A program made the position numbers and the translations under genes. From the NCBI RefSeq assembly GCF_002210285.1, contig NZ_MWQE01000012.1, forward strand, positions 1 to 64,000: a stretch of 64,000 nt of DNA, read 5' to 3'. Source of the DNA: Fibrobacter sp. UWR2. GTDB taxonomy: Bacteria; Fibrobacterota; Fibrobacteria; Fibrobacterales; Fibrobacteraceae. Position 1 is the first letter of the stretch, and each line of letters opens with the position of its first letter. This document shows positions 1-64,000 of the stretch, piece after piece. Under the pieces are notes generated by a model. It made no database searches. It saw only the letters and a program-made list of their open reading frames with translations, and was not told the origin of the DNA.

Positions 1-240
1 AAGGGCGGCCAGGAAGAAGCCTTCAAGTTCATCGATAGCCTCAAGATTTTCAGCTTGCTCGCTAACGTCGCCGACGTGAAGAGCCTCGTGATTCACCCGT
101 ACACCACCACGCATTCGGAACTCACTCCGGAAGAATTGGCTGCAGCCGGAATTACGCCGGCAACGATCCGCGTGTCTATCGGTACGGAACATTACGAAGA
201 CATCATCGCCGACCTCGAAAACGGATTCGCGGCAATTTAG
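1..240 (+). CDS. metY: O-acetylhomoserine aminocarboxypropyltransferase (MetY), C-terminal end only
   Basis: The reading frame is open from the first base of the window and stops at 238-240, so only the last 79 residues are seen. They match the end of the complete MetY encoded at 9731-11017, including the VKSL, HPYTTTHSEL and SIGTEHYEDI stretches of the Cys/Met metabolism PLP-dependent family. The enzyme would make homocysteine from O-acetylhomoserine and sulfide. The first 86 bases are identical to 10778-10863; after that the copies diverge, ending in ENGFAAI here and DQALNNI there. This is therefore a second metY-type paralogue in the same neighbourhood. Its N-terminal half, including the PLP lysine, lies outside the window. 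Confidence 0.9.
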   Translation, partial: KGGQEEAFKFIDSLKIFSLLANVADVKSLVIHPYTTTHSELTPEELAAAGITPATIRVSIGTEHYEDIIADLENGFAAI

Positions 241-262
241 TTTGGTTACGTGAAGTATCCTG

Positions 263-318
263 ATCCGGCAGCGTTTTCACCATTAGGAAACGACTGTCGG
301 GCTGGATTCTTTTTTTTT
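263..318 (+). terminator. Probable rho-independent terminator after metY paralogue
   Basis: CGGCAG-CGTTT (266-276) pairs with AAACG (288-292) and CTGTCG (294-299) with one bulged A, and a run of nine T begins at 310. About ten bases separate the stem from the T run, so it is not ideal. It separates the metY fragment from the alcohol dehydrogenase gene. Confidence 0.5.
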
Positions 319-332
319 GTACGGAGAATACA

Positions 333-1493
333 ATGATAGATTTTGAATACTACAACCCGGCGAAAATTGTATTTGGCGAACATAGTGAACAGAAGCTGAA
401 ATCGCTTTTGGCTTCGTTCGGGGTGAAGTCGCTCCAGCTTGTTTACAGCGGAGACTTTATCAAGACGCTCGGCATTTACGACGCTATCAAGGATGCTGTC
501 AATGAACTCGGGATTCGCTTTTCCGAAAACGGAAACGTGGTGCCGAACCCATCCATCGACCTGGTTCGCGAACTCGTGAAGCAGGGCAAGGAAAACGGGG
601 TAGACTTCGTCTTGGCCGTCGGCGGCGGAAGTTCCATCGATACCGCGAAGGCGGTGGCACTCGGAATACCTTACCAGGGAGATGTGTGGGATTTCTTTGA
701 AAAGGGAATCTCACCGGAACAGGTATTGCCGATTGGTGTCATCGCCACGACGGCATCGAGCGGTTCCGAAACATCCAATGCGGCAATCCTTTCGAGTGGT
801 GAATGGAAGCTCGGTTTTGAAGATGACCGAATCATTCCGAAGTTCGCCATCATGAACCCCAAATACACGGTGGGCCTGCCGGCATACCAGACTTTCGTGG
901 GCATCGCTGACGTGCTTTCGCACTTGTTGGAACGCTATTTCTCGGACGAGAAATATTCCGACACCACGGACTACCTGATAGAAGGCGCGATTCGTGCGTT
1001 GCTCGTGAATGCAGACAAGCTCATCGCCAACCAGAAAGACGTGAACGCCCGCGGAGAAATCCAGTGGCTTGCAAGCGTCGCTCATGGCGGGTTCCTGGAT
1101 GCAGGGCGTCGTGCGGACTGGGGCTCGCATCGAATCGAACATGAACTTTCTGCCCAGTACAACATCACTCACGGCGAAGGCATGGCGGTGGTGACTGTTG
1201 CTTGGACAAAGTACATGGCGGTGAAAAAGCCCTGGAGGCTTGCGCTCCTTGCGAGCCGTGTGTTCGGTGTAGATTCCTTCAACTACAGTGAAACCGAACG
1301 TGCGCTGATCCTTTCGGAAAAGCTTGCGGCATTCTTCAAAAAACTGGGGCTCGCGACGACGCTTGCAGACTTGAAGATTGGCGATAAGGACTTCGACGCG
1401 ATGGCTGCCCGTGCTACGCGCAATGGCAAGGTCGGGCACTACGTGCCGCTGGATGCTGCCGCCATCAAGGAAATTTTGAAAATCGCACTGTAA
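333..1493 (+). CDS. Iron-containing alcohol dehydrogenase (butanol dehydrogenase/YqhD-like)
   Basis: This 386-residue protein is a full-length group III (Fe-dependent) alcohol dehydrogenase, which reduces aldehydes with NAD(P)H in the cytoplasm. The nucleotide-binding GGGSSIDTAKA stretch is near residue 97 and is followed by the conserved TTASSGSETS segment. The metal-binding half shows ADVLSHLLE and, further on, EHELSAQYNITHGEG, supplying the expected Asp and His ligands. The N-terminus (FEYYNPAKIVFGE) resembles the BDH/YqhD branch, so an aldehyde reductase acting on short aldehydes is likely. The start is supported by GGAG 9 bases upstream. It is followed 58 bp later by an AhpD-like gene in the same direction, probably as an operon. 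The physiological substrate cannot be read from the sequence. Confidence 0.9.
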   Translation: MIDFEYYNPAKIVFGEHSEQKLKSLLASFGVKSLQLVYSGDFIKTLGIYDAIKDAVNELGIRFSENGNVVPNPSIDLVRELVKQGKENGVDFVLAVGGGSSIDTAKAVALGIPYQGDVWDFFEKGISPEQVLPIGVIATTASSGSETSNAAILSSGEWKLGFEDDRIIPKFAIMNPKYTVGLPAYQTFVGIADVLSHLLERYFSDEKYSDTTDYLIEGAIRALLVNADKLIANQKDVNARGEIQWLASVAHGGFLDAGRRADWGSHRIEHELSAQYNITHGEGMAVVTVAWTKYMAVKKPWRLALLASRVFGVDSFNYSETERALILSEKLAAFFKKLGLATTLADLKIGDKDFDAMAARATRNGKVGHYVPLDAAAIKEILKIAL

Positions 1494-1551
1494 TCAAAAA
1501 ACTTAAACAAAAACAAAACGGTGCCAACGCACCAAAAGGAGAGTACAAACA

Positions 1552-2109
1552 ATGGCAAGAGTAAAATTTATTGAATCGGTTGACGAAGCTCAGGGCAAGG
1601 CCAAGGAAGCCTACGAAAAGCTCGTTTCTACAGGCAAGATCACCAACATGAAGCGTGCGTTGTTGCAGGACTACGCGACGTTCGACGCCTTCATGGGCTG
1701 GTATACCAGCTGGGCCCGCCTCGTGGAAATCATCGGCCAGCGCGCTGCTACGGTCTACGCCCACGCGGTTTCTACCACCAACAGCTGCCAGCTCTGCTCG
1801 CTGTTCTTCATCAGCGACCTGAAGGCTCTCGGAATCGACCCGAACGGGTTCGAATACGAGAAGAACGAAGAAATCCTCGTGAAGCTTGCAAGGCAAATCG
1901 TGAAGGACCCCACCTCCGTTCCGGATTCTTACTTCGAGGAACTGCACAAGTTCTACAACGATTCCGAAATCGTGGCCATCGTGGGCTTTGCCGCCCAGAT
2001 GATTGCGACGAACAACTTCAACTCCGTGTTGAAAATCGACGTGGACCATCGCTTGCTCCCGATTGTGGGTGAATTCAAGCCTGCCACCTGGAGAAAGGAC
2101 ATCAAGTAG
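1552..2109 (+). CDS. Carboxymuconolactone decarboxylase/AhpD-like family protein
   Basis: The 185-residue protein has the helical CMD/AhpD fold signature: an NSCQLCS stretch near residue 81 with a CxxC pair, preceded by helices containing YTSWARLVEIIGQ. Members are often thiol-dependent peroxidases or reductases. The histidine that follows the CxxC in classical AhpD is not evident, so peroxidase activity is uncertain. AAAGGAG precedes the ATG. It shares its direction and probably its transcript with the upstream Fe-alcohol dehydrogenase; a short GGTGC-CAAC-GCACC hairpin lies in the 58-bp gap. A terminator follows. Pairing with an aldehyde reductase suggests a role in aldehyde or peroxide detoxification, which is inference. 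Confidence 0.75.
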   Translation: MARVKFIESVDEAQGKAKEAYEKLVSTGKITNMKRALLQDYATFDAFMGWYTSWARLVEIIGQRAATVYAHAVSTTNSCQLCSLFFISDLKALGIDPNGFEYEKNEEILVKLARQIVKDPTSVPDSYFEELHKFYNDSEIVAIVGFAAQMIATNNFNSVLKIDVDHRLLPIVGEFKPATWRKDIK

Positions 2110-2132
2110 TTTTGTACTCTCCGCACAAAAGG

Positions 2133-2178
2133 GACGTCTCTGGAAAAAAGCGATGTTTTTCAGAGGCGTCTTTTTTTT
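2133..2178 (+). terminator. Rho-independent terminator
   Basis: GACGTCTCTG (2133-2142) pairs with CAGAGGCGTC (2161-2170) with one G-U pair, and eight T follow. It ends the alcohol dehydrogenase/AhpD-like unit ahead of the convergent pdxT. Confidence 0.85.
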
Positions 2179-2187
2179 GTACATTCC

Positions 2188-2802
2188 CTATGCAGCGACC
2201 AGGTCCAGGAAATATCGGTGGATGCTTGTGTCGCTGTTGAGTTCCGGGTGGAACGAGAGTGCGATTTGATTCCTGTATTTCACGGCGACAATCTGCTCGG
2301 TGTTTGCGCTATCGGAATTTCCGTTTGTACTTGCCGTCCGCGAAAGAATCTCCACATCGTCGCTGACGGATTCGAAGAATGGGGCACGAATAAATGTCTG
2401 CGGGACCTTCCCGATATGCGCGACCTCATTTTCGGTGAAAAAACTGCCGAGCTGTCGGCCGTAAGCGTTGCGACGGATAATGGCGGGGAGCGTCGCGAAG
2501 TGGGCGTCTTTTTCGCCTGCGATTTTTTCGGCAAGCAGGATGGCGCCTGCACATGTCGCAAGTACGGGCAATCCAGCTTGAATTTTAGCCCTGAGCGGTT
2601 CAAAAAGCCCGAGGTCGCGCAGGAGTTTCCCTTGTACGGTACTTTCGCCTCCGGGGAGAACGAGTCCGTCGATAGTGCGGTCCAAGTCTCGCAGCTGGCG
2701 GATTTCAAAGACATCGGCGCCGAGCGCTTGCAGGATGCGTTCATGTTCGATGAATGCCCCCTGTACCGCTAGCACGCCGATTTGCGGCTTGTCAATATTC
2801 AT
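2188..2802 (-). CDS. pdxT: Pyridoxal 5'-phosphate synthase, glutaminase subunit PdxT
   Basis: This 204-residue class I glutamine amidotransferase hydrolyses glutamine and passes ammonia to PdxS in the DXP-independent PLP synthase. The family motifs are visible: GVLAVQGAFIEHE at the N-terminus, PGGEST near residue 50, the nucleophile in ATCAGA (Cys84), and the His185/Glu187 pair in FHPEL. Its start codon overlaps the pdxS stop by one base (TAATG), so the two subunits are translationally coupled. A region at about residues 154-170 rich in Ser, Asn and Thr is a small insertion not needed for catalysis. The divergent PdxR-like gene at 3821 probably controls the pair. Confidence 0.95.
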   Translation of the reverse strand: MNIDKPQIGVLAVQGAFIEHERILQALGADVFEIRQLRDLDRTIDGLVLPGGESTVQGKLLRDLGLFEPLRAKIQAGLPVLATCAGAILLAEKIAGEKDAHFATLPAIIRRNAYGRQLGSFFTENEVAHIGKVPQTFIRAPFFESVSDDVEILSRTASTNGNSDSANTEQIVAVKYRNQIALSFHPELNSDTSIHRYFLDLVAA

Positions 2803-3680
2803 TATTTCCCCCTTTCGGCCATGAGCAGAGCAATTTCCTGTTCGTTGATGCCGACCATGGCTTCGCCCAGGTCTTCGGAAAGCTTGGCGATGAGTTTTGC
2901 GTCGGTGTAGTTGGTGACTGCCTGCACGATGGCGGCGGCGCGTTTGGCGGGGTTGCCCGACTTGAAGATTCCGGAACCCACGAATACGCCTTCGGCGCCG
3001 AGCTGCATCATAAGGGCGGCATCGGCAGGGGTGGCGACGCCCCCGGCGGCGAAGTTCACCACCGGGAGTTTCTTGTGGTCGTGAACGTAGCGCACCAGGT
3101 CGTACGACACCTGGAGTTCCTTCGCACGGTTGAAAAGTTCGTCTTCGCGCAGGCTCGAAATGCGGGCGATTTCCTGGTTCATGAGGCGCATGTGGCGTAC
3201 GGCCTGGACGATGTCGCCCGTGCCCGGCTCGCCCTTGGTGCGAATCATGGAGGCGCCTTCTTCGATACGGCGGAGCGCTTCTCCCAAATCTTTTGCACCG
3301 CAGACGAACGGAACTTCGAAATCGCGCTTGTTGATGTGGAAAACGTCATCGGCAGGGGAAAGAACTTCGCTTTCGTCGATGTAGTCAATTTCGATGGCCT
3401 GCAAAATCTGCGCTTCTGCAAAGTGACCGATGCGACATTTTGCCATGACCGGGATGGAAACGGCGTCCTGGATTCCCTTGATCATTTTCGGGTCGCTCAT
3501 TCTGGAGACTCCTCCGGCGGCTCGGATGTCGGCCGGGATGCGTTCAAGGGCCATGACGGCGGCGGCGCCTGCGGCCTCGGCAATTTTGGCCTGTTCGGGG
3601 GTGGTCACGTCCATAATGACGCCGCCTTTGAGCATTTGGGCAAGATTCTTGTTGAGTTCGTAACGGTTCTGGTCTGCCAT
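2802..3680 (-). CDS. pdxS: Pyridoxal 5'-phosphate synthase, lyase subunit PdxS
   Basis: The 292-residue (beta/alpha)8 protein condenses ribose 5-phosphate (or ribulose 5-phosphate), glyceraldehyde 3-phosphate and PdxT-derived ammonia into PLP. Length and sequence fit the family closely. The Schiff-base lysine is Lys81 ([10 protein letters not shown]) and the second catalytic lysine is Lys149 (RTKGEPGTG). The ribose-phosphate binding segments [10 protein letters not shown] and [29 protein letters not shown] are intact. The start has AAGGAG just upstream. It is the first gene of a two-gene unit with pdxT and is read divergently from a MocR-type regulator whose candidate operator lies in the shared 140-bp gap. 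Confidence 0.96.
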
Positions 3681-3772
3681 GTAAATCTCCTTGAAAAAGT
3701 GAATCGTTTGTTTTCAAGGCGTAATTTAAAACATTCCCTAGACTTGCTCAATATTCAGTTTTTTATTATTTT

Positions 3773-3817
3773 AATAAGGTCAGTTTAATACCAGATATAC
3801 AAATAGAATAAGGTCAG
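3773..3817 (+). promoter_or_regulatory. Direct-repeat candidate operator for the PdxR-like regulator
   Basis: AATAAGGTCAG occurs twice without change, at 3773-3783 and 3807-3817, with starts 34 bp apart (about three helical turns). MocR/PdxR-family regulators are known to bind direct repeats in the gap between their own gene and the PLP-synthase genes. The second copy abuts the regulator's start codon and contains its ribosome-binding AAGG, so occupancy could repress the regulator directly. Confidence 0.6.
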
Positions 3818-3820
3818 ATG

Positions 3821-5245
3821 ATGTTTAGTTATGATATGTCTAAGGCGGGTGCAAACAGCCTCTACCATTACCTTTACCAGTGCATCAAAAAGGATATCGT
3901 AAGCGGGAACATCCTTGCCGAAGAGCAGCTCCCTTCCAAAAGGAATTTGGCACGGAATTTGGGCGTCAGCGTAGTGACTGTCGAAAACGCTTATGCGCAA
4001 CTCCTGACGGAAGGCTTTGTCTATTCGCTCCCTAAGAAGGGATTTTTTGTCGCTGATATCAATGCTTCTGTAAAATCTACTACACAGCGCAAGCGAAAGG
4101 TGCCGCACACCCGTAGGTTCCGTGCGGGTATGCTTGAAGAATCGGAACATACAGATTCCAAATACATCGCCGACTTTGCGAGTAACGGGGCCGATATCGA
4201 GGCGTTCCCCTTTACCACTTGGGCAAAGATTACTCGCGAGGTTCTTTGCGAAAGGCAGAGGGATTTGCTGAAGGTCTCTCAAGGCTCTGGCACATTGGAA
4301 TTGCGCTGCGCTATTGCCCGCATGCTCCGGGAATTCAGGAATATTCAGGTGGCACCGGAGCAGATTGTGATAGGTGCCGGTACGGACTATCTGTATGGGC
4401 TGCTAGTCCAGTTGCTCGGCTTTGACAAGTGCTATGCCGTCGAGGATCCGGGCTGGGCCAAGATTTCGAAAATATATGGCCAGTACGGTGTCAAGGTTTG
4501 CCACATTCCTATTCAAGGTGATGATTTTACCGATGCTGTGAAAAAGTCCGAAGCGGACATCGTTCACATTTCCCCGTCGCACCATTTCCCGACGGGAAAG
4601 GTGATGCCTGTGGGAGAGCGTTATCGCTTGCTCAGTTGGGCGGCAGAATCCCCGAAACGCTATATCGTAGAAGACGACTACGACAGCGAATTGCGCATGA
4701 CCGGCAAACCGATTCCCGCCTTGCAGAATATCGATGTTACCGAAAAGGTCATCTATCTGAATACATTTTCCAAGACAATGACGTCGGCCATCCGAATCGC
4801 ATACATGGTGCTCCCGCCGCACCTTGCCGAAAAATTTCGCGACGAGCTTTCGTTCTATTCGTGTACAGTATCGAATCTTGACCAATACGTGATGGCGAAA
4901 TTTCTGAATCTCGGGTATTACGAAACGCACATCAATCGCATGCGCAACTTATACCGCGCCAAGCGCGATGCGTTGCTGACTGCTATTCGCAAGAGCCGCC
5001 TTTCCGATGTTGCAAGTATTTATGAAGAAGATGCTGGCTTGCATTTTATTCTGGAAGTCCGCACCAAATGCTCCGACGATGAAGTATGCAGGCGCCTGCG
5101 TCAAAAGGGTGTCAACATAAAGGCTCTCTCGGAATACTATTTCAAGGCTGAACCTTCCGTGCACAAATTCGTCATCAACTATTCTTCTGTTGAAAAGAAG
5201 AACATGCAGAAGGCTGTGCAGGCGCTGGTTCAGGGTTACATCTAA
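3821..5245 (+). CDS. pdxR: MocR/PdxR-type transcriptional regulator (GntR HTH + aminotransferase-like domain)
   Basis: The 474-residue protein begins with a GntR winged helix (residues 10-75; LPSKRNLARNLGVSVVTVENAY) and continues into a fold-type I aminotransferase-like domain of about 380 residues. The PLP-lysine segment TFSKTMTSAIRIAY is present, as is the DDYDSELR motif of the PLP site, so it can bind PLP as effector. MocR proteins of this kind activate or repress pdxST in response to PLP. Two adjacent ATG codons exist at 3818 and 3821; the second sits 7 bases after AAGG and is preferred. It is divergent from pdxS with a repeated operator between, which supports the PdxR assignment. Confidence 0.85.
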   Translation: MFSYDMSKAGANSLYHYLYQCIKKDIVSGNILAEEQLPSKRNLARNLGVSVVTVENAYAQLLTEGFVYSLPKKGFFVADINASVKSTTQRKRKVPHTRRFRAGMLEESEHTDSKYIADFASNGADIEAFPFTTWAKITREVLCERQRDLLKVSQGSGTLELRCAIARMLREFRNIQVAPEQIVIGAGTDYLYGLLVQLLGFDKCYAVEDPGWAKISKIYGQYGVKVCHIPIQGDDFTDAVKKSEADIVHISPSHHFPTGKVMPVGERYRLLSWAAESPKRYIVEDDYDSELRMTGKPIPALQNIDVTEKVIYLNTFSKTMTSAIRIAYMVLPPHLAEKFRDELSFYSCTVSNLDQYVMAKFLNLGYYETHINRMRNLYRAKRDALLTAIRKSRLSDVASIYEEDAGLHFILEVRTKCSDDEVCRRLRQKGVNIKALSEYYFKAEPSVHKFVINYSSVEKKNMQKAVQALVQGYI

Positions 5246-5246
5246 C

Positions 5247-6023
5247 CTAATACTTTTTGTTTACGGTTCGCCCGAGAAGGTCAAACGAACGGCTCTTCGG
5301 GAGAACAGAAGCGCGGATTCCCTTTTTGCGGATGGCCGTCGTCTCTTGCTTCGTATAGGTGAAGTAATAGTAAGTCGTGAATTCGTCCGATTGAATTTTC
5401 AGGGTATAGTTGTTTTCGCTGGAGGCGTACGTGATGGTCGAAACCGTATCACCCTCGGAAGAGGTTTCGTAACATTTGGAATCGCTTGAATCGCTTACGT
5501 ACACGTCTATTGAACGAATTCCTGATTCCTTGTCGGCCCCTTTATAGGTTGTATGCACAATGGAATCGCCTGTAAGGATTATTTCGGAATATCCGGATGT
5601 CCCGAAGTCTAGGCTTTTTGTCAATATTTGCGCCGCGTTGGCTGTAAGCTTGATGGAACGTTGTTGCCCCAATGTTCCAAAGCCGTAAAAGTCTTCAGAA
5701 ATATACGTGGTGTCTGCAGACGAAGAATCCTTCATCAAATATTCATAGCCTGTTTTAGTCAGCTTGTTGGGGTCTTGATTCCAGTAGTACTTGTATTCTG
5801 TTGTCGAATTGTCCTGATAGGATGTCGATTGATAATTGTCGAGTCTGCCTTCGGCATAGGAGTATTTCATTGAGCCTACTCCGGGCATGGAAAGGGAATC
5901 TAGCTGGAATTCGGCATTAGGCTTCAAGTATAAATTGGACAGAATTTGGAAATAGAGGCCGGTGCAGGAATTTGCCGACGCATATTGCATTGCTGCCAAA
6001 AGGCAGAATAAGATTTTTTTCAT
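5247..6023 (-). CDS. Secreted protein of unknown function with a short sorting-like tail
   Basis: This 258-residue protein has a signal peptide (MKKILFCLLAAMQYASA) and is rich in Ser, Thr, Tyr and Asp, with beta-strand-like text such as EYKYYWNQDP and TTYYYFTYTK. I recognise no enzymatic domain. The C-terminus SRSFDLLGRTVNKKY contains the FDLLGR element seen at the start of type IX-like C-terminal modules, but the protein stops about six residues later, so the second half of that module is missing. GGAGGG precedes the ATG. It converges on pdxR with one base between the stops. Its promoter region (6024-6124) contains no strong element that I can name. Confidence 0.65.
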   Translation of the reverse strand: MKKILFCLLAAMQYASANSCTGLYFQILSNLYLKPNAEFQLDSLSMPGVGSMKYSYAEGRLDNYQSTSYQDNSTTEYKYYWNQDPNKLTKTGYEYLMKDSSSADTTYISEDFYGFGTLGQQRSIKLTANAAQILTKSLDFGTSGYSEIILTGDSIVHTTYKGADKESGIRSIDVYVSDSSDSKCYETSSEGDTVSTITYASSENNYTLKIQSDEFTTYYYFTYTKQETTAIRKKGIRASVLPKSRSFDLLGRTVNKKY

Positions 6024-6124
6024 GTTCCCTCCATATTTTTACTAACGCATCTAAAATTAGTTTTTATTGAAAGGATAATGTGTGCCGAACTTTTTTACGT
6101 GACAGGCGTCATTGAAAAATGTTG

Positions 6125-7054
6125 TCAGGAATCATCTCTTTTTTCTTTGACATGGCAGTGCCGCATTAGGGCGGCGATATAAGCTTGGGCGTAGCGCGAT
6201 GGCGTTACGCTTTTTCGCATTACGTAGCCGATGGTCATCTTGTCGATTACAGAAAGCGGCTTTGCGATAATTTCCTTGCCGTTTAGCTTGTGGCTGATGA
6301 CGCCGGAGCAGATGGTGTAGCCGTCGAGGCCAATCAGCAAGTTGAAAAGTGTGGCGCGGTCACGGACTTTTATATTTCGCGGGCAGTCGAAGTCGATGGC
6401 GGTGAGCGGTTCTTCGGCGAAGTAGAAGGAATTGAAGTTGCCTTGTTCGTATGTCAGGTACGGGAACGGTTTTAGATCGGCAAGCGTGATGCGTTCCTTT
6501 TTGGCGAGCGGGTTCTTGGACGACATGAACACGTGCAACGGTGTAGTGAACAAGGGCTCGAATACCAAGTTGTTTTTCCGAATCAGGTTGCGAATGACTT
6601 TTTCGTTTTTGCCGCTCAGGTAGAGCACTCCAATTTCACTTTTCATCTTGGTGACATCATCGATGATTTCGTTTGTCTGCGTCTCGCGGAGCGTGAAGTC
6701 GTAACTGGGGCCGCCAAACTTGCGGATAACATCGACAAAGGCGTTTACGGCGAAGGAATAGTGCTGGCAACTGACGGAAAAAATCGTGTTCCCGTTTTCG
6801 CCCCCCTTGTAGTGTTCTTCGAGGAGCGAGGCTTGTTCAAGAACCTGACGCGCATAGGAGAGGAACTCGTCGCCTTCGTTCGTGATGGTGACGCCCTTGT
6901 TGCTGCGAATGAAAATCGTTACACCCATTTCTTCTTCGAGTTCGTGAATAGCAGCTGTCAGGCTGGGCTGCGATATAAAGACTCGCTTGGATGCTTCGGT
7001 GATATTTAGCGTGTCGGCGACCGCTACGGCGTATTTAAGTTGTTGTAAAGTCAT
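6125..7054 (-). CDS. LysR-type regulator, probably of methionine genes
   Basis: The 309-residue protein has a LysR helix-turn-helix (residues 1-60; QLKYAVAVADTLNITEASKRVFISQPSLTAAIHELEEEMG) and a periplasmic-binding-protein-like effector domain. It is divergent from metE with 139 bp between. In that gap, CACCATAG and CTATGGTG form a perfect inverted repeat with a 7-bp spacer and the T-N11-A core of LysR sites. The site is centred near -66 relative to the likely metE start of transcription and 36 bp upstream of this gene's own start, the usual arrangement for activation of the target and autorepression. The role in methionine metabolism is inferred from the neighbour and the site. Confidence 0.8.
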   Translation of the reverse strand: MTLQQLKYAVAVADTLNITEASKRVFISQPSLTAAIHELEEEMGVTIFIRSNKGVTITNEGDEFLSYARQVLEQASLLEEHYKGGENGNTIFSVSCQHYSFAVNAFVDVIRKFGGPSYDFTLRETQTNEIIDDVTKMKSEIGVLYLSGKNEKVIRNLIRKNNLVFEPLFTTPLHVFMSSKNPLAKKERITLADLKPFPYLTYEQGNFNSFYFAEEPLTAIDFDCPRNIKVRDRATLFNLLIGLDGYTICSGVISHKLNGKEIIAKPLSVIDKMTIGYVMRKSVTPSRYAQAYIAALMRHCHVKEKRDDS

Positions 7055-7078
7055 AGTGTTATTTTATTGCTGGTTATC

Positions 7079-7101
7079 CACCATAGATTTAAACTATGGT
7101 G
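7079..7101. promoter_or_regulatory. LysR-type inverted-repeat operator between lysR and metE
   Basis: Perfect 8-bp inverted repeat CACCATAG / CTATGGTG around an A/T spacer. The core ATAG-ATTTAAA-CTAT closely resembles the MET-box of streptococcal MtaR/MetR regulators (TATAGTTT.AAACTATA). T7084 and A7096 give the T-N11-A signature. Confidence 0.65.
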
Positions 7102-7120
7102 ATGTGATAAAAAATAGTAT

Positions 7121-7149
7121 TTTACCTATTTCAAAAAAGATGGTATATT
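7121..7149 (+). promoter_or_regulatory. Probable metE promoter
   Basis: TTTACC (7121-7126) and TATATT (7144-7149) are 17 bp apart; the predicted start is near 7156. The -35 match is poor, as expected for an activated promoter, and the inverted repeat lies just upstream. Confidence 0.45.
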
Positions 7150-7193
7150 TGCACACGAACAAAATAACATATAAAAAAGGTAGGTAAAGCGGT

Positions 7194-9467
7194 ATGACAA
7201 CGAAAAAAACATCAGTAATTGGTTTCCCGCGTATTGGTAAGGCTCGTGAACTCAAGTTTGCAAGTGAAAAATTCTTCAAGGGCGAAATTTCTGAAGCAGA
7301 ACTGCAGAAGACGGCGGCCGAAATCCGCCTGTACGGTTGGCAGAAGCAAAAGGCGGCTGGCATTGACTTCATTCCGTCCAATGATTTTTCGTTCTACGAT
7401 AACGTTCTTGATACGGCGTTCTTGCTCGGGGCCGTGCCTGCGCGCTACAAGGAACTTGGACTTTCTGAACTTGAAACGTATTTTGCCGCTGCGCACGGCT
7501 ATCAGGGCGAAAAGGGCGATGTCAAGGCCCTCCCGATGAAGAAATGGTTCAATACGAACTATCACTATATTGTTCCCGAATTGGACGACTCTACTGAACT
7601 TGCTGTTGCAGGCGATGTGAAGCCCCTTCGGGAATACAACGAGGCGAAGGCCGCCGGGGTACATACAGTGCCTAGCCTCGTTGGACCTTATACCTTCTTG
7701 AAGCTTGCCCGCTACAATGGCAAGAGGAATGCTTCTGCATTCGCGACACCTGCGGTGAACGCCTACTTGAAGCTGGCCGAACAGCTGGCGGCGGCCGGAG
7801 CCGAGTGGGTTAGCTTTGCCGAACCCGCGCTCGTCTTCGACTTGAGTGAAGAAGACAAGCAGTTCTTCAAGGCCATCTATAGCGCCCTTCTGGAACAGTT
7901 GCACGCGAAGGCTTCGGTTAAGGTCCTTTTGCAGACTTACTTCGGTGATATCCGCGATGTCTATCAAGAAGTCGTTTCGCTCGGTTTCGACGGTATCGGT
8001 ATCGACTTTGTCGAAGGCATCAAGTCCCTTGAACTGCTCAAGACGGGCTTCCCGAAAAACGCCACTTTGTTTGCGGGCGTGGTGAACGGCAAGAACATCT
8101 GGCGCGCCGATTACGAAAAGAAAAATCTCCTTCTGATTGAAATCGAGAAGGTTGTCGATGCTTCCCGCCTGGTTGTGGGTACTTCGTGCTCGCTGTTGCA
8201 TGTGCCGTATACGGTTGCTGCTGAACAGAAGCTCTCTCCGGAAATCTTGAAGCATTTTGCCTTTGCCGAAGAAAAGCTTGTGGAACTTTCTGATATTGCA
8301 TCGGAAAATCCGGATGCCATCGAAAAGAACAGGACGCTCTTCGGGATCGACCGCGTGAAGGCTACACCTTCGGTGCAGTCTGCGCTGGCTGCCCTCAATG
8401 ATTCTGACTTTGTGCGTAGCCCTGCCCGTGCGGAGCGCCGCAACATCCAGGCTGCCGAATTTAACCTCCCGGCTTACCCCACGACGACTATTGGGTCGTT
8501 CCCGCAGACGGCCGAAGTCCGTGCGAACCGCGCCGCCTTCAGGAAGGGCGAAATCACCCGCGAACAGTATGTGACGTTCAACCAGAAGAAGATTGCGCAG
8601 TGCATTGCCCTGCAAGAAAGCATCGGCCTCGACGTGATTGTGCATGGCGAATTCGAACGCAACGACATGGTGGAATATTTCGGTACGCAGATTGACGGGT
8701 TCATCTTCACGCAGAACGCCTGGGTGCAGAGCTACGGCACGCGCTGCGTCAAGCCGCCTGTAGTGTGGGGCGATATTCACCGCAGCAAGCCAATCACTGT
8801 CGAGTGGTCCGTGTTTGCGCAGAAGCAGACGAGCAAGCCCGTGAAGGGTATGCTTACCGGCCCCGTGACAATCCTCAACTGGTCTTTCCCGCGCGAAGAT
8901 ATTTCGCTCAAGACGCAGGCACAGCAGATTGGCCTTGCCATCCGCGACGAAGTTTTAGACCTCGAAAAGAACGGCATCAAGATTATCCAGATTGACGAAG
9001 CCGCCCTCCGCGAAAAGCTGCCGCTGCGCAAGAGTGACTGGCACAAGGAATACCTCGACTGGGCTATCCCCGCGTTCCGCCTGGTGCATGCAAAGGTCAG
9101 GCCCGAAACGCAGATCCACACGCACATGTGCTACAGTGAATTCAACGATATCGTGAAGGATATCGATGCGATGGATGCCGATGTCATCACGTTCGAGGCA
9201 AGCCGTTCCGACCTCAAGCTGCTCGATGCGCTCAACGAAGCCCGTTTTGAAACGCAGGTGGGCCCGGGTGTGTACGACATTCATTCACCGCGCGTGCCTT
9301 CCGTGGATGAGATTGTGAAGACAATCCACAAGATTATAGACAAGGTTCCGCAGGCTAATGTGTGGGTGAACCCCGATTGCGGCCTCAAGACCCGTGGCGA
9401 AGCAGAAACGACCGCAAGTCTCAAGAACCTGGTTGCCGCAGCAAAGCAGTTGCGCGCCGAAGTCTAA
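7194..9467 (+). CDS. metE: Cobalamin-independent methionine synthase MetE
   Basis: This 757-residue protein transfers the methyl group of 5-methyltetrahydropteroyltriglutamate to homocysteine. Both halves of the family are present: an N-terminal barrel (residues 1 to about 400) beginning IGFPRIGKARELKFASE, and a catalytic C-terminal barrel starting near YPTTTIGSFPQTAEVR. The zinc ligands are in HTHMCYSEF, FEASRSD and NPDCGLKTRG. Length is normal. There is no cobalamin riboswitch upstream; instead a LysR-type operator precedes the promoter. A strong terminator follows. The window also encodes a B12-regulated receptor (60378), so the organism may combine B12-free methionine synthesis with B12 scavenging. 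Confidence 0.97.
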   Translation: MTTKKTSVIGFPRIGKARELKFASEKFFKGEISEAELQKTAAEIRLYGWQKQKAAGIDFIPSNDFSFYDNVLDTAFLLGAVPARYKELGLSELETYFAAAHGYQGEKGDVKALPMKKWFNTNYHYIVPELDDSTELAVAGDVKPLREYNEAKAAGVHTVPSLVGPYTFLKLARYNGKRNASAFATPAVNAYLKLAEQLAAAGAEWVSFAEPALVFDLSEEDKQFFKAIYSALLEQLHAKASVKVLLQTYFGDIRDVYQEVVSLGFDGIGIDFVEGIKSLELLKTGFPKNATLFAGVVNGKNIWRADYEKKNLLLIEIEKVVDASRLVVGTSCSLLHVPYTVAAEQKLSPEILKHFAFAEEKLVELSDIASENPDAIEKNRTLFGIDRVKATPSVQSALAALNDSDFVRSPARAERRNIQAAEFNLPAYPTTTIGSFPQTAEVRANRAAFRKGEITREQYVTFNQKKIAQCIALQESIGLDVIVHGEFERNDMVEYFGTQIDGFIFTQNAWVQSYGTRCVKPPVVWGDIHRSKPITVEWSVFAQKQTSKPVKGMLTGPVTILNWSFPREDISLKTQAQQIGLAIRDEVLDLEKNGIKIIQIDEAALREKLPLRKSDWHKEYLDWAIPAFRLVHAKVRPETQIHTHMCYSEFNDIVKDIDAMDADVITFEASRSDLKLLDALNEARFETQVGPGVYDIHSPRVPSVDEIVKTIHKIIDKVPQANVWVNPDCGLKTRGEAETTASLKNLVAAAKQLRAEV

Positions 9468-9491
9468 GAAATTTCCGTTTTACACCTCAAC

Positions 9492-9527
9492 AAGTCCTGC
9501 AGGCTCCCCCGCTTGCAGGACTTTTAC
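9492..9527 (+). terminator. Rho-independent terminator after metE
   Basis: AAGTCCTGCA (9492-9501) pairs with TGCAGGACTT (9514-9523), followed by a short T run. Confidence 0.75.
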
Positions 9528-9574
9528 GCTTTTAGGGTGATTTTTGTTGATTTGGGGCGTTTTAATAGCCTTTT

Positions 9575-9593
9575 CCTATACACTAGTTATAGG
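9575..9593. promoter_or_regulatory. Second LysR-type inverted repeat, upstream of metY-cysK
   Basis: CCTATA-N7-TATAGG is a perfect inverted repeat with the same 19-bp frame and T-N11-A spacing as the core of the site at 7079-7101. It lies about 75-80 bp upstream of a plausible promoter for metY (TTGACT 9626-9631, TATTGA 9650-9655), so the same regulator may act on metE and metY-cysK. The rest of this 263-bp gap holds only the metE terminator and A/T-rich DNA. Confidence 0.5.
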
Positions 9594-9730
9594 CAAAAAC
9601 TATTGGTAAGAAAAATGTAAGAAAAATTGACTCCGTTTTCGTTATTTCCCTATTGAAAAGGTAGGAAAAAGGTTCTAATTTACACCCAGTACAGAAAATT
9701 AATCACCCCGATTAAAAAGGAATTTCACAA

Positions 9731-11017
9731 ATGACAACACAGAACAAACTCCATTTCGAAACGCTTCAGCTCCACGTTGGCCAGGAACAGGCAGACCCCG
9801 CAACCGATTCCCGCGCGGTTCCTATTTACCAGACCACCTCTTACGTTTTCCACAGCGCTCAGCACGCCTCTGACCGCTTCCATCTGAAAGATGCGGGCAA
9901 CATCTACGGCCGCCTCACCAACACGACGCAGGACGTTTTTGAAAAGCGCATCGCCGCTCTCGAAGGCGGTATCGCTGGCCTCGCCGTCGCTTCCGGTGCA
10001 GCTGCCCTCACTTACGCCATCACGGCTCTCGCCCGCAAGGGTGACCACGTGGTTGCCCAGCGCACCATCTACGGCGGCACCTACAACCTCTTGCAGCACA
10101 CGCTCCGCCCGTTCGGCATCGACACTACGTTCGTGAACACCCGCGACCTGAAGGAAGTCGAAAGCTCCATCAAGGACAACACGAAGCTCGTGCTCATCGA
10201 AACTCTCGGCAACCCGCACTCCGACATCCCGGATATCGAAGCGATTTCTGAAATCGCCCACAAGCACAAGATTCCGGTGCTCATCGACAACACCTTCGGT
10301 ACTCCTTACCTGATCCGCCCGCTGGAACACGGCGCCGACATCGTGATCCACTCCGCCACCAAGTTCATCGGCGGTCACGGTACGACCCTTGGCGGCATCA
10401 TCGTCGATGGTGGCAAGTTTGACTGGGCTGCAAGTGGCAAGTTCCCGCAGTTCACCGAAACGAACCCGAGCTACGGCGTTCCGTTTACCGCTGCTGCCGG
10501 CGCTGCTGCCTACATCGTTTACATCCGCGCTATTCTCCTCCGCGACGAAGGTGCTGCGATTTCCCCGTTCAACGCTTTCCTCCTGCTTCAGGGCACCGAA
10601 ACGCTTTCGCTCCGCCTTGACCGCCATGTGGAAAACACCAAGAAGGTTCTCGAGTTCCTCGTGAAGCACCCGAAGGTCGCGAAGGTGAACCACCCGAGCT
10701 TTGCCGACCATCCGGACCACAAGCTTTACGAACGCTACTTCCCGAACGGCGGCGGTTCCATCTTCACGTTCGACGTGAAGGGCGGCCAGGAAGAAGCCTT
10801 CAAGTTCATCGATAGCCTCAAGATTTTCAGCTTGCTCGCTAACGTCGCCGACGTGAAGAGCCTTGTGGTTCACCCGTACACCACGACCCACTCGGAACTC
10901 ACTCCGGAAGAACTCGCCGCTGCAGGCATTTCTCCGGCAACGATCCGCCTCTCCATCGGTACGGAACACTACGAAGATATCATCAACGACCTTGACCAGG
11001 CATTGAACAACATTTAA
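9731..11017 (+). CDS. metY: O-acetylhomoserine aminocarboxypropyltransferase MetY
   Basis: The 428-residue PLP enzyme of the Cys/Met metabolism family is complete. It starts with LHFETLQLHVGQEQADPATDSRAVPIYQTTSYVF, the hallmark of MetY rather than MetB, and carries the PLP lysine in HSATKFIGGHG. It forms homocysteine from O-acetylhomoserine and sulfide, feeding MetE. cysK follows after 24 bp, each with an AAAGGAATTTCAC leader, so the two form a sulfur-assimilation operon. Codon use is strongly biased and typical of a highly expressed gene. Its end is identical over 86 bases to the paralogue cut by the window start. A LysR-type inverted repeat lies upstream. Confidence 0.95.
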   Translation: MTTQNKLHFETLQLHVGQEQADPATDSRAVPIYQTTSYVFHSAQHASDRFHLKDAGNIYGRLTNTTQDVFEKRIAALEGGIAGLAVASGAAALTYAITALARKGDHVVAQRTIYGGTYNLLQHTLRPFGIDTTFVNTRDLKEVESSIKDNTKLVLIETLGNPHSDIPDIEAISEIAHKHKIPVLIDNTFGTPYLIRPLEHGADIVIHSATKFIGGHGTTLGGIIVDGGKFDWAASGKFPQFTETNPSYGVPFTAAAGAAAYIVYIRAILLRDEGAAISPFNAFLLLQGTETLSLRLDRHVENTKKVLEFLVKHPKVAKVNHPSFADHPDHKLYERYFPNGGGSIFTFDVKGGQEEAFKFIDSLKIFSLLANVADVKSLVVHPYTTTHSELTPEELAAAGISPATIRLSIGTEHYEDIINDLDQALNNI

Positions 11018-11041
11018 TTAAACAAAAAAAGGAATTTCACC

Positions 11042-11968
11042 ATGTCAAAAATTTATACCTCTGCCGACCAGCTCATTGGTCACACCCCGCTTCTCGAACT
11101 CACCCACGTCGAAGAAGGCCTCGGCGCCAAGATTTTGGCGAAGCTCGAATACTTCAACCCCGCAGGTTCCGTGAAGGACCGTATCGCCAAGGCGATGCTC
11201 GATGACGCCGAAAAGAGCGGAAAGCTCAAGAAGGGCGCTGTCATCATCGAACCGACTTCCGGTAACACCGGCATTGGTCTTGCTTCCGTCGCCGCTGCCC
11301 GCGGTTACCGCATCATCATCGTGATGCCGGAGACCATGAGCGTGGAACGCCGCCAGCTGATGAAGGCCTACGGTGCCGAACTTGTGCTCACCGAAGGTGC
11401 GAAGGGCATGAAGGGCGCTATTGCCAAGGCCGATGAACTTGCTAAGGAAATTCCGAACAGCTTCATCCCGGGCCAGTTCGTGAACCCGGCCAACCCGGCT
11501 GCCCACAAGGCTACCACTGGCCCCGAAATCTGGGAAGATACCGATGGCAAGGTGGACATCTTTGTTGCCGGTGTCGGTACGGGTGGTACTGTTTCTGGCG
11601 TGGGTGAATACCTCAAGAGTCAGAACCCGAACGTGAAGGTCGTGGCCGTTGAACCTGCCAGCTCTCCGGTGCTCAGCAAGGGCGTCGCAGGCTCCCACAA
11701 GATCCAGGGCATCGGTGCGGGCTTCGTTCCTGATACGCTCAACACCAAGGTCTACGACGAAATCATCGCTGTCGAAAATGAAGCTGCTTTCGAAGCCGGC
11801 CGCGAAATCGGCAAAAAGGAAGGCGTGCTCGTGGGTATTTCTTCCGGCGCTGCTCTCTGGGCTGCAAAGGAACTCGCAAAGCGCCCCGAAAACAAGGGTA
11901 AGACGATTGTCGCTCTCCTCCCGGATACCGGCGACCGCTATCTCTCTACCGCCTTGTTCGCAGATTAG
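11042..11968 (+). CDS. cysK: Cysteine synthase A (O-acetylserine sulfhydrylase)
   Basis: The 308-residue protein makes cysteine from O-acetylserine and sulfide. Family motifs are intact: the PLP lysine in NPAGSVKDR (about residue 43), the substrate loop PTSGNTGIG, the glycine-rich phosphate loop GVGTGGT, and SSGAA near the C-terminus. Length is normal for CysK. It lies 24 bp after metY with an AAGGAATTTCACC leader and ends before a terminator, forming a two-gene sulfhydrylase operon: both enzymes consume sulfide, one giving cysteine and one homocysteine. Confidence 0.96.
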
Positions 11969-11988
11969 TGTATAACTTTCACATCTCC

Positions 11989-12022
11989 GGCCCCCTGGGT
12001 TTTATACCTGGAGGGCCTTTTT
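11989..12022 (+). terminator. Rho-independent terminator after cysK
   Basis: GGCCCCCTGGGT (11989-12000) pairs with ACCTGGAGGGCC (12006-12017) with wobble pairs and one mismatch, followed by five T. Confidence 0.65.
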
Positions 12023-12100
12023 CTATTTTTCAATTGCGAAACTTTCGGCATGGCGCGCAGTTAAAAAATGGAAGCGCCTGTTGAACAAAATGAGGTGTTT

Positions 12101-13663
12101 ATGAGCGTTACGATGCAAGAAGTGATGAAACAGTCCGGCGTGGCATTCGGCACGAGCGGAGCCCGCGGCCTGGTGACCGCGATGACGGACCGCGTGTGCT
12201 ATGTTTATGCACGCTCGTTCATCAAGTACTGCGAACAGAGCTACAAGTGTGAACACGCGATTGCGATTGCGGGTGACTTGCGCCCGAGTACGGAACGCAT
12301 TTTGAAGGCGCTCGTGAAGGCGGGCGAGGACAGCGCGTGGAAGGTTGTGTACTGCGGTCGCATTCCGAGCCCGGCGATTGCGCTGTACGGCATCGACAAG
12401 GCGCTCCCGACCATCATGGTGACGGGCAGCCACATTCCGGCCGACCGCAACGGCATCAAGTTCAACCACCCGCAGGGTGAAATTTCCAAGAAGGACGAAC
12501 AGGGAATCGTCTCGCAGGCGGTGGACTTTGACGAAAATATTTTTGATGCGAACGGCATGCTGAAAAATGCGCCCGCTCTCCCGGCAGTCGAGATGGAAGC
12601 CGAAGAAAATTACTGCAAGCGCTATCCGGAATTTTTCGGTACCAAAGCCTTGCAGGGCCTTACCATTGGCGTGTATCAGCATTCCGCCGTGGGCCGCGAC
12701 ATCGTGGTGAAGGTCTTGGAAAGCCTGGGCGCTACGGTGAAGCCTTTTGCCCGCAGTGAAACTTTTATTCCGGTGGATACGGAAGCGATTCGCAAAGAAG
12801 ATGAAGAACTTGCCCGCGAATTTGCGCACAAGGATTTTGTGGATGCGATTTTCAGTACCGACGGCGATAGCGACCGCCCGCTCTTGGCAGACGATGTGGG
12901 CATGTGGCTGCGTGGCGACGTGCTGGGCATCCTCGCTGCCCAGGCGCTTGGCGTCAAGCGCATTGCAACTCCGGTGAGTTGCAATACGTCGCTCGAAAAA
13001 TGCGGCAGCTTCGAGAAGATTTGCCGCACGCGCATCGGTAGCCCGTATGTAATCGCCGGCATGGAAAGCCTGGTCGACAATGCCGACGCATCCGTGTCCG
13101 TCGCAGGCTACGAGGCCAACGGCGGCTTTTTGCTGCAGACGAATTTAACGCGCGAATTTATTGATAGCGATGGTCGCGGCGGCGAGATGCGCGCGACCCG
13201 CACGCTGCCGGCGCTGCCGACCCGCGATGCGTTGCTCCCGATGATTGCCGTGATGGTCCGCGTGCGCGAAGAACGCATGTGCGTGGTAGACCTGCTCAAG
13301 AAACTCCCGAAGCGCTTTACTGTGAGCGACCGCCTCAAGGAATTTCCGACCGAAATCTCGAAGGCAAAACTTGCCGAAATCCGCGAACAGAAACTCGGTG
13401 CAAAACTCTTCGGTTCCTTGACAGCGAAACCCTCCAAGTTCAAGCCCAAGGACGGTTCAACTCCGAGGCCCTTCCATGGTGAAGTTGTCGCCATCGATGA
13501 GACGGATGGTTACCGCATGGAATTTGATTCCGGCGATATCGTGCACCTGCGCCCGAGCGGCAACGCTCCGGAATTCCGCTGCTACGTGGAAACCGAGGCC
13601 AAGGACCGCTCCGACGAACTGCTTGCGGGCTGCATGAAGGTTATGGAAGGCTGGCGCAAGTAA
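12101..13663 (+). CDS. Phosphomannomutase/phosphoglucomutase family protein
   Basis: This 520-residue alpha-D-phosphohexomutase interconverts hexose 1- and 6-phosphates. The phosphoserine loop is VTGSHIPADRNGIKF, the metal loop is STDGDSDRP, the sugar loop is GYEANGG, and the phosphate loop RPSGNAPEFRCYVE is at the C-terminus. N-terminal FGTSGARGLV is also typical. I start it at ATG 12101, preceded by TGAGGTG, rather than at 12068, which has no ribosome-binding site. Phosphomannomutase is the best guess for specificity because of the overall sequence type, but phosphoglucomutase or phosphoglucosamine mutase activity cannot be excluded. It would supply sugar nucleotides for surface polysaccharide. 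Confidence 0.85.
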   Translation: MSVTMQEVMKQSGVAFGTSGARGLVTAMTDRVCYVYARSFIKYCEQSYKCEHAIAIAGDLRPSTERILKALVKAGEDSAWKVVYCGRIPSPAIALYGIDKALPTIMVTGSHIPADRNGIKFNHPQGEISKKDEQGIVSQAVDFDENIFDANGMLKNAPALPAVEMEAEENYCKRYPEFFGTKALQGLTIGVYQHSAVGRDIVVKVLESLGATVKPFARSETFIPVDTEAIRKEDEELAREFAHKDFVDAIFSTDGDSDRPLLADDVGMWLRGDVLGILAAQALGVKRIATPVSCNTSLEKCGSFEKICRTRIGSPYVIAGMESLVDNADASVSVAGYEANGGFLLQTNLTREFIDSDGRGGEMRATRTLPALPTRDALLPMIAVMVRVREERMCVVDLLKKLPKRFTVSDRLKEFPTEISKAKLAEIREQKLGAKLFGSLTAKPSKFKPKDGSTPRPFHGEVVAIDETDGYRMEFDSGDIVHLRPSGNAPEFRCYVETEAKDRSDELLAGCMKVMEGWRK

Positions 13664-13702
13664 GTTGCCGGTTTTTGTAAATCAGGCCGAAAAAGTCCAC
13701 AT

Positions 13703-13731
13703 TTGACAATCGACTCCAGTTAGGGTATATT
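13703..13731 (+). promoter_or_regulatory. Sigma-70-type promoter of the GH30 gene
   Basis: TTGACA (13703-13708), 17-bp spacer, TATATT (13726-13731). This is the best consensus promoter in the window. A start near 13738 leaves a leader of about 35 bases. Confidence 0.75.
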
Positions 13732-13772
13732 TAGATATATGCCCTTTTCGGCATGTGGAATGGAGTTGGTCT

Positions 13773-15725
13773 ATGAATTTTCTTTCGCACAGTCATGTTG
13801 TTCCGTGCGTTGCTGCGGCTGTATTCGCGACGGCTTTTTCGTCGTTGGCCTTTGCACAAACTAAGGTCGTTGTCGACCCCGGCAAAAAATACCAGGTTTT
13901 CGAAGGCTGGGGCACGAGCCTCTGCTGGTGGGCCGTGAAGGCGGGCGCCTGGAGCGAGGCGAACCGCAGCAAGCTCATCGGTGCGATTGCCGACCCCGAT
14001 ACGGGACTGGGCTACACGATTTTCCGCTACAACATCGGCGGCGGCGACCAGCCGGGCCATGACCACCTCACGAAGGGTGACGGCGGCGGCAAGGTTCCGG
14101 GTTACAAGCCGACAGAAAAAGGCGATTACGACTGGACGGCCGACCCGTACCAGCGCACGATTGCATTGGAACTCGCCAAGCGCGTGAAGGACCCGATTTT
14201 CGAGGCATTCAGCAATTCGCCCCCGTGGTGGATGACCAAGAGCGGCTGTGTTTCGGGAAGTAGCGACGGCAGCGACAACCTCAAGGAAGACTACTTTGAC
14301 GACTTCGCGGATTACCTCTCCGAAGTGGCGCTGCACTTCAAGACGGAATGGGGGCTCACGTTCCGCACGGTGGAACCTTTCAACGAGCCGAGCGCCGGCT
14401 GGTGGAAGTCGAACGGCGGGCAGGAAGGCTGCGGTTTCAAGAACAACCAGTCCAGGATGATTGTGGAACTCGGCAAGGCGCTCCAGAAGAAGGGGCTCTT
14501 CCCGGAGACGTCGGTGAGCGCTGCCGACGAGACGTCCATCAAGCAGGCGCACGACCAGCTGGGCAACTACACCGCGGAGGCGCTCTCTTACCTGGGTCAG
14601 GTGAACACGCACAGTTATTCCGACGGCAGCTACCGCAAGCAGCTTTTCAACCGCGCCTTCGGCCTGAACAAGCGCCTTTGGCAGTCCGAAACGGGCCCGC
14701 TCAGCAAGAGCGGCGACGAGCACATCGCGCTCTGGATGGCGAACGTGATTATCCAGGACCTGCGCGACATGCATGCGGAAGCGTGGATAGACTGGCAGAT
14801 TGGCGACCCGGCCGAAAACTGGCGCAGCCTTGCGCTCAACCACAGCAAGCAGACCTTTACGCCGAACGCGCGCTACTACATGCACGCCGCATTCAGCCGC
14901 TACATCCGTCCGGGGTCCCGCATTATCGATAGCGATAACGGCAATACGCTTGCGGCACTCACGCCCGATGGCGCCCTGGTGCTTATCGTGCGCAACAGCG
15001 GCTCTAGCGACGTGAAGTATGAATTCGACCTGGGCGAGTTCGTGAAGATTGGCACGAGCGCGAAGGTGGTGCGGTTCGAACTGCCCGGCAGCTTGACCAA
15101 ACAATCTGATATCGCGGTTTCGGGCAAGGCACTCTCGATGACAGCGAAGGCCAACACGATCACCACGATGGTGATTGACGGTGCCGAAGGTGGCGCCTGC
15201 AAGCCGGATTCCATCATCCCGTACGTGAAAATCCACAACAATACCGGCTGGGACGAGACGACTGACGTGAAGCTGAACAAGGGTGACTCGCTGGTGATTG
15301 GCCCGCACCCGTGGGAAGGCGGGCGCTGGGTGTGGAGCGGCCCGAACGGCTTTACTTCTACCAGCCGCGAAATCCGCTTCAAGAACATGGACGGCACCAA
15401 GAGCGGCTACTACAAGGCGGTGCATACGAACGCTTCGGGTTGCGAAGGCTCCGTGACCTTCAAGGTGGTGGTGGACGATCCGGCGCACCCGTTCGTGGAA
15501 CCCGATACGAGCGAGCAGGATTCTACAGGCGATACGTCGGCGGTGGCATTGCGCGATTTTGGCATGTGCCCGCTGGGGGCGCTTTGGACCAACGAACCGG
15601 TGCAGGTCTTTGACGTGCAGGGTCATTACCTCGGTGCAATGCGCGAAGAAAAGGTACGTTCGCTGAATGCAGGCGTGTACTTGCTCCGCGCCGGGAAGAA
15701 CGTGCGCAAGGTTCGCGTGGAATAG
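13773..15725 (+). CDS. Secreted glycoside hydrolase family 30 (probable endo-beta-1,6-galactanase-like) with Ig-like and sorting domains
   Basis: The 650-residue protein has a signal peptide (cleavage after SSLAFAQ), a GH30 (beta/alpha)8 and side beta domain to about residue 460, an Ig-like module (about 490-575; GPNGFTSTSREIRF) and a C-terminal type IX-like module (VQVFDVQGHYLG...NAGVYLLR). The N-terminal FEGWGTSLCWWA is characteristic of the GH30 branch that includes endo-beta-1,6-galactanases. The acid/base glutamate is in EPFNEPSAGWW and the nucleophile in WQSETG. ATG 13773 follows GGAG by 7 bases and is preferred over 13755. It probably degrades a plant cell-wall galactan or related glycan at the cell surface; the exact substrate is inferred. 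Confidence 0.85.
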   Translation: MNFLSHSHVVPCVAAAVFATAFSSLAFAQTKVVVDPGKKYQVFEGWGTSLCWWAVKAGAWSEANRSKLIGAIADPDTGLGYTIFRYNIGGGDQPGHDHLTKGDGGGKVPGYKPTEKGDYDWTADPYQRTIALELAKRVKDPIFEAFSNSPPWWMTKSGCVSGSSDGSDNLKEDYFDDFADYLSEVALHFKTEWGLTFRTVEPFNEPSAGWWKSNGGQEGCGFKNNQSRMIVELGKALQKKGLFPETSVSAADETSIKQAHDQLGNYTAEALSYLGQVNTHSYSDGSYRKQLFNRAFGLNKRLWQSETGPLSKSGDEHIALWMANVIIQDLRDMHAEAWIDWQIGDPAENWRSLALNHSKQTFTPNARYYMHAAFSRYIRPGSRIIDSDNGNTLAALTPDGALVLIVRNSGSSDVKYEFDLGEFVKIGTSAKVVRFELPGSLTKQSDIAVSGKALSMTAKANTITTMVIDGAEGGACKPDSIIPYVKIHNNTGWDETTDVKLNKGDSLVIGPHPWEGGRWVWSGPNGFTSTSREIRFKNMDGTKSGYYKAVHTNASGCEGSVTFKVVVDDPAHPFVEPDTSEQDSTGDTSAVALRDFGMCPLGALWTNEPVQVFDVQGHYLGAMREEKVRSLNAGVYLLRAGKNVRKVRVE

Positions 15726-15746
15726 CGATTTACTATACTTTTGCAC

Positions 15747-16526
15747 ATGCTCTTACAGACAACTGCACGGAAAGTTATACTTGCTATTATTGCCGCCTTG
15801 CTGCTTGTTACTACAGGCAAGGACTGGTTTGATTTCTACAGGTGCGGCGCTGTGGACCAGTGCCTCATGGATGCAGGAGTCTTGCAACTTTATACAAAGT
15901 TTGCGATATCGTTTTTGCTTACGGTGCTGGCATTTATCGTAACGCGCGATTCGTTTTCCAAACTTGATGCAAAGATTCTCCGCATAGCGTTCATCTTCTC
16001 GCTTCTTGCTGATTCCTGTTTCAATATCATCAAGATAGCTGCTCCGGATGAACGCGCGCTTAGCAATACTCTCGGCATCGCGTTCTTCATTATGTTCCAG
16101 GTAGGGCTCATCCACAGGCATACGCGCAAGTCAGAAACCGACGATAAGCCAGGGAAGGTGCACAAGTTCCTGCTGATACCGGTGGCGGGTTTTGCGGCAT
16201 CGCTTTTGGGCGGTAAAGTCATCGAGCCTACGCTCGGCAACGTCATGCTTGTGGTTGTCGCCGTGTACGCCATCTTCCTTATCACGTCGCTGGTAGTTGC
16301 ACTCTTCGTTTCACGCAACAGCTATTTTCCGGCGGCAAGCGCGCGGCTTATCCGCTGGGGCATGGTCGTGTTCTTCATTGGCGATGCACTTGTCGGCCTT
16401 GCGCTAATGACGGGCGAAGACCACAGCACCCTGCAGGCGGTTGCGGAAGTTGCAAACAACTTTGTCTGGTGGGCGTACGTGCCTGCGCAGCTGATGCTTA
16501 TCGCCTCTTGTCGAAAATCAGTTTAG
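15747..16526 (+). CDS. Multi-pass membrane protein, YhhN/TMEM86-like
   Basis: The 259-residue protein is almost wholly hydrophobic, with about eight predicted membrane helices. The layout, with a helix containing FSLLAD, a later FFIGDALVGL and a C-terminal YVPAQLMLIAS, resembles the YhhN family (lysoplasmalogenase-like TMEM86 relatives). The match is from memory of the pattern and is moderate. No ribosome-binding site is evident at ATG 15747; a TTG at 15741 is an alternative. It lies 21 bp after the GH30 gene and may be read from the same transcript, but no functional link is obvious. A terminator follows. Confidence 0.55.
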   Translation: MLLQTTARKVILAIIAALLLVTTGKDWFDFYRCGAVDQCLMDAGVLQLYTKFAISFLLTVLAFIVTRDSFSKLDAKILRIAFIFSLLADSCFNIIKIAAPDERALSNTLGIAFFIMFQVGLIHRHTRKSETDDKPGKVHKFLLIPVAGFAASLLGGKVIEPTLGNVMLVVVAVYAIFLITSLVVALFVSRNSYFPAASARLIRWGMVVFFIGDALVGLALMTGEDHSTLQAVAEVANNFVWWAYVPAQLMLIASCRKSV

Positions 16527-16540
16527 CAGATTAAAAAAGA

Positions 16541-16571
16541 AATGGCGGGTAGAACCCGCCATCACTTTTTT
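16541..16571 (+). terminator. Rho-independent terminator after the YhhN-like gene
   Basis: TGGCGGGT (16543-16550) and ACCCGCCA (16554-16561) form a tight hairpin, with TCAC and six T after it. Confidence 0.8.
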
Positions 16572-16579
16572 GTAGATAC

Positions 16580-16745
16580 AAAAAAAGGCATCCGTCCACG
16601 GTGGAACACTCGAAACTACTATTTAAAAAAGATAGCAGTGCCTTGGTGCTTCGTTTTTCACGTCAAAGCGCGCCTAAACTAGACCACAAGAGCCACGAGC
16701 TGTTATTATCTTGTTAGATCGGGCGTTAATCCGTGCGATGCCTGT
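16580..16745 (-). ncRNA. ssrS: Candidate 6S RNA
   Basis: On the minus strand a transcript of about 166 nt is framed by a closing stem: AGGCATC (16743-16737) pairs with GATGCCT (16592-16586), and CACGG (16735-16731) pairs with CCGTG (16601-16597); seven T follow. Inside is a large open region with a small hairpin on the 3' side (ACTGCTA / TAGTAGT) and an apical stem, which is the 6S RNA plan. It has its own promoter and lies just after zapA, the known 6S neighbour in many bacteria. Primary sequence of 6S is poorly conserved, so the identity rests on shape and place. Confidence 0.5.
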
Positions 16746-16751
16746 GTTACA

Positions 16752-16780
16752 AATATACCTTTATTTCTGGGCAGAATCAA
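16752..16780 (-). promoter_or_regulatory. Sigma-70-type promoter of the candidate 6S RNA
   Basis: Reading the minus strand, TTGATT is followed after 17 bp by TATATT (complement of 16752-16757), with a start expected near 16745. This is close to consensus and points into an otherwise gene-free stretch. Confidence 0.6.
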
Positions 16781-16821
16781 TAGGGCTTATGCCCTATTTT
16801 GCACTTTGTTTGTCATGGAAA

Positions 16822-16847
16822 TGTAAAAAGCCCAGCAATGCCGGGCT
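16822..16847 (-). terminator. Rho-independent terminator after zapA
   Basis: On the minus strand AGCCCGGC-ATT-GCTGGGCT is followed by five T. A second small hairpin (TAGGGC / GCCCTA, 16781-16796) lies between this and the candidate 6S promoter. Confidence 0.75.
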
Positions 16848-16879
16848 GAATGTAAAAACTGAATTACGTAGAGCGTGCC

Positions 16880-17209
16880 TTAGACCCAGTCGCTGTCGCG
16901 CGATTCCGGATGTTCCAGACCTTCGTCCAGGAGAGCCGCAATTTCCTTGATTCCATTGTTCAGTTCGTCGCGTTCCACCTTGACCTGGTGCAGCATTTTC
17001 CGGAGTTCCGAAATTTGCTGGCCGAATTCCAGTGCGAGCAGGGCGAATTTCTTGCCTGCTTCAAGGTTGTAGCGGTCGTAACTGGTGTAGCGTTCATCGA
17101 TGTAATCGATGATATCCTTCAATTCCCCGTCGGGAAGGTCGGTCCTGATCTGTAGCCGTTCGCCGGCTACAGTCACGCTTACGGACCTGTGTTGGTTCAA
17201 TTCTGCCAT
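16880..17209 (-). CDS. zapA: Cell division protein ZapA
   Basis: The 109-residue protein matches ZapA in length and layout: an N-terminal beta-rich domain (VSVTVAGERLQIRTDLPDGELKDIIDYIDERY) and a C-terminal coiled coil (FALLALEFGQQISELRKMLHQVKVERDEL). ZapA cross-links FtsZ filaments at the division site. It follows a long coiled-coil gene by 43 bp in the same direction and is followed by its own terminator and a candidate 6S RNA, a gene order recalling zapA-ssrS in proteobacteria. Confidence 0.85.
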   Translation of the reverse strand: MAELNQHRSVSVTVAGERLQIRTDLPDGELKDIIDYIDERYTSYDRYNLEAGKKFALLALEFGQQISELRKMLHQVKVERDELNNGIKEIAALLDEGLEHPESRDSDWV

Positions 17210-17252
17210 TATTTCATTCCTACGCCGAATGGATCGTCATCCATCAGCATCC

Positions 17253-18203
17253 TTAGCCGAAAAAACCGGTAGGCGAGCCTCCATTGCTCGCGAAAAGGTC
17301 CGGTTCCTTCTCATTGGCGGGGTGAATTTCGATGGGCTCTTCCTCTTCTTCGGCTGCCTGGTTGAAGTCGAGTTCGGGCTCGCTAAGTTCTTCGGCGGGT
17401 TCAACGACGGGCTCGCTGGCCTGCGCCTCGGCGACTTCAGGTTCGCCCTGTTCGGCGGGCGCCTCGGCCTGAACGGATTCCTCTACTGCGGGTTCTGCGG
17501 CCGGGGCTTCGCTTGCAGCCTCGGGTTCGTCAGTGAAGGACACGTTCACGGGAATCTCGGTGCCGAGTTCGCTTTCGATGGTCGAGACCATCTGCTTGAA
17601 CTGTTCCTGTGCCTGTAGGATTTCTTCGCCCTGTTCCTTGATGGTCTCGTTGAGGCTAGCCTTCTCGGCATTCAGGGCCTCGATGGCGGCATCCTTCTCG
17701 GCGATGGTCTTGTCGAGTTCCGCGATTTTCCCGTTGAGGATGGCCTCGTTCGCCTTGGAGGCGGCGCAGTCGTTGCGGAGGGCGTTGTTCGCCTCGTCCC
17801 TTTCGCGGATTTCGTCGGAAAGTTTTGCAATTTCGTTCTTGGTGGCTTCCAGGCTTTCGTTCGCCTGGCTCAGCATGGCGTTCTTCTCGTTGAGCATGCC
17901 TTCGAGTTCGGCGATGCGTGCGTTGGCGCCTTCGAGTGATCCGCGGAGCCCGTCAATTTCGCCCTGTTTCTGGTTTATGGCCTCGTCCTGTGCGGCAGCC
18001 TGGTTTGCGCGTGCCGTCAGTGCCGCCTTGCAGTCCGCTATTTCGCTGTTGAGACTCTCGACGACGAGGTCCCTGTCCTGCATTGCGGCCTCTTTGCTGG
18101 CTAGGCTCTGTTTTAGATTGGCGACCTCTTGCCGTAGGTTGCGGACGGTCGCCAGTACTCCATCCACCCGTTGCGAGAGAAGATTGATGTTCTCTGAATT
18201 CAT
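17253..18203 (-). CDS. Coiled-coil protein upstream of zapA, possible division factor
   Basis: The 316-residue protein is heptad-rich from residue 5 to about 215 (LRQEVANLKQSL, LEGMLNEKNAMLSQ, LDKTIAEKDAAIEAL) with no signal peptide or membrane segment, then turns into an acidic Glu/Ala/Pro-rich tail (residues 220-300). I do not recognise a named family. The N-terminal NLLSQRVDGVLATVRNLRQE recalls ZapB-like or leucine-zipper division proteins that lie next to zapA, and the 43-bp gap suggests co-transcription. A cytoplasmic scaffold role in division is inference. GGAG precedes the ATG. Confidence 0.6.
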   Translation of the reverse strand: MNSENINLLSQRVDGVLATVRNLRQEVANLKQSLASKEAAMQDRDLVVESLNSEIADCKAALTARANQAAAQDEAINQKQGEIDGLRGSLEGANARIAELEGMLNEKNAMLSQANESLEATKNEIAKLSDEIRERDEANNALRNDCAASKANEAILNGKIAELDKTIAEKDAAIEALNAEKASLNETIKEQGEEILQAQEQFKQMVSTIESELGTEIPVNVSFTDEPEAASEAPAAEPAVEESVQAEAPAEQGEPEVAEAQASEPVVEPAEELSEPELDFNQAAEEEEEPIEIHPANEKEPDLFASNGGSPTGFFG

Positions 18204-18292
18204 TTATCGCTCCGTAAAAATCAGGGGATACATATCACCAATAAAAAGATATATAAAAAAACTTGCCCAAAGTATGAAAAAAAACATAAAAA

Positions 18293-18320
18293 TTGACATA
18301 GCGCAAAAATGCGGTATTTT
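18293..18320 (+). promoter_or_regulatory. Probable uvrC promoter
   Basis: TTGACA (18293-18298), 16-bp spacer, TATTTT (18315-18320); the leader to the uvrC ATG would be about 45 bases. Confidence 0.55.
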
Positions 18321-18372
18321 TGATGTCGAGTTCCAATTTGTGCCGGAAGGGCTTTTTTACTTTTGAAAGCGT

Positions 18373-20232
18373 ATGCTTCCCGTGAACGAGCACATAGAAC
18401 GGCGCCTAGCCGAGCTCCCCGCGTTGCCGGGGGTCTACATTATGCGGAATTCGCAGGGGAAGATTATCTATATCGGCAAGGCGAAGGTGCTCAAGAACCG
18501 CGTGAGGAGCTACTTTGACGGCAGCGACCATGCGGGCCACCGGGCCGCGACACTCATGCTGCCCTTTATCCGCGACATCGAGTGGATTATTACCGAGAGC
18601 GAGTCCGAGGCGCTTATCCTGGAAGCGAACCTCATCCGCAAGCACACGCCCAAGTACAACGTGCTGCTGAAGGACGACAAGCATTTCCCGTACCTGGCGT
18701 TCTCGGTGCACGAAGACTTCCCGAGGCTGTTCCTTTCGCGTGCGGTGCGCAAGGACGGCTGCCAGTATTTTGGTCCGTACCTGAATTCCCGAATGATAGC
18801 ACAGTTGCAGGACATTGCCGCACGGCTCTTCAAGATACGCGAATGCAAGCTGAAACTCCCGCTCAAGACCCCGCAAAGGCCCTGCCTCAATTACCACATA
18901 GGGCGGTGTAGCGCCCCCTGCGCGGGGCTTATAACGAAGGAGGAGTACCACAAGGCGGTGCTCCAGACGCAGATGCTCCTGAACGGCAAGCGCGACGACC
19001 TGATTGGGCAATGGGAACGCGAAATGCAGGAGGCGAGCGACCGGCTGGATTTCGAAACGGCGATGAAAAAGCGCGACGCCATCGAGGCTTTGCGGGCCAC
19101 GGGAATCCACCAGAAGACGGACGTGACCGACCCGAACCTTTCCCTCGATGTGCTGAGCCTGCGCCGCAACGGAACGATGGCGGCCGCCGTCATTTTCGAG
19201 TACAGGAACGGCGTGTTGAGCGGCCGCCGCCACTACCGCCTGGAATGCAAGCTCGAAGAAGACGAGGCGGGCATCCTCCAGCAGATGCTGGTGCAGTGGT
19301 ACCTGGACGTGGAACACATTCCGGGCGAGATTGCGACGGACGTGATTCTGGATGCGGACCGCGAGCCCCTTGAACAGGCGCTCGCCAAGAATGCGGGCCA
19401 CAAGGTGAATATCACGAACCCGCAGCGCGGCGAGAAGGTCGGGTTCCTCAAGCTGGCTGGCGCGAACGCCGACATGATTCTGGTGGAAATGCGCGCCGAA
19501 GTGCAAAAATACAGCGAAATCGACCAGAGCGTCTTTGAACTGCAGAAGGTGCTGGGCCTCAAGAAGACTCCCTTCCGCATCGAGTGCGTCGACATCTCGC
19601 ACCTCTCGGGCACGAACACGGTGGCGAGTCTCGTAGCCTTCAAGAACGGCAAGCCCGACAAGGCGAACTACCGCAAGTTCATCATCAAGACGGTCACGGG
19701 TGTGGATGACTTTGCGAGCATGCGCGAGGTGATGACCCGCCGTATCCGCCGGCTGGAAGAAGAAGGTACGCCGATGCCCGACCTCTGGGTATGCGACGGC
19801 GGTAAGGGCCAGGTAGATGCCACCATGGAGATTCTTAAAGAACTCGGGCACGACAAGGATCTGCCGCTCATCGGGCTTGCGAAGCGCCTCGAAGAAATCG
19901 TGTTCCCTGACGACCGCAAGAGCATCGTGCTGCACCGCACGAGCCCCGCGCTAAAGCTTTTGCAGAACGCCCGCGACGAGGCGCACCGCTTTGCCATCAC
20001 GTACCAGAGGAGCAAGCGCAAGAAGGACTTGGAAGTGGAATGGCTCAAGATGCCCGGTGTGGGTCATGAGACCCGCGTGAAAATCCTTTCCAAGTACAGG
20101 AGCGCCGAGGCCTTCATGGCGGCCCCGCTCGAAGACATCGTCGACTTGCTGGGGAAGGTGCGCGGGAACAGCGTCCGCGAACAGGTAAAAGAATACTGCG
20201 CGAAATTTATTGAACCGCCTGCGGACATGTAG
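18373..20232 (+). CDS. uvrC: Excinuclease ABC subunit C (UvrC)
   Basis: The 619-residue nucleotide-excision-repair nuclease makes both incisions around a lesion after UvrAB loading. The GIY-YIG N-terminal domain is seen as PGVYIMRNSQGKIIYIGKA, followed by a Cys-rich segment (CLNYHIGRCSAPCAG), a UvrB-interacting UVR segment near residue 210, the RNase H-like C-terminal nuclease (ECVDISHLSGTN; VCDGGKGQVDA) and a terminal helix-hairpin-helix region (MPGVGHETRVKILSKY). Length and domain order are normal. It is monocistronic, with a consensus-like promoter and a terminator. Confidence 0.97.
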   Translation: MLPVNEHIERRLAELPALPGVYIMRNSQGKIIYIGKAKVLKNRVRSYFDGSDHAGHRAATLMLPFIRDIEWIITESESEALILEANLIRKHTPKYNVLLKDDKHFPYLAFSVHEDFPRLFLSRAVRKDGCQYFGPYLNSRMIAQLQDIAARLFKIRECKLKLPLKTPQRPCLNYHIGRCSAPCAGLITKEEYHKAVLQTQMLLNGKRDDLIGQWEREMQEASDRLDFETAMKKRDAIEALRATGIHQKTDVTDPNLSLDVLSLRRNGTMAAAVIFEYRNGVLSGRRHYRLECKLEEDEAGILQQMLVQWYLDVEHIPGEIATDVILDADREPLEQALAKNAGHKVNITNPQRGEKVGFLKLAGANADMILVEMRAEVQKYSEIDQSVFELQKVLGLKKTPFRIECVDISHLSGTNTVASLVAFKNGKPDKANYRKFIIKTVTGVDDFASMREVMTRRIRRLEEEGTPMPDLWVCDGGKGQVDATMEILKELGHDKDLPLIGLAKRLEEIVFPDDRKSIVLHRTSPALKLLQNARDEAHRFAITYQRSKRKKDLEVEWLKMPGVGHETRVKILSKYRSAEAFMAAPLEDIVDLLGKVRGNSVREQVKEYCAKFIEPPADM

Positions 20233-20281
20233 CCTGCGCACGGTACAAAAAAGGCCCGCTTTTGCGGACCCTTAACTTGTC

Positions 20282-20307
20282 ATCCTCGCGACGGCGAGGA
20301 TCTTTTT
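20282..20307 (+). terminator. Rho-independent terminator after uvrC
   Basis: ATCCTCGC (20282-20289) pairs with GCGAGGAT (20294-20301), followed by C and five T. It sits in the gap to the convergent FISUMP gene. Confidence 0.75.
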
Positions 20308-20313
20308 AAACTT

Positions 20314-21186
20314 CTATTCCTGCACACAGCGCACGTTGTAGGCGCGTTCCGTCCCGGAGCCATTCTGCAACACATGTTCATGGTCGCCATCGTAGTTCTT
20401 GACGCGGAAGGAGTTGTTGTTACCGCTTTCTTGTATCCATATGTAGCCTTGGTCGCCGTCATGGCCGAATTCGGTCAATGCGCCGTCGGCGAGTATGAAG
20501 CGTCCACCGATACTCCACCATTCGTGTTCCACGGCTGCGTCGAGTGCAGTTACTTCATCGGCGGTGGGGAGTCTCCATCCGGACGGGCAGGCGCGCATGG
20601 CGGCGGAGTAGGTGTAGTAGCGCCCGTACTTGGCGCAGTGGTCTTCACCGCCCTCGAGGGAGCAGAAACTGTTGGAGGTCTCGTAGTTCAGGTTTTCCGC
20701 CATCCACATTTTGCCTGCGACGTTCTGCAGCTTGTAGTTCTTGCCGTCACGCTTGTCGGTCATCCTGTCGCCGTTGACCTCGGGCGGTTCGGAGGATTCC
20801 GAAGACATCTCGATGATAATCTTTTCGCTTGAACTGGATGCGACGGAAGAGGAGGAGGAGTTGAGCCTGGCGTCGCAGTTTTCGTCCCAGCAGAAGATGC
20901 CGCTGCTGGGGTAGCTGTACACGACTTCTTCGGAATCGGAGACAAACACCTGCTGGTGCGTCGTGTCCTTAGGACTGGAACTGCCCTTGGCGCTGGAACT
21001 GGAGGCCTTTGTGCTGCTGCTGGATTTGGCTTTTTCGGTAGAGGATTTTCCACCCGAGGAATCGGAGGATTCTACGGTTGCTTCACCATCGTCATCGAGC
21101 GGGTCCAGACCCTTATCTTTGACAGTACATGCCGCAAAAAGCGAGAAAACACCCAAAACACCCACAAACAGAACGTATTTTTTCAT
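20314..21186 (-). CDS. FISUMP-domain lipoprotein
   Basis: The 290-residue protein has a lipoprotein signal (lipobox LFAAC, Cys20), a Ser/Lys-rich linker (residues 40-130) and a C-terminal Fibrobacter major paralogous domain. The domain hallmarks are all visible: DGKNYKLQNVAGKMWMAENLNYE, the AKYGRYYTYSAAMRACPSGWRLPTADE run, and the terminal YNVRCVQE. Several Cys are conserved and probably form disulfides. The family is abundant in Fibrobacter and presumed to be at the cell surface, but its biochemical role is unknown. It converges on uvrC and stands alone. Confidence 0.9.
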   Translation of the reverse strand: MKKYVLFVGVLGVFSLFAACTVKDKGLDPLDDDGEATVESSDSSGGKSSTEKAKSSSSTKASSSSAKGSSSPKDTTHQQVFVSDSEEVVYSYPSSGIFCWDENCDARLNSSSSSVASSSSEKIIIEMSSESSEPPEVNGDRMTDKRDGKNYKLQNVAGKMWMAENLNYETSNSFCSLEGGEDHCAKYGRYYTYSAAMRACPSGWRLPTADEVTALDAAVEHEWWSIGGRFILADGALTEFGHDGDQGYIWIQESGNNNSFRVKNYDGDHEHVLQNGSGTERAYNVRCVQE

Positions 21187-21254
21187 ACCCCCAAATATAC
21201 TTTACAATTGGCAGGGTTAACAGAAAAAACTTTTTTACTATCTTTGATATCACT

Positions 21255-21647
21255 ATGAGCAACGTTGAAATTTTCGACACGACATTTGCCATGACTATCC
21301 TTGTCATTTTGGCGCTCTGCATCCCGACCGTCCTCCTCCTTGCCAACTGGTTTTTGCACCCGGGCAAGATCAAGAACGTGCTCATCAAGGGGTCTGCCTA
21401 CGAGTGCGGCCTTGCCCACGTTTCTGGCACGGCTAACGAGCGCTACCCCGTGAAATACTACCTGGTTGCCATGCTTTTCCTCGTTTTTGACCTGGAAGTG
21501 GCGTTCCTCTACCCCTGGACGGTCCAGTTCCTTGCCGGCGGCTGGGAACTCCTGTTCGTACTCCTCGGGTTCCTGTTCATCCTCGAAGCGGGCTATATCT
21601 ACCTGTACAAGAAGGGTGTGCTCGACTGGACGAGCATCAAGGACTAG
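21255..21647 (+). CDS. nuoA: NADH-quinone oxidoreductase subunit A (NuoA), unlinked to other nuo genes
   Basis: The 130-residue protein has three membrane helices and the NuoA signature YECG (residue 54 region), followed by the RYPVKYYLVAMLFLVFDLEVAFLYPW stretch, which carries the conserved acidic loop. NuoA is a membrane subunit of complex I near the quinone chamber. ATG 21255 is chosen because the family starts just before the first helix; the upstream extension to 21129 is not coding. No ribosome-binding site is evident. The gene is followed directly by a terminator and an oppositely oriented gene, so nuoB and the rest are not here. Confidence 0.9.
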   Translation: MSNVEIFDTTFAMTILVILALCIPTVLLLANWFLHPGKIKNVLIKGSAYECGLAHVSGTANERYPVKYYLVAMLFLVFDLEVAFLYPWTVQFLAGGWELLFVLLGFLFILEAGYIYLYKKGVLDWTSIKD

Positions 21648-21676
21648 AGTTTTTTCGGCTATTCTATCTCAAAATA

Positions 21677-21714
21677 AAAAGTGCGGATTCCACCGGGAGT
21701 CCGCACTTTTTATG
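21677..21714 (+). terminator. Rho-independent terminator after nuoA
   Basis: AAAAGTGCGGATTCC and GGAGTCCGCACTTTT form a long hairpin with a T-rich end; being nearly symmetric, it may also work on the other strand. Confidence 0.85.
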
Positions 21715-21794
21715 TATACAGAAGGGCTCAAAATGCTCTCTTTTGGGTGGTTCGTGCCGTGATTTAAATCACCTTAAAATGCCCGGCGGAAGGT

Positions 21795-22940
21795 CTAAAA
21801 CGCTTCTCTAAAGTAGAACGTCATGCCGAGGCTCTTGAAATCCACCCAGGAGAATTCGGCGCGGGCATACAGGCGCTCGCTCTTGTTGAGTGCGAACTTG
21901 CCCCCGAACCCGACGGCGCGGTGCCATTTGTTGCGCATGAGCTGGCTGAAATACGGCCCGACCTTGCCGCCTTCGAAGAATATGTCGCCGGCGAGCCTCC
22001 AGAAGAGTTCCTTGCGGAGTTCCACCTGCAGCACGGTCGCCTGATTGTCGCGGAAATACTTTGTCTCTACTCCGCGGAAACGCTTGATGCCGTCGGGGCC
22101 TGCCATGTACTCGAAGGGCACATCGCCATCGGTGCGCTGCCACAGGAGGGCAACAGCCATCGAAGTGTTCCAGATGGTCTCGCCGTAGGCGCGCAAGTCT
22201 AGTTCCTGGTACGTGAACCCGAAGTCACCGAACGCATCGCTGTAGAAACGGTGCTCCCACTGGAAGAGCACGCCGTGTCGCGCCCAGTTGGGGTTGTCGC
22301 GCGTGTCGAAAGTGAGGTGGTACCCGAGGGCGTTGCGCCAGCCGTCCGTGTTTGTGGGCTGGACTATTTCGCCGTCGTATTCCCTGAATTCCATCTCGCT
22401 GTGGTTGATGTCGAGCACCATGCCGTAGCGGAAGTTCTGGAGTGCCTGCGGGAGCCCGAGGTTCGATTCTACGAGCGCCATGAAGAAAAATGTCTCGCGG
22501 TCGAAACTGATGTAGTCGTCGATGTCGACGTCGTTGCCGATGCCAAAGAAGTGCCCGACCCAGTTCTGGTAACGGAAATCGAGCCAGCCCGAAATGCGGT
22601 CATGTGCAAGGTAAAAATAGGGCGTGGCTGCAAACTGGAACTGCTTGCGCGTGGAACCGTAGGCGGCGATGTCTATCTCTTGCGAGTTGCCGCCCTTGAA
22701 CGATGACGGAATAAAGAAGTTCACCATCGCGCCGTACTGGAGCTCCGTCTCTTCGGTATAGCCGAGTACGGGCACGGCACTCCACCACTGGAAATGCGAA
22801 GTATCCGCGGCGGCGGAATCCGCGGTTTGCGCCAGGGCGGGCGCCGGAAGCAGTGTCCCGATGAGCATGGCGGCGAGAAATGTCGTTATACGGGTCGTCA
22901 CATAGGGAAATTTAGTTAAATAATGGCGAAATTTTATCAT
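21795..22940 (-). CDS. Outer-membrane beta-barrel protein, BamA/TamA-like (surface antigen D15 fold)
   Basis: The 381-residue protein has a signal peptide (FLAAMLIGTLLPAPALAQ) and a beta-barrel made of alternating strands ending in a C-terminal Phe (MTFYFREAF). The FRGVETKYFRDNQATVLQVELRKEL stretch with its RFRG motif is the signature of the Omp85/D15 barrel, where the loop enters the lumen. There is no room for POTRA domains, so this is a POTRA-less Omp85 relative rather than BamA itself. ATG 22940 is preferred to the TTG at 22949. Function is unknown; it stands alone. Confidence 0.7.
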   Translation of the reverse strand: MIKFRHYLTKFPYVTTRITTFLAAMLIGTLLPAPALAQTADSAAADTSHFQWWSAVPVLGYTEETELQYGAMVNFFIPSSFKGGNSQEIDIAAYGSTRKQFQFAATPYFYLAHDRISGWLDFRYQNWVGHFFGIGNDVDIDDYISFDRETFFFMALVESNLGLPQALQNFRYGMVLDINHSEMEFREYDGEIVQPTNTDGWRNALGYHLTFDTRDNPNWARHGVLFQWEHRFYSDAFGDFGFTYQELDLRAYGETIWNTSMAVALLWQRTDGDVPFEYMAGPDGIKRFRGVETKYFRDNQATVLQVELRKELFWRLAGDIFFEGGKVGPYFSQLMRNKWHRAVGFGGKFALNKSERLYARAEFSWVDFKSLGMTFYFREAF

Positions 22941-23065
22941 TTGTCGCAAAATTCGCTCTTTTACATTTTGTAAATAGTTTTTGTTTTGGGGCTTTCTTTT
23001 AACGTTTTTTGGAAATTATATTATAAATGGGTGTGGTGTGGGGAATGGTTGGTAAAGGAGACAGA

Positions 23066-24589
23066 ATGAACAAGTTCTTTGGTGCAGCCCTTGCATTTGG
23101 GTTGTGTTCGGCTATATCTGCTGAAATTCCCCTTAATTTTGACGTGGAAAATCGCGGCAAGGATCTGGGCGCTACGGCAGGTGAACTCAAGACAAACAAC
23201 AAATTGCCCGATCCGTTCCAGTTCCATGACGGTTCCAAGGTCACCAAGTATGGCGACTGGAGCAAGCGTCGTAACGAAATCAAGGCGGATATCGAAAAAT
23301 ACGAGATTGGCGACAAGCCGATTCCTTCCGACGTGAGCGCTACCTACAGTGGCGGCACCCTCACGGTGACGGTCAAGGAAGGCGGCAAGACGATGACCAT
23401 TACCTCCAAGTTCAGTATGCCTTCCGGTAACGGACCGCATCCGATTATCATCGGCATGAACAGCGGTACGGGCTCGCTTTCATCGAGCCTGTTTAGCGGC
23501 TTTGTGCAGGTACCCTTCAGCCATGACCAGGTGGCAAAATATTCCATGAACGGCCAGAAGGACACGAACGTGGGCTTCTACAAGTTCTATGGAAACAAGA
23601 ATTCCAATGGTGACTATTCCGCATGGTCGTGGGGCGTGAGCCGCCTTATCGATGGCCTTGCTTTGATTGCCGACGAATACCACCTCGACATGAGCAAGAT
23701 TGCGGTCACGGGCTGCTCCTATGCCGGCAAGATGGCCCTCTTCGCGGGCGCCTTCGACGAGCGCGTGACGCTCACCATCGCCCAGGAATCGGGTGGCGGC
23801 GGCATCAACTCCTGGCGTACTTCCGATGATTTTGCCAAGCGCGGCACGAACATCGAGAAGATTGACAACACGAACTACAGCTGGTTCATGCAGAGCCTAC
23901 AGCGTCAGGACCCCTACAAGCTCCCGCACGATCACCATGAACTCATTGCCATGATTGCCCCGCGTGCCGTGATTGCACTTGGCAACCCCGGCTACGAATG
24001 GCTCGGCGACGAATCGGGCTACAAGTCCATGATGGCGGCGACCGAAGTGTGGAAGGCCATGGGCATCGAGGACCGCATCGGCTTCGACTTTACCGGCGGC
24101 CATGAGCATTGCCAGGCGGCTAGTAGCCAGACTAAGTCCGTGACGGCGTTCGTGGACAAGTTCCTCCGCAACAAGGATGCCAATACCGATATCCACGTGA
24201 AGCCCACGAACGGCAAGGGATTCAAGATTGACAACTATGCGGACTGGATAGCCTGGGAAACGCCGACCCTCCCGTACGAGGAAGCGCCCATTGATACGCA
24301 GACCGTTGTTCCTCCCGATACGCAGAGCGTTGAACCGCCTCCGTCTTCCCTTGCTAGCGACTGTTCTGCTCCGGCTCTCGGGATGCGCGTGGCTACGGGT
24401 CGTCTGGAAGTCACCGGTGCGCCGGATGGTGCACGCGTGAAACTCTACGACGTGCGCGGTAACGTGGTGGCGACGCTGGGTGCGACTGGTGGCGACCTCC
24501 CGAAGGTCAAGGGAAGGTTCCTCGCTGTTGTCGAAAGCGCTTCTGGGTCACGTCTCATGACAAAGGCTATCATAAATACCGGATTCTAG
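23066..24589 (+). CDS. Secreted CE15-type glucuronoyl esterase with C-terminal sorting module
   Basis: The 507-residue protein has a 19-residue signal peptide, an alpha/beta-hydrolase domain to about residue 390 and a C-terminal module. The nucleophile elbow is TGCSYAGKMAL (Ser218), followed by AQESGGGGINSWR and later GGHEHCQ with the catalytic His, all as in CE15. CE15 enzymes cleave the ester between glucuronoyl side chains of xylan and lignin. The residue after the serine, Arg in the usual GCSRxGK, is Tyr here. AAAGGAG lies 5 bases before ATG 23066. The CE6-type gene starts 4 bp later, giving a two-gene xylan de-esterification operon. Confidence 0.82.
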   Translation: MNKFFGAALAFGLCSAISAEIPLNFDVENRGKDLGATAGELKTNNKLPDPFQFHDGSKVTKYGDWSKRRNEIKADIEKYEIGDKPIPSDVSATYSGGTLTVTVKEGGKTMTITSKFSMPSGNGPHPIIIGMNSGTGSLSSSLFSGFVQVPFSHDQVAKYSMNGQKDTNVGFYKFYGNKNSNGDYSAWSWGVSRLIDGLALIADEYHLDMSKIAVTGCSYAGKMALFAGAFDERVTLTIAQESGGGGINSWRTSDDFAKRGTNIEKIDNTNYSWFMQSLQRQDPYKLPHDHHELIAMIAPRAVIALGNPGYEWLGDESGYKSMMAATEVWKAMGIEDRIGFDFTGGHEHCQAASSQTKSVTAFVDKFLRNKDANTDIHVKPTNGKGFKIDNYADWIAWETPTLPYEEAPIDTQTVVPPDTQSVEPPPSSLASDCSAPALGMRVATGRLEVTGAPDGARVKLYDVRGNVVATLGATGGDLPKVKGRFLAVVESASGSRLMTKAIINTGF

Positions 24590-24593
24590 AAAT

Positions 24594-25778
24594 ATGAACA
24601 AAGTAATCTTGACTGCGCAGGCGATGCTGTTTGTGGTTTGGCTCCTTGCCACGGCATGCCTTGCACAGGATCCAAACCTCCATATTTATCTGGCCTATGG
24701 GCAGTCCAACATGTCGGGGCAGGCGACTGTTACCGACAAGGACCGCGTGCAGGACCCGCGCTTTCTTGTGCTCCGCGCGGCGAATCATTCGAACCAGAAG
24801 GTGGGCGAGTTCTACCCGGCGGCACCCCCGATGGGCCATAGTGCATCCAAGGTCGGCATTGCCGACATTTTTGGGCGTACCATGGTCGCGAACCTCCCGG
24901 ATAGCATCAAGGTGGCGGTAGCGAACATCGCGATTGGCGGACAGAGCATTGACCTGTTCGACAAGGACCGCAACAAGGCCTACGTGCAGAACGCGAAGAA
25001 CAAGGGTGATACCTGGTGGATCCAGTATCTGGACGAATACGGTGGCGATGTGTACAAACGCATTGTCGAGATGGGCAAGATTGCCAAGCAGAAGGGCGTC
25101 ATCAAGGGGTTCCTTTTCCACCAGGGAGAGGCGGACTACCAGATGAACGATTGGCCGAGCCGCGTCAAGAAGGTCTATGACGACCTGATTGCCGAACTGG
25201 AACTCGACCCGGAAAAGACCCCGATACTGATTGGTGAACTCGCGCCTACGGGCGACCTGGGCTGGCGTAACGACGCCGTGAAGCAGGCTGCCGACCTTAT
25301 CCCGAACGGTCACCTGATATCGGCGCAGGGCTGCCCCGCGCTCAAGGAAACGAGCTACACGTTGCACTTTACGCGCGAAGGCTACGAGACGTTCGGCAAG
25401 CGCTATGCCGAAACGATGCTTGAGCTTTTGAAGACGATGGAACCGGAAGTTCCCGTAGATACTGCGGTTGCCGATACGCTCCCGCAGGATACCGTCGTGA
25501 ACGATACCTCTGCAAATGATACGGTTCCGGGAGCCGTGCGCGGCGTAAAAACTCCTTCGGGCATCGCGATGCATGTTACGGGCAAACTCCTCGCGGTTGC
25601 CGGTGCGCCTGCCGGAGCGCGGGTCAGGCTGTTCGACATGCAGGGCAACTTGCTCGGCGTGCTCGGTGCGCAGGGTGGCGCCATGCCGCAAATTCGTGCG
25701 GGTCGCGTGCTGGCTATCGTCGAAAGTGCTGGTGGCAAGCGCCTCTTGACCAGGGCGTTCAACGTCACTGAATTCTAG
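24594..25778 (+). CDS. Secreted SGNH esterase, CE6-type acetylxylan esterase, with sorting module
   Basis: The 394-residue protein has a signal peptide (cleavage near TACLAQ), a SASA/DUF303 SGNH-hydrolase domain and a C-terminal module. The catalytic serine is in AYGQSNMSGQ, the HQGEADYQ block follows, and the His is in LHFTREGYETFGKRYAETM. CE6 enzymes remove acetyl groups from xylan. The last about 60 residues (GAPAGARVRLFDMQGNLLG...RVLAIVESAGGKRLLTRAF) are a close paralogue of the CE15 protein's end, suggesting shared secretion or anchoring. It is 4 bp downstream of the CE15 gene and the unit ends at a terminator. Confidence 0.82.
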   Translation: MNKVILTAQAMLFVVWLLATACLAQDPNLHIYLAYGQSNMSGQATVTDKDRVQDPRFLVLRAANHSNQKVGEFYPAAPPMGHSASKVGIADIFGRTMVANLPDSIKVAVANIAIGGQSIDLFDKDRNKAYVQNAKNKGDTWWIQYLDEYGGDVYKRIVEMGKIAKQKGVIKGFLFHQGEADYQMNDWPSRVKKVYDDLIAELELDPEKTPILIGELAPTGDLGWRNDAVKQAADLIPNGHLISAQGCPALKETSYTLHFTREGYETFGKRYAETMLELLKTMEPEVPVDTAVADTLPQDTVVNDTSANDTVPGAVRGVKTPSGIAMHVTGKLLAVAGAPAGARVRLFDMQGNLLGVLGAQGGAMPQIRAGRVLAIVESAGGKRLLTRAFNVTEF

Positions 25779-25830
25779 ATGAATCCTGAATGCTGCGCCG
25801 GAACTTGGCGCTAAGCGTAGGTTTGTAATG

Positions 25831-25858
25831 ATGCCGTGCGTAGCCGCACGGCATTCTT
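25831..25858 (+). terminator. Terminator-like hairpin after the esterase operon
   Basis: ATGCCGTGCG (25831-25840) and CGCACGGCAT (25845-25854) form a perfect stem; the T run is short. Confidence 0.6.
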
Positions 25859-25896
25859 GCTATAACAGGGTCCTAAATTTTTTAAATTATGTGCAG

Positions 25897-27726
25897 ATGC
25901 CTATCCTGTCTGCACAGAACATCTCCCTGCGCTTTAGCGGCCCGCCGCTCTTGGACAACGCCTCGTTCGACATCGAGGCGGGCGAGCGCATTTGCCTTGT
26001 GGGCCGTAACGGCGAAGGCAAGAGCACGCTGCTCAAGATAATCCAGGGCGAGATGGGCATGGACAGTGGCGAAATCGTGAAGCGCACCGGCCTGAAGGTT
26101 TCCCGCATGGTGCAGGAAATCCCGGCCCACATGGAAGGCACCGTGCGCGACGTAGTGATGGCAGGCATTGCGCAGGACGGCCACCACGATGCCCACGCTG
26201 AGGCAATACTTGGCAAGACGGGCATCGCGGCCGACGCTTTGTTCGACGGTCTTTCCGGCGGGCAAAAGCGTCGCGTGCTGTTCGCACGGGCCGTCGCCGA
26301 GAACCCGGACTTGCTCCTGCTCGATGAGCCTACGAACCATCTGGACATTCCTGCAATACAATGGCTGGAAGGCATCGTTTCGCGCCTGGAATGTGCGGTG
26401 CTTTTTGTGAGCCACGACCGCGCCTTTGTGCGCCGTGTGGCGACCCGCATCTTTGAACTTGACCGCGGGCGTGTGCGCACATGGAATTACCCGTACGACA
26501 AGTTCGTGCAGTTCAGGGATCAGGCCCTCGCCGAAGAAGAGAAGGCCAACAAGCTTTTTGACAAGCGCCTTGCCGAAGAAGAAGTCTGGATACGCAAGGG
26601 AATCCAGGCACGCCGTACCCGCAACGAGGGGCGCGTGCGTGCGCTCATCAAGATGCGGCAGGAACGTGCGGAAAGGCGCACGCGGACCGGATCGGTGAAC
26701 ATGCAGATTACCGAAGCCGAGCGATCCGGTCGCCTCGTAGCCCGCCTCACCGACGTGAGCTTTGCCTACGAGGGCGCCCCGTTGATATCGCATTTCAGTA
26801 CCGAAGTCTCCCGCGGGGACCGCATCGGCATTGTTGGCCTGAACGGTTCCGGCAAGACGACCCTCCTCAAGCTTATCCTCGGCGAAATCCAGCCCGACGA
26901 AGGCGAAATCCGTCTGGGCACGAACCTGCAGATTGCCTACTTCGACCAGATGCGCACCCGCCTGCGCGAAGACAAGAGCCTCGTGGAGAACGTGGGTGAC
27001 GGTCAGGCCTACATTACGCTCAACGGCGTGCGTCGCCATGTGCTGAGCTACCTGCAAGATTTCCTCTTCTCGGCGGAACGTGCCCGCGGGCCCATCAGCG
27101 CCTTGAGCGGCGGCGAACGCAACCGCCTGCTGCTCGCCTGCCTGTTCAGCCATCCGAGTAACGTGCTCGTGCTCGACGAACCCACGAATGACCTGGACAT
27201 GGAAACGCTCGACCTCTTGGCCGAACTTTTGGCCGATTACAACGGCACGGTTATCGTCGTAAGCCACGATAGAGCCTTCCTGGATTCTGTGGCTACGGGC
27301 ATTTTTGCCATAGAAGAGGGCGGAAACGTGTTCGAAGCCGTCGGCGGGTACACAGATTACGAGAATAACCGCAAGATTCGCGAAAAAGAAGCGGCCAATG
27401 CAGCGAGAATTGCCGAAGAAAGGGCGAGTTTACAGAAAAACTCGGGCTCGGGACTGCCGAGTTCGGTGAAAAATGCACCTCTTGACCAGAATTCTGTAAA
27501 GAAAAAGAAACGTAGTTATAACGAAGAACGCGAATACGCGGCACTTCCCGAAAAAATAGAGAAACTGGAATCCGAAATTGCCGGTTTTCAGGCCGAACTT
27601 GCCAAGCCGGAAGTCTATACCGACGCAAAACGCATAGTCGAACTGCAGAAGGAACTGGCTGACCGCGAGTCGGAGCTCGAAAAAGCCTACGAAAGGTTCG
27701 GGGAACTTGACGCCCTAGGTGGATAA
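25897..27726 (+). CDS. ABC-F family ATPase, Uup-like
   Basis: The 609-residue protein has two ABC ATPase domains and no membrane segment. Walker A motifs are GRNGEGKST and GLNGSGKTT; signature motifs LSGGQKRR and LSGGERNR; Walker B LLLLDEPTNHLD and VLVLDEPTNDLD. The C-terminal about 80 residues form a coiled coil (KIEKLESEIAGFQAEL, ELQKELADRESELEKAY), as in Uup, which binds DNA and ribosomes. ABC-F proteins act on the ribosome or in genome stability. The start is ATG 25897 (GTG 25891 possible); no strong ribosome-binding site is seen. Confidence 0.88.
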   Translation: MPILSAQNISLRFSGPPLLDNASFDIEAGERICLVGRNGEGKSTLLKIIQGEMGMDSGEIVKRTGLKVSRMVQEIPAHMEGTVRDVVMAGIAQDGHHDAHAEAILGKTGIAADALFDGLSGGQKRRVLFARAVAENPDLLLLDEPTNHLDIPAIQWLEGIVSRLECAVLFVSHDRAFVRRVATRIFELDRGRVRTWNYPYDKFVQFRDQALAEEEKANKLFDKRLAEEEVWIRKGIQARRTRNEGRVRALIKMRQERAERRTRTGSVNMQITEAERSGRLVARLTDVSFAYEGAPLISHFSTEVSRGDRIGIVGLNGSGKTTLLKLILGEIQPDEGEIRLGTNLQIAYFDQMRTRLREDKSLVENVGDGQAYITLNGVRRHVLSYLQDFLFSAERARGPISALSGGERNRLLLACLFSHPSNVLVLDEPTNDLDMETLDLLAELLADYNGTVIVVSHDRAFLDSVATGIFAIEEGGNVFEAVGGYTDYENNRKIREKEAANAARIAEERASLQKNSGSGLPSSVKNAPLDQNSVKKKKRSYNEEREYAALPEKIEKLESEIAGFQAELAKPEVYTDAKRIVELQKELADRESELEKAYERFGELDALGG

Positions 27727-27826
27727 TATATCCAAAAAAAGTGGCTAGGGGTACTTGTGCGCTAAGTCACAAAATATTATTTTCTTACTTGTAGATTATC
27801 CAATTGAACTTGAAAGGGGGAACGTC

Positions 27827-30520
27827 ATGAACGTGAAACTTTCTATACTCGCTCTTGCCCTGTTTGGGGGTATGGCTGCCGCTGTCACTCCGGTTTGGAG
27901 CATTACGGACGGCAATGGACCGGATATTCATCCGTATGGCAAGAATTGGTACCCGTTTGTGAGCATCAAGGATTCCACAGTCTCGGCAGACACTGCAACA
28001 TTGTCGAATGCTAGGGCCCTTATCCTGTCGGTGAGTAAGACAAAGGAGAGCTCTGCCGGTGTCGCCTTTGCGTGGGCCAAGGACGACGGTATCAAGGACC
28101 TGAGTGCATACGCGGGCGTGTGCCTCACCTATACGGCAAGCGCACCCTTCCGCCTGGACTTCAAGCAGTCCAACATCACGGACTATAACTACAACGGCGT
28201 CATTGTTCCGGCGCAGTCTTCGTTTAATACGGTCTACTTCCCGTTTAGCGAATTCGAGCAGGAGGACTGGGGTGACGACACGAATGTGAAGAGATTCGAC
28301 CTTACGAAGCAGACTGGCGTGCAGTTTGTCTACAAGAAGTCGCTTGCTGTGGAAAGCGGCAAGACAGGGAATACCATCAAGGTTTCTGCAATCGCTTTCG
28401 GTTCTTCGTGCGAGAACCATGCCCCGAGTCTCAAGACGGGCGTGAAGGCTAATGATGCGGATAACCTCCTGGAAGGCGACGTGTACGAGGTTGTCCTCAA
28501 GGATATCTTCGAGGATGAGGACGGTGATGAACTGAACATTACCCTTGCGAAGGACGACAGTATTGTCGAGATAGACGCCATGAGGAGCTACCCGCTTTCT
28601 GGTACCGTGAAACTGAAGAGCGTACCGAACCCCAAGACGGGCTCGACCTCCACGATTACGTTTACGGCCAAGGATGGCGCAGGCCTTTCGGCTACCTACA
28701 AGCTTGTCCTGACGCTCGAAGACCGCAAGAACGCTCCGGTCGCCGTGGATGACAGCTATACGGTGGACGAGGACTCTAAGCTGACCGTTTCTTCTGCAAA
28801 GGGCGTACTCCGCAACGACTACGATGACGACGATGGGGATAATTCGGGGCTTACGGCTACGCTTGACGAGACGACGTCACACGGAGTGCTTGACTTCAAG
28901 GGTAGCGGCTTCACCTATACTCCCGATCCGGATTTCTATGGCGAAGATACCTTTACCTACCATGTGACCGATGGTGATCTCCTCGATAGTGAGCCTGCAA
29001 CCGTGACCATCACGGTGAAGAATGTGGAAGACCCCGCGACGCTTACTATCAACCAGCCGTTCTTCTATGTGGGTTCTCTTGACGAAGACGCCATTAATTT
29101 CGAGGACGGTGTCAAGGTTGCCGAGGATTTTGAGGACTTTGACATCTTTATCCCGCTGGGAAATCTCGAGTTCTCCGATCCCGATGTGTTGACGCCCAAC
29201 TTCCCGCTCCAAGTGGCAAGTGCCAAGGGCGTTGTCAATGTGGCATACACGAAGGTTTCCGGCAACCACGCCATTTCTGTGAGCGCCGTGCCCAATGCGA
29301 ACGGCAAGGATGTCATCAAGCTCTTTACGATCGATGGCAAGGATACCGTGGGTATCGATATCCCGATCGAAGTCGAAAAGGTTGCGGACAAGCCGGTTGC
29401 GGTCGCCGATGCCTACGACATGGCGCAGGATACGGTGAATGCGGTTTCTGCTAAGCAGGGCGTACTTGCCAACGACTTCAACCCCGATGGCGAATCCGTG
29501 CTGAAGGCCTACCTCTTCGAAGATGCGGATGAGGGTAAGGTCAAGCTCGCGACTGACGGCTCCTTCACCTATGAAGTCGGAGATTTCGATGGCGAGGATG
29601 TCTTTACCTACTTCGTGGTCAATGCTGAAGGCGATACGTCGGAGGTCGTGGCCGTAACGCTCACTGTGAAATACAGGAACCGCGGTCCGCAGGTTCTCGC
29701 GGGTGTTGCGGATACTGCTGGCAACCGTGTTGCTGGCCTGAAGGAAGATTTTAATAACTCCATCATGTTCAAGGGAGTCGAAGTGAAAAGCTGGTTCGAG
29801 GACCCCGAAGGCGACGAGATTACCTTGAAGGCGGTTAATTCCGATAGCCTGCTGAATGTCACCATCAACACTCTCGGTGCCATTACGATCAAGTCTGTGA
29901 AGAATGCCTGCGGTGAGACGACGCTCGATGTGATTGCGACTGACACCCAGAAGAACTCTACAACCCTCTCCATCCCGGTCTCGATTACCTGCGTGAACGA
30001 TGCCCCGATGCGTATTGGCGGTGCGGTCGATACGGTACTTGAACCGCCTAGCGGCTGGCGCGAGGCCTTCTATGTGTTCGATGTCTTCGAGGACCCGGAT
30101 GATTCTGTCCTTACCATGTCGGTCTCCACGCCGGATAAGGAGAAGGTCGTGAATGCGGTGGTCGAAGGCGACAGCCTTATCTTCCAGCTGTTCGACGAAC
30201 AGCGCTACCTGCAGAACTTTGTCCCGTATACCGTCAAGGTTACCGCGACGGATGAAGCCGGCGAAAAGGCGATTGCCAAGACGTTCATCTTCATGGTGGG
30301 CGAAAAGGCTGGCATCCAGCAGGTTGCCACCGCCACCAAGCTTGGCTGGCAGGGTGCAATCGGTGCCGAACGCGGCATGGCGGCTATCTTCGACATGCAG
30401 GGCCGCGTGATGTGGAAGCATGCCCTCCCGGTAAGCGAGGCGCAGGTGCGTAACGCTGCCGCGAAGGTGCAGGGCCGCAAGATCCTGATGGTGAACAAGC
30501 AGACCTGGACCATCAAGTAG
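27827..30520 (+). CDS. Large secreted multi-domain protein with CBM-like and cadherin/VCBS-type repeats
   Basis: The 897-residue protein has a 19-residue signal peptide (LALALFGGMAAA), an N-terminal beta-sandwich that resembles a CBM11/CIA30-type carbohydrate-binding domain (residues 20-185; WSITDGNG, APFRLDFKQSN), and then tandem Asp-rich repeats. Two of these (about residues 303 and 522) carry VDDSYTVDED and GVLANDFNPDGE text typical of Big_9/VCBS cadherin-like, calcium-binding modules; others have EDEDGDELNITL. The end (AIFDMQGRVMWKH...KILMVNKQTWTIK) is a type IX-like module. No catalytic domain is seen, so an adhesin or substrate-binding surface protein is likely. GAAAGGGGG precedes ATG 27827. 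Confidence 0.7.
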   Translation: MNVKLSILALALFGGMAAAVTPVWSITDGNGPDIHPYGKNWYPFVSIKDSTVSADTATLSNARALILSVSKTKESSAGVAFAWAKDDGIKDLSAYAGVCLTYTASAPFRLDFKQSNITDYNYNGVIVPAQSSFNTVYFPFSEFEQEDWGDDTNVKRFDLTKQTGVQFVYKKSLAVESGKTGNTIKVSAIAFGSSCENHAPSLKTGVKANDADNLLEGDVYEVVLKDIFEDEDGDELNITLAKDDSIVEIDAMRSYPLSGTVKLKSVPNPKTGSTSTITFTAKDGAGLSATYKLVLTLEDRKNAPVAVDDSYTVDEDSKLTVSSAKGVLRNDYDDDDGDNSGLTATLDETTSHGVLDFKGSGFTYTPDPDFYGEDTFTYHVTDGDLLDSEPATVTITVKNVEDPATLTINQPFFYVGSLDEDAINFEDGVKVAEDFEDFDIFIPLGNLEFSDPDVLTPNFPLQVASAKGVVNVAYTKVSGNHAISVSAVPNANGKDVIKLFTIDGKDTVGIDIPIEVEKVADKPVAVADAYDMAQDTVNAVSAKQGVLANDFNPDGESVLKAYLFEDADEGKVKLATDGSFTYEVGDFDGEDVFTYFVVNAEGDTSEVVAVTLTVKYRNRGPQVLAGVADTAGNRVAGLKEDFNNSIMFKGVEVKSWFEDPEGDEITLKAVNSDSLLNVTINTLGAITIKSVKNACGETTLDVIATDTQKNSTTLSIPVSITCVNDAPMRIGGAVDTVLEPPSGWREAFYVFDVFEDPDDSVLTMSVSTPDKEKVVNAVVEGDSLIFQLFDEQRYLQNFVPYTVKVTATDEAGEKAIAKTFIFMVGEKAGIQQVATATKLGWQGAIGAERGMAAIFDMQGRVMWKHALPVSEAQVRNAAAKVQGRKILMVNKQTWTIK

Positions 30521-30537
30521 ACTTTGGTTAATAATGA

Positions 30538-30566
30538 GAAAGGCTCCGCAAAAGCGGAGCCTTTTC
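30538..30566. terminator. Bidirectional rho-independent terminator
   Basis: AAAGGCTCCGC (30539-30549) and GCGGAGCCTTTT (30554-30565) form a stem with A and T runs on both sides, serving the convergent genes 27827-30520 and ackA. Confidence 0.85.
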
Positions 30567-30585
30567 TGTAATGCTTTGATGTCGC

Positions 30586-31758
30586 TTATTTCACCAGCGC
30601 TTCAGTATCCAGAGCAATCAGCAGTTCTTCGTTCGTCGCGACGACCATAGCGGTTGGCGTGCCGTCCTTGCTGATGATATGGCCGGAGTTCTTGCCGTTG
30701 TCCTCGTTGCGGGCGTCGTCAATCTGGTAGCCGAGCAGGGCGAGGTTTTCCATGACCGTCTTGCGGACGAGCCTGCTGTTTTCGCCGATACCGCCGGTGA
30801 ACACGAGCGCGTCGATGCGTGGGAGAGCCATGGCGATGCCGCCGATTTCGCGGGTGAGCTTGTAGCAGAACGTCTCGATTGCGATCTGGGCGCCAACGTT
30901 ACCTTCGCTTGCGGCCTGTGTGAGTGTACGCATGTCGTTGCTGAGTCCGGAAAGGCCGAGCAGGCCGGATTCCTTGTTCACGAGCTTGTCGAGGCGGTCG
31001 ATGTCGTAGCCGTACTTTTTGCTGATGAAGAAGAGGATGGCCGGGTCGAGGCTGCCGGAGCGCGTACCCATGATGAGGCCGTCGAGCGGGGAGAAGCCCA
31101 TGGTGGTGTCGGCGCACTTGCCGTTCAGGATTGCAGAGCAGCTGGAACCGTTGCCGAGGTGGGCCGTGATGAAGCAGCATTCCTCCGGCTTCTTGCCGAG
31201 GATCTTGGCGGCTTCTGCGGTAACGAAGCGGTGGCTCGTGCCGTGGAAGCCGTAACGGCGGATGGCATCATTTTCGTAGAACTTGTAGGGAATGCCGTAA
31301 AGGAATGCCTTGCGGGGCATCGTCTGGTGGAATGCTGTATCGAATACCGCCACCTGCGGGAGCTTGGGGAAGAACTTTACGGCGCATTCCATGCCGGTCG
31401 CGTGTGCGGGTTCGTGCAGCGGGGCGAACAGCGTGATGCTACGGATGTAGTCGATGACTTCCTGCGAGACCTTTTCGCTCTTGATGTACTTGCCGCCGTG
31501 CACCACGCGGTGACCGATGGCTTCGATGGAGTCGATCAGTTTCTGTTCGCCGAGGAACTTTTGGACTTCGGCAACGGCTTCGGCGTGCGTGGGACATTCG
31601 AAGTTGAAGTCGATTTTGCCTTCGGGGCCCTTTGCCTTGATATGGCCGTCTACGCCGATATTTTCGACGAGGCCGCTCGAGATGGATTCCTTTGTCTGGG
31701 TGTCGATGACGGCGAATTTCACCGAGGAACTGCCGCAATTAAGAACGAGTACGCGCAT
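30586..31758 (-). CDS. ackA: Acetate kinase
   Basis: The 390-residue ASKHA enzyme makes acetate and ATP from acetyl phosphate, the last step of acetate fermentation. It begins VLVLNCGSSSVKFAVI, has the GHRVVHGG and HNPxN-region equivalents (FAPLHEPAH), the FDTAFH and GFHGTSH motifs and GGIGENS near the end. The start is ATG 31758 with AAAGGAAG upstream, giving normal length; the frame extends 11 codons further without support. No pta gene is adjacent, so the phosphotransacetylase lies elsewhere. In Fibrobacter, acetate is a main fermentation product. Confidence 0.95.
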   Translation of the reverse strand: MRVLVLNCGSSSVKFAVIDTQTKESISSGLVENIGVDGHIKAKGPEGKIDFNFECPTHAEAVAEVQKFLGEQKLIDSIEAIGHRVVHGGKYIKSEKVSQEVIDYIRSITLFAPLHEPAHATGMECAVKFFPKLPQVAVFDTAFHQTMPRKAFLYGIPYKFYENDAIRRYGFHGTSHRFVTAEAAKILGKKPEECCFITAHLGNGSSCSAILNGKCADTTMGFSPLDGLIMGTRSGSLDPAILFFISKKYGYDIDRLDKLVNKESGLLGLSGLSNDMRTLTQAASEGNVGAQIAIETFCYKLTREIGGIAMALPRIDALVFTGGIGENSRLVRKTVMENLALLGYQIDDARNEDNGKNSGHIISKDGTPTAMVVATNEELLIALDTEALVK

Positions 31759-31824
31759 ATTGCTTCCTTTATAATTTTTTCTTGCATTCAAATAATAGGA
31801 ATTTTATTAACTACATTTAATTTG

Positions 31825-32370
31825 ATGCTCAAGAAAATCGCAGATTTTGACAACCGTGTTTCGGTGTGCTGGACCAACCGGCATTTTTCGGCGAAGACCG
31901 ACCGCTGGCTCAAGTTTTATGTTCGCCTTGGGGATGGCTACATCTGGGCGCTGTTTGTACTGTTCATTATTTGGCGAGTCGGGCTCGACAACTTCTTGCC
32001 GATTCTGTGGCAGGCGCTGACATCGCTTGCGGTGAGCCTTATCCTGTACGAGGTCGTGAAACTCGGTACCAAGAGGCCGCGGCCGTTCGCTGCGAACCCG
32101 CAGATCAAGGCCGAGGTCCCGCCGCTCGACAAGTACAGCTTTCCTTCGGGACACACGATGAACAACCTCGCGGTGGCATCGACTGTGCTCTATGCGGTTC
32201 CGCAGTATGGCTGGGTCATGATGCTCCTGCCGCTCACGTGGGGCCTGTTGCGCGTGTACTATGGTGTGCATTGGCTATCGGATATTGTCTGCGGATTTTT
32301 CCTTGGCATATTGAGCTTTGTTATCGGGCATGCCGTCTGGATCCCGATTTCCGGGGCGATTGGCGCCTGA
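31825..32370 (+). CDS. PAP2-family membrane phosphatase
   Basis: The 181-residue protein has about five membrane helices and all three parts of the type 2 phosphatidic acid phosphatase signature: KLGTKRPRP, PSGHTMNN and RVYYGVHWLSD (K-x6-RP, PSGH, R-x5-H-x3-D). It probably dephosphorylates a lipid phosphate such as undecaprenyl diphosphate or phosphatidic acid on the periplasmic side. The true start is ATG 31825; the frame runs back through the antisense of ackA, which is not coding. A histidine phosphatase gene follows 24 bp later. Confidence 0.85.
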   Translation: MLKKIADFDNRVSVCWTNRHFSAKTDRWLKFYVRLGDGYIWALFVLFIIWRVGLDNFLPILWQALTSLAVSLILYEVVKLGTKRPRPFAANPQIKAEVPPLDKYSFPSGHTMNNLAVASTVLYAVPQYGWVMMLLPLTWGLLRVYYGVHWLSDIVCGFFLGILSFVIGHAVWIPISGAIGA

Positions 32371-32394
32371 TGCGCTGATCCGCTTTTTCTGGCT

Positions 32395-33111
32395 ATGGAT
32401 TTTGTAAAGGCGCCTACATTCTTCTCTACGCTCGGGCCCGACGAACGCGTCTACCTCTTGATTCGTCATGGGGAACGCCGGCACATTACGCCCGAAGATC
32501 CTGATTTCGGTGCGCACGTAGGCCTTACCGACAAGGGCCGCGAACAGGCTTTGAACCTTGGCAAGTGCATCTCGCCCGAGGGCGATATTGTCTTTTTCTC
32601 TAGCCCGGTCGGGCGTTGCGTAGAGACTGCACAGTGTATAGGCAGGGGCCGTGCATCGGTCCGATGCATGTCGCAGGTAGGGAACGCCTCGCAGGATTCA
32701 AGTGCGCCGCATGTAGAACCGCTTGACTGCCTGGCGGAATACTTTGTACAGAATTACGATGAGTACATGAAGGTACTGCGAGCAGGGTTTTACGAAGGCA
32801 TTTGCGCTTGGCTCGCAAGCGAGGCCGCAGGCAACCCGCGTGGCGACAAGGAGGCATTTGCCCCGCTGTCTGCCCGTTCCGAAGAAATGCTTGCGATGAT
32901 GCTCGAGAAGGGAGTGGGGCGTTTCAATATCTTCGCGACGCATGACGCCTGGGTGGTCCCGTGCCTCACGCACTTCTGCAAGATGCGATTTACGCCTCAG
33001 CGCTGGATGAACTACCTCACCGGAATGGCCGTCGTCACCGGCCCGGAAGGTGATACGCCCCGCCGCATTGTTCCCGTGACAGCGCTTGAAACCGGCTGGC
33101 TAGAGTTCTAG
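32395..33111 (+). CDS. Histidine phosphatase (phosphoglycerate mutase-like) superfamily protein
   Basis: The 238-residue cytoplasmic protein carries the RHG motif (LIRHGERR, His25) and the LTDKGREQA block that follows it in the family. The second catalytic histidine is in FATHDAWVVPC. The middle (residues 100-150) is longer than in the smallest members. The substrate is unknown; sugar phosphates, nucleotides and phosphoproteins are all possible. It lies 24 bp after the PAP2 gene and is probably co-transcribed. Confidence 0.75.
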   Translation: MDFVKAPTFFSTLGPDERVYLLIRHGERRHITPEDPDFGAHVGLTDKGREQALNLGKCISPEGDIVFFSSPVGRCVETAQCIGRGRASVRCMSQVGNASQDSSAPHVEPLDCLAEYFVQNYDEYMKVLRAGFYEGICAWLASEAAGNPRGDKEAFAPLSARSEEMLAMMLEKGVGRFNIFATHDAWVVPCLTHFCKMRFTPQRWMNYLTGMAVVTGPEGDTPRRIVPVTALETGWLEF

Positions 33112-33149
33112 GCACCGGTTTGCAATAGCTTTTTCCTATATTCTCCCAC

Positions 33150-33905
33150 ATGAAACGGATATTTTTTATAGCACTCGCCTGTGCGGCCATGTTGGCATCG
33201 GCAGCCGAGGACATCAAGATTGTCAAGGTCAACGACAGTAACTTCGAGAAGGAAGTTCTGCAGTCCAAGAAGCCGGTGATTCTGGATATCACTTCCACGA
33301 GTTGCCCGCCGTGCCTCATCATGATACCTACACTTATCGGTATCGCGAAGAACTATCCCGACATCAAGATTGCGACGGTCGGCATTGACGAGCCGGGCAT
33401 CGACAAGATAAAGGCCTCGCTCCCGATTCAGGCGTTTCCGACGTTCTTTATGGTGCGAGACGGCAAGATTATCGACCAGCTAGTGGGTGCCGTGAAGGAG
33501 GAGGAACTCTTGAGTGCACTCAAGTACACGCCGAGTCCACTTGCGAAGGCGGCCAAGCCGAAGAAGGTGAAGAACGCACACAGAAATCTCGTGTGCAAGA
33601 CTCCGGGACAGTTCAACGGGCTCAAGAACATGGTGACTATCTCGTTCGTGTTCGGCGATTACGAAATCGAGAACGCAGACATCGTGACGGACGTATTCGT
33701 GCCGCCCGAGATGGAAAGCCGCCGCATGCAGATGATGGAACACGTGCGCGCGAGCGGGAAGGGCGAGGTGACCCCGACGATGACGGGTTTCCAGATCCAC
33801 ATCGACAACAACTGCCGATTCATGAAGGCGATGGACATGAAGCGTATTTCCACCTACGGCGAGATGCGTGCGGGCCTCGAACTGCAGGGATTTACCTGTA
33901 ATTAA
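33150..33905 (+). CDS. Exported thioredoxin-fold protein with C-terminal extension
   Basis: The 251-residue protein has a signal peptide (FIALACAAMLASA) and a thioredoxin domain to about residue 130. The active site is SCPPC (Cys52 and Cys55) and the cis-proline follows in FPTFFMV. CPPC is more typical of periplasmic oxidoreductases than the thioredoxin CGPC. The last 110 residues contain Cys149, Cys223 and Cys250 and match nothing I know. An envelope thiol-disulfide role fits the Cys-rich lipoproteins encoded just downstream, which would need disulfide formation, but that link is inference. TTCCTATATT about 20 bp upstream is a likely -10 region. Confidence 0.75.
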   Translation: MKRIFFIALACAAMLASAAEDIKIVKVNDSNFEKEVLQSKKPVILDITSTSCPPCLIMIPTLIGIAKNYPDIKIATVGIDEPGIDKIKASLPIQAFPTFFMVRDGKIIDQLVGAVKEEELLSALKYTPSPLAKAAKPKKVKNAHRNLVCKTPGQFNGLKNMVTISFVFGDYEIENADIVTDVFVPPEMESRRMQMMEHVRASGKGEVTPTMTGFQIHIDNNCRFMKAMDMKRISTYGEMRAGLELQGFTCN

Positions 33906-33986
33906 CTGCTCCCGTTTTGTGGAGCGGGCCCAATTATTTTTATCTTGTCTATAGATAAATTGTTGCAAAGAAGGCAAGGGGTGAGA

Positions 33987-35972
33987 ATGAGATTTTCGTG
34001 GTTAGGGCTTATTGCATGCCTAGTCCTCTGGGCGTGCGGTTCGGATGAACCGTCCAATTACGGCGGTACAACCAAACCCGCCGATGCCGAATTGATTGAG
34101 GATGAAGGGGATGAACCGGGCGAAAAGTCGGAACCCGAAGAGAAGAGGGATACGACTGACAAGGAATACTACATCAAGTCGAACCTGGAAGCGACCGGGG
34201 ATTTCTCGGTAGACTCGGTATACGACAAGAATACAAGTTCCTATACCTACAGGATCCGTACGGGCAACATCGTATGGTACTCGCAAAGGGTGACGAAAAA
34301 GGCAATGGGGGACGAGAGTATATGCTACGGCGAGCAGGACAGCAACTGTAGCGATTACGGGCGCCTGTTCCTAGCGACGGACTTTCATACCGAGTTTGCC
34401 TGCCCCGACAGCACGCGCCTGCCCTCGACAAGGGAATGGAACCTTCTGGAAAGTTACCGCGCCAAGTATGCCGTAATCGACACGCTGATGGCCCTCGAGT
34501 ATGGCGGCACCTGCGAAAAGGATAGCGTGCTCAAGTGCTCCGGCATCGATACGACGGGCTACTACCTGACAGCGGACGGAAAGGTCTATGTGAGGAAGAA
34601 GGACAGTGAAAAGGCTTCGTTCATCAAGGCGAAGGATTCCAGCTTCTACAATATCCGCTGCGTGGGCTACCCGGACTTTGTAGAGTCGAAAAAGGAATTG
34701 CCTCCTTGTGATACTGCATTGTACGTGCCGGCGCGGATTTACGTGTTCAGCGAAAAGGAGAACTACCGCTGCTATCCGGGAAACGGGGGGTGGCACCCGG
34801 ACTTTAGCGAAAGCTGCCCCGAGGGGGGCAAGTCCATAGTCTATCACGACACGATGATGATCTGCCTGAGCAACATCTGGCAATTGGCGGACATAGACTA
34901 TTCGCCCGACTCGTGTACCGCCAAGACCAAGGATTCACTTGTCTGGTTCAACGGCATAAACTACTACTGCACGGGAGAATCCTGGCGCAGGCTCACGCCG
35001 CTGGAGGATTCCATCGGGGTCTGCAACCAGAGGAAGGCCGGGGTCAACGACACGGTGTTCTCGGGAGTCGATATAGAACTGTACCACTGCGATAGCAACG
35101 AATGGAGAGAGGCCGTATTCGACGACTATGTGGGGCGCTGCGACGACAGTTCTACGGTGCACATGAACGATACGATTGAGTTCAAGTACGTACGCTATAT
35201 TTGCCGCGGGAAGGGCTGGACGCGCTACACCGACCTGGAAGAACGCTTTGGCGTATGTACCCCCGAAAAGTTGTTTATGCTCGAAAATGGTACCTACGAT
35301 ATCGAAAACAGGAAAATGGAATTCCTGTGCGACACTTCGGGCTGGGTTAAGTACACGGCGACTACCGTGATTGGCAAGTGTGACGCTTCTAATGCTGGAT
35401 CAGTCGCCTTGTATAGGGACCTGTATTATGAATGCAGTTTTTCAAGATGGAACTATGCAGAGCGGTTGCAAAATACTTATGACAGCGTGCTTGTCTGTAG
35501 CCCCAAAAACGACGGACACGTAATAAACGCAGAGGATAATCCATTGGAACCGTATATGAAGGTTGTCCAGTGTCATTACAATTCGGTTACTGATAAGTTG
35601 ATGTCTCTGCTGACTGCATTCCCTAAATGTTATAAGGAAGACGAAGGCAAGGTTCACTCTGAAGGGTCTAGGCAGTTCTACTGTGGGGGAGCCGGTTACT
35701 GGCACGATTACTTCGACGACCTGCCCCTGTGTACGACAAGGAATATCGGTGAACTCGCCACGTCGAAGGACTACGGCCGGGTTGCCTGCACGGAAAGGGG
35801 CTGGCGCAATATTTCGGACCTTGAAGCCAAATACGGCGTGTGTTCCAAGCGTAACGAATATACCTTCAAGGAAGATGGTGAGGAACGGTTTATCTGCCTC
35901 CAGGAGAACTGGCGCAGGTACAAGGATCCGAGTACCTTCCGCATACAGGGGAAAGCAGGGGAGGATAAGTAA
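33987..35972 (+). CDS. Large lipoprotein: FISUMP-like domain plus cysteine-repeat array (copy 1)
   Basis: The 661-residue protein has a lipobox (LVLWAC, Cys17), an acidic linker and a FISUMP-related domain (about residues 50-225; DYGRLFLATDF, CPDSTRLPSTREWN, YNIRCVGYP). It continues with about nine degenerate repeats of 40-60 residues, each with a Cys near its start, a G and hydroxyl-rich middle and a Y-x-C-x4-W element (YYCTGESW, YHCDSNEW, YICRGKGW). The paired Cys probably form disulfides within each repeat. Function is unknown; a surface-exposed binding array is plausible. Its stop overlaps the next start (TAATG), coupling it to a paralogous lipoprotein and then a SIR2-like gene. Confidence 0.7.
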   Translation: MRFSWLGLIACLVLWACGSDEPSNYGGTTKPADAELIEDEGDEPGEKSEPEEKRDTTDKEYYIKSNLEATGDFSVDSVYDKNTSSYTYRIRTGNIVWYSQRVTKKAMGDESICYGEQDSNCSDYGRLFLATDFHTEFACPDSTRLPSTREWNLLESYRAKYAVIDTLMALEYGGTCEKDSVLKCSGIDTTGYYLTADGKVYVRKKDSEKASFIKAKDSSFYNIRCVGYPDFVESKKELPPCDTALYVPARIYVFSEKENYRCYPGNGGWHPDFSESCPEGGKSIVYHDTMMICLSNIWQLADIDYSPDSCTAKTKDSLVWFNGINYYCTGESWRRLTPLEDSIGVCNQRKAGVNDTVFSGVDIELYHCDSNEWREAVFDDYVGRCDDSSTVHMNDTIEFKYVRYICRGKGWTRYTDLEERFGVCTPEKLFMLENGTYDIENRKMEFLCDTSGWVKYTATTVIGKCDASNAGSVALYRDLYYECSFSRWNYAERLQNTYDSVLVCSPKNDGHVINAEDNPLEPYMKVVQCHYNSVTDKLMSLLTAFPKCYKEDEGKVHSEGSRQFYCGGAGYWHDYFDDLPLCTTRNIGELATSKDYGRVACTERGWRNISDLEAKYGVCSKRNEYTFKEDGEERFICLQENWRRYKDPSTFRIQGKAGEDK

Positions 35973-37927
35973 TGAATACCGTCAAGAAGACTCTCCTTGC
36001 CTCCTGTGGCTTTGCAATTGCAGTGGCGCTGTATGCCTGCAGTGACGAAGAATCAGATTTTTTGAGCAATCGCGACGATGTAGGAGCCGAAAGCAGCAGT
36101 AGCAACTCGAAGGGCTCCGGCACGAAGGGTTCCAGCAGCAGCGTCGAAACCATTGTCGACATAAAGGATGGCCCCATCAGCGAAACGGATTCCATCGACT
36201 TGAGCGAGTACGGTCAGGACGATGCCGTTGTAGACAGGGACGGCGGCAAGGTCTATAACCTGATGACCTCGGGAATCGACGTCTGGACTCTTGAAAACCT
36301 CGACAGCAAGGCGGCGCACCCGACAAGCGGCTGCTACGATTATGCGGATTCCCTGTGCAGGGATTACGGAAGGCTGTACCTCGACGATGACGATGCGGCA
36401 GAACTCTGCCCCGACGGTTTCGAGATACCCCGCGCTGTTGACTACAGGTTGCTGCTAGAATCCAAGGACGACTACAAGCCTGTATATGCCGGCAGCTGCG
36501 AGATAGAGAAGAACAACATGCTTGCCTGCACGGGAATCAACGATACGGCCTTCTACATGACGAGCGATGACAGTATCGTTGTCGTTCCGAAAAAAGGGTC
36601 TTGGACAGTGATGAGGGACGACGGGCGCTTGGGCAGCGTGCGGTGTATCAAGCGGCAGTCGATTACCGATAAGAAAAAGAATTTGCGCGATTGTTCGGAT
36701 GGCTATTACGGACGGACTGTCTATGTCATTGAAAGTGATTCCACCTTCGAGTGTAAGGCGGGCGAGTGGAAGCTTATCGCGGGGTATCCATGCGAAGATG
36801 GCGAGACGTACCTTTATAGGGGCCGGTCGGATACCCTGTATGTTTGTTCTGATAACATGTGGATGGTGGCCGGGCTGAAGGATATCGGCAGGCCCTGCCT
36901 AAATGACAATAGGCACGAGGTCGTGCTATTGAGCGGAATGCACTACGCCTGTTCCGATTCCGGTTGGGTTGCCCTGAGATACCCTGCCACGGAACTGGGC
37001 GAATGCTATGCCGATCTCTTTGGGTCTGTTGTCAAGCTCGATTCCAATACCACGTTTATCTGCAGGAATACGGGGCGGTGGGAGCGCGCCACTGCCACCG
37101 ATATATATGGCTTATGCATGGAAGAATTGGATGGAGTCATAGTCAAAATCGATTCCACTCAGTATTTCTGTTCTGTAAAGAGGTATGAAAGCCTTATAGG
37201 TTTCCGGTTTACCTGGGATTCGGACTATGAGAATGCCAATAGCGCGAGCGGCTTCTGTACGGACGAACGTTTTGGGGATACCACTCTTTACAATGACAAC
37301 TATTACAGGTGTACATCGAATAATATGTGGCAACCCCTCGACAACACGATGGTTCTGCCCAAGTGCGATTCTACCCGGTGGGATACGACGGCGTATGTGG
37401 GCCGTAAGGAATACCTGTGTAACCGCTACGCTCAAAAGTGGCAAGAAGTTGAACGCGAACTTTTTAACGGACAGGCGGATTCCGTGTCGTGCTCGATTGA
37501 GGAATTCGGTAATATATACGAGCGCGGTTTTCACATGTATATCTGCAAGCTGAATAACAAAAACTTATTCGCCTTCCAGTCGGTATCTGAAATTGAAATG
37601 AAATACGGTGCATGTGGCCTGGATACGACATACGTGATTGATGAAGATTCAATCGCCTATGTTTGTACTAACGGAAAATGGGACAAGCGTAAGCTGAATG
37701 AATATGAAAAAATGTTTGGTATTTGCCCGCGGGATACGACTTATCAGGTTCCCCAAGATACCGCGATATACACTTGCAATATGGGCTATTGGATGGAATA
37801 CGTGTTGAACGAATACGAAAGGAAATTAGGTATTTGCCCACGCGATACGACTTATCAGGTTTCCGAAGATACCGTGGTTTACACTTGCAATGATGGCGAC
37901 TGGTCGGAATATGTGACGGACGACTAA
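35972..37927 (+). CDS. Large lipoprotein: FISUMP-like domain plus cysteine-repeat array (copy 2)
   Basis: The 651-residue paralogue of the preceding protein has a lipobox (ALYAC, Cys23), a Ser-rich linker, a FISUMP-like domain (about residues 70-225; DYGRLYLDDDDAAELCPDGFEIP, GSVRCIKRQ) and about ten Cys repeats. The last two repeats are nearly identical (GICPRDTTYQV...YTCN.G.W.EYV), pointing to recent duplication. The same Y-x-C-x4-W element recurs throughout. It is coupled to the upstream gene by a one-base overlap and precedes the SIR2-like gene by 8 bp. I infer a surface location; the ligand and role are unknown. Confidence 0.7.
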   Translation: MNTVKKTLLASCGFAIAVALYACSDEESDFLSNRDDVGAESSSSNSKGSGTKGSSSSVETIVDIKDGPISETDSIDLSEYGQDDAVVDRDGGKVYNLMTSGIDVWTLENLDSKAAHPTSGCYDYADSLCRDYGRLYLDDDDAAELCPDGFEIPRAVDYRLLLESKDDYKPVYAGSCEIEKNNMLACTGINDTAFYMTSDDSIVVVPKKGSWTVMRDDGRLGSVRCIKRQSITDKKKNLRDCSDGYYGRTVYVIESDSTFECKAGEWKLIAGYPCEDGETYLYRGRSDTLYVCSDNMWMVAGLKDIGRPCLNDNRHEVVLLSGMHYACSDSGWVALRYPATELGECYADLFGSVVKLDSNTTFICRNTGRWERATATDIYGLCMEELDGVIVKIDSTQYFCSVKRYESLIGFRFTWDSDYENANSASGFCTDERFGDTTLYNDNYYRCTSNNMWQPLDNTMVLPKCDSTRWDTTAYVGRKEYLCNRYAQKWQEVERELFNGQADSVSCSIEEFGNIYERGFHMYICKLNNKNLFAFQSVSEIEMKYGACGLDTTYVIDEDSIAYVCTNGKWDKRKLNEYEKMFGICPRDTTYQVPQDTAIYTCNMGYWMEYVLNEYERKLGICPRDTTYQVSEDTVVYTCNDGDWSEYVTDD

Positions 37928-37935
37928 AGGAGTAC

Positions 37936-38922
37936 ATGGCTATGGATACTACATCGGGTACATACCGCCGCATCTTTGTGCTGGGCTCCGGCTTCAGCAA
38001 GTCTTTCTGCCCGCAGATGCCCACGCTCCGCGACCTGAACGAGCATATTCCCTTCGGCATTCCGGACGAGTTCCCGCACCTGCGCGAATACTGCACGCGT
38101 TTTTTGGAACTGTGCAACAGCCAGCCGGATTACCTGGACATCGAGCGGCTTTCGACCTCGATACTTTCGGCGCAGATTTTCCCTGGCGTGCGCGAAAGCC
38201 TGTACCATTCGAGCCTGCGGTTCGAACTGCTGCGGTTTATCGCAAACGAGATTCGGCATGACCGCGCGGTGGATGATGACTGCGCGGCGGTGCTCCGCAA
38301 GTTCCTTTCGGGTTGCGAGAACTGCCCGGGCGAGGGCGTGCGCGATACGCTACTGCTATCGTTCAACTACGATACGCTTATCGAGGATGTGATTGCGGCC
38401 GACCCGGAGATGAGTTCCCGCGTGGCGGTGGATTACGGCGTGCGTATCGACCCTGCGGACCGGAGTGCGGTACGTGCCCCGCGGACGCTCACGGTTGACC
38501 TCATCAAGTTGCATGGTTCGCTCAACTGGTACCCGGTGAAGGGAGCCTCGGACCCGCTCGACCTCAAGAACGTGTGCCAGGTGGAGCCCTGCGACCGGAG
38601 TTTCCCCATCTACCGCGAAGACACGCCCATCTACATCCCGATGGCGCACGCGAAGGAATCCTTCTTGCGCGGGAGCCTTTTCAACCTGCTTTGGAGCAAG
38701 GCGGATTACTACCTGAAAAATGCCGACGAAATCTACTTCCTGGGCTACGGGTTCCCGAAAACGGACATGAACAATTTGGAATTCCTGCTCCGGCACCGCG
38801 AACGCTTCAAGAAGGTGGTCGTTTTCGAGCCGGAAAATTCCCCTGTGCTGGAGCGGTTACGCAGGCTGCTCGGCAACTTGGTCGAAAGTCGCGACGCGAA
38901 GGAATACCTCGCGAATTTCTAG
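37936..38922 (+). CDS. SIR2-like NAD-binding domain protein
   Basis: The 328-residue cytoplasmic protein has the sirtuin-like Rossmann layout: VLGSGFSKSF at residues 15-24 (the GAGxS loop), LSFNYDTLIED with Asn144, LIKLHGSLNWY with His193, and a late FLGYGFPKTD (268-277). These match the SIR2_2 group, whose members include NAD-consuming effectors of anti-phage systems; the catalytic Asn and His positions are retained. No second domain is fused. AAAGGAG sits at 37927-37932, so ATG 37942 (two codons in) is an equally good start. It follows two lipoprotein genes with an 8-bp gap and is followed by a candidate ECF promoter. Confidence 0.75.
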   Translation: MAMDTTSGTYRRIFVLGSGFSKSFCPQMPTLRDLNEHIPFGIPDEFPHLREYCTRFLELCNSQPDYLDIERLSTSILSAQIFPGVRESLYHSSLRFELLRFIANEIRHDRAVDDDCAAVLRKFLSGCENCPGEGVRDTLLLSFNYDTLIEDVIAADPEMSSRVAVDYGVRIDPADRSAVRAPRTLTVDLIKLHGSLNWYPVKGASDPLDLKNVCQVEPCDRSFPIYREDTPIYIPMAHAKESFLRGSLFNLLWSKADYYLKNADEIYFLGYGFPKTDMNNLEFLLRHRERFKKVVVFEPENSPVLERLRRLLGNLVESRDAKEYLANF

Positions 38923-38931
38923 AAAAAAAAC

Positions 38932-38962
38932 GGTAACACTTTTGCCTCCCTGGGGTGTTATA
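38932..38962 (+). promoter_or_regulatory. ECF-type promoter motif 1 (upstream of flavodoxin-like gene)
   Basis: GGTAACACTTTT, 10 bp, GGTGTTATA. The GGT and GGTGTT elements start 22 bp apart, as in the three other copies in this window. The start codon at 38984 lies 24 bp beyond the -10-like element. Confidence 0.7.
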
Positions 38963-38983
38963 CCTTAAAAAGGGAGGTTTTGC

Positions 38984-39583
38984 ATGAAAATCCTGATATT
39001 GAACGCGAGCCCGCGCAGGCACGGCACGATTTCGCAGGCCGTGGAACGCTTCGCCGACGGTGCGAACTATTCGCACTTGGGGGATTTTTCCGACGACACG
39101 CAGGTGGAAATCGTGAACGTGAACGACCTGAAATTCTCGCCCTGCAGAGGTTGCATGCAATGCCGCAAGTGTGGGCACTGCTGCCTTCCCGAAGATGACG
39201 CGCACCGCGTCGCCGAGAAGATTGCCGCCTGTGACGTGCTGGTGGTGGCCGCTCCCGTTTACTGGGGCAACATGCCCGGCACCCTCAAGACGCTTTTCGA
39301 CCGTATGGTATACGCGCTGATGTCCGAATCTAGACTCGGAATCCCCAAACCGCTCCACAAGGGCAAGGACGCCTATATCATTACGAGCTGTACGACCCCC
39401 TTCCCGTTCAATTTCTTCTGCAGGCAGACTTCCGGCCTGGTGGCCGCCCTCAAGGAAATTTTGGGCACATCGGGGTTCAAAATCCGCGGAAAAGTGGTAA
39501 TTCCGGGCACAAAGGCCAAAAAAGGACTCCCTGCGTATGCCGGAAAATGCGCCTACCGGCTGGGCTTTTCCCTTTCTATATAA
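38984..39583 (+). CDS. Flavodoxin-fold NAD(P)H-dependent FMN reductase with cysteine cluster
   Basis: The 199-residue protein begins KILILNASPRRHGT, the FMN-phosphate loop of the flavodoxin-like reductases, and has the APVYWGNMPGTLKTLFDR segment of that family. Between these is a compact cluster of six Cys (residues 54, 57, 60, 63, 66, 67; spacing C-x2-C-x2-C-x2-C-x2-CC), as in iron-sulfur flavoproteins, which may hold an Fe-S cluster or act as a redox sensor. It is preceded by the same promoter motif as the ECF sigma gene that follows it, so it belongs to that regulon. GGGAGG precedes the ATG. Confidence 0.78.
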   Translation: MKILILNASPRRHGTISQAVERFADGANYSHLGDFSDDTQVEIVNVNDLKFSPCRGCMQCRKCGHCCLPEDDAHRVAEKIAACDVLVVAAPVYWGNMPGTLKTLFDRMVYALMSESRLGIPKPLHKGKDAYIITSCTTPFPFNFFCRQTSGLVAALKEILGTSGFKIRGKVVIPGTKAKKGLPAYAGKCAYRLGFSLSI

Positions 39584-39597
39584 TTTTTTAAATTTGC

Positions 39598-39628
39598 GGT
39601 AACACTTTTGACCTCCCCAGGTGTTACA
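39598..39628 (+). promoter_or_regulatory. ECF-type promoter motif 2 (autoregulation of the sigma gene)
   Basis: GGTAACACTTTT, 10 bp, GGTGTTACA in the same 22-bp register. Transcription would start near 39633, which places the ATG at 39634 at the very 5' end and supports ATG 39661 as the sigma-factor start. Confidence 0.7.
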
Positions 39629-39660
39629 AAGGCATGGAAAGGATAAATCCCGCAGGAAAC

Positions 39661-40137
39661 ATGGAATTTTCGAAACTGTACGAGGTGTACGCCCCGATGG
39701 TTTATCGCCGCTCCATGATGCTCCTGCGTGACGAATCCGAGGCCGAGGACATGATGCAGAACGTTTTTCTGCGCGTGTTCGAACGCTGGGACAGCCTGGA
39801 CGTATCGCAGCCGTCGAGCCTGTTGTGGAATACGACGACGAGGCTCTGCCTGAACCGCATCCGCGACAAGAAGCGCCGCGGACTCGATACGGACACGAGC
39901 GAACTCTTGCTCTCGATTGCCTGTGCCGATGACGACGAAGGCGAAAAGGAAGCGAAGGGCATTCTCGCGAAACTGTTCTCGCGCGAGCCGGAATCTAGCC
40001 GCACCATTGCCGTGCTGCACTTTGTGGACGGCATGACGCTCGAGGAAACTGCCCGCGAGGTAGGGCTCTCGGTGAGTGGGGTGCGCAAGCGTTTGCGTGG
40101 CCTGCAGGCCAAGGTAAAGAATCTGGAGGTAAAGTGA
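39661..40137 (+). CDS. ECF-family RNA polymerase sigma factor
   Basis: The 158-residue protein has region 2 (YAPMVYRRSMMLLRDESEAEDMMQNVFLRVFERW) and region 4 (IAVLHFVDGMTLEETAREVGLSVSGVRKRLRGL, a helix-turn-helix) joined by a short acidic linker, with no regions 1 or 3, as in extracytoplasmic-function sigma factors. ATG 39661 with AGGAA upstream is preferred over 39634, which would be almost leaderless from motif 2. The next gene starts on its stop codon (TGATG) and has the layout of a membrane anti-sigma factor. The repeated motif at four sites in this region is its probable target. Confidence 0.88.
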   Translation: MEFSKLYEVYAPMVYRRSMMLLRDESEAEDMMQNVFLRVFERWDSLDVSQPSSLLWNTTTRLCLNRIRDKKRRGLDTDTSELLLSIACADDDEGEKEAKGILAKLFSREPESSRTIAVLHFVDGMTLEETAREVGLSVSGVRKRLRGLQAKVKNLEVK

Positions 40138-40940
40138 TGATCCCCGATTGGAAACTGGAACGATACCTTACGGGCGACCTGCCCGAAGGCGAGATGCGCG
40201 AGATTCGCGAACTCGAAGAGACGGACGAGATTTTCGCCCATCGCGTGAAGATGCTGCGCGAAGATAACGCGGCAATCCTCCGCAAGATGCCTTTCGAAAG
40301 GCTCTCGGAAAAGATGGAGGCGATGCCGAGCCGCCAGAATTCCGCCGGCAATACGGTGCGTGTGAATTTCAAGCTCGTGAAGTTCGCTGCCGCTGCGGCT
40401 CTCGTGCTTGCGGTGGTTTCGGTGGCACTCTTCAGCCAGCGCGAGATTGCAGGGCAGGGTGCGGGCGACCAGCTCGCTGCCAGCGATGCAGACGGCGCAT
40501 CGGTTGTTGAAGTCGCGATGGCCGATACGCAAGACGACGGGACCCGTATCAAGGGACTTTCCCCCCGCATGGAAGTCTGGAAGAAGACCGGCGACAGCGC
40601 CATACAGATGATGAACATGGGCGAGGCCCGCGAAGGCGACGAGATCCAGCTGCGCTATTCCGTACCCGAGAAGTGCTATGGGTTGCTCTTTAGCATGGAC
40701 GGCAACGGCACGCTCACTATGCACATGGCCGAAGGCAACAAGGCGATTGCCCTTGAACCTGGTAAGATGACGACGCTTCCGTTTGCCTACAAGCTCGATA
40801 ACGCGCCGAAATTTGAGAAGTTCTTCTTTGTGACTTCGCGTGAGGCGTTCGAACTGGATGCAAATGATGTGGACGCAGTACTCAAGAATAAGAATGTGCA
40901 TGCGGAATCTGTGAATCTGCGCAAGGTGGAGGGAAATTAA
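40137..40940 (+). CDS. Membrane anti-sigma factor with DUF4384-like periplasmic domain
   Basis: The 267-residue protein has a cytoplasmic N-terminus of about 80 residues (LERYLTGDLPEGEMREIREL, a short anti-sigma-like helical region without zinc-binding Cys), one membrane helix (residues 81-100) and a periplasmic part. The latter ends in a domain of DUF4384 type (IQLRYSVPEKCYGLLFSMDGNGTLTMHM, FFFVTSREAFEL), often found beside or within bacterial caspase-like proteins. ATG 40137 lies 6 bases after GGAGGT; GTG 40134 is less likely. It is coupled to the sigma gene by a one-base overlap, so it is its probable partner and would release it on an envelope signal. Confidence 0.78.
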   Translation: MIPDWKLERYLTGDLPEGEMREIRELEETDEIFAHRVKMLREDNAAILRKMPFERLSEKMEAMPSRQNSAGNTVRVNFKLVKFAAAAALVLAVVSVALFSQREIAGQGAGDQLAASDADGASVVEVAMADTQDDGTRIKGLSPRMEVWKKTGDSAIQMMNMGEAREGDEIQLRYSVPEKCYGLLFSMDGNGTLTMHMAEGNKAIALEPGKMTTLPFAYKLDNAPKFEKFFFVTSREAFELDANDVDAVLKNKNVHAESVNLRKVEGN

Positions 40941-40941
40941 G

Positions 40942-43257
40942 ATGATGAGAAGAGTTCTTGATGTTTTGGATGCATCGCTTTTGTTGCCGCTGATGACCCT
41001 GGTTTTCGTGTTTATTTTTGCGGCCCAGGTGAGCGCGGCTACCGAGAATGCCCGCATCAACCGCTACGTGATTGCGGTGAGCGCGAACTACGGCGGTGAG
41101 GGCCGACCCGTGCTCCGCTATGCCGAAAGCGACGCGAGGTCCTTTGCGAAAGTGCTTGGCGAAATGGGCGGTGTGCAGCCGGGTAACGTGATTCTGGTGA
41201 AGGAACCGGGCGTTGCCTCTCTCCAGAAGCAGCTCGATGGTCTTGACGGCAAGATTGCGAAGGGCAAGAATGCCGTAGACCGTAACGAAGTGCTTTTCTA
41301 CTACAGCGGCCATGCCGACGATAAGGGCCTCCGCCTGGGTAACGAAGTTTATGCCTGGAAGGAACTGCGCAAGCGCATCGACGCGATGAGTGCCGACGTG
41401 AAGATTGCGGTTATCGACGCCTGCGGCTCGGGTGCTATCACCCGCCTGAAGGGCGGTGTGGCGGTGCCCGCGTTCATGGTAGACCAGAGCAGCGACATGA
41501 AGGGCTATGCGTTCATTACCAGCAGCACGCAGGACGAATCCAGCCAGGAAAGCGACAAGCTGAAGGGCTCGTTCTTCACGCACTCGCTGGTGAGCGGGCT
41601 CCGCGGCGCCGGCGACCTGAGCGGTGACGGCAAGGTTACCCTTTCCGAAGCGTACCAGTTCGCATTCAATGAAACGCTGCAGAAGACCGAGAAGACGATG
41701 GGCGGCGCCCAGCATCCGAGCCGCGACATGAACCTCGCGGGTACGGGCGATGTGGTGATGACCGATCTGCGTAGCACAAGCGCTGGCCTCGAACTCGATG
41801 AGGATGTGGATGGCCGTCTGTTCATCCGCGATGCGAACGGTGAACTCGTTGCGGAACTCTACAAGAAGTCTGGCCGTGCGATGAGCCTCGGGTTCCCTGC
41901 CGGCAAGTACACGGTGCGCCTGGAACGCCCTGCGGAATTCAGCGAGGCGGTGGTGACACTCCAGAATAACCGCCGCGAGAAGCTTTCGCACAAGCAGTTT
42001 GCTGCCGTGAGCGCCGAGCAGACGACCCTCCGTGGCGAAATCGGCGGCGGCAGGGATTGCACTTCGGGCGATTCGATTGCATGCTCGCTCGATTCGCTGG
42101 ACCACAATGGTAAATACCGCGTGACATTCAATGCTGCAGATATCGATAAACAGCCGCGCAAGGGAATCCAGATTGGTTTCTTTGTTACGAAGACAGAAGA
42201 CTACATGCTCGGTACGCAGGTAAGCCTTTTCGCGAACGTCGCAGAAAAAGAGATGCATGGCTTGCAGGTGACGGATTTCTACAATGGCGTGAATGCACAT
42301 TTTGAAGGTGTGCAGCTCAGCGGCTTGGCCAACTATGCGGAATCTTTCGAAGGTGCACAGATTGGTTCGGTGGTGAACGTCGCTACTAAAAAGTCTTCTG
42401 GTGCGCAGATCTCTGGTACGTTGAACTTTGCCGCTGATTCCGTGGAAGGCGCTCAGGTTTCTCCGGTATTAAACTATGCGGGCCAGGCCGACGTGCAAGT
42501 GACCGGCGTCCTGAATATTGCAGGGGAATCCGATGTGCAGGTCTCTGGTGCGATGAATGTCGCGAAAAAGGCCGACGTGCAGGTGACCGGCGCGATGAAC
42601 ATTGCCGGCGAAACTGATGTGCAGGTTTCTGGTGCGATGAACATTGCGGGCAAGGCGAAAGGTACACAGATTTCTGTAATGAATATTGCCGGCCGTTCCG
42701 AAGGCCCCCAGATTGGCGTTGTCAATATTTGTGGCTACTGCGAATCTACTCCGATTGGCCTCTTGAATATTGTCGGTAACGGTGTGTGGAGCGTTACCAG
42801 TTCCTTCAACGAAATGGGCGCTCTTGGAATTTCGTTCCACATGGGTACGGCTTACCTTTATACTGCCCTCGAAGGCGCTCGCTTGATTGAAAAGGGCACG
42901 GATTTTGAACACTTCAGTGACGTGTATGAAAGCGGTGTCGGTCTTGGAACGCAGTTCGGCAAGTATGGCAGCCATTTTGAACTTGAATACATGTTCCTGA
43001 TTTTCCATGAACGCATGTTCAATAAACACGATTACGAAGACGGTTACCATCATCGACTGCGCCTGGGCTATACCAGCCGGCTCTTCACGGGCTTTGGCCT
43101 CTCGGTGGGCGGTACATTGAACGTGGCGACCCGCGGCTATGCCGACAAGATCTTGGTGAAGCCCTTGGCTGAATACCACGACGACTTCGGCAATGACAAG
43201 CACAAGGGCCGCTGGTGGCCTGGCTTCTACGCCGGCGTGACGGTAGGAAGGTTCTAG
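40942..43257 (+). CDS. Exported caspase-like (C14) protein with 14-residue surface repeats and C-terminal barrel
   Basis: The 771-residue protein has a signal peptide (residues 1-33), a caspase-like peptidase domain (about 38-275) with the catalytic dyad in FYYSGHADD (His124) and VIDACGSGA (Cys161), and an LSGDGKVTLSEAY segment usual in bacterial C14 proteins. From about residue 405 to 612 it carries a repeat, clearest as four near-perfect 14-residue units (DVQVSGAMNIAGET), related to the LA_2272-type surface repeat and probably a beta-solenoid. The last about 140 residues alternate like an outer-membrane barrel and end GVTVGRF. It is third in the sigma/anti-sigma operon. An active exported protease anchored in the outer membrane is inferred. 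Confidence 0.8.
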   Translation: MMRRVLDVLDASLLLPLMTLVFVFIFAAQVSAATENARINRYVIAVSANYGGEGRPVLRYAESDARSFAKVLGEMGGVQPGNVILVKEPGVASLQKQLDGLDGKIAKGKNAVDRNEVLFYYSGHADDKGLRLGNEVYAWKELRKRIDAMSADVKIAVIDACGSGAITRLKGGVAVPAFMVDQSSDMKGYAFITSSTQDESSQESDKLKGSFFTHSLVSGLRGAGDLSGDGKVTLSEAYQFAFNETLQKTEKTMGGAQHPSRDMNLAGTGDVVMTDLRSTSAGLELDEDVDGRLFIRDANGELVAELYKKSGRAMSLGFPAGKYTVRLERPAEFSEAVVTLQNNRREKLSHKQFAAVSAEQTTLRGEIGGGRDCTSGDSIACSLDSLDHNGKYRVTFNAADIDKQPRKGIQIGFFVTKTEDYMLGTQVSLFANVAEKEMHGLQVTDFYNGVNAHFEGVQLSGLANYAESFEGAQIGSVVNVATKKSSGAQISGTLNFAADSVEGAQVSPVLNYAGQADVQVTGVLNIAGESDVQVSGAMNVAKKADVQVTGAMNIAGETDVQVSGAMNIAGKAKGTQISVMNIAGRSEGPQIGVVNICGYCESTPIGLLNIVGNGVWSVTSSFNEMGALGISFHMGTAYLYTALEGARLIEKGTDFEHFSDVYESGVGLGTQFGKYGSHFELEYMFLIFHERMFNKHDYEDGYHHRLRLGYTSRLFTGFGLSVGGTLNVATRGYADKILVKPLAEYHDDFGNDKHKGRWWPGFYAGVTVGRF

Positions 43258-43264
43258 AAAGTTT

Positions 43265-43288
43265 AGGCCGCAAACGCGGCCTTTTTTG
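43265..43288 (+). terminator. Rho-independent terminator after the caspase gene
   Basis: AGGCCGC (43265-43271) and GCGGCCT (43276-43282) form a hairpin with a run of six T. It closes the sigma, anti-sigma, caspase operon. Confidence 0.88.
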
Positions 43289-43305
43289 TATTTATTCAAA
43301 AATAA

Positions 43306-43336
43306 GGTGACACTTTTACCACCGCAAGGTGTTACA
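43306..43336 (+). promoter_or_regulatory. ECF-type promoter motif 3 (upstream of TonB-dependent receptor)
   Basis: GGTGACACTTTT, 10 bp, GGTGTTACA in the same 22-bp register. It lies just after a terminator, as expected for a new transcription unit. Confidence 0.7.
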
Positions 43337-43385
43337 TGGGCAAATAGGGATTCCTATTTGCTATTTTTTTCGGAATACGAGAAGT

Positions 43386-45917
43386 TTGTTGAAGATATAT
43401 ACTGGCATTGTTTTTTTATTGGCGGCGGGGGCTGCCTTGGCGCAGGGGCCGGCGGCCGGTTCCGAGGGCGTTGCTGCGGATTCTGCGCAGGTCCAGGGAA
43501 TCACCTTCAATGGTGTGGTGCAAGATGCCTCCTTTGCTGCAGGCGAAAAGCTGAACGTTGAAATCCTTGAATCAGGCGAGGCGCTACAGACAACTGTCGG
43601 GGCGCCTTTCAGCGTCGTTCTCCCGGAAGACACGCTCTGGAATGTTTGCGTGACCAATTCCGACACGGCGGGTGCCGAGAAAGAAAGGTGTTATGAACTT
43701 GTCTACACCGGCACCGAGCGCTCCTTCTCGCAGGTGCTGGGCGATGCTTTTGCAGAGCCGGACAGTTCTAATAAGGGAGAAGGGGAAAGTATTCCCCTCG
43801 CTTCTGCCGCTGACTCGGCATCCGCTACCCCTTCGAGCGGGGATACCCCGCAACGCCCCGATTCTTCGGGCACCAATACCGCTCCTGAAAAAGACGTCGA
43901 TGTCGATGCGCTCCTCGCCGGCGGCAACAACGAGAAGGTGACCGAACTCAAGAAGGTCGTGGTGCAGTTGCGCAAGCGCCCCAAGCGCAAGCCGGGCGAA
44001 TCGGTAGTCTCCGCCAAATCCATCAAGCGCATGCCGGGCCTTGCCGAAGCCGACGTCATCAAGAGCATACAGGCGCTGCCGGGCGTGGTGGCGAGTTCCG
44101 ATTTCAGTTCCAAGATCTACGTGCGCGGCGGCGCCGCTGACCAGAACCTGTTCCTGTTCGATAACGCGGTCGTCTACTCCCCGGTGCATTTCTTCGGACT
44201 GTTCAGTACCTTCCTCGTGGAAGGTATCGACGATGTGCAGTTCTACAAGAGCGGTTTCCCGGCGCAGTACGGCAACCGTTTGAGTTCCGTGCTCAAGATG
44301 GATGGTCGCGCGGGTGGCCAGGATACCGTTGAGGAATGGTTCAGCAAGTCGAGCGTCAAGATAAGTACGTTTGCCGCGCAGCTCCATACCGAAGGCCACA
44401 AGGGAGGTGCCCGCTGGGTTTTTGCCGGCCGTACTACCTACATCGGTTACATGCTCGATTTGTTCAATGCCATAGGGCTCCTGGATCTCGCGCTCGACTA
44501 CGAGTTTACCGACCTGCAGGGCACCTTCATGTACAACTTTACCGAGGATACGCGCTTCAAGTTCAGTTTCTACGTGGGCAAGGACCGCCTGAGTTTTGAC
44601 CCGCTCTACATGGACTGGGGTAACGTCGCGATTCCCGTGAACATTACGCACCGCATCAACGGCGACTGGGATTACAATGCGACGCTTGCATACAGCAAGT
44701 TCTACCAGACTATGGAAGTTGGCGACTTGATGTCCATCGAGATGTTCCTCTACACCTTTGCGGGCAAGCAGTGGGTGAACTACCGCGGTATCGACAATCA
44801 TACCTTCACTGCGGGCTACGAACTGGAATACGACTACGAACGCTACCAGGAACAGATGTCATCCATGAAGATTGCCGATATCCAGAAGGCATTCCACCAC
44901 GTGGCCTACGTGCAGGATGCCTGGAAGGCGACTCCCGATCTGTTGCTGCAATACGGCATGCGCTTCAATTACCAGACGGCGGCAGAACACTTTGGCGTGG
45001 AACCGCGCGCATCGTTGACACTGAATATTGACGATACAAAGTCCGTGGAAATTTATGGTGGCTACTACCTGCAGTACCTGAACTCGATTGTCTATACTGA
45101 TCAGGAAACGCTCAACGAATTCTACTATCCGGCGACCACGACCACCAAGGGCAGGCATATCAAGCCGGCTTCTTCGTGGCTCCTTGCCGCGGAATATAGC
45201 CACCGTGAACTGTTCGAAGGTTACGATGCGACCGTGGGTGTCTATTACAAGACGCAGAATAACCTGAACACGTTCCAGGCGGTTCTCGACAGTAACGAAG
45301 AAACGGCTTCCAAGGACTTTGTCGTGGCCGATGGTTTCGGCACGGCCGAGGGCTATTCCTTCGGTTACGAGCTTTCGCTGCGCAAGAATAAGGGTTGGTG
45401 GTTCGGAGGAATCAACTGGAGCCAGGGCATAAGTGTACTCAAGACGAATGACGGTACCAAGCCGTATTTCCCGAGCTGGCACCAGCCATATGCATTGAAA
45501 CTGGACCTGGGAATCAACTGGAAGGGCGACGAGGATGCCCTCTGGAAGCATGAGGTCAAGGGCCGCTACGTGCGTTCTTCGCTTGCGCTCAAGTATTCCG
45601 CCGGTATGCCTATCAGTGAATACAAGGGGTACTACTACCCGCAGGAACTGGGTGACCAGGAATACACGGACAAGATAACGGTTGTGCCGGGCAGCCGCAA
45701 TGCGGGCCGCCAGACGGACTACTTCCGCATAGACGTGAAGGCTCTCGATATCGGGCGCGAAGGCAAGTGGAACTTTAGCTGGACCATCATCAACCTGACC
45801 GACCACGAAAACATGTTCTATACCTTCTACGATACGAGCAAGAACCCGCCAGAGAAGACTTCTATTTCGCAGTTCCCCTATTTGCCGATTATGCTGAACT
45901 ATGAATACTATTTCTAG
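43386..45917 (+). CDS. TonB-dependent outer-membrane receptor
   Basis: The about 843-residue protein has a signal peptide (LKIYTGIVFLLAAGAALAQ), an N-terminal beta-sandwich, a plug domain (about residues 195-310; PGLAEADVIKSIQALPGVVASSDFSSKIYVRGG) and a 22-strand-type barrel ending LNYEYYF. Such receptors import large or scarce ligands using TonB energy. The frame is open from 43329, but that GTG lies inside the promoter motif; TTG 43386 (or 43389), after GAGAAG and directly before the signal peptide, is the likely start. It overlaps the next gene by 17 bp. The DUF4249-like partner and dedicated TonB genes nearby suggest a self-contained uptake system; the ligand is unknown. Confidence 0.85.
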   Translation: MLKIYTGIVFLLAAGAALAQGPAAGSEGVAADSAQVQGITFNGVVQDASFAAGEKLNVEILESGEALQTTVGAPFSVVLPEDTLWNVCVTNSDTAGAEKERCYELVYTGTERSFSQVLGDAFAEPDSSNKGEGESIPLASAADSASATPSSGDTPQRPDSSGTNTAPEKDVDVDALLAGGNNEKVTELKKVVVQLRKRPKRKPGESVVSAKSIKRMPGLAEADVIKSIQALPGVVASSDFSSKIYVRGGAADQNLFLFDNAVVYSPVHFFGLFSTFLVEGIDDVQFYKSGFPAQYGNRLSSVLKMDGRAGGQDTVEEWFSKSSVKISTFAAQLHTEGHKGGARWVFAGRTTYIGYMLDLFNAIGLLDLALDYEFTDLQGTFMYNFTEDTRFKFSFYVGKDRLSFDPLYMDWGNVAIPVNITHRINGDWDYNATLAYSKFYQTMEVGDLMSIEMFLYTFAGKQWVNYRGIDNHTFTAGYELEYDYERYQEQMSSMKIADIQKAFHHVAYVQDAWKATPDLLLQYGMRFNYQTAAEHFGVEPRASLTLNIDDTKSVEIYGGYYLQYLNSIVYTDQETLNEFYYPATTTTKGRHIKPASSWLLAAEYSHRELFEGYDATVGVYYKTQNNLNTFQAVLDSNEETASKDFVVADGFGTAEGYSFGYELSLRKNKGWWFGGINWSQGISVLKTNDGTKPYFPSWHQPYALKLDLGINWKGDEDALWKHEVKGRYVRSSLALKYSAGMPISEYKGYYYPQELGDQEYTDKITVVPGSRNAGRQTDYFRIDVKALDIGREGKWNFSWTIINLTDHENMFYTFYDTSKNPPEKTSISQFPYLPIMLNYEYYF

Positions 45918-47535
45918 ACTCCTCTGTGCATTTGCGCTCGTGCTTGTTGCCTGTGATTTCCACGGCCCGTGGGAGTACTATCCCGACGAACGCGACGTGT
46001 ATACGGGCATCTACACCTACGGCTATATCCTCGACGGGGGCGAATCCAGGATCTGCTTCTCGAAGGTCTATGAACTCGACGAAACTTCTGCTGAAGGATT
46101 CGCGTTCTACGACAGTGCATACGTGACGGTGACGGGAAGGTTCAATAGCACTATCGACAGTACGACAATCAAGCTTGAGCCGATTGTAGACAATCCGAAC
46201 TGTTTTGCAAAAGACGACATGCATTATTACGGGCTTTCCGGCGAAACCTACACGATGGAAGCCTTCTTCAAGTGGGACAGCGCTGGTCATACGGCGAAAT
46301 CTACTTACAGGGCGCAGGCGACTGTGCCCGCTCCGGTGAAGGTAAAAGGGCTCAGCGTGCCCCAGCAGGACGGAAGCTTTGAGTGGGTCGAAAGCGACGG
46401 AAGCGATACCGTGCACATCAAGTTCCTGGAATTCCCGCTGGACATGGAGACCGTGAAATGCGCGCTGGATTATGACAAGTCCATCAAGGGCGTGATATCT
46501 ATTCTACAATACGGTATGGAAAACGAGGAATCGATGAACACGACCATCAATAAGATGATAAGTGGCCTCGTGGAGCCGGATTCAGAGGGCTATACGGGTA
46601 TGGCCATGCACGATCCGTTGGAATACGAGCAGAATCTTGGATACACGACGAAGCAGAGCATCGGCGGTATCCAGGCGCTTGATACATTGTTCTTGCCGAA
46701 TATGATGATGCCGCTCGGGCCGGTGACAGTCGTGTTCTACACGACGGACGAACACTACATCGACTACGAGCAGAAAGTAAAGGGCTCTGTTTCTGATTCG
46801 CGTGTTGTTCCGGAATCGAATATCGAAAACGGCATGGGCGTTTTTAGTGGAATGGCGAAATCGACGTTCTCCTTCTATGTCGAAGGCGAGAATGGCGTGC
46901 CGATGGATCACATTGCCGCTGCCAACTGCGACGTGACATCTGAGGGCAAGAACAAGAGCTGGGCTTCGCGCGGCTGCAGACTCTACCAGGACGTGTACTG
47001 CTCGGGCATGCCGGTAGAGGATTATGAGAAGTACAGCCTGCTTGAAGCCAATGCGATTGCCTACGAATACTATGCGAATGTTGATGAAAACATTGAACGG
47101 ATTCGATTTTCCAAGACCTGCTATGCCTCGGGCGTGAAGGCGGCGATGATGCTGGATACTACCAAGTGGTCCCTGTTCCTGCCCGATACCATCAGTGACG
47201 AGGACAAGTCTAATGCCTATGGCGACGGACTCAAGCGTTACTGCGTGGCGAGCGGTTTTGAAAGCAACCATATTGCCGACTGTTCCGAACTTAAGAAGGA
47301 ATGCCTTGAAGATGCCGAGAAGAACGGCTGCAAGGAATACCTTTGGAACTGGTGCGCTGACCGTGGCTGGAATATGAGTTCGTCGAAGTGCCGCAGCGCA
47401 CTGGTGAGCCGCTACTACCTCGAGAAGCAGACGTCAAGTATCCTGGAACGCAAGGTCAAGGAAATTTGCGACCCGAAGGACCCGTTAAGGCCCCTAATCT
47501 GCGAAACGTTGCCCCAAAAGGGAAAGAATAAATAA
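45901..47535 (+). CDS. DUF4249-like lipoprotein partner of the TonB-dependent receptor
   Basis: The 544-residue lipoprotein (lipobox LVLVAC, Cys18) begins after the lipid site with a beta-rich domain (YTGIYTYGYILDGGESRICFSKVYEL, SAYVTVTG) that resembles DUF4249, a family in Bacteroidota encoded next to TonB-dependent receptors. The C-terminal third (about residues 360-530) has eight or more Cys and no recognisable family. Its start lies inside the end of the receptor gene (17-bp overlap), so the two are translated together. It is probably the surface or periplasmic partner that helps capture ligand. Confidence 0.65.
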   Translation: MNTISRLLCAFALVLVACDFHGPWEYYPDERDVYTGIYTYGYILDGGESRICFSKVYELDETSAEGFAFYDSAYVTVTGRFNSTIDSTTIKLEPIVDNPNCFAKDDMHYYGLSGETYTMEAFFKWDSAGHTAKSTYRAQATVPAPVKVKGLSVPQQDGSFEWVESDGSDTVHIKFLEFPLDMETVKCALDYDKSIKGVISILQYGMENEESMNTTINKMISGLVEPDSEGYTGMAMHDPLEYEQNLGYTTKQSIGGIQALDTLFLPNMMMPLGPVTVVFYTTDEHYIDYEQKVKGSVSDSRVVPESNIENGMGVFSGMAKSTFSFYVEGENGVPMDHIAAANCDVTSEGKNKSWASRGCRLYQDVYCSGMPVEDYEKYSLLEANAIAYEYYANVDENIERIRFSKTCYASGVKAAMMLDTTKWSLFLPDTISDEDKSNAYGDGLKRYCVASGFESNHIADCSELKKECLEDAEKNGCKEYLWNWCADRGWNMSSSKCRSALVSRYYLEKQTSSILERKVKEICDPKDPLRPLICETLPQKGKNK

Positions 47536-47540
47536 AATGG

Positions 47541-47571
47541 GGTGACAGTTTTTGCGGGTTCGGGTGTTTTA
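47541..47571 (+). promoter_or_regulatory. ECF-type promoter motif 4 (upstream of TonB2-type operon)
   Basis: GGTGACAGTTTT, 10 bp, GGTGTTTTA in the same 22-bp register; the weakest match of the four, with G for C in the first element. It begins 5 bp after the previous stop codon and 69 bp before the ATG at 47610. Confidence 0.6.
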
Positions 47572-47609
47572 ATAATGTAATTTTTGAACAAAACCTATTG
47601 CGGAAAGTT

Positions 47610-48446
47610 ATGAAAAGATTTAATTTGTTGCCTTTTGCGCTTCTGGTGCTTATGATGTCGGGGTGGGCGTTTGCCGACCGGGATTCCGAGATTCGCGACC
47701 TCAAGCTCGAAAAGGAAAAACTGAATTCCGAAATCCAGAAACTGAATCGCCAGATATCGTCGACCGATTCGATGCTCAAGGCGGATGATTCCCGTTACAG
47801 GACTCTCCAGCAGCGCTATAAGGCCGATACGGACCGCCGCCGCGCCGAAATAGACAGCCTGAATGCGAAAATCAAGGCGGTGGCGGGCGACCTGCAGGCG
47901 GAACGCAGCAAGCAGGCGCGTGCGAAGAACCGTTCCGACAATGTGGAATCGAAGCGCAAGGCCCTGCGTGCGGCGCTTGCCGGCATCAGCAAGAGGCTCG
48001 AGGTGCAGGTGGAACAGACTCTCCCCTGGGAACGCGAAAGCAGGCTCGATCGCGTAAAGTCGCTCACTCGCGATATCGAGAGCGGCAACGCCAGTGAGGA
48101 GGAGGCCTTTTCTCGCCTCAAGTCGCTGATTGCCGAAGAGACAAAGTTCGGTGACGAGGTGGCGATAATCAATAGCCCGTTTACCCGCAAGAACGGCGAA
48201 CTCATCAATGCGTCGATTCTGCGTATCGGAAACCAGTGGATGGTGTATAGCGACGAGAACGGTACCGTATTCGGTTCGCTTGTACGCAAGATGGATGGTG
48301 ACAAGGTTGCCTACGAATGGAACGAGGAGTTGAACCTGGAAGAACGTGCTGCGGTGAAGCTTGCGCTCGAGGTGAAGCAGGCGAAGAAACCGCCCCAGAT
48401 TGTGAAGTTGCCCGTAAGCCTCTCTATCGTGGGAGGTGAAAAATGA
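47610..48446 (+). CDS. DUF3450-like periplasmic coiled-coil protein of a TonB2-type system
   Basis: The 278-residue protein has a signal peptide (PFALLVLMMSGWAFA) and a long coiled coil (residues 25-150; EIRDLKLEKEKLNSEIQKLNRQI, RRAEIDSLNAKIKAV) followed by a compact C-terminal domain (LRIGNQWMVYSDENGTVFGSL). This plan, and its place directly before a TtpC-like gene, fits the DUF3450 proteins at the head of Vibrio/Shewanella TonB2 clusters. ATG 47610 follows GGAAAG; the TTG at 47598 is not needed. It overlaps the next gene by ATGA. Its role in energy coupling is not established even in the known systems. Confidence 0.7.
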   Translation: MKRFNLLPFALLVLMMSGWAFADRDSEIRDLKLEKEKLNSEIQKLNRQISSTDSMLKADDSRYRTLQQRYKADTDRRRAEIDSLNAKIKAVAGDLQAERSKQARAKNRSDNVESKRKALRAALAGISKRLEVQVEQTLPWERESRLDRVKSLTRDIESGNASEEEAFSRLKSLIAEETKFGDEVAIINSPFTRKNGELINASILRIGNQWMVYSDENGTVFGSLVRKMDGDKVAYEWNEELNLEERAAVKLALEVKQAKKPPQIVKLPVSLSIVGGEK

Positions 48447-49957
48447 AAAAGATAATCGCAGTCCTCCTGTGTGCCACATCCGCATTTGCATGGCCGTGGT
48501 CCTCCGGCGAGAAGAAGTCTACTGCCGAAGACCAGGCCCGCATCAAGGATTCCCTGCAGATGGAAGAAGTCCGCACCTTGCAGCGCGAAGTGGAAACGCT
48601 TACCCGCATACGCCTGCAGAAGGCTGACTCGCTCGAAAAGCTTGAAGCGGAACATTGGCGCAAGCGCTATGCTGAGTCGCAGTTGACCGAAGAACACCAG
48701 GCTACATCCCGTGAACTTGACGGTCGCTATTCCAAGCTCTCGACAGACCTTGGTCGTGTGAGCGAAGAGGTCATGGCGAGCAGGAACATGACGGGCGATG
48801 CCGAAGAGAAGGCTCAGTCCGAAGAGAGCTCTTACGATGCGCTCAATACGCAGGTGAAGCTTTCGATCGACAAGACTCTTGGCGACGTGATGGGTGATTA
48901 CCCGGTGGGCATGAATGGCCGCCTGCTGAGGCTCCGTCAGGCATCTGACGAGGCCGACAAGAAGGTGCCGAATACGGTCGGTGCGGTACAAGGGTTTATG
49001 GACGACCTGCTGCTCCGTCACGAATTGACCTATACGCAATCCTACGGCAGGGAAGTTTCGCAGGTAGGGAACCGCCCCGATGTGAACGTGAATCGCTTGC
49101 GCCTGGGAACGGTATTCCTGGGTGAGGTCGCGCAGGATAACGGCGAGGTGCAGGCACTGCTGCGCTCCGGCGCACTGCAGGGCAAGATTTTCGAATGGAA
49201 TGCGACGCTCCCGCCCGAGATGGCAGGGAACATCAAGCAGGCTGTAATGCAGGCCGATTCCGCAATAGTCGCGATTCCGCTGGATGTATTGCAGAACAAG
49301 GCCGTCAAGAACGCCATTACCGACACGAAGGAACTCACCTGGACCGAGGAATTCCAGGCCTTCTTCAAGAAGGGCGGCATCGTGATGTACCCGCTTGCGC
49401 TGGTGGCGATTCTTGCGCTGCTGCTTTGCCTGGAACGATTCCTGGTACTTAGCTACCGCGGGCACCTGAGCCGCCGCTTTATCAGGAAACTGAACGCGCT
49501 GGTGAAGGATACGCGTTATGAGGATGCAGCCAGTCTCTGCCTCAAGAAGGAAACGAGCCTCTCGATGGTGCTTTTTGCGGTGCTGAACCGCGCCCGCGAA
49601 ACGCGCGAAGATGCGGAACGCTCTCTGCAGGAAGCCCTGCTCCGTGAACAGCCTAAACTTGACCGTCGTATGGGTCTCCTTGCTGCAATGGGTACAATCG
49701 CGCCGCTGCTCGGCCTGCTCGGTACGGTGACGGGTATCATTACGCTCTTTACCGTTATTACCGAGGTGGGCACGAATGATGCTCGCGTGCTGGCAGGCGG
49801 TATTTCCGAAGCGCTCGTGACGACGGAAACGGGCCTCGTGATCGCTATCCCCGTGATGATCTTGCACGGCCTCCTGAGCGAGAAGATCGAGAAGGTCACT
49901 AGCGAAATGTACGTGCAGAGCACCGCGCTGTTGAACAGGATATTTGGGAAAAAGTGA
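48443..49957 (+). CDS. TtpC-like MotA/TolQ/ExbB proton-channel protein with long periplasmic N-terminus
   Basis: The 504-residue protein has a signal peptide, about 280 residues of largely helical periplasmic sequence, and a C-terminal TolQ/ExbB core (from about residue 310) with three membrane helices: VMYPLALVAILALLLCLERFL, LAAMGTIAPLLGLLGTVTGIITLF and GGISEALVTTETGLVIAIPVMILHGLL. This extended architecture is that of TtpC, the extra channel-like protein needed by Vibrio TonB2 systems. It is coupled to both neighbours by 4-bp overlaps. Together with ExbB it would use the proton gradient to drive the TonB encoded downstream. Confidence 0.8.
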   Translation: MKKIIAVLLCATSAFAWPWSSGEKKSTAEDQARIKDSLQMEEVRTLQREVETLTRIRLQKADSLEKLEAEHWRKRYAESQLTEEHQATSRELDGRYSKLSTDLGRVSEEVMASRNMTGDAEEKAQSEESSYDALNTQVKLSIDKTLGDVMGDYPVGMNGRLLRLRQASDEADKKVPNTVGAVQGFMDDLLLRHELTYTQSYGREVSQVGNRPDVNVNRLRLGTVFLGEVAQDNGEVQALLRSGALQGKIFEWNATLPPEMAGNIKQAVMQADSAIVAIPLDVLQNKAVKNAITDTKELTWTEEFQAFFKKGGIVMYPLALVAILALLLCLERFLVLSYRGHLSRRFIRKLNALVKDTRYEDAASLCLKKETSLSMVLFAVLNRARETREDAERSLQEALLREQPKLDRRMGLLAAMGTIAPLLGLLGTVTGIITLFTVITEVGTNDARVLAGGISEALVTTETGLVIAIPVMILHGLLSEKIEKVTSEMYVQSTALLNRIFGKK

Positions 49958-50634
49958 GCAATACCCACTACATACTGATCGAATCTCTCGAGAATACGTA
50001 CCACGCCGGTGGCGTGGTGATGCTCCCGATTCTTTTGGCGGGTGTTATCGGGTTCTATTTTCTGTTCTCGAGCTGGTTCCGTATCGGCAGTGACTTTTTC
50101 CGTACCGATATCCACAAGGTCATCAAGCGCATGCGCGTGGACCTGAACGGTGGAATCGAGGAAGACGAGAAGAATGCAGAGCCGCCGAGCGTGAATAAGG
50201 CAGTACGCCGGCTTCGCAAGCGAGGCGGACTCCTGTCGCGTGAACTGTGCTATGCGATAGATGTCGCGCAGAACAACCCCGAAGGCTTCCGCGACTACAT
50301 GCAGGTGCGCCTTGCAAAGACGGTGCGCTATATGGAACAGGGAAACCACATCGTCTCCGTGATGGCTTCTGCGGCTCCGCTGCTCGGCCTGCTCGGAACG
50401 GTGACGGGAATGGTTTCTACCTTCGAGGTGATTACCCTGTATGGAAACCAGAACCCGGTGCTCATGGCCGACGGTATTTCGGAAGCGCTTATTTCGACGC
50501 AGAGCGGGCTTTTGGTGGCGTTCCCGCTTACGCTCCTGAAGCAGCGCCTGGATGAACGCGTAGATGTCCTGCGCCAGAAAATGGAACTCGGCGCGACGGT
50601 GATTGAGAACTATTTCGTAGAAAAGGTGGAATAA
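49954..50634 (+). CDS. exbB: ExbB-like proton-channel subunit
   Basis: The 226-residue protein has the ExbB/TolQ core without an N-terminal extension: a first helix (VVMLPILLAGVIGFYFLFSSWF), then the conserved SAAPLLGLLGTVTGMVSTFEVI and ISEALISTQSGLLVAFPLTLL helices. It starts with GTG overlapping the TtpC stop (GTGA). With the ExbD encoded 8 bp downstream it forms the proton-driven motor that energises TonB in the inner membrane. Confidence 0.88.
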   Translation: MSNTHYILIESLENTYHAGGVVMLPILLAGVIGFYFLFSSWFRIGSDFFRTDIHKVIKRMRVDLNGGIEEDEKNAEPPSVNKAVRRLRKRGGLLSRELCYAIDVAQNNPEGFRDYMQVRLAKTVRYMEQGNHIVSVMASAAPLLGLLGTVTGMVSTFEVITLYGNQNPVLMADGISEALISTQSGLLVAFPLTLLKQRLDERVDVLRQKMELGATVIENYFVEKVE

Positions 50635-50642
50635 GGGTTTAT

Positions 50643-51047
50643 ATGGAATTCAACTTGCCGCAAAGAAAGCAGAAGGATATGGGCATCGAGATGGGCCCGC
50701 TGATGGACATCGTGTTCATCCTGCTCATCTTTTTCGTGGTGACGTCGTCTTTTACCCGCGAGACGGGTGTCGATGTCACGAAGCCGCAGGCACAGTCCGC
50801 AAGCCAACTTGAAAAGGAAAACCTGCTGATTGCGATTACGCGCGAAGGCACGATCCATATGAACGAGCGCCAGGTGGATCTTGCGAGCCTGCAGGATATC
50901 CTGAAGCAGTCGCTTGCGAAGACGCCCGACAGGGAGGCCGTCGTGATTGCCGATAAGGGCGCCGAGACAGGCGTGCTCGTGCAGGTAATCGACATGTGCA
51001 ATCTCGCCGGGGTGAAGAAGGTATCCATCGCTGCACAGGCGGAATAG
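50643..51047 (+). CDS. exbD: ExbD-like proton-motor subunit
   Basis: The 134-residue protein has a short cytoplasmic N-terminus, one membrane helix containing the essential Asp (PLMDIVFILLIFFVV, Asp22) and a periplasmic domain (IAITREGTIHMNERQVDL, AVVIADKGAETGVLVQVID), as in ExbD/TolR. AAGGG precedes the ATG. It completes the ExbB-ExbD motor of this operon. Confidence 0.9.
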   Translation: MEFNLPQRKQKDMGIEMGPLMDIVFILLIFFVVTSSFTRETGVDVTKPQAQSASQLEKENLLIAITREGTIHMNERQVDLASLQDILKQSLAKTPDREAVVIADKGAETGVLVQVIDMCNLAGVKKVSIAAQAE

Positions 51048-51055
51048 TCTCCCGA

Positions 51056-51709
51056 ATGATTATCTGGTTATACATAAAGAAGTTATTTAAGCGTTTTTGC
51101 ATATTGCTCGCGGCAATTCTCGCGAGTATGCTTCTCGTGTTCTCCGTGACAATGGCGAACCTCTTCTTGACGGGCAAGGTTTTTCACGAGAAGAAATACA
51201 ACAAGACCGAAATCGCCGTGAAGAAGGTGGATGAAGTCGAGAAGAAGGTCGAGAAGAAGAAACCGGCCCGCAAGCCGAACCGCCAGAAATCCAATTCCCG
51301 TTCTCCCAAGGCGGGCCCGCGTTTTGCGATGAACCTGGGGGCGGCCTCGGGTAATGCCGGTGCCGCTGTTAGCGAAGAAATGGTGGCTGATTTCCGGGGC
51401 GGCGCCCTTTCCGTGGAAAAGGGTGACGTGGACAAGAAGCCTGAAAGTAGGGCTTTCCCGAACTTCCAGGTGCCCCCGCAGATCCGCGACCGTGAAATTG
51501 ATGCGATGTTGCGCCTCAGTTTCTGCGTAGATGCAAGTGGCCGCGTGTACGATATCAAGGTGCTGGAGGAATCTCCGGCAGGTACGGGGCTTGCGGCAGC
51601 GGGGAAGGACGCGCTTTCGCGCATGACATTTGCTCCTGCGGAAAAGGCCGGCAAGGCTGTACCCTTCTGCGGCATGGAGCAGCCTTTCGAAGTGAAGTTC
51701 AGGGATTAG
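51056..51709 (+). CDS. tonB: TonB-like energy transducer
   Basis: The 217-residue protein has an N-terminal membrane anchor (FCILLAAILASMLLVFSVTMANLFL), a Lys/Glu-rich periplasmic stretch (residues 45-80) instead of the usual Pro repeats, and a C-terminal TonB domain (REIDAMLRLSFCVDASGRVYDIKVLEESPAGTGL...AKDALSRMTFAPA-type layout). It would carry energy from ExbBD to an outer-membrane receptor, most likely the one at 43386. Two Cys (in LSFCVD and PFCGME) within the domain might form a disulfide. ATG 51056 lies 8 bp after exbD. Confidence 0.82.
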   Translation: MIIWLYIKKLFKRFCILLAAILASMLLVFSVTMANLFLTGKVFHEKKYNKTEIAVKKVDEVEKKVEKKKPARKPNRQKSNSRSPKAGPRFAMNLGAASGNAGAAVSEEMVADFRGGALSVEKGDVDKKPESRAFPNFQVPPQIRDREIDAMLRLSFCVDASGRVYDIKVLEESPAGTGLAAAGKDALSRMTFAPAEKAGKAVPFCGMEQPFEVKFRD

Positions 51710-51717
51710 TGAGCGTT

Positions 51718-52809
51718 ATGAATTTTGGCAAATTGATGAATATTTGTTATGAATCTAAGCGAGGCCTGCGCGGGCATCTCGTTACCCGCTGCGCCCTGCT
51801 TTTCGCTATCCTTATCGCGGTGCCCTCCTTCGCTGCCCAAACCGCATACGACCTGATGGAGCGCGCGAACTCCCTCTACCGCGACGGCAAATTCAAGCAG
51901 GCCATTACGCTTTACCGCAAGGCGGAATCCCGCGGCGCCGACCCCGTCGCCACCAGTTTCAACATCGCGAACAGTTATTACCAGACAAATGACCTGCCGA
52001 ATGCCGCCGCCACCTACCGCAAGGCGGTCGACTTTTCGAACGGGACATTCTCCCCGGCGCTCTTCAACATGGCAAGCGTGTATTTTCGCCTGCGCCAGTA
52101 CCCCGAATGCGTGGCGGCGTACCACCGCGCGTTGAAACTGGAGCCGGAAAACGTTTCCGGCTGGCTTTACCTAGGCGAAGCCTACAGTAAAACCGGCGAC
52201 GCGGTCGGCGCCCTACGCGCCATCGAGAAGGCCTACCAGCTCGACAAGGAAGATATCAGCATTGTCTACCAGCTTTCGGAAGCGAACATCGCGCTGAATG
52301 ATTTCGAGCGGGCCGTAGCCGTCATCCGCGAAGGCTATGCCGCACATCCCGAAGAAATCGACTTCCTCGTGTATCTCGGCGACGTGTACCGCCTGAACAA
52401 GCAGTTCGAAGAAAGCGCGGGAGCCTACCGCGAAGCGCTGGGTGTGCGCCCCGACGACACCGCGACCATGTACAAGCTTGCCGACGTACTCGCCGAAGAC
52501 GAGAAGCCTTTTGTCGCGATGGATGTGCTCAACAACCTGGTGCAAATCAAGCCCGACTTCAGCGATGCGGCCATATTCCTTGGGAACCTTGCCTACGATG
52601 CAAAGTTCTATGATCGCGCGGAATCTGCCTACGAACTTGCCGCCAAGCAGGGCAACGCCGAATCTACTTTCGGCTTCAAGAACATGGCTTACGACGCCCA
52701 TGCCCAAAAGCGCGACGACGAAGCGCTCCGCCTGCTCCGCTTGGCGCAGAAGTACTTCCCCGACGATGTCACCGTGCAGGCTGACATCCTGGAATTCGAG
52801 AAAAATTAA
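51718..52809 (+). CDS. TPR-repeat protein at the end of the TonB2-type operon
   Basis: The about 363-residue protein has an N-terminal signal or anchor (CALLFAILIAVPSFAA) and then about nine tetratricopeptide repeats (YDLMERANSLYRDGKFKQAITLYRKAE; NVSGWLYLGEAYSKTGDAVGALRAIEKAY). A TPR protein closes TonB2 clusters in Vibrio and Shewanella too, where it is thought to help assembly. The start is uncertain: GTG 51709, ATG 51718 and ATG 51733 are all possible. The operon ends here at a convergent hairpin. Confidence 0.8.
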   Translation: MNFGKLMNICYESKRGLRGHLVTRCALLFAILIAVPSFAAQTAYDLMERANSLYRDGKFKQAITLYRKAESRGADPVATSFNIANSYYQTNDLPNAAATYRKAVDFSNGTFSPALFNMASVYFRLRQYPECVAAYHRALKLEPENVSGWLYLGEAYSKTGDAVGALRAIEKAYQLDKEDISIVYQLSEANIALNDFERAVAVIREGYAAHPEEIDFLVYLGDVYRLNKQFEESAGAYREALGVRPDDTATMYKLADVLAEDEKPFVAMDVLNNLVQIKPDFSDAAIFLGNLAYDAKFYDRAESAYELAAKQGNAESTFGFKNMAYDAHAQKRDDEALRLLRLAQKYFPDDVTVQADILEFEKN

Positions 52810-52835
52810 AAAGTCCGGCGTTATACCCGCCGGAC
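52801..52835 (-). terminator. Rho-independent terminator of the double-FISUMP gene
   Basis: GTCCGGCG (52813-52820) and CGCCGGAC (52828-52835) form a hairpin; the T run is on the minus strand (A run 52808-52812). It may also stop the convergent TonB operon. Confidence 0.7.
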
Positions 52836-52857
52836 CCATACTCTTAACGGATGTAAA

Positions 52858-54651
52858 TTAGTCCTTCACGCAGCGTACGCTGATGTGCATTTGAGTGGCG
52901 GTATACTGAAAGACCGCTGCATGGTTATCGGAGCTTCGGATTAATAAATAAGTCTGGCCGCCTTCGGCATAAACCCACACGAAAGCATCTTCGCCGAGGT
53001 GCTCGAAATGCTTACTAGAGTCGTAGTCTCCGGCCCCGATCAGGGATAGCCCAAGACTGTTGCTTCCCGTTGCTATAGACGATTTCCAGCTCTCCGCCGA
53101 TATCAGCGGCAAGGCCTTATTGCCCGCAAGGCTTAACAGGTTTAACATTTCGGATTCTGACGGAATGTGCCAGCCGCTGGGGCATATGCCCTGTATGGGA
53201 GCATCGCCCAGGTCGCAACTGGTTTTGTTGCACCCGGCGTCATTCATTGCCGCATCGCGGCTGTACAGGCGACCGTAAACATCGCAGAAACGGTCTTCGT
53301 CGTTGAAGCAGAAGGATTCCCCTATTGCGTTACCGGCGTAGTTCAGGTTTTCGGCCATCCAGGTCTTGTCTCCGATTTTTACGGTCTTGTATGTCTTGCT
53401 GTCACGCGAGTCTGTCATGGTGCCGTATGTGATTTCAGAGTTGAACTGCGTGCCGGCTTCCAGGAGGGGTTCGGGTTTCGTGGAACTGCTCGACATTGAA
53501 CTTGAGGAACTGGAACTCGACGAACTGGAACTCGATGAACTGGAACTCGACGAGGGAAGAACCGCATCGCCTTCTATGCAGCGGACGGTGGCGTAGTATT
53601 CGCTCGAAGAATGGTCCCAGACTTCTGCAGAAGATGATACCAGGAGGAAATACTGGTAAGAACTCGGTGTGTAAAGCCACATGACTTCGTAGGACTGCAT
53701 ATCCTCGAATCCGTCATCGGAATCCCAGTTTCCGGCTCCCACGAAGGAGAGTCCATAAGAGTCGACACCCGGATTGCTCCAAGCCGCTCTTGCCGATCTC
53801 AGTGCCGATGCAGAACTGGCGTAGTCCAACAGGTTCTGTACTTCTTTTTTCGTCGGGATATGCCAGCCATTGGGACAGACTCCCTGTATGGGGCCTTCGC
53901 CCAAATCACAGCTACTCACGTATTCACACCTGCTGTCGTTCATCGTCGCATCGCGGCTGTACATGCGGCCGTACAGTTCACAATTGTCGTCACTGTCGTC
54001 GTAGCAGTTGGATTTTCCTATGGTGTGGCCTTCATAGTTCAGGTTCTCGGCCATCCATGTGACGCCATCGACAACGACGGTCTTGTAAGTCTTGCCGTCG
54101 CGGGAATCCTTCATTGTCCCGTAAGTGATGTCCGGGTTGAAGTGTGATTCCTTGGTCTCTTCGGAACTGCTGGAAGAGCTGCTTGAGGAACTACTGGATG
54201 AACTGCTGGAGGAGGAACTGCTCGAAGAACTGTAACTCGAGGAAGACCGCGAACTGCTGGAGCTGTCGTCGTCTTCTTCAGAACTGCTGGAAGCCCGAGA
54301 ACTGCTGGAGTCGTCGTCTTCTTCAGAACTGCTGGATTCGTCCTCGCGCACGAACTTCTTGCCGGTTGCTGTGAGCGTGTCGTTTTCGCCGACCCAGAGG
54401 TAGAGGGAATCCTGTTTGTCAAAAATGCACTCATAGAGGTCTTTATCGCGCCCCACGATGGCTTCGCGGCCTTCGCGCATTTCGTTGCACGGGTAATCCG
54501 CAAATTCCTTGTTCGAGGTAAACGCGTAATCGTACCCGCGGTCTTTTGCAATTGGGGAGAAGCTGTCGTCGTCGCCGCAGGCGGAGAAAAGCAACGTGCC
54601 CAGGGTAAGGCCTGCGAGGCAAGGGATGGTTTTGAATGTGGAGTGGATCAT
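52858..54651 (-). CDS. Lipoprotein with two FISUMP domains and poly-serine linkers
   Basis: The 597-residue lipoprotein (lipobox LFSAC, Cys25) has a short N-terminal domain, a Ser/Asp/Glu linker, a first FISUMP domain (about residues 172-365), a second poly-Ser linker and a second FISUMP domain (about 400-597). Both domains show YGTMxDSRDxKTYKTV, MAENLNY, a Cys-Asp-YGR(M/L)YSRDA block, the CPxGWHIP element and a terminal VRC. The two domains are similar enough to reflect internal duplication. Family function is unknown; Fibrobacter genomes encode many. AAGGAG precedes the ATG. Confidence 0.9.
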   Translation of the reverse strand: MIHSTFKTIPCLAGLTLGTLLFSACGDDDSFSPIAKDRGYDYAFTSNKEFADYPCNEMREGREAIVGRDKDLYECIFDKQDSLYLWVGENDTLTATGKKFVREDESSSSEEDDDSSSSRASSSSEEDDDSSSSSRSSSSYSSSSSSSSSSSSSSSSSSSSSSSEETKESHFNPDITYGTMKDSRDGKTYKTVVVDGVTWMAENLNYEGHTIGKSNCYDDSDDNCELYGRMYSRDATMNDSRCEYVSSCDLGEGPIQGVCPNGWHIPTKKEVQNLLDYASSASALRSARAAWSNPGVDSYGLSFVGAGNWDSDDGFEDMQSYEVMWLYTPSSYQYFLLVSSSAEVWDHSSSEYYATVRCIEGDAVLPSSSSSSSSSSSSSSSSSSSMSSSSTKPEPLLEAGTQFNSEITYGTMTDSRDSKTYKTVKIGDKTWMAENLNYAGNAIGESFCFNDEDRFCDVYGRLYSRDAAMNDAGCNKTSCDLGDAPIQGICPSGWHIPSESEMLNLLSLAGNKALPLISAESWKSSIATGSNSLGLSLIGAGDYDSSKHFEHLGEDAFVWVYAEGGQTYLLIRSSDNHAAVFQYTATQMHISVRCVKD

Positions 54652-54719
54652 TCGTTCTCCTTAAGTTAAACAACATAAAAATGTAATAAAATCTACGAAT
54701 TCTGTTTTGCAGACTAAAT

Positions 54720-54750
54720 AAAAGAAAGCCCTCGCTTTTGCAGGGGCTTA
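54720..54750 (-). terminator. Probable terminator of the secreted-protein gene
   Basis: On the minus strand AAGCCCCTGC-AAAA-GCGAGGGCTT with a few unpaired positions is followed by a T-rich run. Confidence 0.55.
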
Positions 54751-54772
54751 TGGAATATGAATGCCAGGAATG

Positions 54773-55636
54773 CTATTTCAGGAACAGCGTCTCTTTCCCG
54801 TTGACCTGCAGGATGACGGGGATGGCCGGGGCCACGAATACGTTGCCCGTAAAGATTCCCTGTTCCAGCAGTTGTCCGTTGGTGCTGAACACCTTGTAGG
54901 ATTTTCCCTTCAGGACGTTGTCTATATGGTAGTGCCTGGGCTTGATCTTCAGGAAAGACAGGCGCGGTGCGAACTTGCTCAGTTTCTGAGTTACATCGGC
55001 CTGATACTTGAACCAGGGGCATGTATTAAGCGTGTCGAGGAGCCGGTTGAAGTCTGCGACAAGGGCTCCCAAGGCTAGAGGCATATCGACTTGGTCGATA
55101 TCCTGCCCTCCGTTTTTCCTGTTTCTGACATCGGGAGGGTTGTATTCGCAACCGCCGTAACCGAAAGCCTTGGAATAGAAAATCCTGCACTTTTCAAAAA
55201 CATGCGTAACAAGGGAATCGGCTTGTTCTTCAGTACCCTTGTAAACGCCTGCTTTCTGGAGGCGCTGGAACTCGTCCCTGAATACATCGTCATAATGTAC
55301 CGAGTAGAGCGAGTCCGTGTAAGCGTTCGGATCGTCGGAGTAGGGAACACGCGCCACCTTTACCGCTTTTTCGGAAACGATAACGATCATGGTGGAGTCC
55401 AGTTCGGACCTGTACACCCATGCTGTATCGGTGCACGAAATGTTCACGACCGCAGGCTCCCTCTTGTCCATGTTCGACATGTCGAGATAACTGTCTGCGA
55501 ACAGGTTGAGCGCAGTTGCCAGATACCCTTGGCTAATGTCTGCGCTGGAACGTCCTTCTTGGTGTACGACGTTACATTCAGCTGCATATAGGCTTGCAGC
55601 GAGGATGCCTATCGTTAAAGTTGGTGCGAAGTTCAT
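54773..55636 (-). CDS. Secreted protein of unknown function with type IX-like tail
   Basis: The 287-residue protein has a signal peptide (TIGILAASLYAAEC) and an otherwise unfamiliar body with conserved-looking Cys residues and an acidic, Tyr-rich middle. The final 55 residues (KSYKVFSTNGQLLEQGIFTGNVFVAPAIPVILQVNGKETLFLK) follow the pattern of type IX-like C-terminal sorting modules. AAAGGGGAAA precedes the ATG. No operon partner. I do not recognise a function. Confidence 0.65.
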   Translation of the reverse strand: MNFAPTLTIGILAASLYAAECNVVHQEGRSSADISQGYLATALNLFADSYLDMSNMDKREPAVVNISCTDTAWVYRSELDSTMIVIVSEKAVKVARVPYSDDPNAYTDSLYSVHYDDVFRDEFQRLQKAGVYKGTEEQADSLVTHVFEKCRIFYSKAFGYGGCEYNPPDVRNRKNGGQDIDQVDMPLALGALVADFNRLLDTLNTCPWFKYQADVTQKLSKFAPRLSFLKIKPRHYHIDNVLKGKSYKVFSTNGQLLEQGIFTGNVFVAPAIPVILQVNGKETLFLK

Positions 55637-55785
55637 ATTTTCCCCTTTTTGATTTAATTGTTACCTGTGTAAGGCTATTTTAAATGTTAGCAAAAGGCAA
55701 GCTCATTCGGGGGCGTAATATTGGCTAGTGTCCCCTCAAATCGCCGAAATTTCCTATATTCCTAGGTGAAAACCTGGAGTTTTTT

Positions 55786-56853
55786 ATGGAAATCAAATGG
55801 CTTAATCCCGATGCAAAGTTTGACCGCCTGGTTTTGGCAGGCGATATTGGTGGCACCAACACGAACCTCGGCCTGGTCGGCTACAAGGACGGCAAGTTCA
55901 CGCTGATTCTCGAGACGGTTTGCCCCTCGAAGGATATTGACGGCCTTGAAGCCCCCATCCGCGAGACGCTTCGGATTGCGGCAGAGAATAGCGCGAACCT
56001 CAAGCCCAGCCACGTGTGCATCAGTGCCGCGGGCCCGGTGGCGAACAACAAGTGCGTCATGACCAACCTCCCGTGGAGCGTGGACGGTGACGCCCTCACT
56101 GCGGCGACCGGAATTCCGACGCTGGTCATCAACGACTTCATGGCCATCAGCTATGGCATCCCCACGCTCGACGTGGAAGACCCCAAGCAGATTTTCAAGC
56201 TCACGCATACCGACGGCAGCCAGCCCGCCCCGCAGAAGGCGACCAAGGCGGTCATTGGCCCGGGTACCGGCATGGGTGTTGGCTTCCTTGCCTTCGATGG
56301 CGAAAAATACATCCCCGCTTCTTCGGAAGGCGGACATTCCACCTTCGCCCCTTTCGACAAGGATTCCCAGGAATTCCACGACTACATGGAAAAGAAGATT
56401 GGCACCGTGCCGGGCGTGGAACCGCTCGTCTCGGGCATGGGCCTGCGCAACATGTACGAATGGTGGAAGGAAACCCGCGGCGTTCCCGATAACGAGGCCT
56501 TCAAGAAGATCGAGGAGACCGAACCGAACGATCGCCCGAAGTACATCAGCCGTGCCAGCGATACCGACCCGGTGGCTGCCGAGATGATGCGCCTGTTCGT
56601 GAAGATGCTCGCCCGTTTCGCAAGCGATGCCTCCACGCTGTTCCTGCCGCTGGGTGGCCTCTACCTGGCTGGCGGTACGGTGCAGAAGGACCTGCGCTGG
56701 CTCGAGCGCGACAACCTGTTCATGAAGTACTTCGAGAAGAACTACAACCCGAACATCCGTCCGCTCCTGAACAAGATTCCGGTGTACATCATCAAGGATT
56801 ACAGCATCAGCCTGTATGGCGCCGCGAACGCGAGCCTGAACCTGCAGAAGTAA
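55786..56853 (+). CDS. glk: Glucokinase (Glk family)
   Basis: The 355-residue ASKHA-fold kinase phosphorylates glucose with ATP. The N-terminal phosphate loop is LAGDIGGTNTNLGLV, the sugar site shows INDFMA, the middle GPGTGMGVGF is the adenosine/phosphate loop, and EGGHSTFAP carries the catalytic-region Glu. Length is normal for the Glk branch. CTGGAG precedes the ATG and TTTCCTATATT (about 40 bp upstream) is a likely -10. A terminator follows. In a cellulose degrader it would act on glucose released from cello-oligosaccharides. Confidence 0.9.
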   Translation: MEIKWLNPDAKFDRLVLAGDIGGTNTNLGLVGYKDGKFTLILETVCPSKDIDGLEAPIRETLRIAAENSANLKPSHVCISAAGPVANNKCVMTNLPWSVDGDALTAATGIPTLVINDFMAISYGIPTLDVEDPKQIFKLTHTDGSQPAPQKATKAVIGPGTGMGVGFLAFDGEKYIPASSEGGHSTFAPFDKDSQEFHDYMEKKIGTVPGVEPLVSGMGLRNMYEWWKETRGVPDNEAFKKIEETEPNDRPKYISRASDTDPVAAEMMRLFVKMLARFASDASTLFLPLGGLYLAGGTVQKDLRWLERDNLFMKYFEKNYNPNIRPLLNKIPVYIIKDYSISLYGAANASLNLQK

Positions 56854-56881
56854 GATTGTGGGGTAGGCATTGCCTACATCG

Positions 56882-56920
56882 AAGAACTCGTTGTTTAGAA
56901 CAGCGAGTTCTTTATTTTTT
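56882..56920 (+). terminator. Rho-independent terminator after glk
   Basis: AAGAACTCG (56882-56890) pairs with CGAGTTCTT (56904-56912), followed by a long T run. It overlaps the 3' end of the convergent gene, whose stop lies in the loop. Confidence 0.8.
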
Positions 56921-57503
56921 TCATCTGGTCGTCAATCTTGTCCCACTCGACATTCCACAATTTGCGGTAGTAATTGCAGTTCGAGATGATAGGCTTGATT
57001 TGCTTTTGCTGCCCGGCCAGCATGGCGAACATCGTGCAGCGCATGGCGCAGTCCCTGTAGAGGAACATTAGGCGGAATATCTTCTGGATGCTGTTCCCTA
57101 GGTTCGCATCGAGCAGGAATCCGTGCTGTTGCCACAGGTACTCGATTTTTTCGACGAGAGCCCCGAATGCGTTGATTTCCTTTTGCATGTTCGGCTGGGT
57201 CATCTGAGCCGAAATGACGACGGAGTTCTTGTCGGCATCTAGCACGCGGTCGGCGATTTTCGACAGGATGAATAGCAGGTCCCTGGCGTTCTGGCGCTTG
57301 TCCCTGAATTCTTCGAGCTTTTGTTGCTGCTCGGCCCTCTGCTTTTCCAGTTCTACGGCGAGCTGGAATCTCTTTTCTTCGTTCGCCATGAATGTATTCT
57401 CGTTGCGCTTTCCTAGGAAATATGCTACGAGTGCAGAGGCAAGCCCGCCGCCAAAGGCGCCGAGTAGTGCGGTTGCGAATAGGATTAATGGCGAGTTTCC
57501 CAT
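56895..57503 (-). CDS. Membrane-anchored protein of unknown function
   Basis: The 202-residue protein has one N-terminal membrane helix (LILFATALLGAFGGGLASALVAYFLG), a charged coiled coil (residues 40-75; RFQLAVELEKQRAEQQQKLEEF) and an all-helical C-terminal domain with three Cys. The helix followed by GKRN suggests the body lies in the cytoplasm. I do not recognise a family; small anchored helical proteins of this kind are common and often unstudied. It converges on glk and overlaps its terminator. Confidence 0.55.
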   Translation of the reverse strand: MGNSPLILFATALLGAFGGGLASALVAYFLGKRNENTFMANEEKRFQLAVELEKQRAEQQQKLEEFRDKRQNARDLLFILSKIADRVLDADKNSVVISAQMTQPNMQKEINAFGALVEKIEYLWQQHGFLLDANLGNSIQKIFRLMFLYRDCAMRCTMFAMLAGQQKQIKPIISNCNYYRKLWNVEWDKIDDQMKKIKNSLF

Positions 57504-57615
57504 AGGCCTGATGAAATTTAGAACAAATTATACTATAAGTTTGATATGAAAGTACCAATAATTGTTTATTTTATTGTTGCAGGCTGTTGCCATTTTTCTA
57601 AATTTGCCACCTGTT

Positions 57616-59088
<1,473 letters not shown>

Positions 59089-60105
59089 TTATTCCACCAC
59101 ACTGTAGGTGCGGCTGCGCCCGCCCTTCTTGCTGGCACGCACGAGTCCCTTGTCGATAAGGCTCTGGATTTCACGCAGTGCGGTGTCATGACTCGTGCCG
59201 AAGATTGCTGCCACGTCCTTTGCGGTAAAGTCCTTCGGGAGTTCTCCCATGAGGGACGCGTTCAGGAGGACCTGTTCCCTTTCGGTTGTCTGCACTCCCG
59301 AATGCTGCGCGAGGAAGCGGAAACGCCTTGTCTGGAATTCGATGGCCGATTCACTGGTCTGTACGGCCGCCTCGATTTGCTTCAGGAACCAGAGGATCCA
59401 TTCGGTGAGGTCGCCGTTGCCGCACTGGGCCTTGTTTAGGGTGCGGAAGTATTCGTCGCGGTTCTTTAGTATCTGCTGATTTAGGGAGTAGTGTATGCGT
59501 GCGGAATTCTGGGCGCGGCTTAGCTGCAGTGCGGTGATGGCGCGGGCGAGCCTACCGTTGGCCGTGTCGAACGGGCGCAATGTCAGGAACCAGAAGTGTG
59601 CTACGGCCGCCTTGATGGTGCCGTCCATGGGGGTGTTCTCGAACCAGCGCAAGAAGTATTCCATTTCGCTGTTCAGTCGTTCTGGCCCTGGGCCCGAAAA
59701 ATGCAGTGTGCCGTTGTCGGCGGAAACTTCGCTCTTGTTGTCGCGCCAGGTCGCCTTCCTGTTGCCTGCCAGGGCGCTGTGCCAGTTGAGGAGACGCTCC
59801 TGTGAAAGGGGGGCCGTGAAGTTTTCGATGGCGCCGATGTAGTTCTGGATATGGGCGCTGCTTCCCTGTGCGCGGAGTACGACATCTGTCCGGACGGAAT
59901 CGGCGTCGAGGGTTATTCCGTCGATGGCGAAGTTCGCGACGATATCCTCGGTAACGAGGCCTGTCTCGAGATCCCTTGCGCCAATGAACGAGAGCATGCC
60001 TGCGAGCCTCCCTTCGCAGAAGCGGGCCTTGCCGAGCGCATCGAGTACGCGGGCATGGTCGAATCTGAATCGGGTCCAGTCAGGGAATTGGTAAATGTAC
60101 AGCAT
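59089..60105 (-). CDS. Fic-fold protein with degenerate active site and C-terminal winged helix
   Basis: The 338-residue protein has the layout of DUF4172-type Fic proteins: an N-terminal helical region, a Fic core (about 95-245) and a winged helix at the end (AKDVAAIFGTSHDTALREIQSLIDKGLV). The core motif reads RPFDTANGR (residues 177-185) where active enzymes have HPFxDGNGR, so the catalytic His is Arg, and Asp and Gly are also replaced. The inhibitory helix motif [S/T]xxxE[G/N] is also altered (NFAIDG, 59-63). It is thus probably not an AMP-transferase and may act in DNA or ligand binding. It starts at ATG 60105 and ends next to the helicase stop; the upstream gap contains the riboswitch of the divergent btuB. 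Confidence 0.8.
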   Translation of the reverse strand: MLYIYQFPDWTRFRFDHARVLDALGKARFCEGRLAGMLSFIGARDLETGLVTEDIVANFAIDGITLDADSVRTDVVLRAQGSSAHIQNYIGAIENFTAPLSQERLLNWHSALAGNRKATWRDNKSEVSADNGTLHFSGPGPERLNSEMEYFLRWFENTPMDGTIKAAVAHFWFLTLRPFDTANGRLARAITALQLSRAQNSARIHYSLNQQILKNRDEYFRTLNKAQCGNGDLTEWILWFLKQIEAAVQTSESAIEFQTRRFRFLAQHSGVQTTEREQVLLNASLMGELPKDFTAKDVAAIFGTSHDTALREIQSLIDKGLVRASKKGGRSRTYSVVE

Positions 60106-60189
60106 GCAGATAATATAGTCTATTTTACGCAAAATATGCGTCAAATCTTTTTTTATATTTGGCAAAAAAGTTTCCTGTGCCCTGAAAAG

Positions 60190-60365
60190 CTCTTGCAGGC
60201 GGCCTAGTCGGGCGGTTTGCAAGGAGAGAACCCCGTGAAAGCCGGGGGCGGTCGCGCCGCTGTAAGGGAGGACGAAACCGGCATAAACCAATGTGCGAGA
60301 AATCGCATGTGAAGGAGCCGGGAGTAGGGTGAGCCCCGAGTCAGAAGAACTGCGGGAAACGGTTT
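60190..60365 (+). promoter_or_regulatory. Cobalamin (B12) riboswitch
   Basis: The leader contains the B12-box-like GAGTCAGAAGAACTGC (60338-60353), the conserved core GTGAAAGCCGGGGGCGG, CGCCGCTGTAA around 60233-60264, and GGAGAGAA before it, in the usual order and spacing. The B12 box ends about 16 bases before the ribosome-binding site of the receptor gene, so control is probably translational. The stretch 60106-60189 holds only the promoter regions of the two divergent genes. Confidence 0.9.
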
Positions 60366-60377
60366 GAACGAGGAACG

Positions 60378-62432
60378 ATGCGAACGACATCTTTCTGCAG
60401 AGCCGCTTTATTTGCGGCCTTTTCGTGCTGTGCTTGGGAAAGTTCCCATGCGCAAGTTCCCTCGTCATCCAAGGATATCGCTGTCGATGAGTCTGCGCCT
60501 GTGCAGGATTTGGGTGTTTCCCAAGTTGAATCGTACGCTATCGCCGAGACAGAAAATCCGGGAACGGACTACATGGAAATTACGCCTTCCGCATGGGAGG
60601 GCCTTGGCCTTTCGGCTTCCGAAGTCATCTCGTCGCTTTCGGGTATTCAGGGCTACAAGCAGGGCGGCATGGGCAGTTTCCAGACGGTGTCCGTCCGCGG
60701 TATTGCCGCACGTAACGTGCTGATTTGCATCGACGGCATTCCCCTGAACGATGCTGGTGGCGGTGCTGCCGACTTGGGGGCGATCGACCTCAACACTATC
60801 GAGAGGATTGAGGTTTACAAGGACAGGGTCCCGGCGAAGTTCGGCGGTGCGGGCCTTGGCGGTGCCATAAACTTCGTGACCAAGGATGCATTGCATAGCG
60901 GTAAGACCCCGAAGGGGCGCGTCATTGCGAGTTACGGTTCGCACAACACGTTCGAAGGTTCCGTGCAGGTTTCCGCAAGCGTAAAGGACAGCGTGCAGTT
61001 CTCGGCGACGGCATCTATGCGCCACAGCGACAACGACTACGAGTTCGATAACAGGAACGGTACGCTCTATAACGATGAGGACGATTTTAGGGACAGGCGC
61101 AGGAATGCGGAGTTCACGGAATATTCCGGCAGTTTCCAGTACCGCATGCTCCACGGGAACGGGGCTTTCTCTATCTTGTCTGCAAGCGCATTGCATACGC
61201 AGGCGGGGAATCCCGGTATGGAAGACCTGCAGACCTATGTGGCGGAATTCGTGGGCGATATGGCGCAGGTGGCGTACCGTCTGGAATTCCCGACGGTTGC
61301 CGACATCTTGCTCCTGGCGGCGGGCATTACCGGCAAGTTCGAGAAGAACATGTCCTCGTCATATTACCCGCTTGATAAAATTGGATTCCTCTCGAAGGAC
61401 TTCAGGGAGTATGGGCTTGCGGGCTACAGGGCTATTCCCGAGATGTCGGCGAACCTCCTGTTGGACAAATTCGAGGCATACCTGCGCCTTGCGGGTAGCG
61501 CGGAACTCTGGGAATCGCGCGGAATGCTCAAGAGTTTTGAACTGGAGCGCCTTACGGGTTCCATTGCGGGCAACGCGGAATACAACTTTACGGACTGGTT
61601 CTCGCTTTTTGCCGAAGGCAACATCCTGAAGACATACGATGATATCGGTGGCGGTCAGGTGCTGATGACTACGGGTGCCGCGGTGGTGAACGAGGCGACG
61701 GATCGCGACCTGAGCCTTGCGGGAATGGTGCAGGCGAAACTCGGGAAAAAGAACTCTTGGATTGGCGGCAACGTTTCGTTCGGTCGCTTTTACAGGCAGC
61801 CGCAACTGATGGAACTCTACGGCGTGTATCCGGGTTCCCTTTCGAGCCCCTCGCTCAAGGATGAATCGGCCTTGCGCTTTGCTGCGGGTCTTTCGTTTGC
61901 TACCCCGAAGAACCGCTCGGTATTGCGCGCCACCTATTTCGAGAACCATGTCGAGAACGGAATATACTGGATTATGAGTGCCAACCTGATGAAGGCTTTC
62001 AATATCGACAAGTCGATTATTCGCGGGGTGGAACTCGAACTGGAAAGCCGTCCGGTAAAATTCTTCCAGGCGGTGCTGCGCGGGACAATCCAGGACCCGC
62101 GTGATGACGGTATGAACAATGCCTACAATGGAAAATTGCTGCCGGGCGAACCTGTGCACAGCTATTTTGCCGAGGGAACATTCTTTTTGCCGTTAGACCT
62201 GAGGCTCATTTTCCAGACCACGTACAGGACGCGGATTTTCAGTGACCGCATGAATTTCACGAGGCAGCCTCCGGTTGCCCGTTACAATGCTTCGATTGCA
62301 TGGCAGCCTTGGGAAAAGACGCAGGTTATGTTCGCGGTGGACAATATTTCGGATGAGACCTACCGCAATATCTACACGCCTTACCCGGCGCCCGGTCGAG
62401 AATACAGGTTTACACTCATACAGGGGTTCTAG
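60378..62432 (+). CDS. btuB: BtuB-type TonB-dependent cobalamin receptor
   Basis: The 684-residue protein has a signal peptide (ALFAAFSCCAWESSHAQ), a plug domain (about residues 80-190; ASEVISSLSGIQGYKQGGMGSFQTVSVRGI, IDGIPLND, GGAGLGGAINFVTK) and a barrel ending YRFTLIQGF, with the terminal Phe. The B12 riboswitch in its leader identifies cobalamin or a corrinoid as the probable ligand. GAGGAA precedes ATG 60378. No TonB gene is adjacent. The next gene, 42 bp downstream with no terminator between, encodes a lipoprotein that may be its partner. Confidence 0.88.
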   Translation: MRTTSFCRAALFAAFSCCAWESSHAQVPSSSKDIAVDESAPVQDLGVSQVESYAIAETENPGTDYMEITPSAWEGLGLSASEVISSLSGIQGYKQGGMGSFQTVSVRGIAARNVLICIDGIPLNDAGGGAADLGAIDLNTIERIEVYKDRVPAKFGGAGLGGAINFVTKDALHSGKTPKGRVIASYGSHNTFEGSVQVSASVKDSVQFSATASMRHSDNDYEFDNRNGTLYNDEDDFRDRRRNAEFTEYSGSFQYRMLHGNGAFSILSASALHTQAGNPGMEDLQTYVAEFVGDMAQVAYRLEFPTVADILLLAAGITGKFEKNMSSSYYPLDKIGFLSKDFREYGLAGYRAIPEMSANLLLDKFEAYLRLAGSAELWESRGMLKSFELERLTGSIAGNAEYNFTDWFSLFAEGNILKTYDDIGGGQVLMTTGAAVVNEATDRDLSLAGMVQAKLGKKNSWIGGNVSFGRFYRQPQLMELYGVYPGSLSSPSLKDESALRFAAGLSFATPKNRSVLRATYFENHVENGIYWIMSANLMKAFNIDKSIIRGVELELESRPVKFFQAVLRGTIQDPRDDGMNNAYNGKLLPGEPVHSYFAEGTFFLPLDLRLIFQTTYRTRIFSDRMNFTRQPPVARYNASIAWQPWEKTQVMFAVDNISDETYRNIYTPYPAPGREYRFTLIQGF

Positions 62433-62474
62433 CCCCCGCGCACAACATGCGTAAAGCCAGAAAAGGAAGCAACC

Positions 62475-63965
62475 ATGAATAAAAAAATACTCACACTACT
62501 CGCTTCGATGTCGCTAGCGTTCTTCATGAGCGCTTGCGGTGACGACAACAGCTCGGGCGCCAGCATAGATTGCCTCGACAACGAGGAATGCCTGGACGAT
62601 GATCTCAGCAGCTCTGACGACGGCGAAAGCTCCAGCTCCGTGAAGGCTAAGTCCAGCAGCTCGCAGAAGGCTAAGTCGAGCAGCTCGGAAAAGGCGAAGT
62701 CCAGTTCCAGCAAAAAAGACGACAAGTCCAGTAGCTCGGAAAAGAAGGACTCCAGCAGTTCTGCCAAGTCGAGTTCTTCCGAAAAGGCCAAGTCTAGCAG
62801 TTCCGCAAAATCCAGCTCCAGCGAAGCCAAGTCCAGTTCTTCTGAAAAGGCCAAGTCCAGTTCCAGCGAGGCGGTGAGCAGTTCTTCCGAAGAACCGGAA
62901 TCCAGCAGCTCTGTTGAACCGAAGGTGACCTACCTGGCTAATACGCCGTTTGCCGCCGACCTCGAAGTCTCCGGCGATACGTTGTTCGCCGTATTCCAGC
63001 GCTACGAAGTTGCCGATGATGGATATAGCGCTATCTTCAACGATCCGGGCCTTCTCGCTATGTACAAGTTGAGCGATGGTACCCTTCTTGATACGATTCC
63101 GCTTCTGACCAAGAACCCGCAGGCTGTGAAGGTCGTGAAGGGCAATGTGTACGTGGGTACTCAGGGCGAATACAATGCCGCCTGGGGTATTGACGCCGAT
63201 GAAAACCGCGGTATCGAAAAGATTGACCTGAAGAAAAAGAAGTCTGAACTTTGGGTGAGCGGTACGCTGCTTGGCGGTGGCGTGTACATGATGGATGTCG
63301 ATCCGGTTTCTGGCAAGGCTGTTGTTGCCGTTTACAAGGCTTACCAGAATGTTCCTGCTGCCGAAGTCGATTTGAATGATAAGTCGGTAAGGAGGATTGA
63401 TGGTGTTGTCGATGCCAGCGGTGGCGTTTACTATGATCGCAAGGGTGAACTCTTCTATATCGGCGACCGTGGTTCCATAGATTTCGATACGTATGAGATG
63501 ACACCCATGGTGGCGTATTCTTATAATGGCTTGAAACTCCATGCCCTTTATGACGATGAAATGGGTTATCAGCCCGCCGGTATGGCCGTTATCAATCACG
63601 AAGTGTTCGTCTACATTAGCGACTTTGCTAACGCCGGTAAACTTTACTGGATTGATGGCGAAGATATTAGCGACGAAAACATCCAGTTCTCTACCGACAC
63701 GAAGATCGTGGAGGTCAATGGTGGCCTGTACGTGCTTGACCGTAAGGGCAAGGGCAGCATCTCGAAGGTGAATACCAGCGCAAAGACGGTTGCCTGGCAG
63801 AAGGCCATCGACTCCGAAAACCCCTACGATATCGTGGCGATTGACGGTAGCACTGCTTGGGTTGCCATGTACAACACGGCTGAAATCCGCAAGATTTCTC
63901 TCACGGACGGCGCCACCGTTTCGAGCATCGATACGAAGGAACTCAGCGCCAAGATTGTCGAATAA
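62475..63965 (+). CDS. Serine-linker beta-propeller lipoprotein, candidate B12-capture partner of BtuB
   Basis: The 496-residue lipoprotein (lipobox FMSAC, Cys21) has a Ser/Lys linker (residues 45-150, repeated KAKSSSSE blocks) and a C-terminal domain of about 340 residues made of repeated four-strand blades (LYWIDGEDIS, YVLDRKGKGSISKVNTS, DTLFAVFQRYE), a beta-propeller of YVTN/YncE type. In Bacteroides, BtuG is a surface beta-propeller lipoprotein that binds B12 and passes it to BtuB. Its place directly behind a B12-riboswitch btuB makes a similar role likely; homology to BtuG itself is not shown. AAAGGAAG precedes the ATG. Later transport genes would lie beyond the window. Confidence 0.7.
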   Translation: MNKKILTLLASMSLAFFMSACGDDNSSGASIDCLDNEECLDDDLSSSDDGESSSSVKAKSSSSQKAKSSSSEKAKSSSSKKDDKSSSSEKKDSSSSAKSSSSEKAKSSSSAKSSSSEAKSSSSEKAKSSSSEAVSSSSEEPESSSSVEPKVTYLANTPFAADLEVSGDTLFAVFQRYEVADDGYSAIFNDPGLLAMYKLSDGTLLDTIPLLTKNPQAVKVVKGNVYVGTQGEYNAAWGIDADENRGIEKIDLKKKKSELWVSGTLLGGGVYMMDVDPVSGKAVVAVYKAYQNVPAAEVDLNDKSVRRIDGVVDASGGVYYDRKGELFYIGDRGSIDFDTYEMTPMVAYSYNGLKLHALYDDEMGYQPAGMAVINHEVFVYISDFANAGKLYWIDGEDISDENIQFSTDTKIVEVNGGLYVLDRKGKGSISKVNTSAKTVAWQKAIDSENPYDIVAIDGSTAWVAMYNTAEIRKISLTDGATVSSIDTKELSAKIVE

Positions 63966-64000
63966 GTGGCTGAATAATTAGTTAGAAATTACATCTCGAA

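Follow-up and report, generated by a model that had tools for sequence, protein, structure and literature searches.

A probable two-gene B12 uptake cassette of Fibrobacter with a circularly permuted BtuG-type lipoprotein

The window (the whole stretch of 64 kb that was analysed) contains a cobalamin riboswitch, a gene for a TonB-dependent receptor and a lipoprotein gene in direct succession, which raises the question of whether the lipoprotein is a Fibrobacter counterpart of BtuG. BtuG1, BtuG2 and BtuG3 of Bacteroides thetaiotaomicron (DUF5074) are seven-bladed propeller lipoproteins encoded beside btuB under a cobalamin riboswitch, and BtuG has been reported to be exclusive to the Bacteroidetes (PMC6143338). 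A preliminary description of the locus had left the choice between a distant relative of BtuG and convergence. The results described below favour the distant relative, and the locus is probably a riboswitch-controlled two-gene cassette for B12 uptake with a permuted lid lipoprotein of the BtuG type.

The aptamer match spans the whole RF00174 model (positions 1–189), scores far above the Rfam gathering cut-off of 31.5 bits (Table 1) and is the sole Rfam match within the window; a genome-wide Rfam search revealed no second cobalamin riboswitch. The ATG of btuB lies only 6 nt downstream of the aptamer end, and therefore the riboswitch acts probably at the level of translation, where plentiful cobalamin would repress btuB. 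A pattern scan, which considered consensus only, found no terminator in the gap between btuB and the lipoprotein gene, and the gap harbors the ribosome-binding-like motif AGGAAG. By the same type of scan, again with consensus only, a terminator is predicted shortly 3' of the lipoprotein gene (contig positions 64076–64095). Receptor and lipoprotein would then be translated from a single transcript, and a translational riboswitch on btuB would reach the lipoprotein solely via coupling or polarity. The gene order and the absence of a terminator between the two genes had already been proposed in the preliminary description, and both hold. It had also suggested looking for btuCDF after position 63965; instead, the genes there resemble prmA and rarA, judged by their translations.

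Table 1. Features of the btuB-lipoprotein locus (positions in the window).
Feature	Position	Strand	Evidence
Cobalamin riboswitch aptamer (RF00174)	60180..60371	+	cmscan, 79.1 bits, E 7.9e-18
BtuB-type TonB-dependent receptor, 684 aa	60378..62432	+	Pfam Plug and barrel
Gap between btuB and lipoprotein gene, 42 nt	62433..62474	+	Sequence, pattern scan
BtuG-type lipoprotein gene, 496 aa	62475..63965	+	ORF, phylum-wide family
Lipoprotein signal peptide, lipobox MSAC	62475..62537	+	Sequence; Cys21 codon 62535-62537
Ser-rich tether, about 130 aa, 43% Ser	62538..62924	+	Sequence
Beta-propeller, seven-bladed by homology, circularly permuted	62925..63965	+	AlphaFold2, doubled-profile alignment
Propeller first part (ordinary-profile positions 123-298)	62937..63476	+	E 1.3e-55
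Propeller last part (ordinary-profile positions 3-120, N-terminal third)	63600..63950	+	E 1.4e-29

The receptor matches the Plug (E 4e-16) and barrel (E 6e-16) domains of Pfam, and the solved structures nearest to it in a PDB search are those of Bacteroides BtuB (8p97/8p98). It thus shares with BtuB1-3 of Bacteroides the domain composition, the riboswitch control and the propeller lipoprotein partner. However, it is remote from them: it scores 99 bits with TIGR01779 (TonB-B12; equivalog cut-off 599.7) and 81.8 bits with NF007926 (equivalog cut-off 836). The receptor is called BtuB-type here because it is so far below these cut-offs. The NCBIfam model with the highest score was TonB-siderophor, yet this match was also below its own cut-off. 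The receptor is presumably B12-specific.

The gene pair is not confined to this genome. The lipoprotein family is present in 156 of the 168 genomes of the phylum (88 of the 89 good ones) and in 40 of its 41 genera, and in 88 of the 93 loci read the propeller domain is encoded 0–900 nt 3' of the BtuB domain on the same strand. One genome has the order cobU-cobT-cobS-btuB-lipoprotein, another the order btuB-lipoprotein-periplasmic binding protein-ATPase-FecCD; the context of the pair in the phylum is B12-specific. These observations bear on the possibility that the B12-repressed pair imports something else, for example a siderophore as in XusAB, and that the propeller catches that ligand. XusB, the DUF4374 siderophore lid of Bacteroides (PMC13142918), is likewise a seven-bladed lipoprotein lid of a TonB-dependent receptor, and its structures (9hqe, 9hqk) were fourth, right after BtuG, in the Foldseek comparison discussed below. 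The top score of TonB-siderophor and a second propeller-like lipoprotein and receptor pair in the genome, with a regulator of the AraC type, would also be in line with another ligand. However, the XusB locus is a siderophore locus with PepSY genes and its lid has a hook loop, whereas the pair in the window is governed by the genome's only cobalamin riboswitch. Moreover, the nearest solved receptors are BtuBs, the pair adjoins cobUTS or btuFDC-like genes elsewhere in the phylum, and DUF4374 is absent from the families listed for 34 relatives of the lipoprotein. Import of another ligand is therefore unlikely.

The lipoprotein has the serine linker and the propeller that were named in the preliminary description. 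It carries a lipobox, the linker ends near residue 150, and AlphaFold2 modelled the propeller with a mean pLDDT of 88.1 and a pTM of 0.88. The lipobox pattern recurs in the relatives. The residues following Cys21 are GDDNSS; a surface-export signal of the Bacteroidetes type is known (PMC6143338). What had escaped the preliminary description is the order of the blades. Judged from its sequence, the lipoprotein is a circular permutant of the propeller of its relatives: its last ~117 residues correspond to the first third of their propeller, and it matches the ordinary propeller profile in two pieces with swapped order (Table 1), with an hhalign E-value of 1.7e-47 for the shifted half. Because iteration of a single profile over the repeats led to mixed matches, a doubled profile was used instead. 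This profile aligned to the lipoprotein in one piece (hmm 121–441), as it did for nine members of the genus and 23 members of the family. The chain of the propeller thus starts between two blades, behind the ~130-residue tether. Long tethers are a consistent feature of the permuted form: within the window's family they measure 72–165 aa in each of the 23 permuted members, versus a median of 21 aa in 46 ordinary members.

In the lipoprotein tree, the permuted members formed one clade (SH-aLRT 100), and in the BtuB tree the same was true for the receptors with a permuted partner (SH-aLRT 99). According to these trees, the permutation arose once within the window's family, jointly with btuB. An AU test on the two clearest cases rejected a single origin throughout the phylum (p = 1e-5), and the phylum also contains a third chain order. 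G042 was excluded from the trees because of its uncertain frame, and G061, a fragment at a contig start that an automatic rule had called permuted, was dropped from the final test of origins. A search for insertions or deletions in BtuB that track the permutation revealed none, just 14 scattered residue differences.

The permutation also affects the comparison with BtuG. Direct comparisons of the window lipoprotein with BtuG (Pfam, PDB sequence search, hhalign and Foldseek) yielded nothing or generic propellers: DUF5074, the Pfam family matched by BtuG3-like proteins, was not found in it, and its own model placed YncE and WD40 propellers first. The permutation probably hides the match, and therefore relatives with the ordinary order were used. 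For a model of the unpermuted relatives, BtuG1, BtuG2 and BtuG3 were at the top of 350,542 PDB chains, over the full length and collinear (Foldseek E 1e-13, TM 0.74); the top matches were 8ptf, 8ptd, 8blw_B, 8okv, 8bmz, 8bai and 3dsm (TM 0.68–0.75). VIA-align gave a Z of 29 over 292 aa, collinear from 1 to 334, with an archaeal YVTN propeller level with BtuG. Thus, the structural comparison with BtuG2 that had been proposed failed for the window lipoprotein itself and succeeded for its unpermuted relatives.

Sequence profiles led to the same result. The profile of the ordinary order matched the BtuG profile collinearly (hhalign P 96.9, E 1.8e-10), and for a 62-row version P fell from 92.7 to 13.3 once it was rotated. 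The permuted subgroup alone, rotated to the ordinary order, did not match BtuG (P 16.5), in keeping with its low diversity. BtuG entries were among the matches of a PDB-sequence profile search with the family, and DUF5074 was matched by seven of the 34 relatives; one relative, G057, exceeded its curated cut-off of 27.2 with a score of 37.8. The unpermuted relatives have the blade order of BtuG, whereas the window lipoprotein is rotated by ~120 of 324 positions. Like BtuG, it has a lipoprotein signal peptide, adjacency to btuB under a riboswitch and a net acidic propeller, to which the ordinary-order relatives and the AlphaFold2 model assign the seven-bladed type. It differs from BtuG in coming from another phylum, in an identity of just 10–16%, in a long tether instead of a short linker, and in a gene cluster that lacks btuCDF.

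Two further explanations have to be weighed against a distant relationship to BtuG and a function in B12 capture. The propeller might be of a YncE/WD40-like kind without relation to BtuG and occupy the gene position of BtuG by convergence. The ranking of the window model and the low identity would agree with this, all the more as propeller superfamilies are large; however, convergence accounts poorly for BtuG as the first structural match of the unpermuted relatives, for a collinearity that is lost upon rotation and for the score of G057, and we regard it as quite improbable. That the lipoprotein faces the periplasm in a structural or assembly role like that of BamB is more improbable still, since the mostly weak PQQ_2/BamB-type Pfam matches in 13 of the 34 relatives stand against the strict linkage to btuB and riboswitch, the joint inheritance with btuB and a structural ranking of BtuG above BamB.

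As a propeller of the BtuG type, the lipoprotein would sit on BtuB as a lid, capture cobalamin and pass it to the barrel. We infer B12 binding, a lid complex, surface exposure and an altered hinge geometry. For BtuB2G2, the hinge has been proposed to be the short linker at the N-terminus of BtuG (PMC10404256). The permuted chain starts in a loop between two ancestral blades and runs through the fused ancestral C- and N-termini, so that the lipid tether departs from the ring at about one third of its circumference and would reach the membrane via the long Ser-rich linker. Evolution would have shifted the hinge linker by roughly one third of a turn, stretching it to ~130 residues. Tentatively, the permutation may recur at one inter-blade loop, shifting the lipid anchor and hinge of a B12-capturing lid to another blade while ligand face and BtuB contact stay in place and the long tether compensates; it might be adaptive, having become fixed on several independent occasions and moving between genera with its btuB. 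As one genus holds both permuted and unpermuted close relatives, the hinge model is directly testable, and the repeated permutation provides a natural experiment on the opening of lid transporters. The presence of a BtuB partner homologous to BtuG in almost all genomes of a second phylum points to lipoprotein-assisted B12 uptake being older, or more broadly distributed, than has been assumed.

The B12 supply of the host genome fits this picture. The genome encodes MetH, and CobS was not found in it, in agreement with B12 scavenging. One FecCD permease and an ABC ATPase are encoded on a separate contig; the 253-aa gene that precedes the permease matched neither Pfam nor the PDB, so that no BtuF was identified. 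The second propeller-like lipoprotein and receptor pair, with its AraC-type regulator, is also part of this genome.

The preliminary description placed a TonB-dependent receptor under a cobalamin riboswitch, followed, without an intervening terminator, by a lipoprotein with a serine linker and a propeller domain. This arrangement was confirmed by the Rfam match, the receptor's Plug and barrel domains, the short gap between the genes, the lipobox with the serine-rich stretch behind it, and a pattern scan that placed a terminator shortly downstream of the lipoprotein gene but none in the gap. Rfam matches nothing else in the window, and no other cobalamin riboswitch occurs in the 3.28-Mb genome. 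The aptamer ends 6 nt ahead of the receptor gene, and this closeness of the start codon suggests that control is translational. The nearest solved relatives of the receptor are Bacteroides BtuBs; it is called BtuB-type because its scores fall far short of the equivalog cut-offs set for BtuB. The btuCDF genes for which the preliminary description proposed to inspect the region after 63965 are absent there; judged from their translations, the genes at this position resemble prmA and rarA.

Features of the receptor-lipoprotein operon (positions beyond 64,000 are those of the contig, beyond the window)
Feature	Position	Strand	Evidence
Cobalamin riboswitch RF00174	60180-60371	+	Full-length match, 79.1 bits (cut-off 31.5)
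BtuB-type TonB-dependent receptor, 684 aa	60378-62432	+	Plug and barrel domains
Receptor-lipoprotein gap, 42 nt		+	Ribosome-binding-like AGGAAG
BtuG-type lipoprotein, 496 aa	62475-63965	+	Signal peptide, lipobox MSAC, Cys21; Ser-rich to about residue 150, then propeller
Terminator	64076-64095		Pattern scan

This gene order is widespread. Among the loci retrieved behind 61 cobalamin riboswitches of this genome and its relatives, nearly all complete btuB loci have a homologous lipoprotein gene directly downstream of btuB. A propeller profile from relatives with the ordinary, BtuG-like chain order (A1) detected the family in 156 of the 168 genomes of the phylum, in 88 of the 89 good ones and in 40 of the 41 genera. 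In 88 of 93 lipoprotein loci examined in detail, the propeller domain is encoded on the strand of a BtuB domain and at most 900 nt downstream of it; the remaining five have a second copy, a different gene order or a slightly wider spacing. Where the neighborhood is richer, the context is B12-specific, the order being cobU, cobT, cobS, btuB, lipoprotein in one genome (G052) and btuB, lipoprotein, periplasmic binding protein, ABC ATPase, FecCD permease in another (G056).

In the window protein, the propeller is circularly permuted. Against relatives of the same genus, blastp gave two matches in swapped order, and the A1 profile likewise matched positions 123-298 at 62937-63476 and positions 3-120 at 63600-63950. 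We therefore aligned each protein in one piece to an ordinary-order profile written twice in tandem, on which the start position gives the rotation and the ambiguity of repeated blades is avoided. For ordinary members, the start is near 1 or 325. The window protein and eight others of its genus make a full turn, from 119-121 (78 in one of the nine, through its linker) to 441-443. A one-blade slip is excluded because the rotated form has, close to its C-terminus, the motif SDYxxG...QDxK...LYVLER, which is unique and N-terminal in the ordinary form. From the predicted strands of the ordinary model, the new ends would fall within the loop that joins strands 115-120 and 134-140, which we read as the boundary between two blades, and the old termini would be fused.

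As expected for a rotated chain, the window protein's own model matched generic propellers best. The rotated clade was thus tied to BtuG through relatives that keep the ordinary order at the same locus; its segments match theirs mostly at 35-54% identity. For one such relative (L042 of G012; model pLDDT 96.3, pTM 0.93), the best Foldseek matches among 350,542 PDB chains were BtuG2, BtuG1, BtuG1 with BtuB1, XusB and BtuG3 (E 1e-13 to 1e-10, TM 0.68-0.75), and VIA-align aligned it end to end with BtuG2 (Z 29.2, 292 residues). The archaeal YVTN propeller 1l0q ties with BtuG2 (Z 28.4), and lactonases come next (26.4), so that by structure alone BtuG comes first, but without a wide margin. A sequence profile search of the PDB recovered BtuG chains at E 4e-4 to 1e-2. 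In hhalign, the relatives' profile was collinear with 13 BtuG3-like sequences (P 96.9, E 1.8e-10), and a 62-row ordinary-order set matched BtuG at P 92.7, compared with P 13.3 for the same profile rotated. BtuG3-like proteins match Pfam DUF5074, as do 7 of 34 relatives, one of them (G057) above the curated cut-off. Between distant relationship and convergence, the alternatives posed in the preliminary description, the ordinary-order relatives thus argue for relationship. The ordinary order is probably ancestral, since it is that of BtuG.

In a tree of BtuB proteins alone, receptors with a rotated partner form one clade within the ordinary ones (SH-aLRT 99); the rotated lipoproteins, folded back to one frame, likewise form one clade (SH-aLRT 100). 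This clade takes in loci from two other genera (g19 and g24) in which other species have the ordinary order, a pattern suggesting that btuB and the lipoprotein gene moved horizontally as one unit. Rotation is also found elsewhere. The protein of G071 (family f10) matches that of its genus-mate G057 in swapped order (62% over 204 aa and 54% over 131 aa), proteins of G073 (f10), G054 (f8), G040 (f4) and G053/G055 (f7) are rotated at about the same place at lower similarity, and three f3 genomes share a third order, in which the start lies about one blade before that of the ordinary form. Grouping the window's rotated clade with G071 was rejected (AU p 9.8e-6), as was a single clade of all rotated rows (AU p 4e-62), p values that are somewhat optimistic as the groups were defined with knowledge of a first tree. 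Bootstrap trees gave 6-7 changes of the rotated label, a count that still included one mis-called fragment (G061). Given the poor resolution at deep nodes, the long branches of several rows and the many fragmented assemblies, we limit the firm claim to at least two independent rotations; more than two are likely. In one genome, G148, a single btuB is followed by a tandem pair of lipoprotein genes of ordinary order (L187, contig C30, 1400-9400). Permutation by duplication can start from such an intermediate, but this is only suggestive. The same assembly (contamination 8%) also has a permuted locus on contig C42.

In B. theta, cobalamin capture by BtuG has femtomolar affinity (PMC6143338), and BtuG forms a lid on BtuB, with a short N-terminal linker along BtuB loops EL2 and EL11 as the proposed hinge (PMC10404256). 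By homology and context, the lipoprotein is probably a lid that captures B12 for the adjacent receptor. With 51 D+E and 32 K+R, the propeller is acidic, like the ligand face described for BtuG2, although this likeness is weak evidence. If the propeller face and the contact with BtuB are unchanged, the rotation would shift the tether by about 130 degrees (120 of 324 positions), and the hinge would differ from that proposed for BtuB2G2. BtuB has no insertions or deletions specific to the rotated clade, only clade-specific residues (n = 14). Within the window's family, the lipid Cys lies 72-165 aa from the propeller in rotated members (n = 23, median 123) and 10-113 aa in ordinary ones (n = 46, median 21). 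Since all 23 belong to a single clade, this counts as a single correlated change, not as 23 separate ones; in G071, whose rotated protein is distant, the linker is short (about 21 aa). The genome encodes a B12-dependent methionine synthase, lacks CobS and has a single FecCD permease with ATPase, consistent with dependence on imported B12. That permease and its ATPase are preceded, on contig C5 (L174:3222-5712), by a secreted-looking 253-aa protein with no Pfam or PDB match, a candidate divergent BtuF of this transporter.

In 2018, BtuG homologues were reported from Bacteroidetes only (PMC6143338). In the open-licence collection searched, BtuG and Fibrobacter never occur in one paper (an earlier description may exist elsewhere), and the four papers that combine circular permutation, beta-propeller and lipoprotein do not deal, by title and abstract, with such a system. 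Against this background, the locus, as judged from sequences and models, would be new as a BtuG-type, repeatedly permuted partner of BtuB outside Bacteroidetes.

The genome has only three Plug-domain receptors. One, of 758 aa, directly follows a second Ser-linker lipoprotein, of 434 aa, that weakly matches the BtuG-type profile; genes for an AraC-type regulator and an ABC-type protein lie upstream, and this is perhaps an XusAB-like siderophore pair (L220:3661-7388; contig C2, 213660-217387). The third (862 aa) overlaps the start of a gene for a putative 544-aa lipoprotein with no Pfam match and forms with it another receptor-lipoprotein pair (window 43329-47535). In homologues of XusB, the siderophore lid of Bacteroides, the same hook loop is reported from blade 2 or blade 4 (PMC13142918); one possible reading, absent from that paper, is that the chain order has been rotated in this lid family as well.
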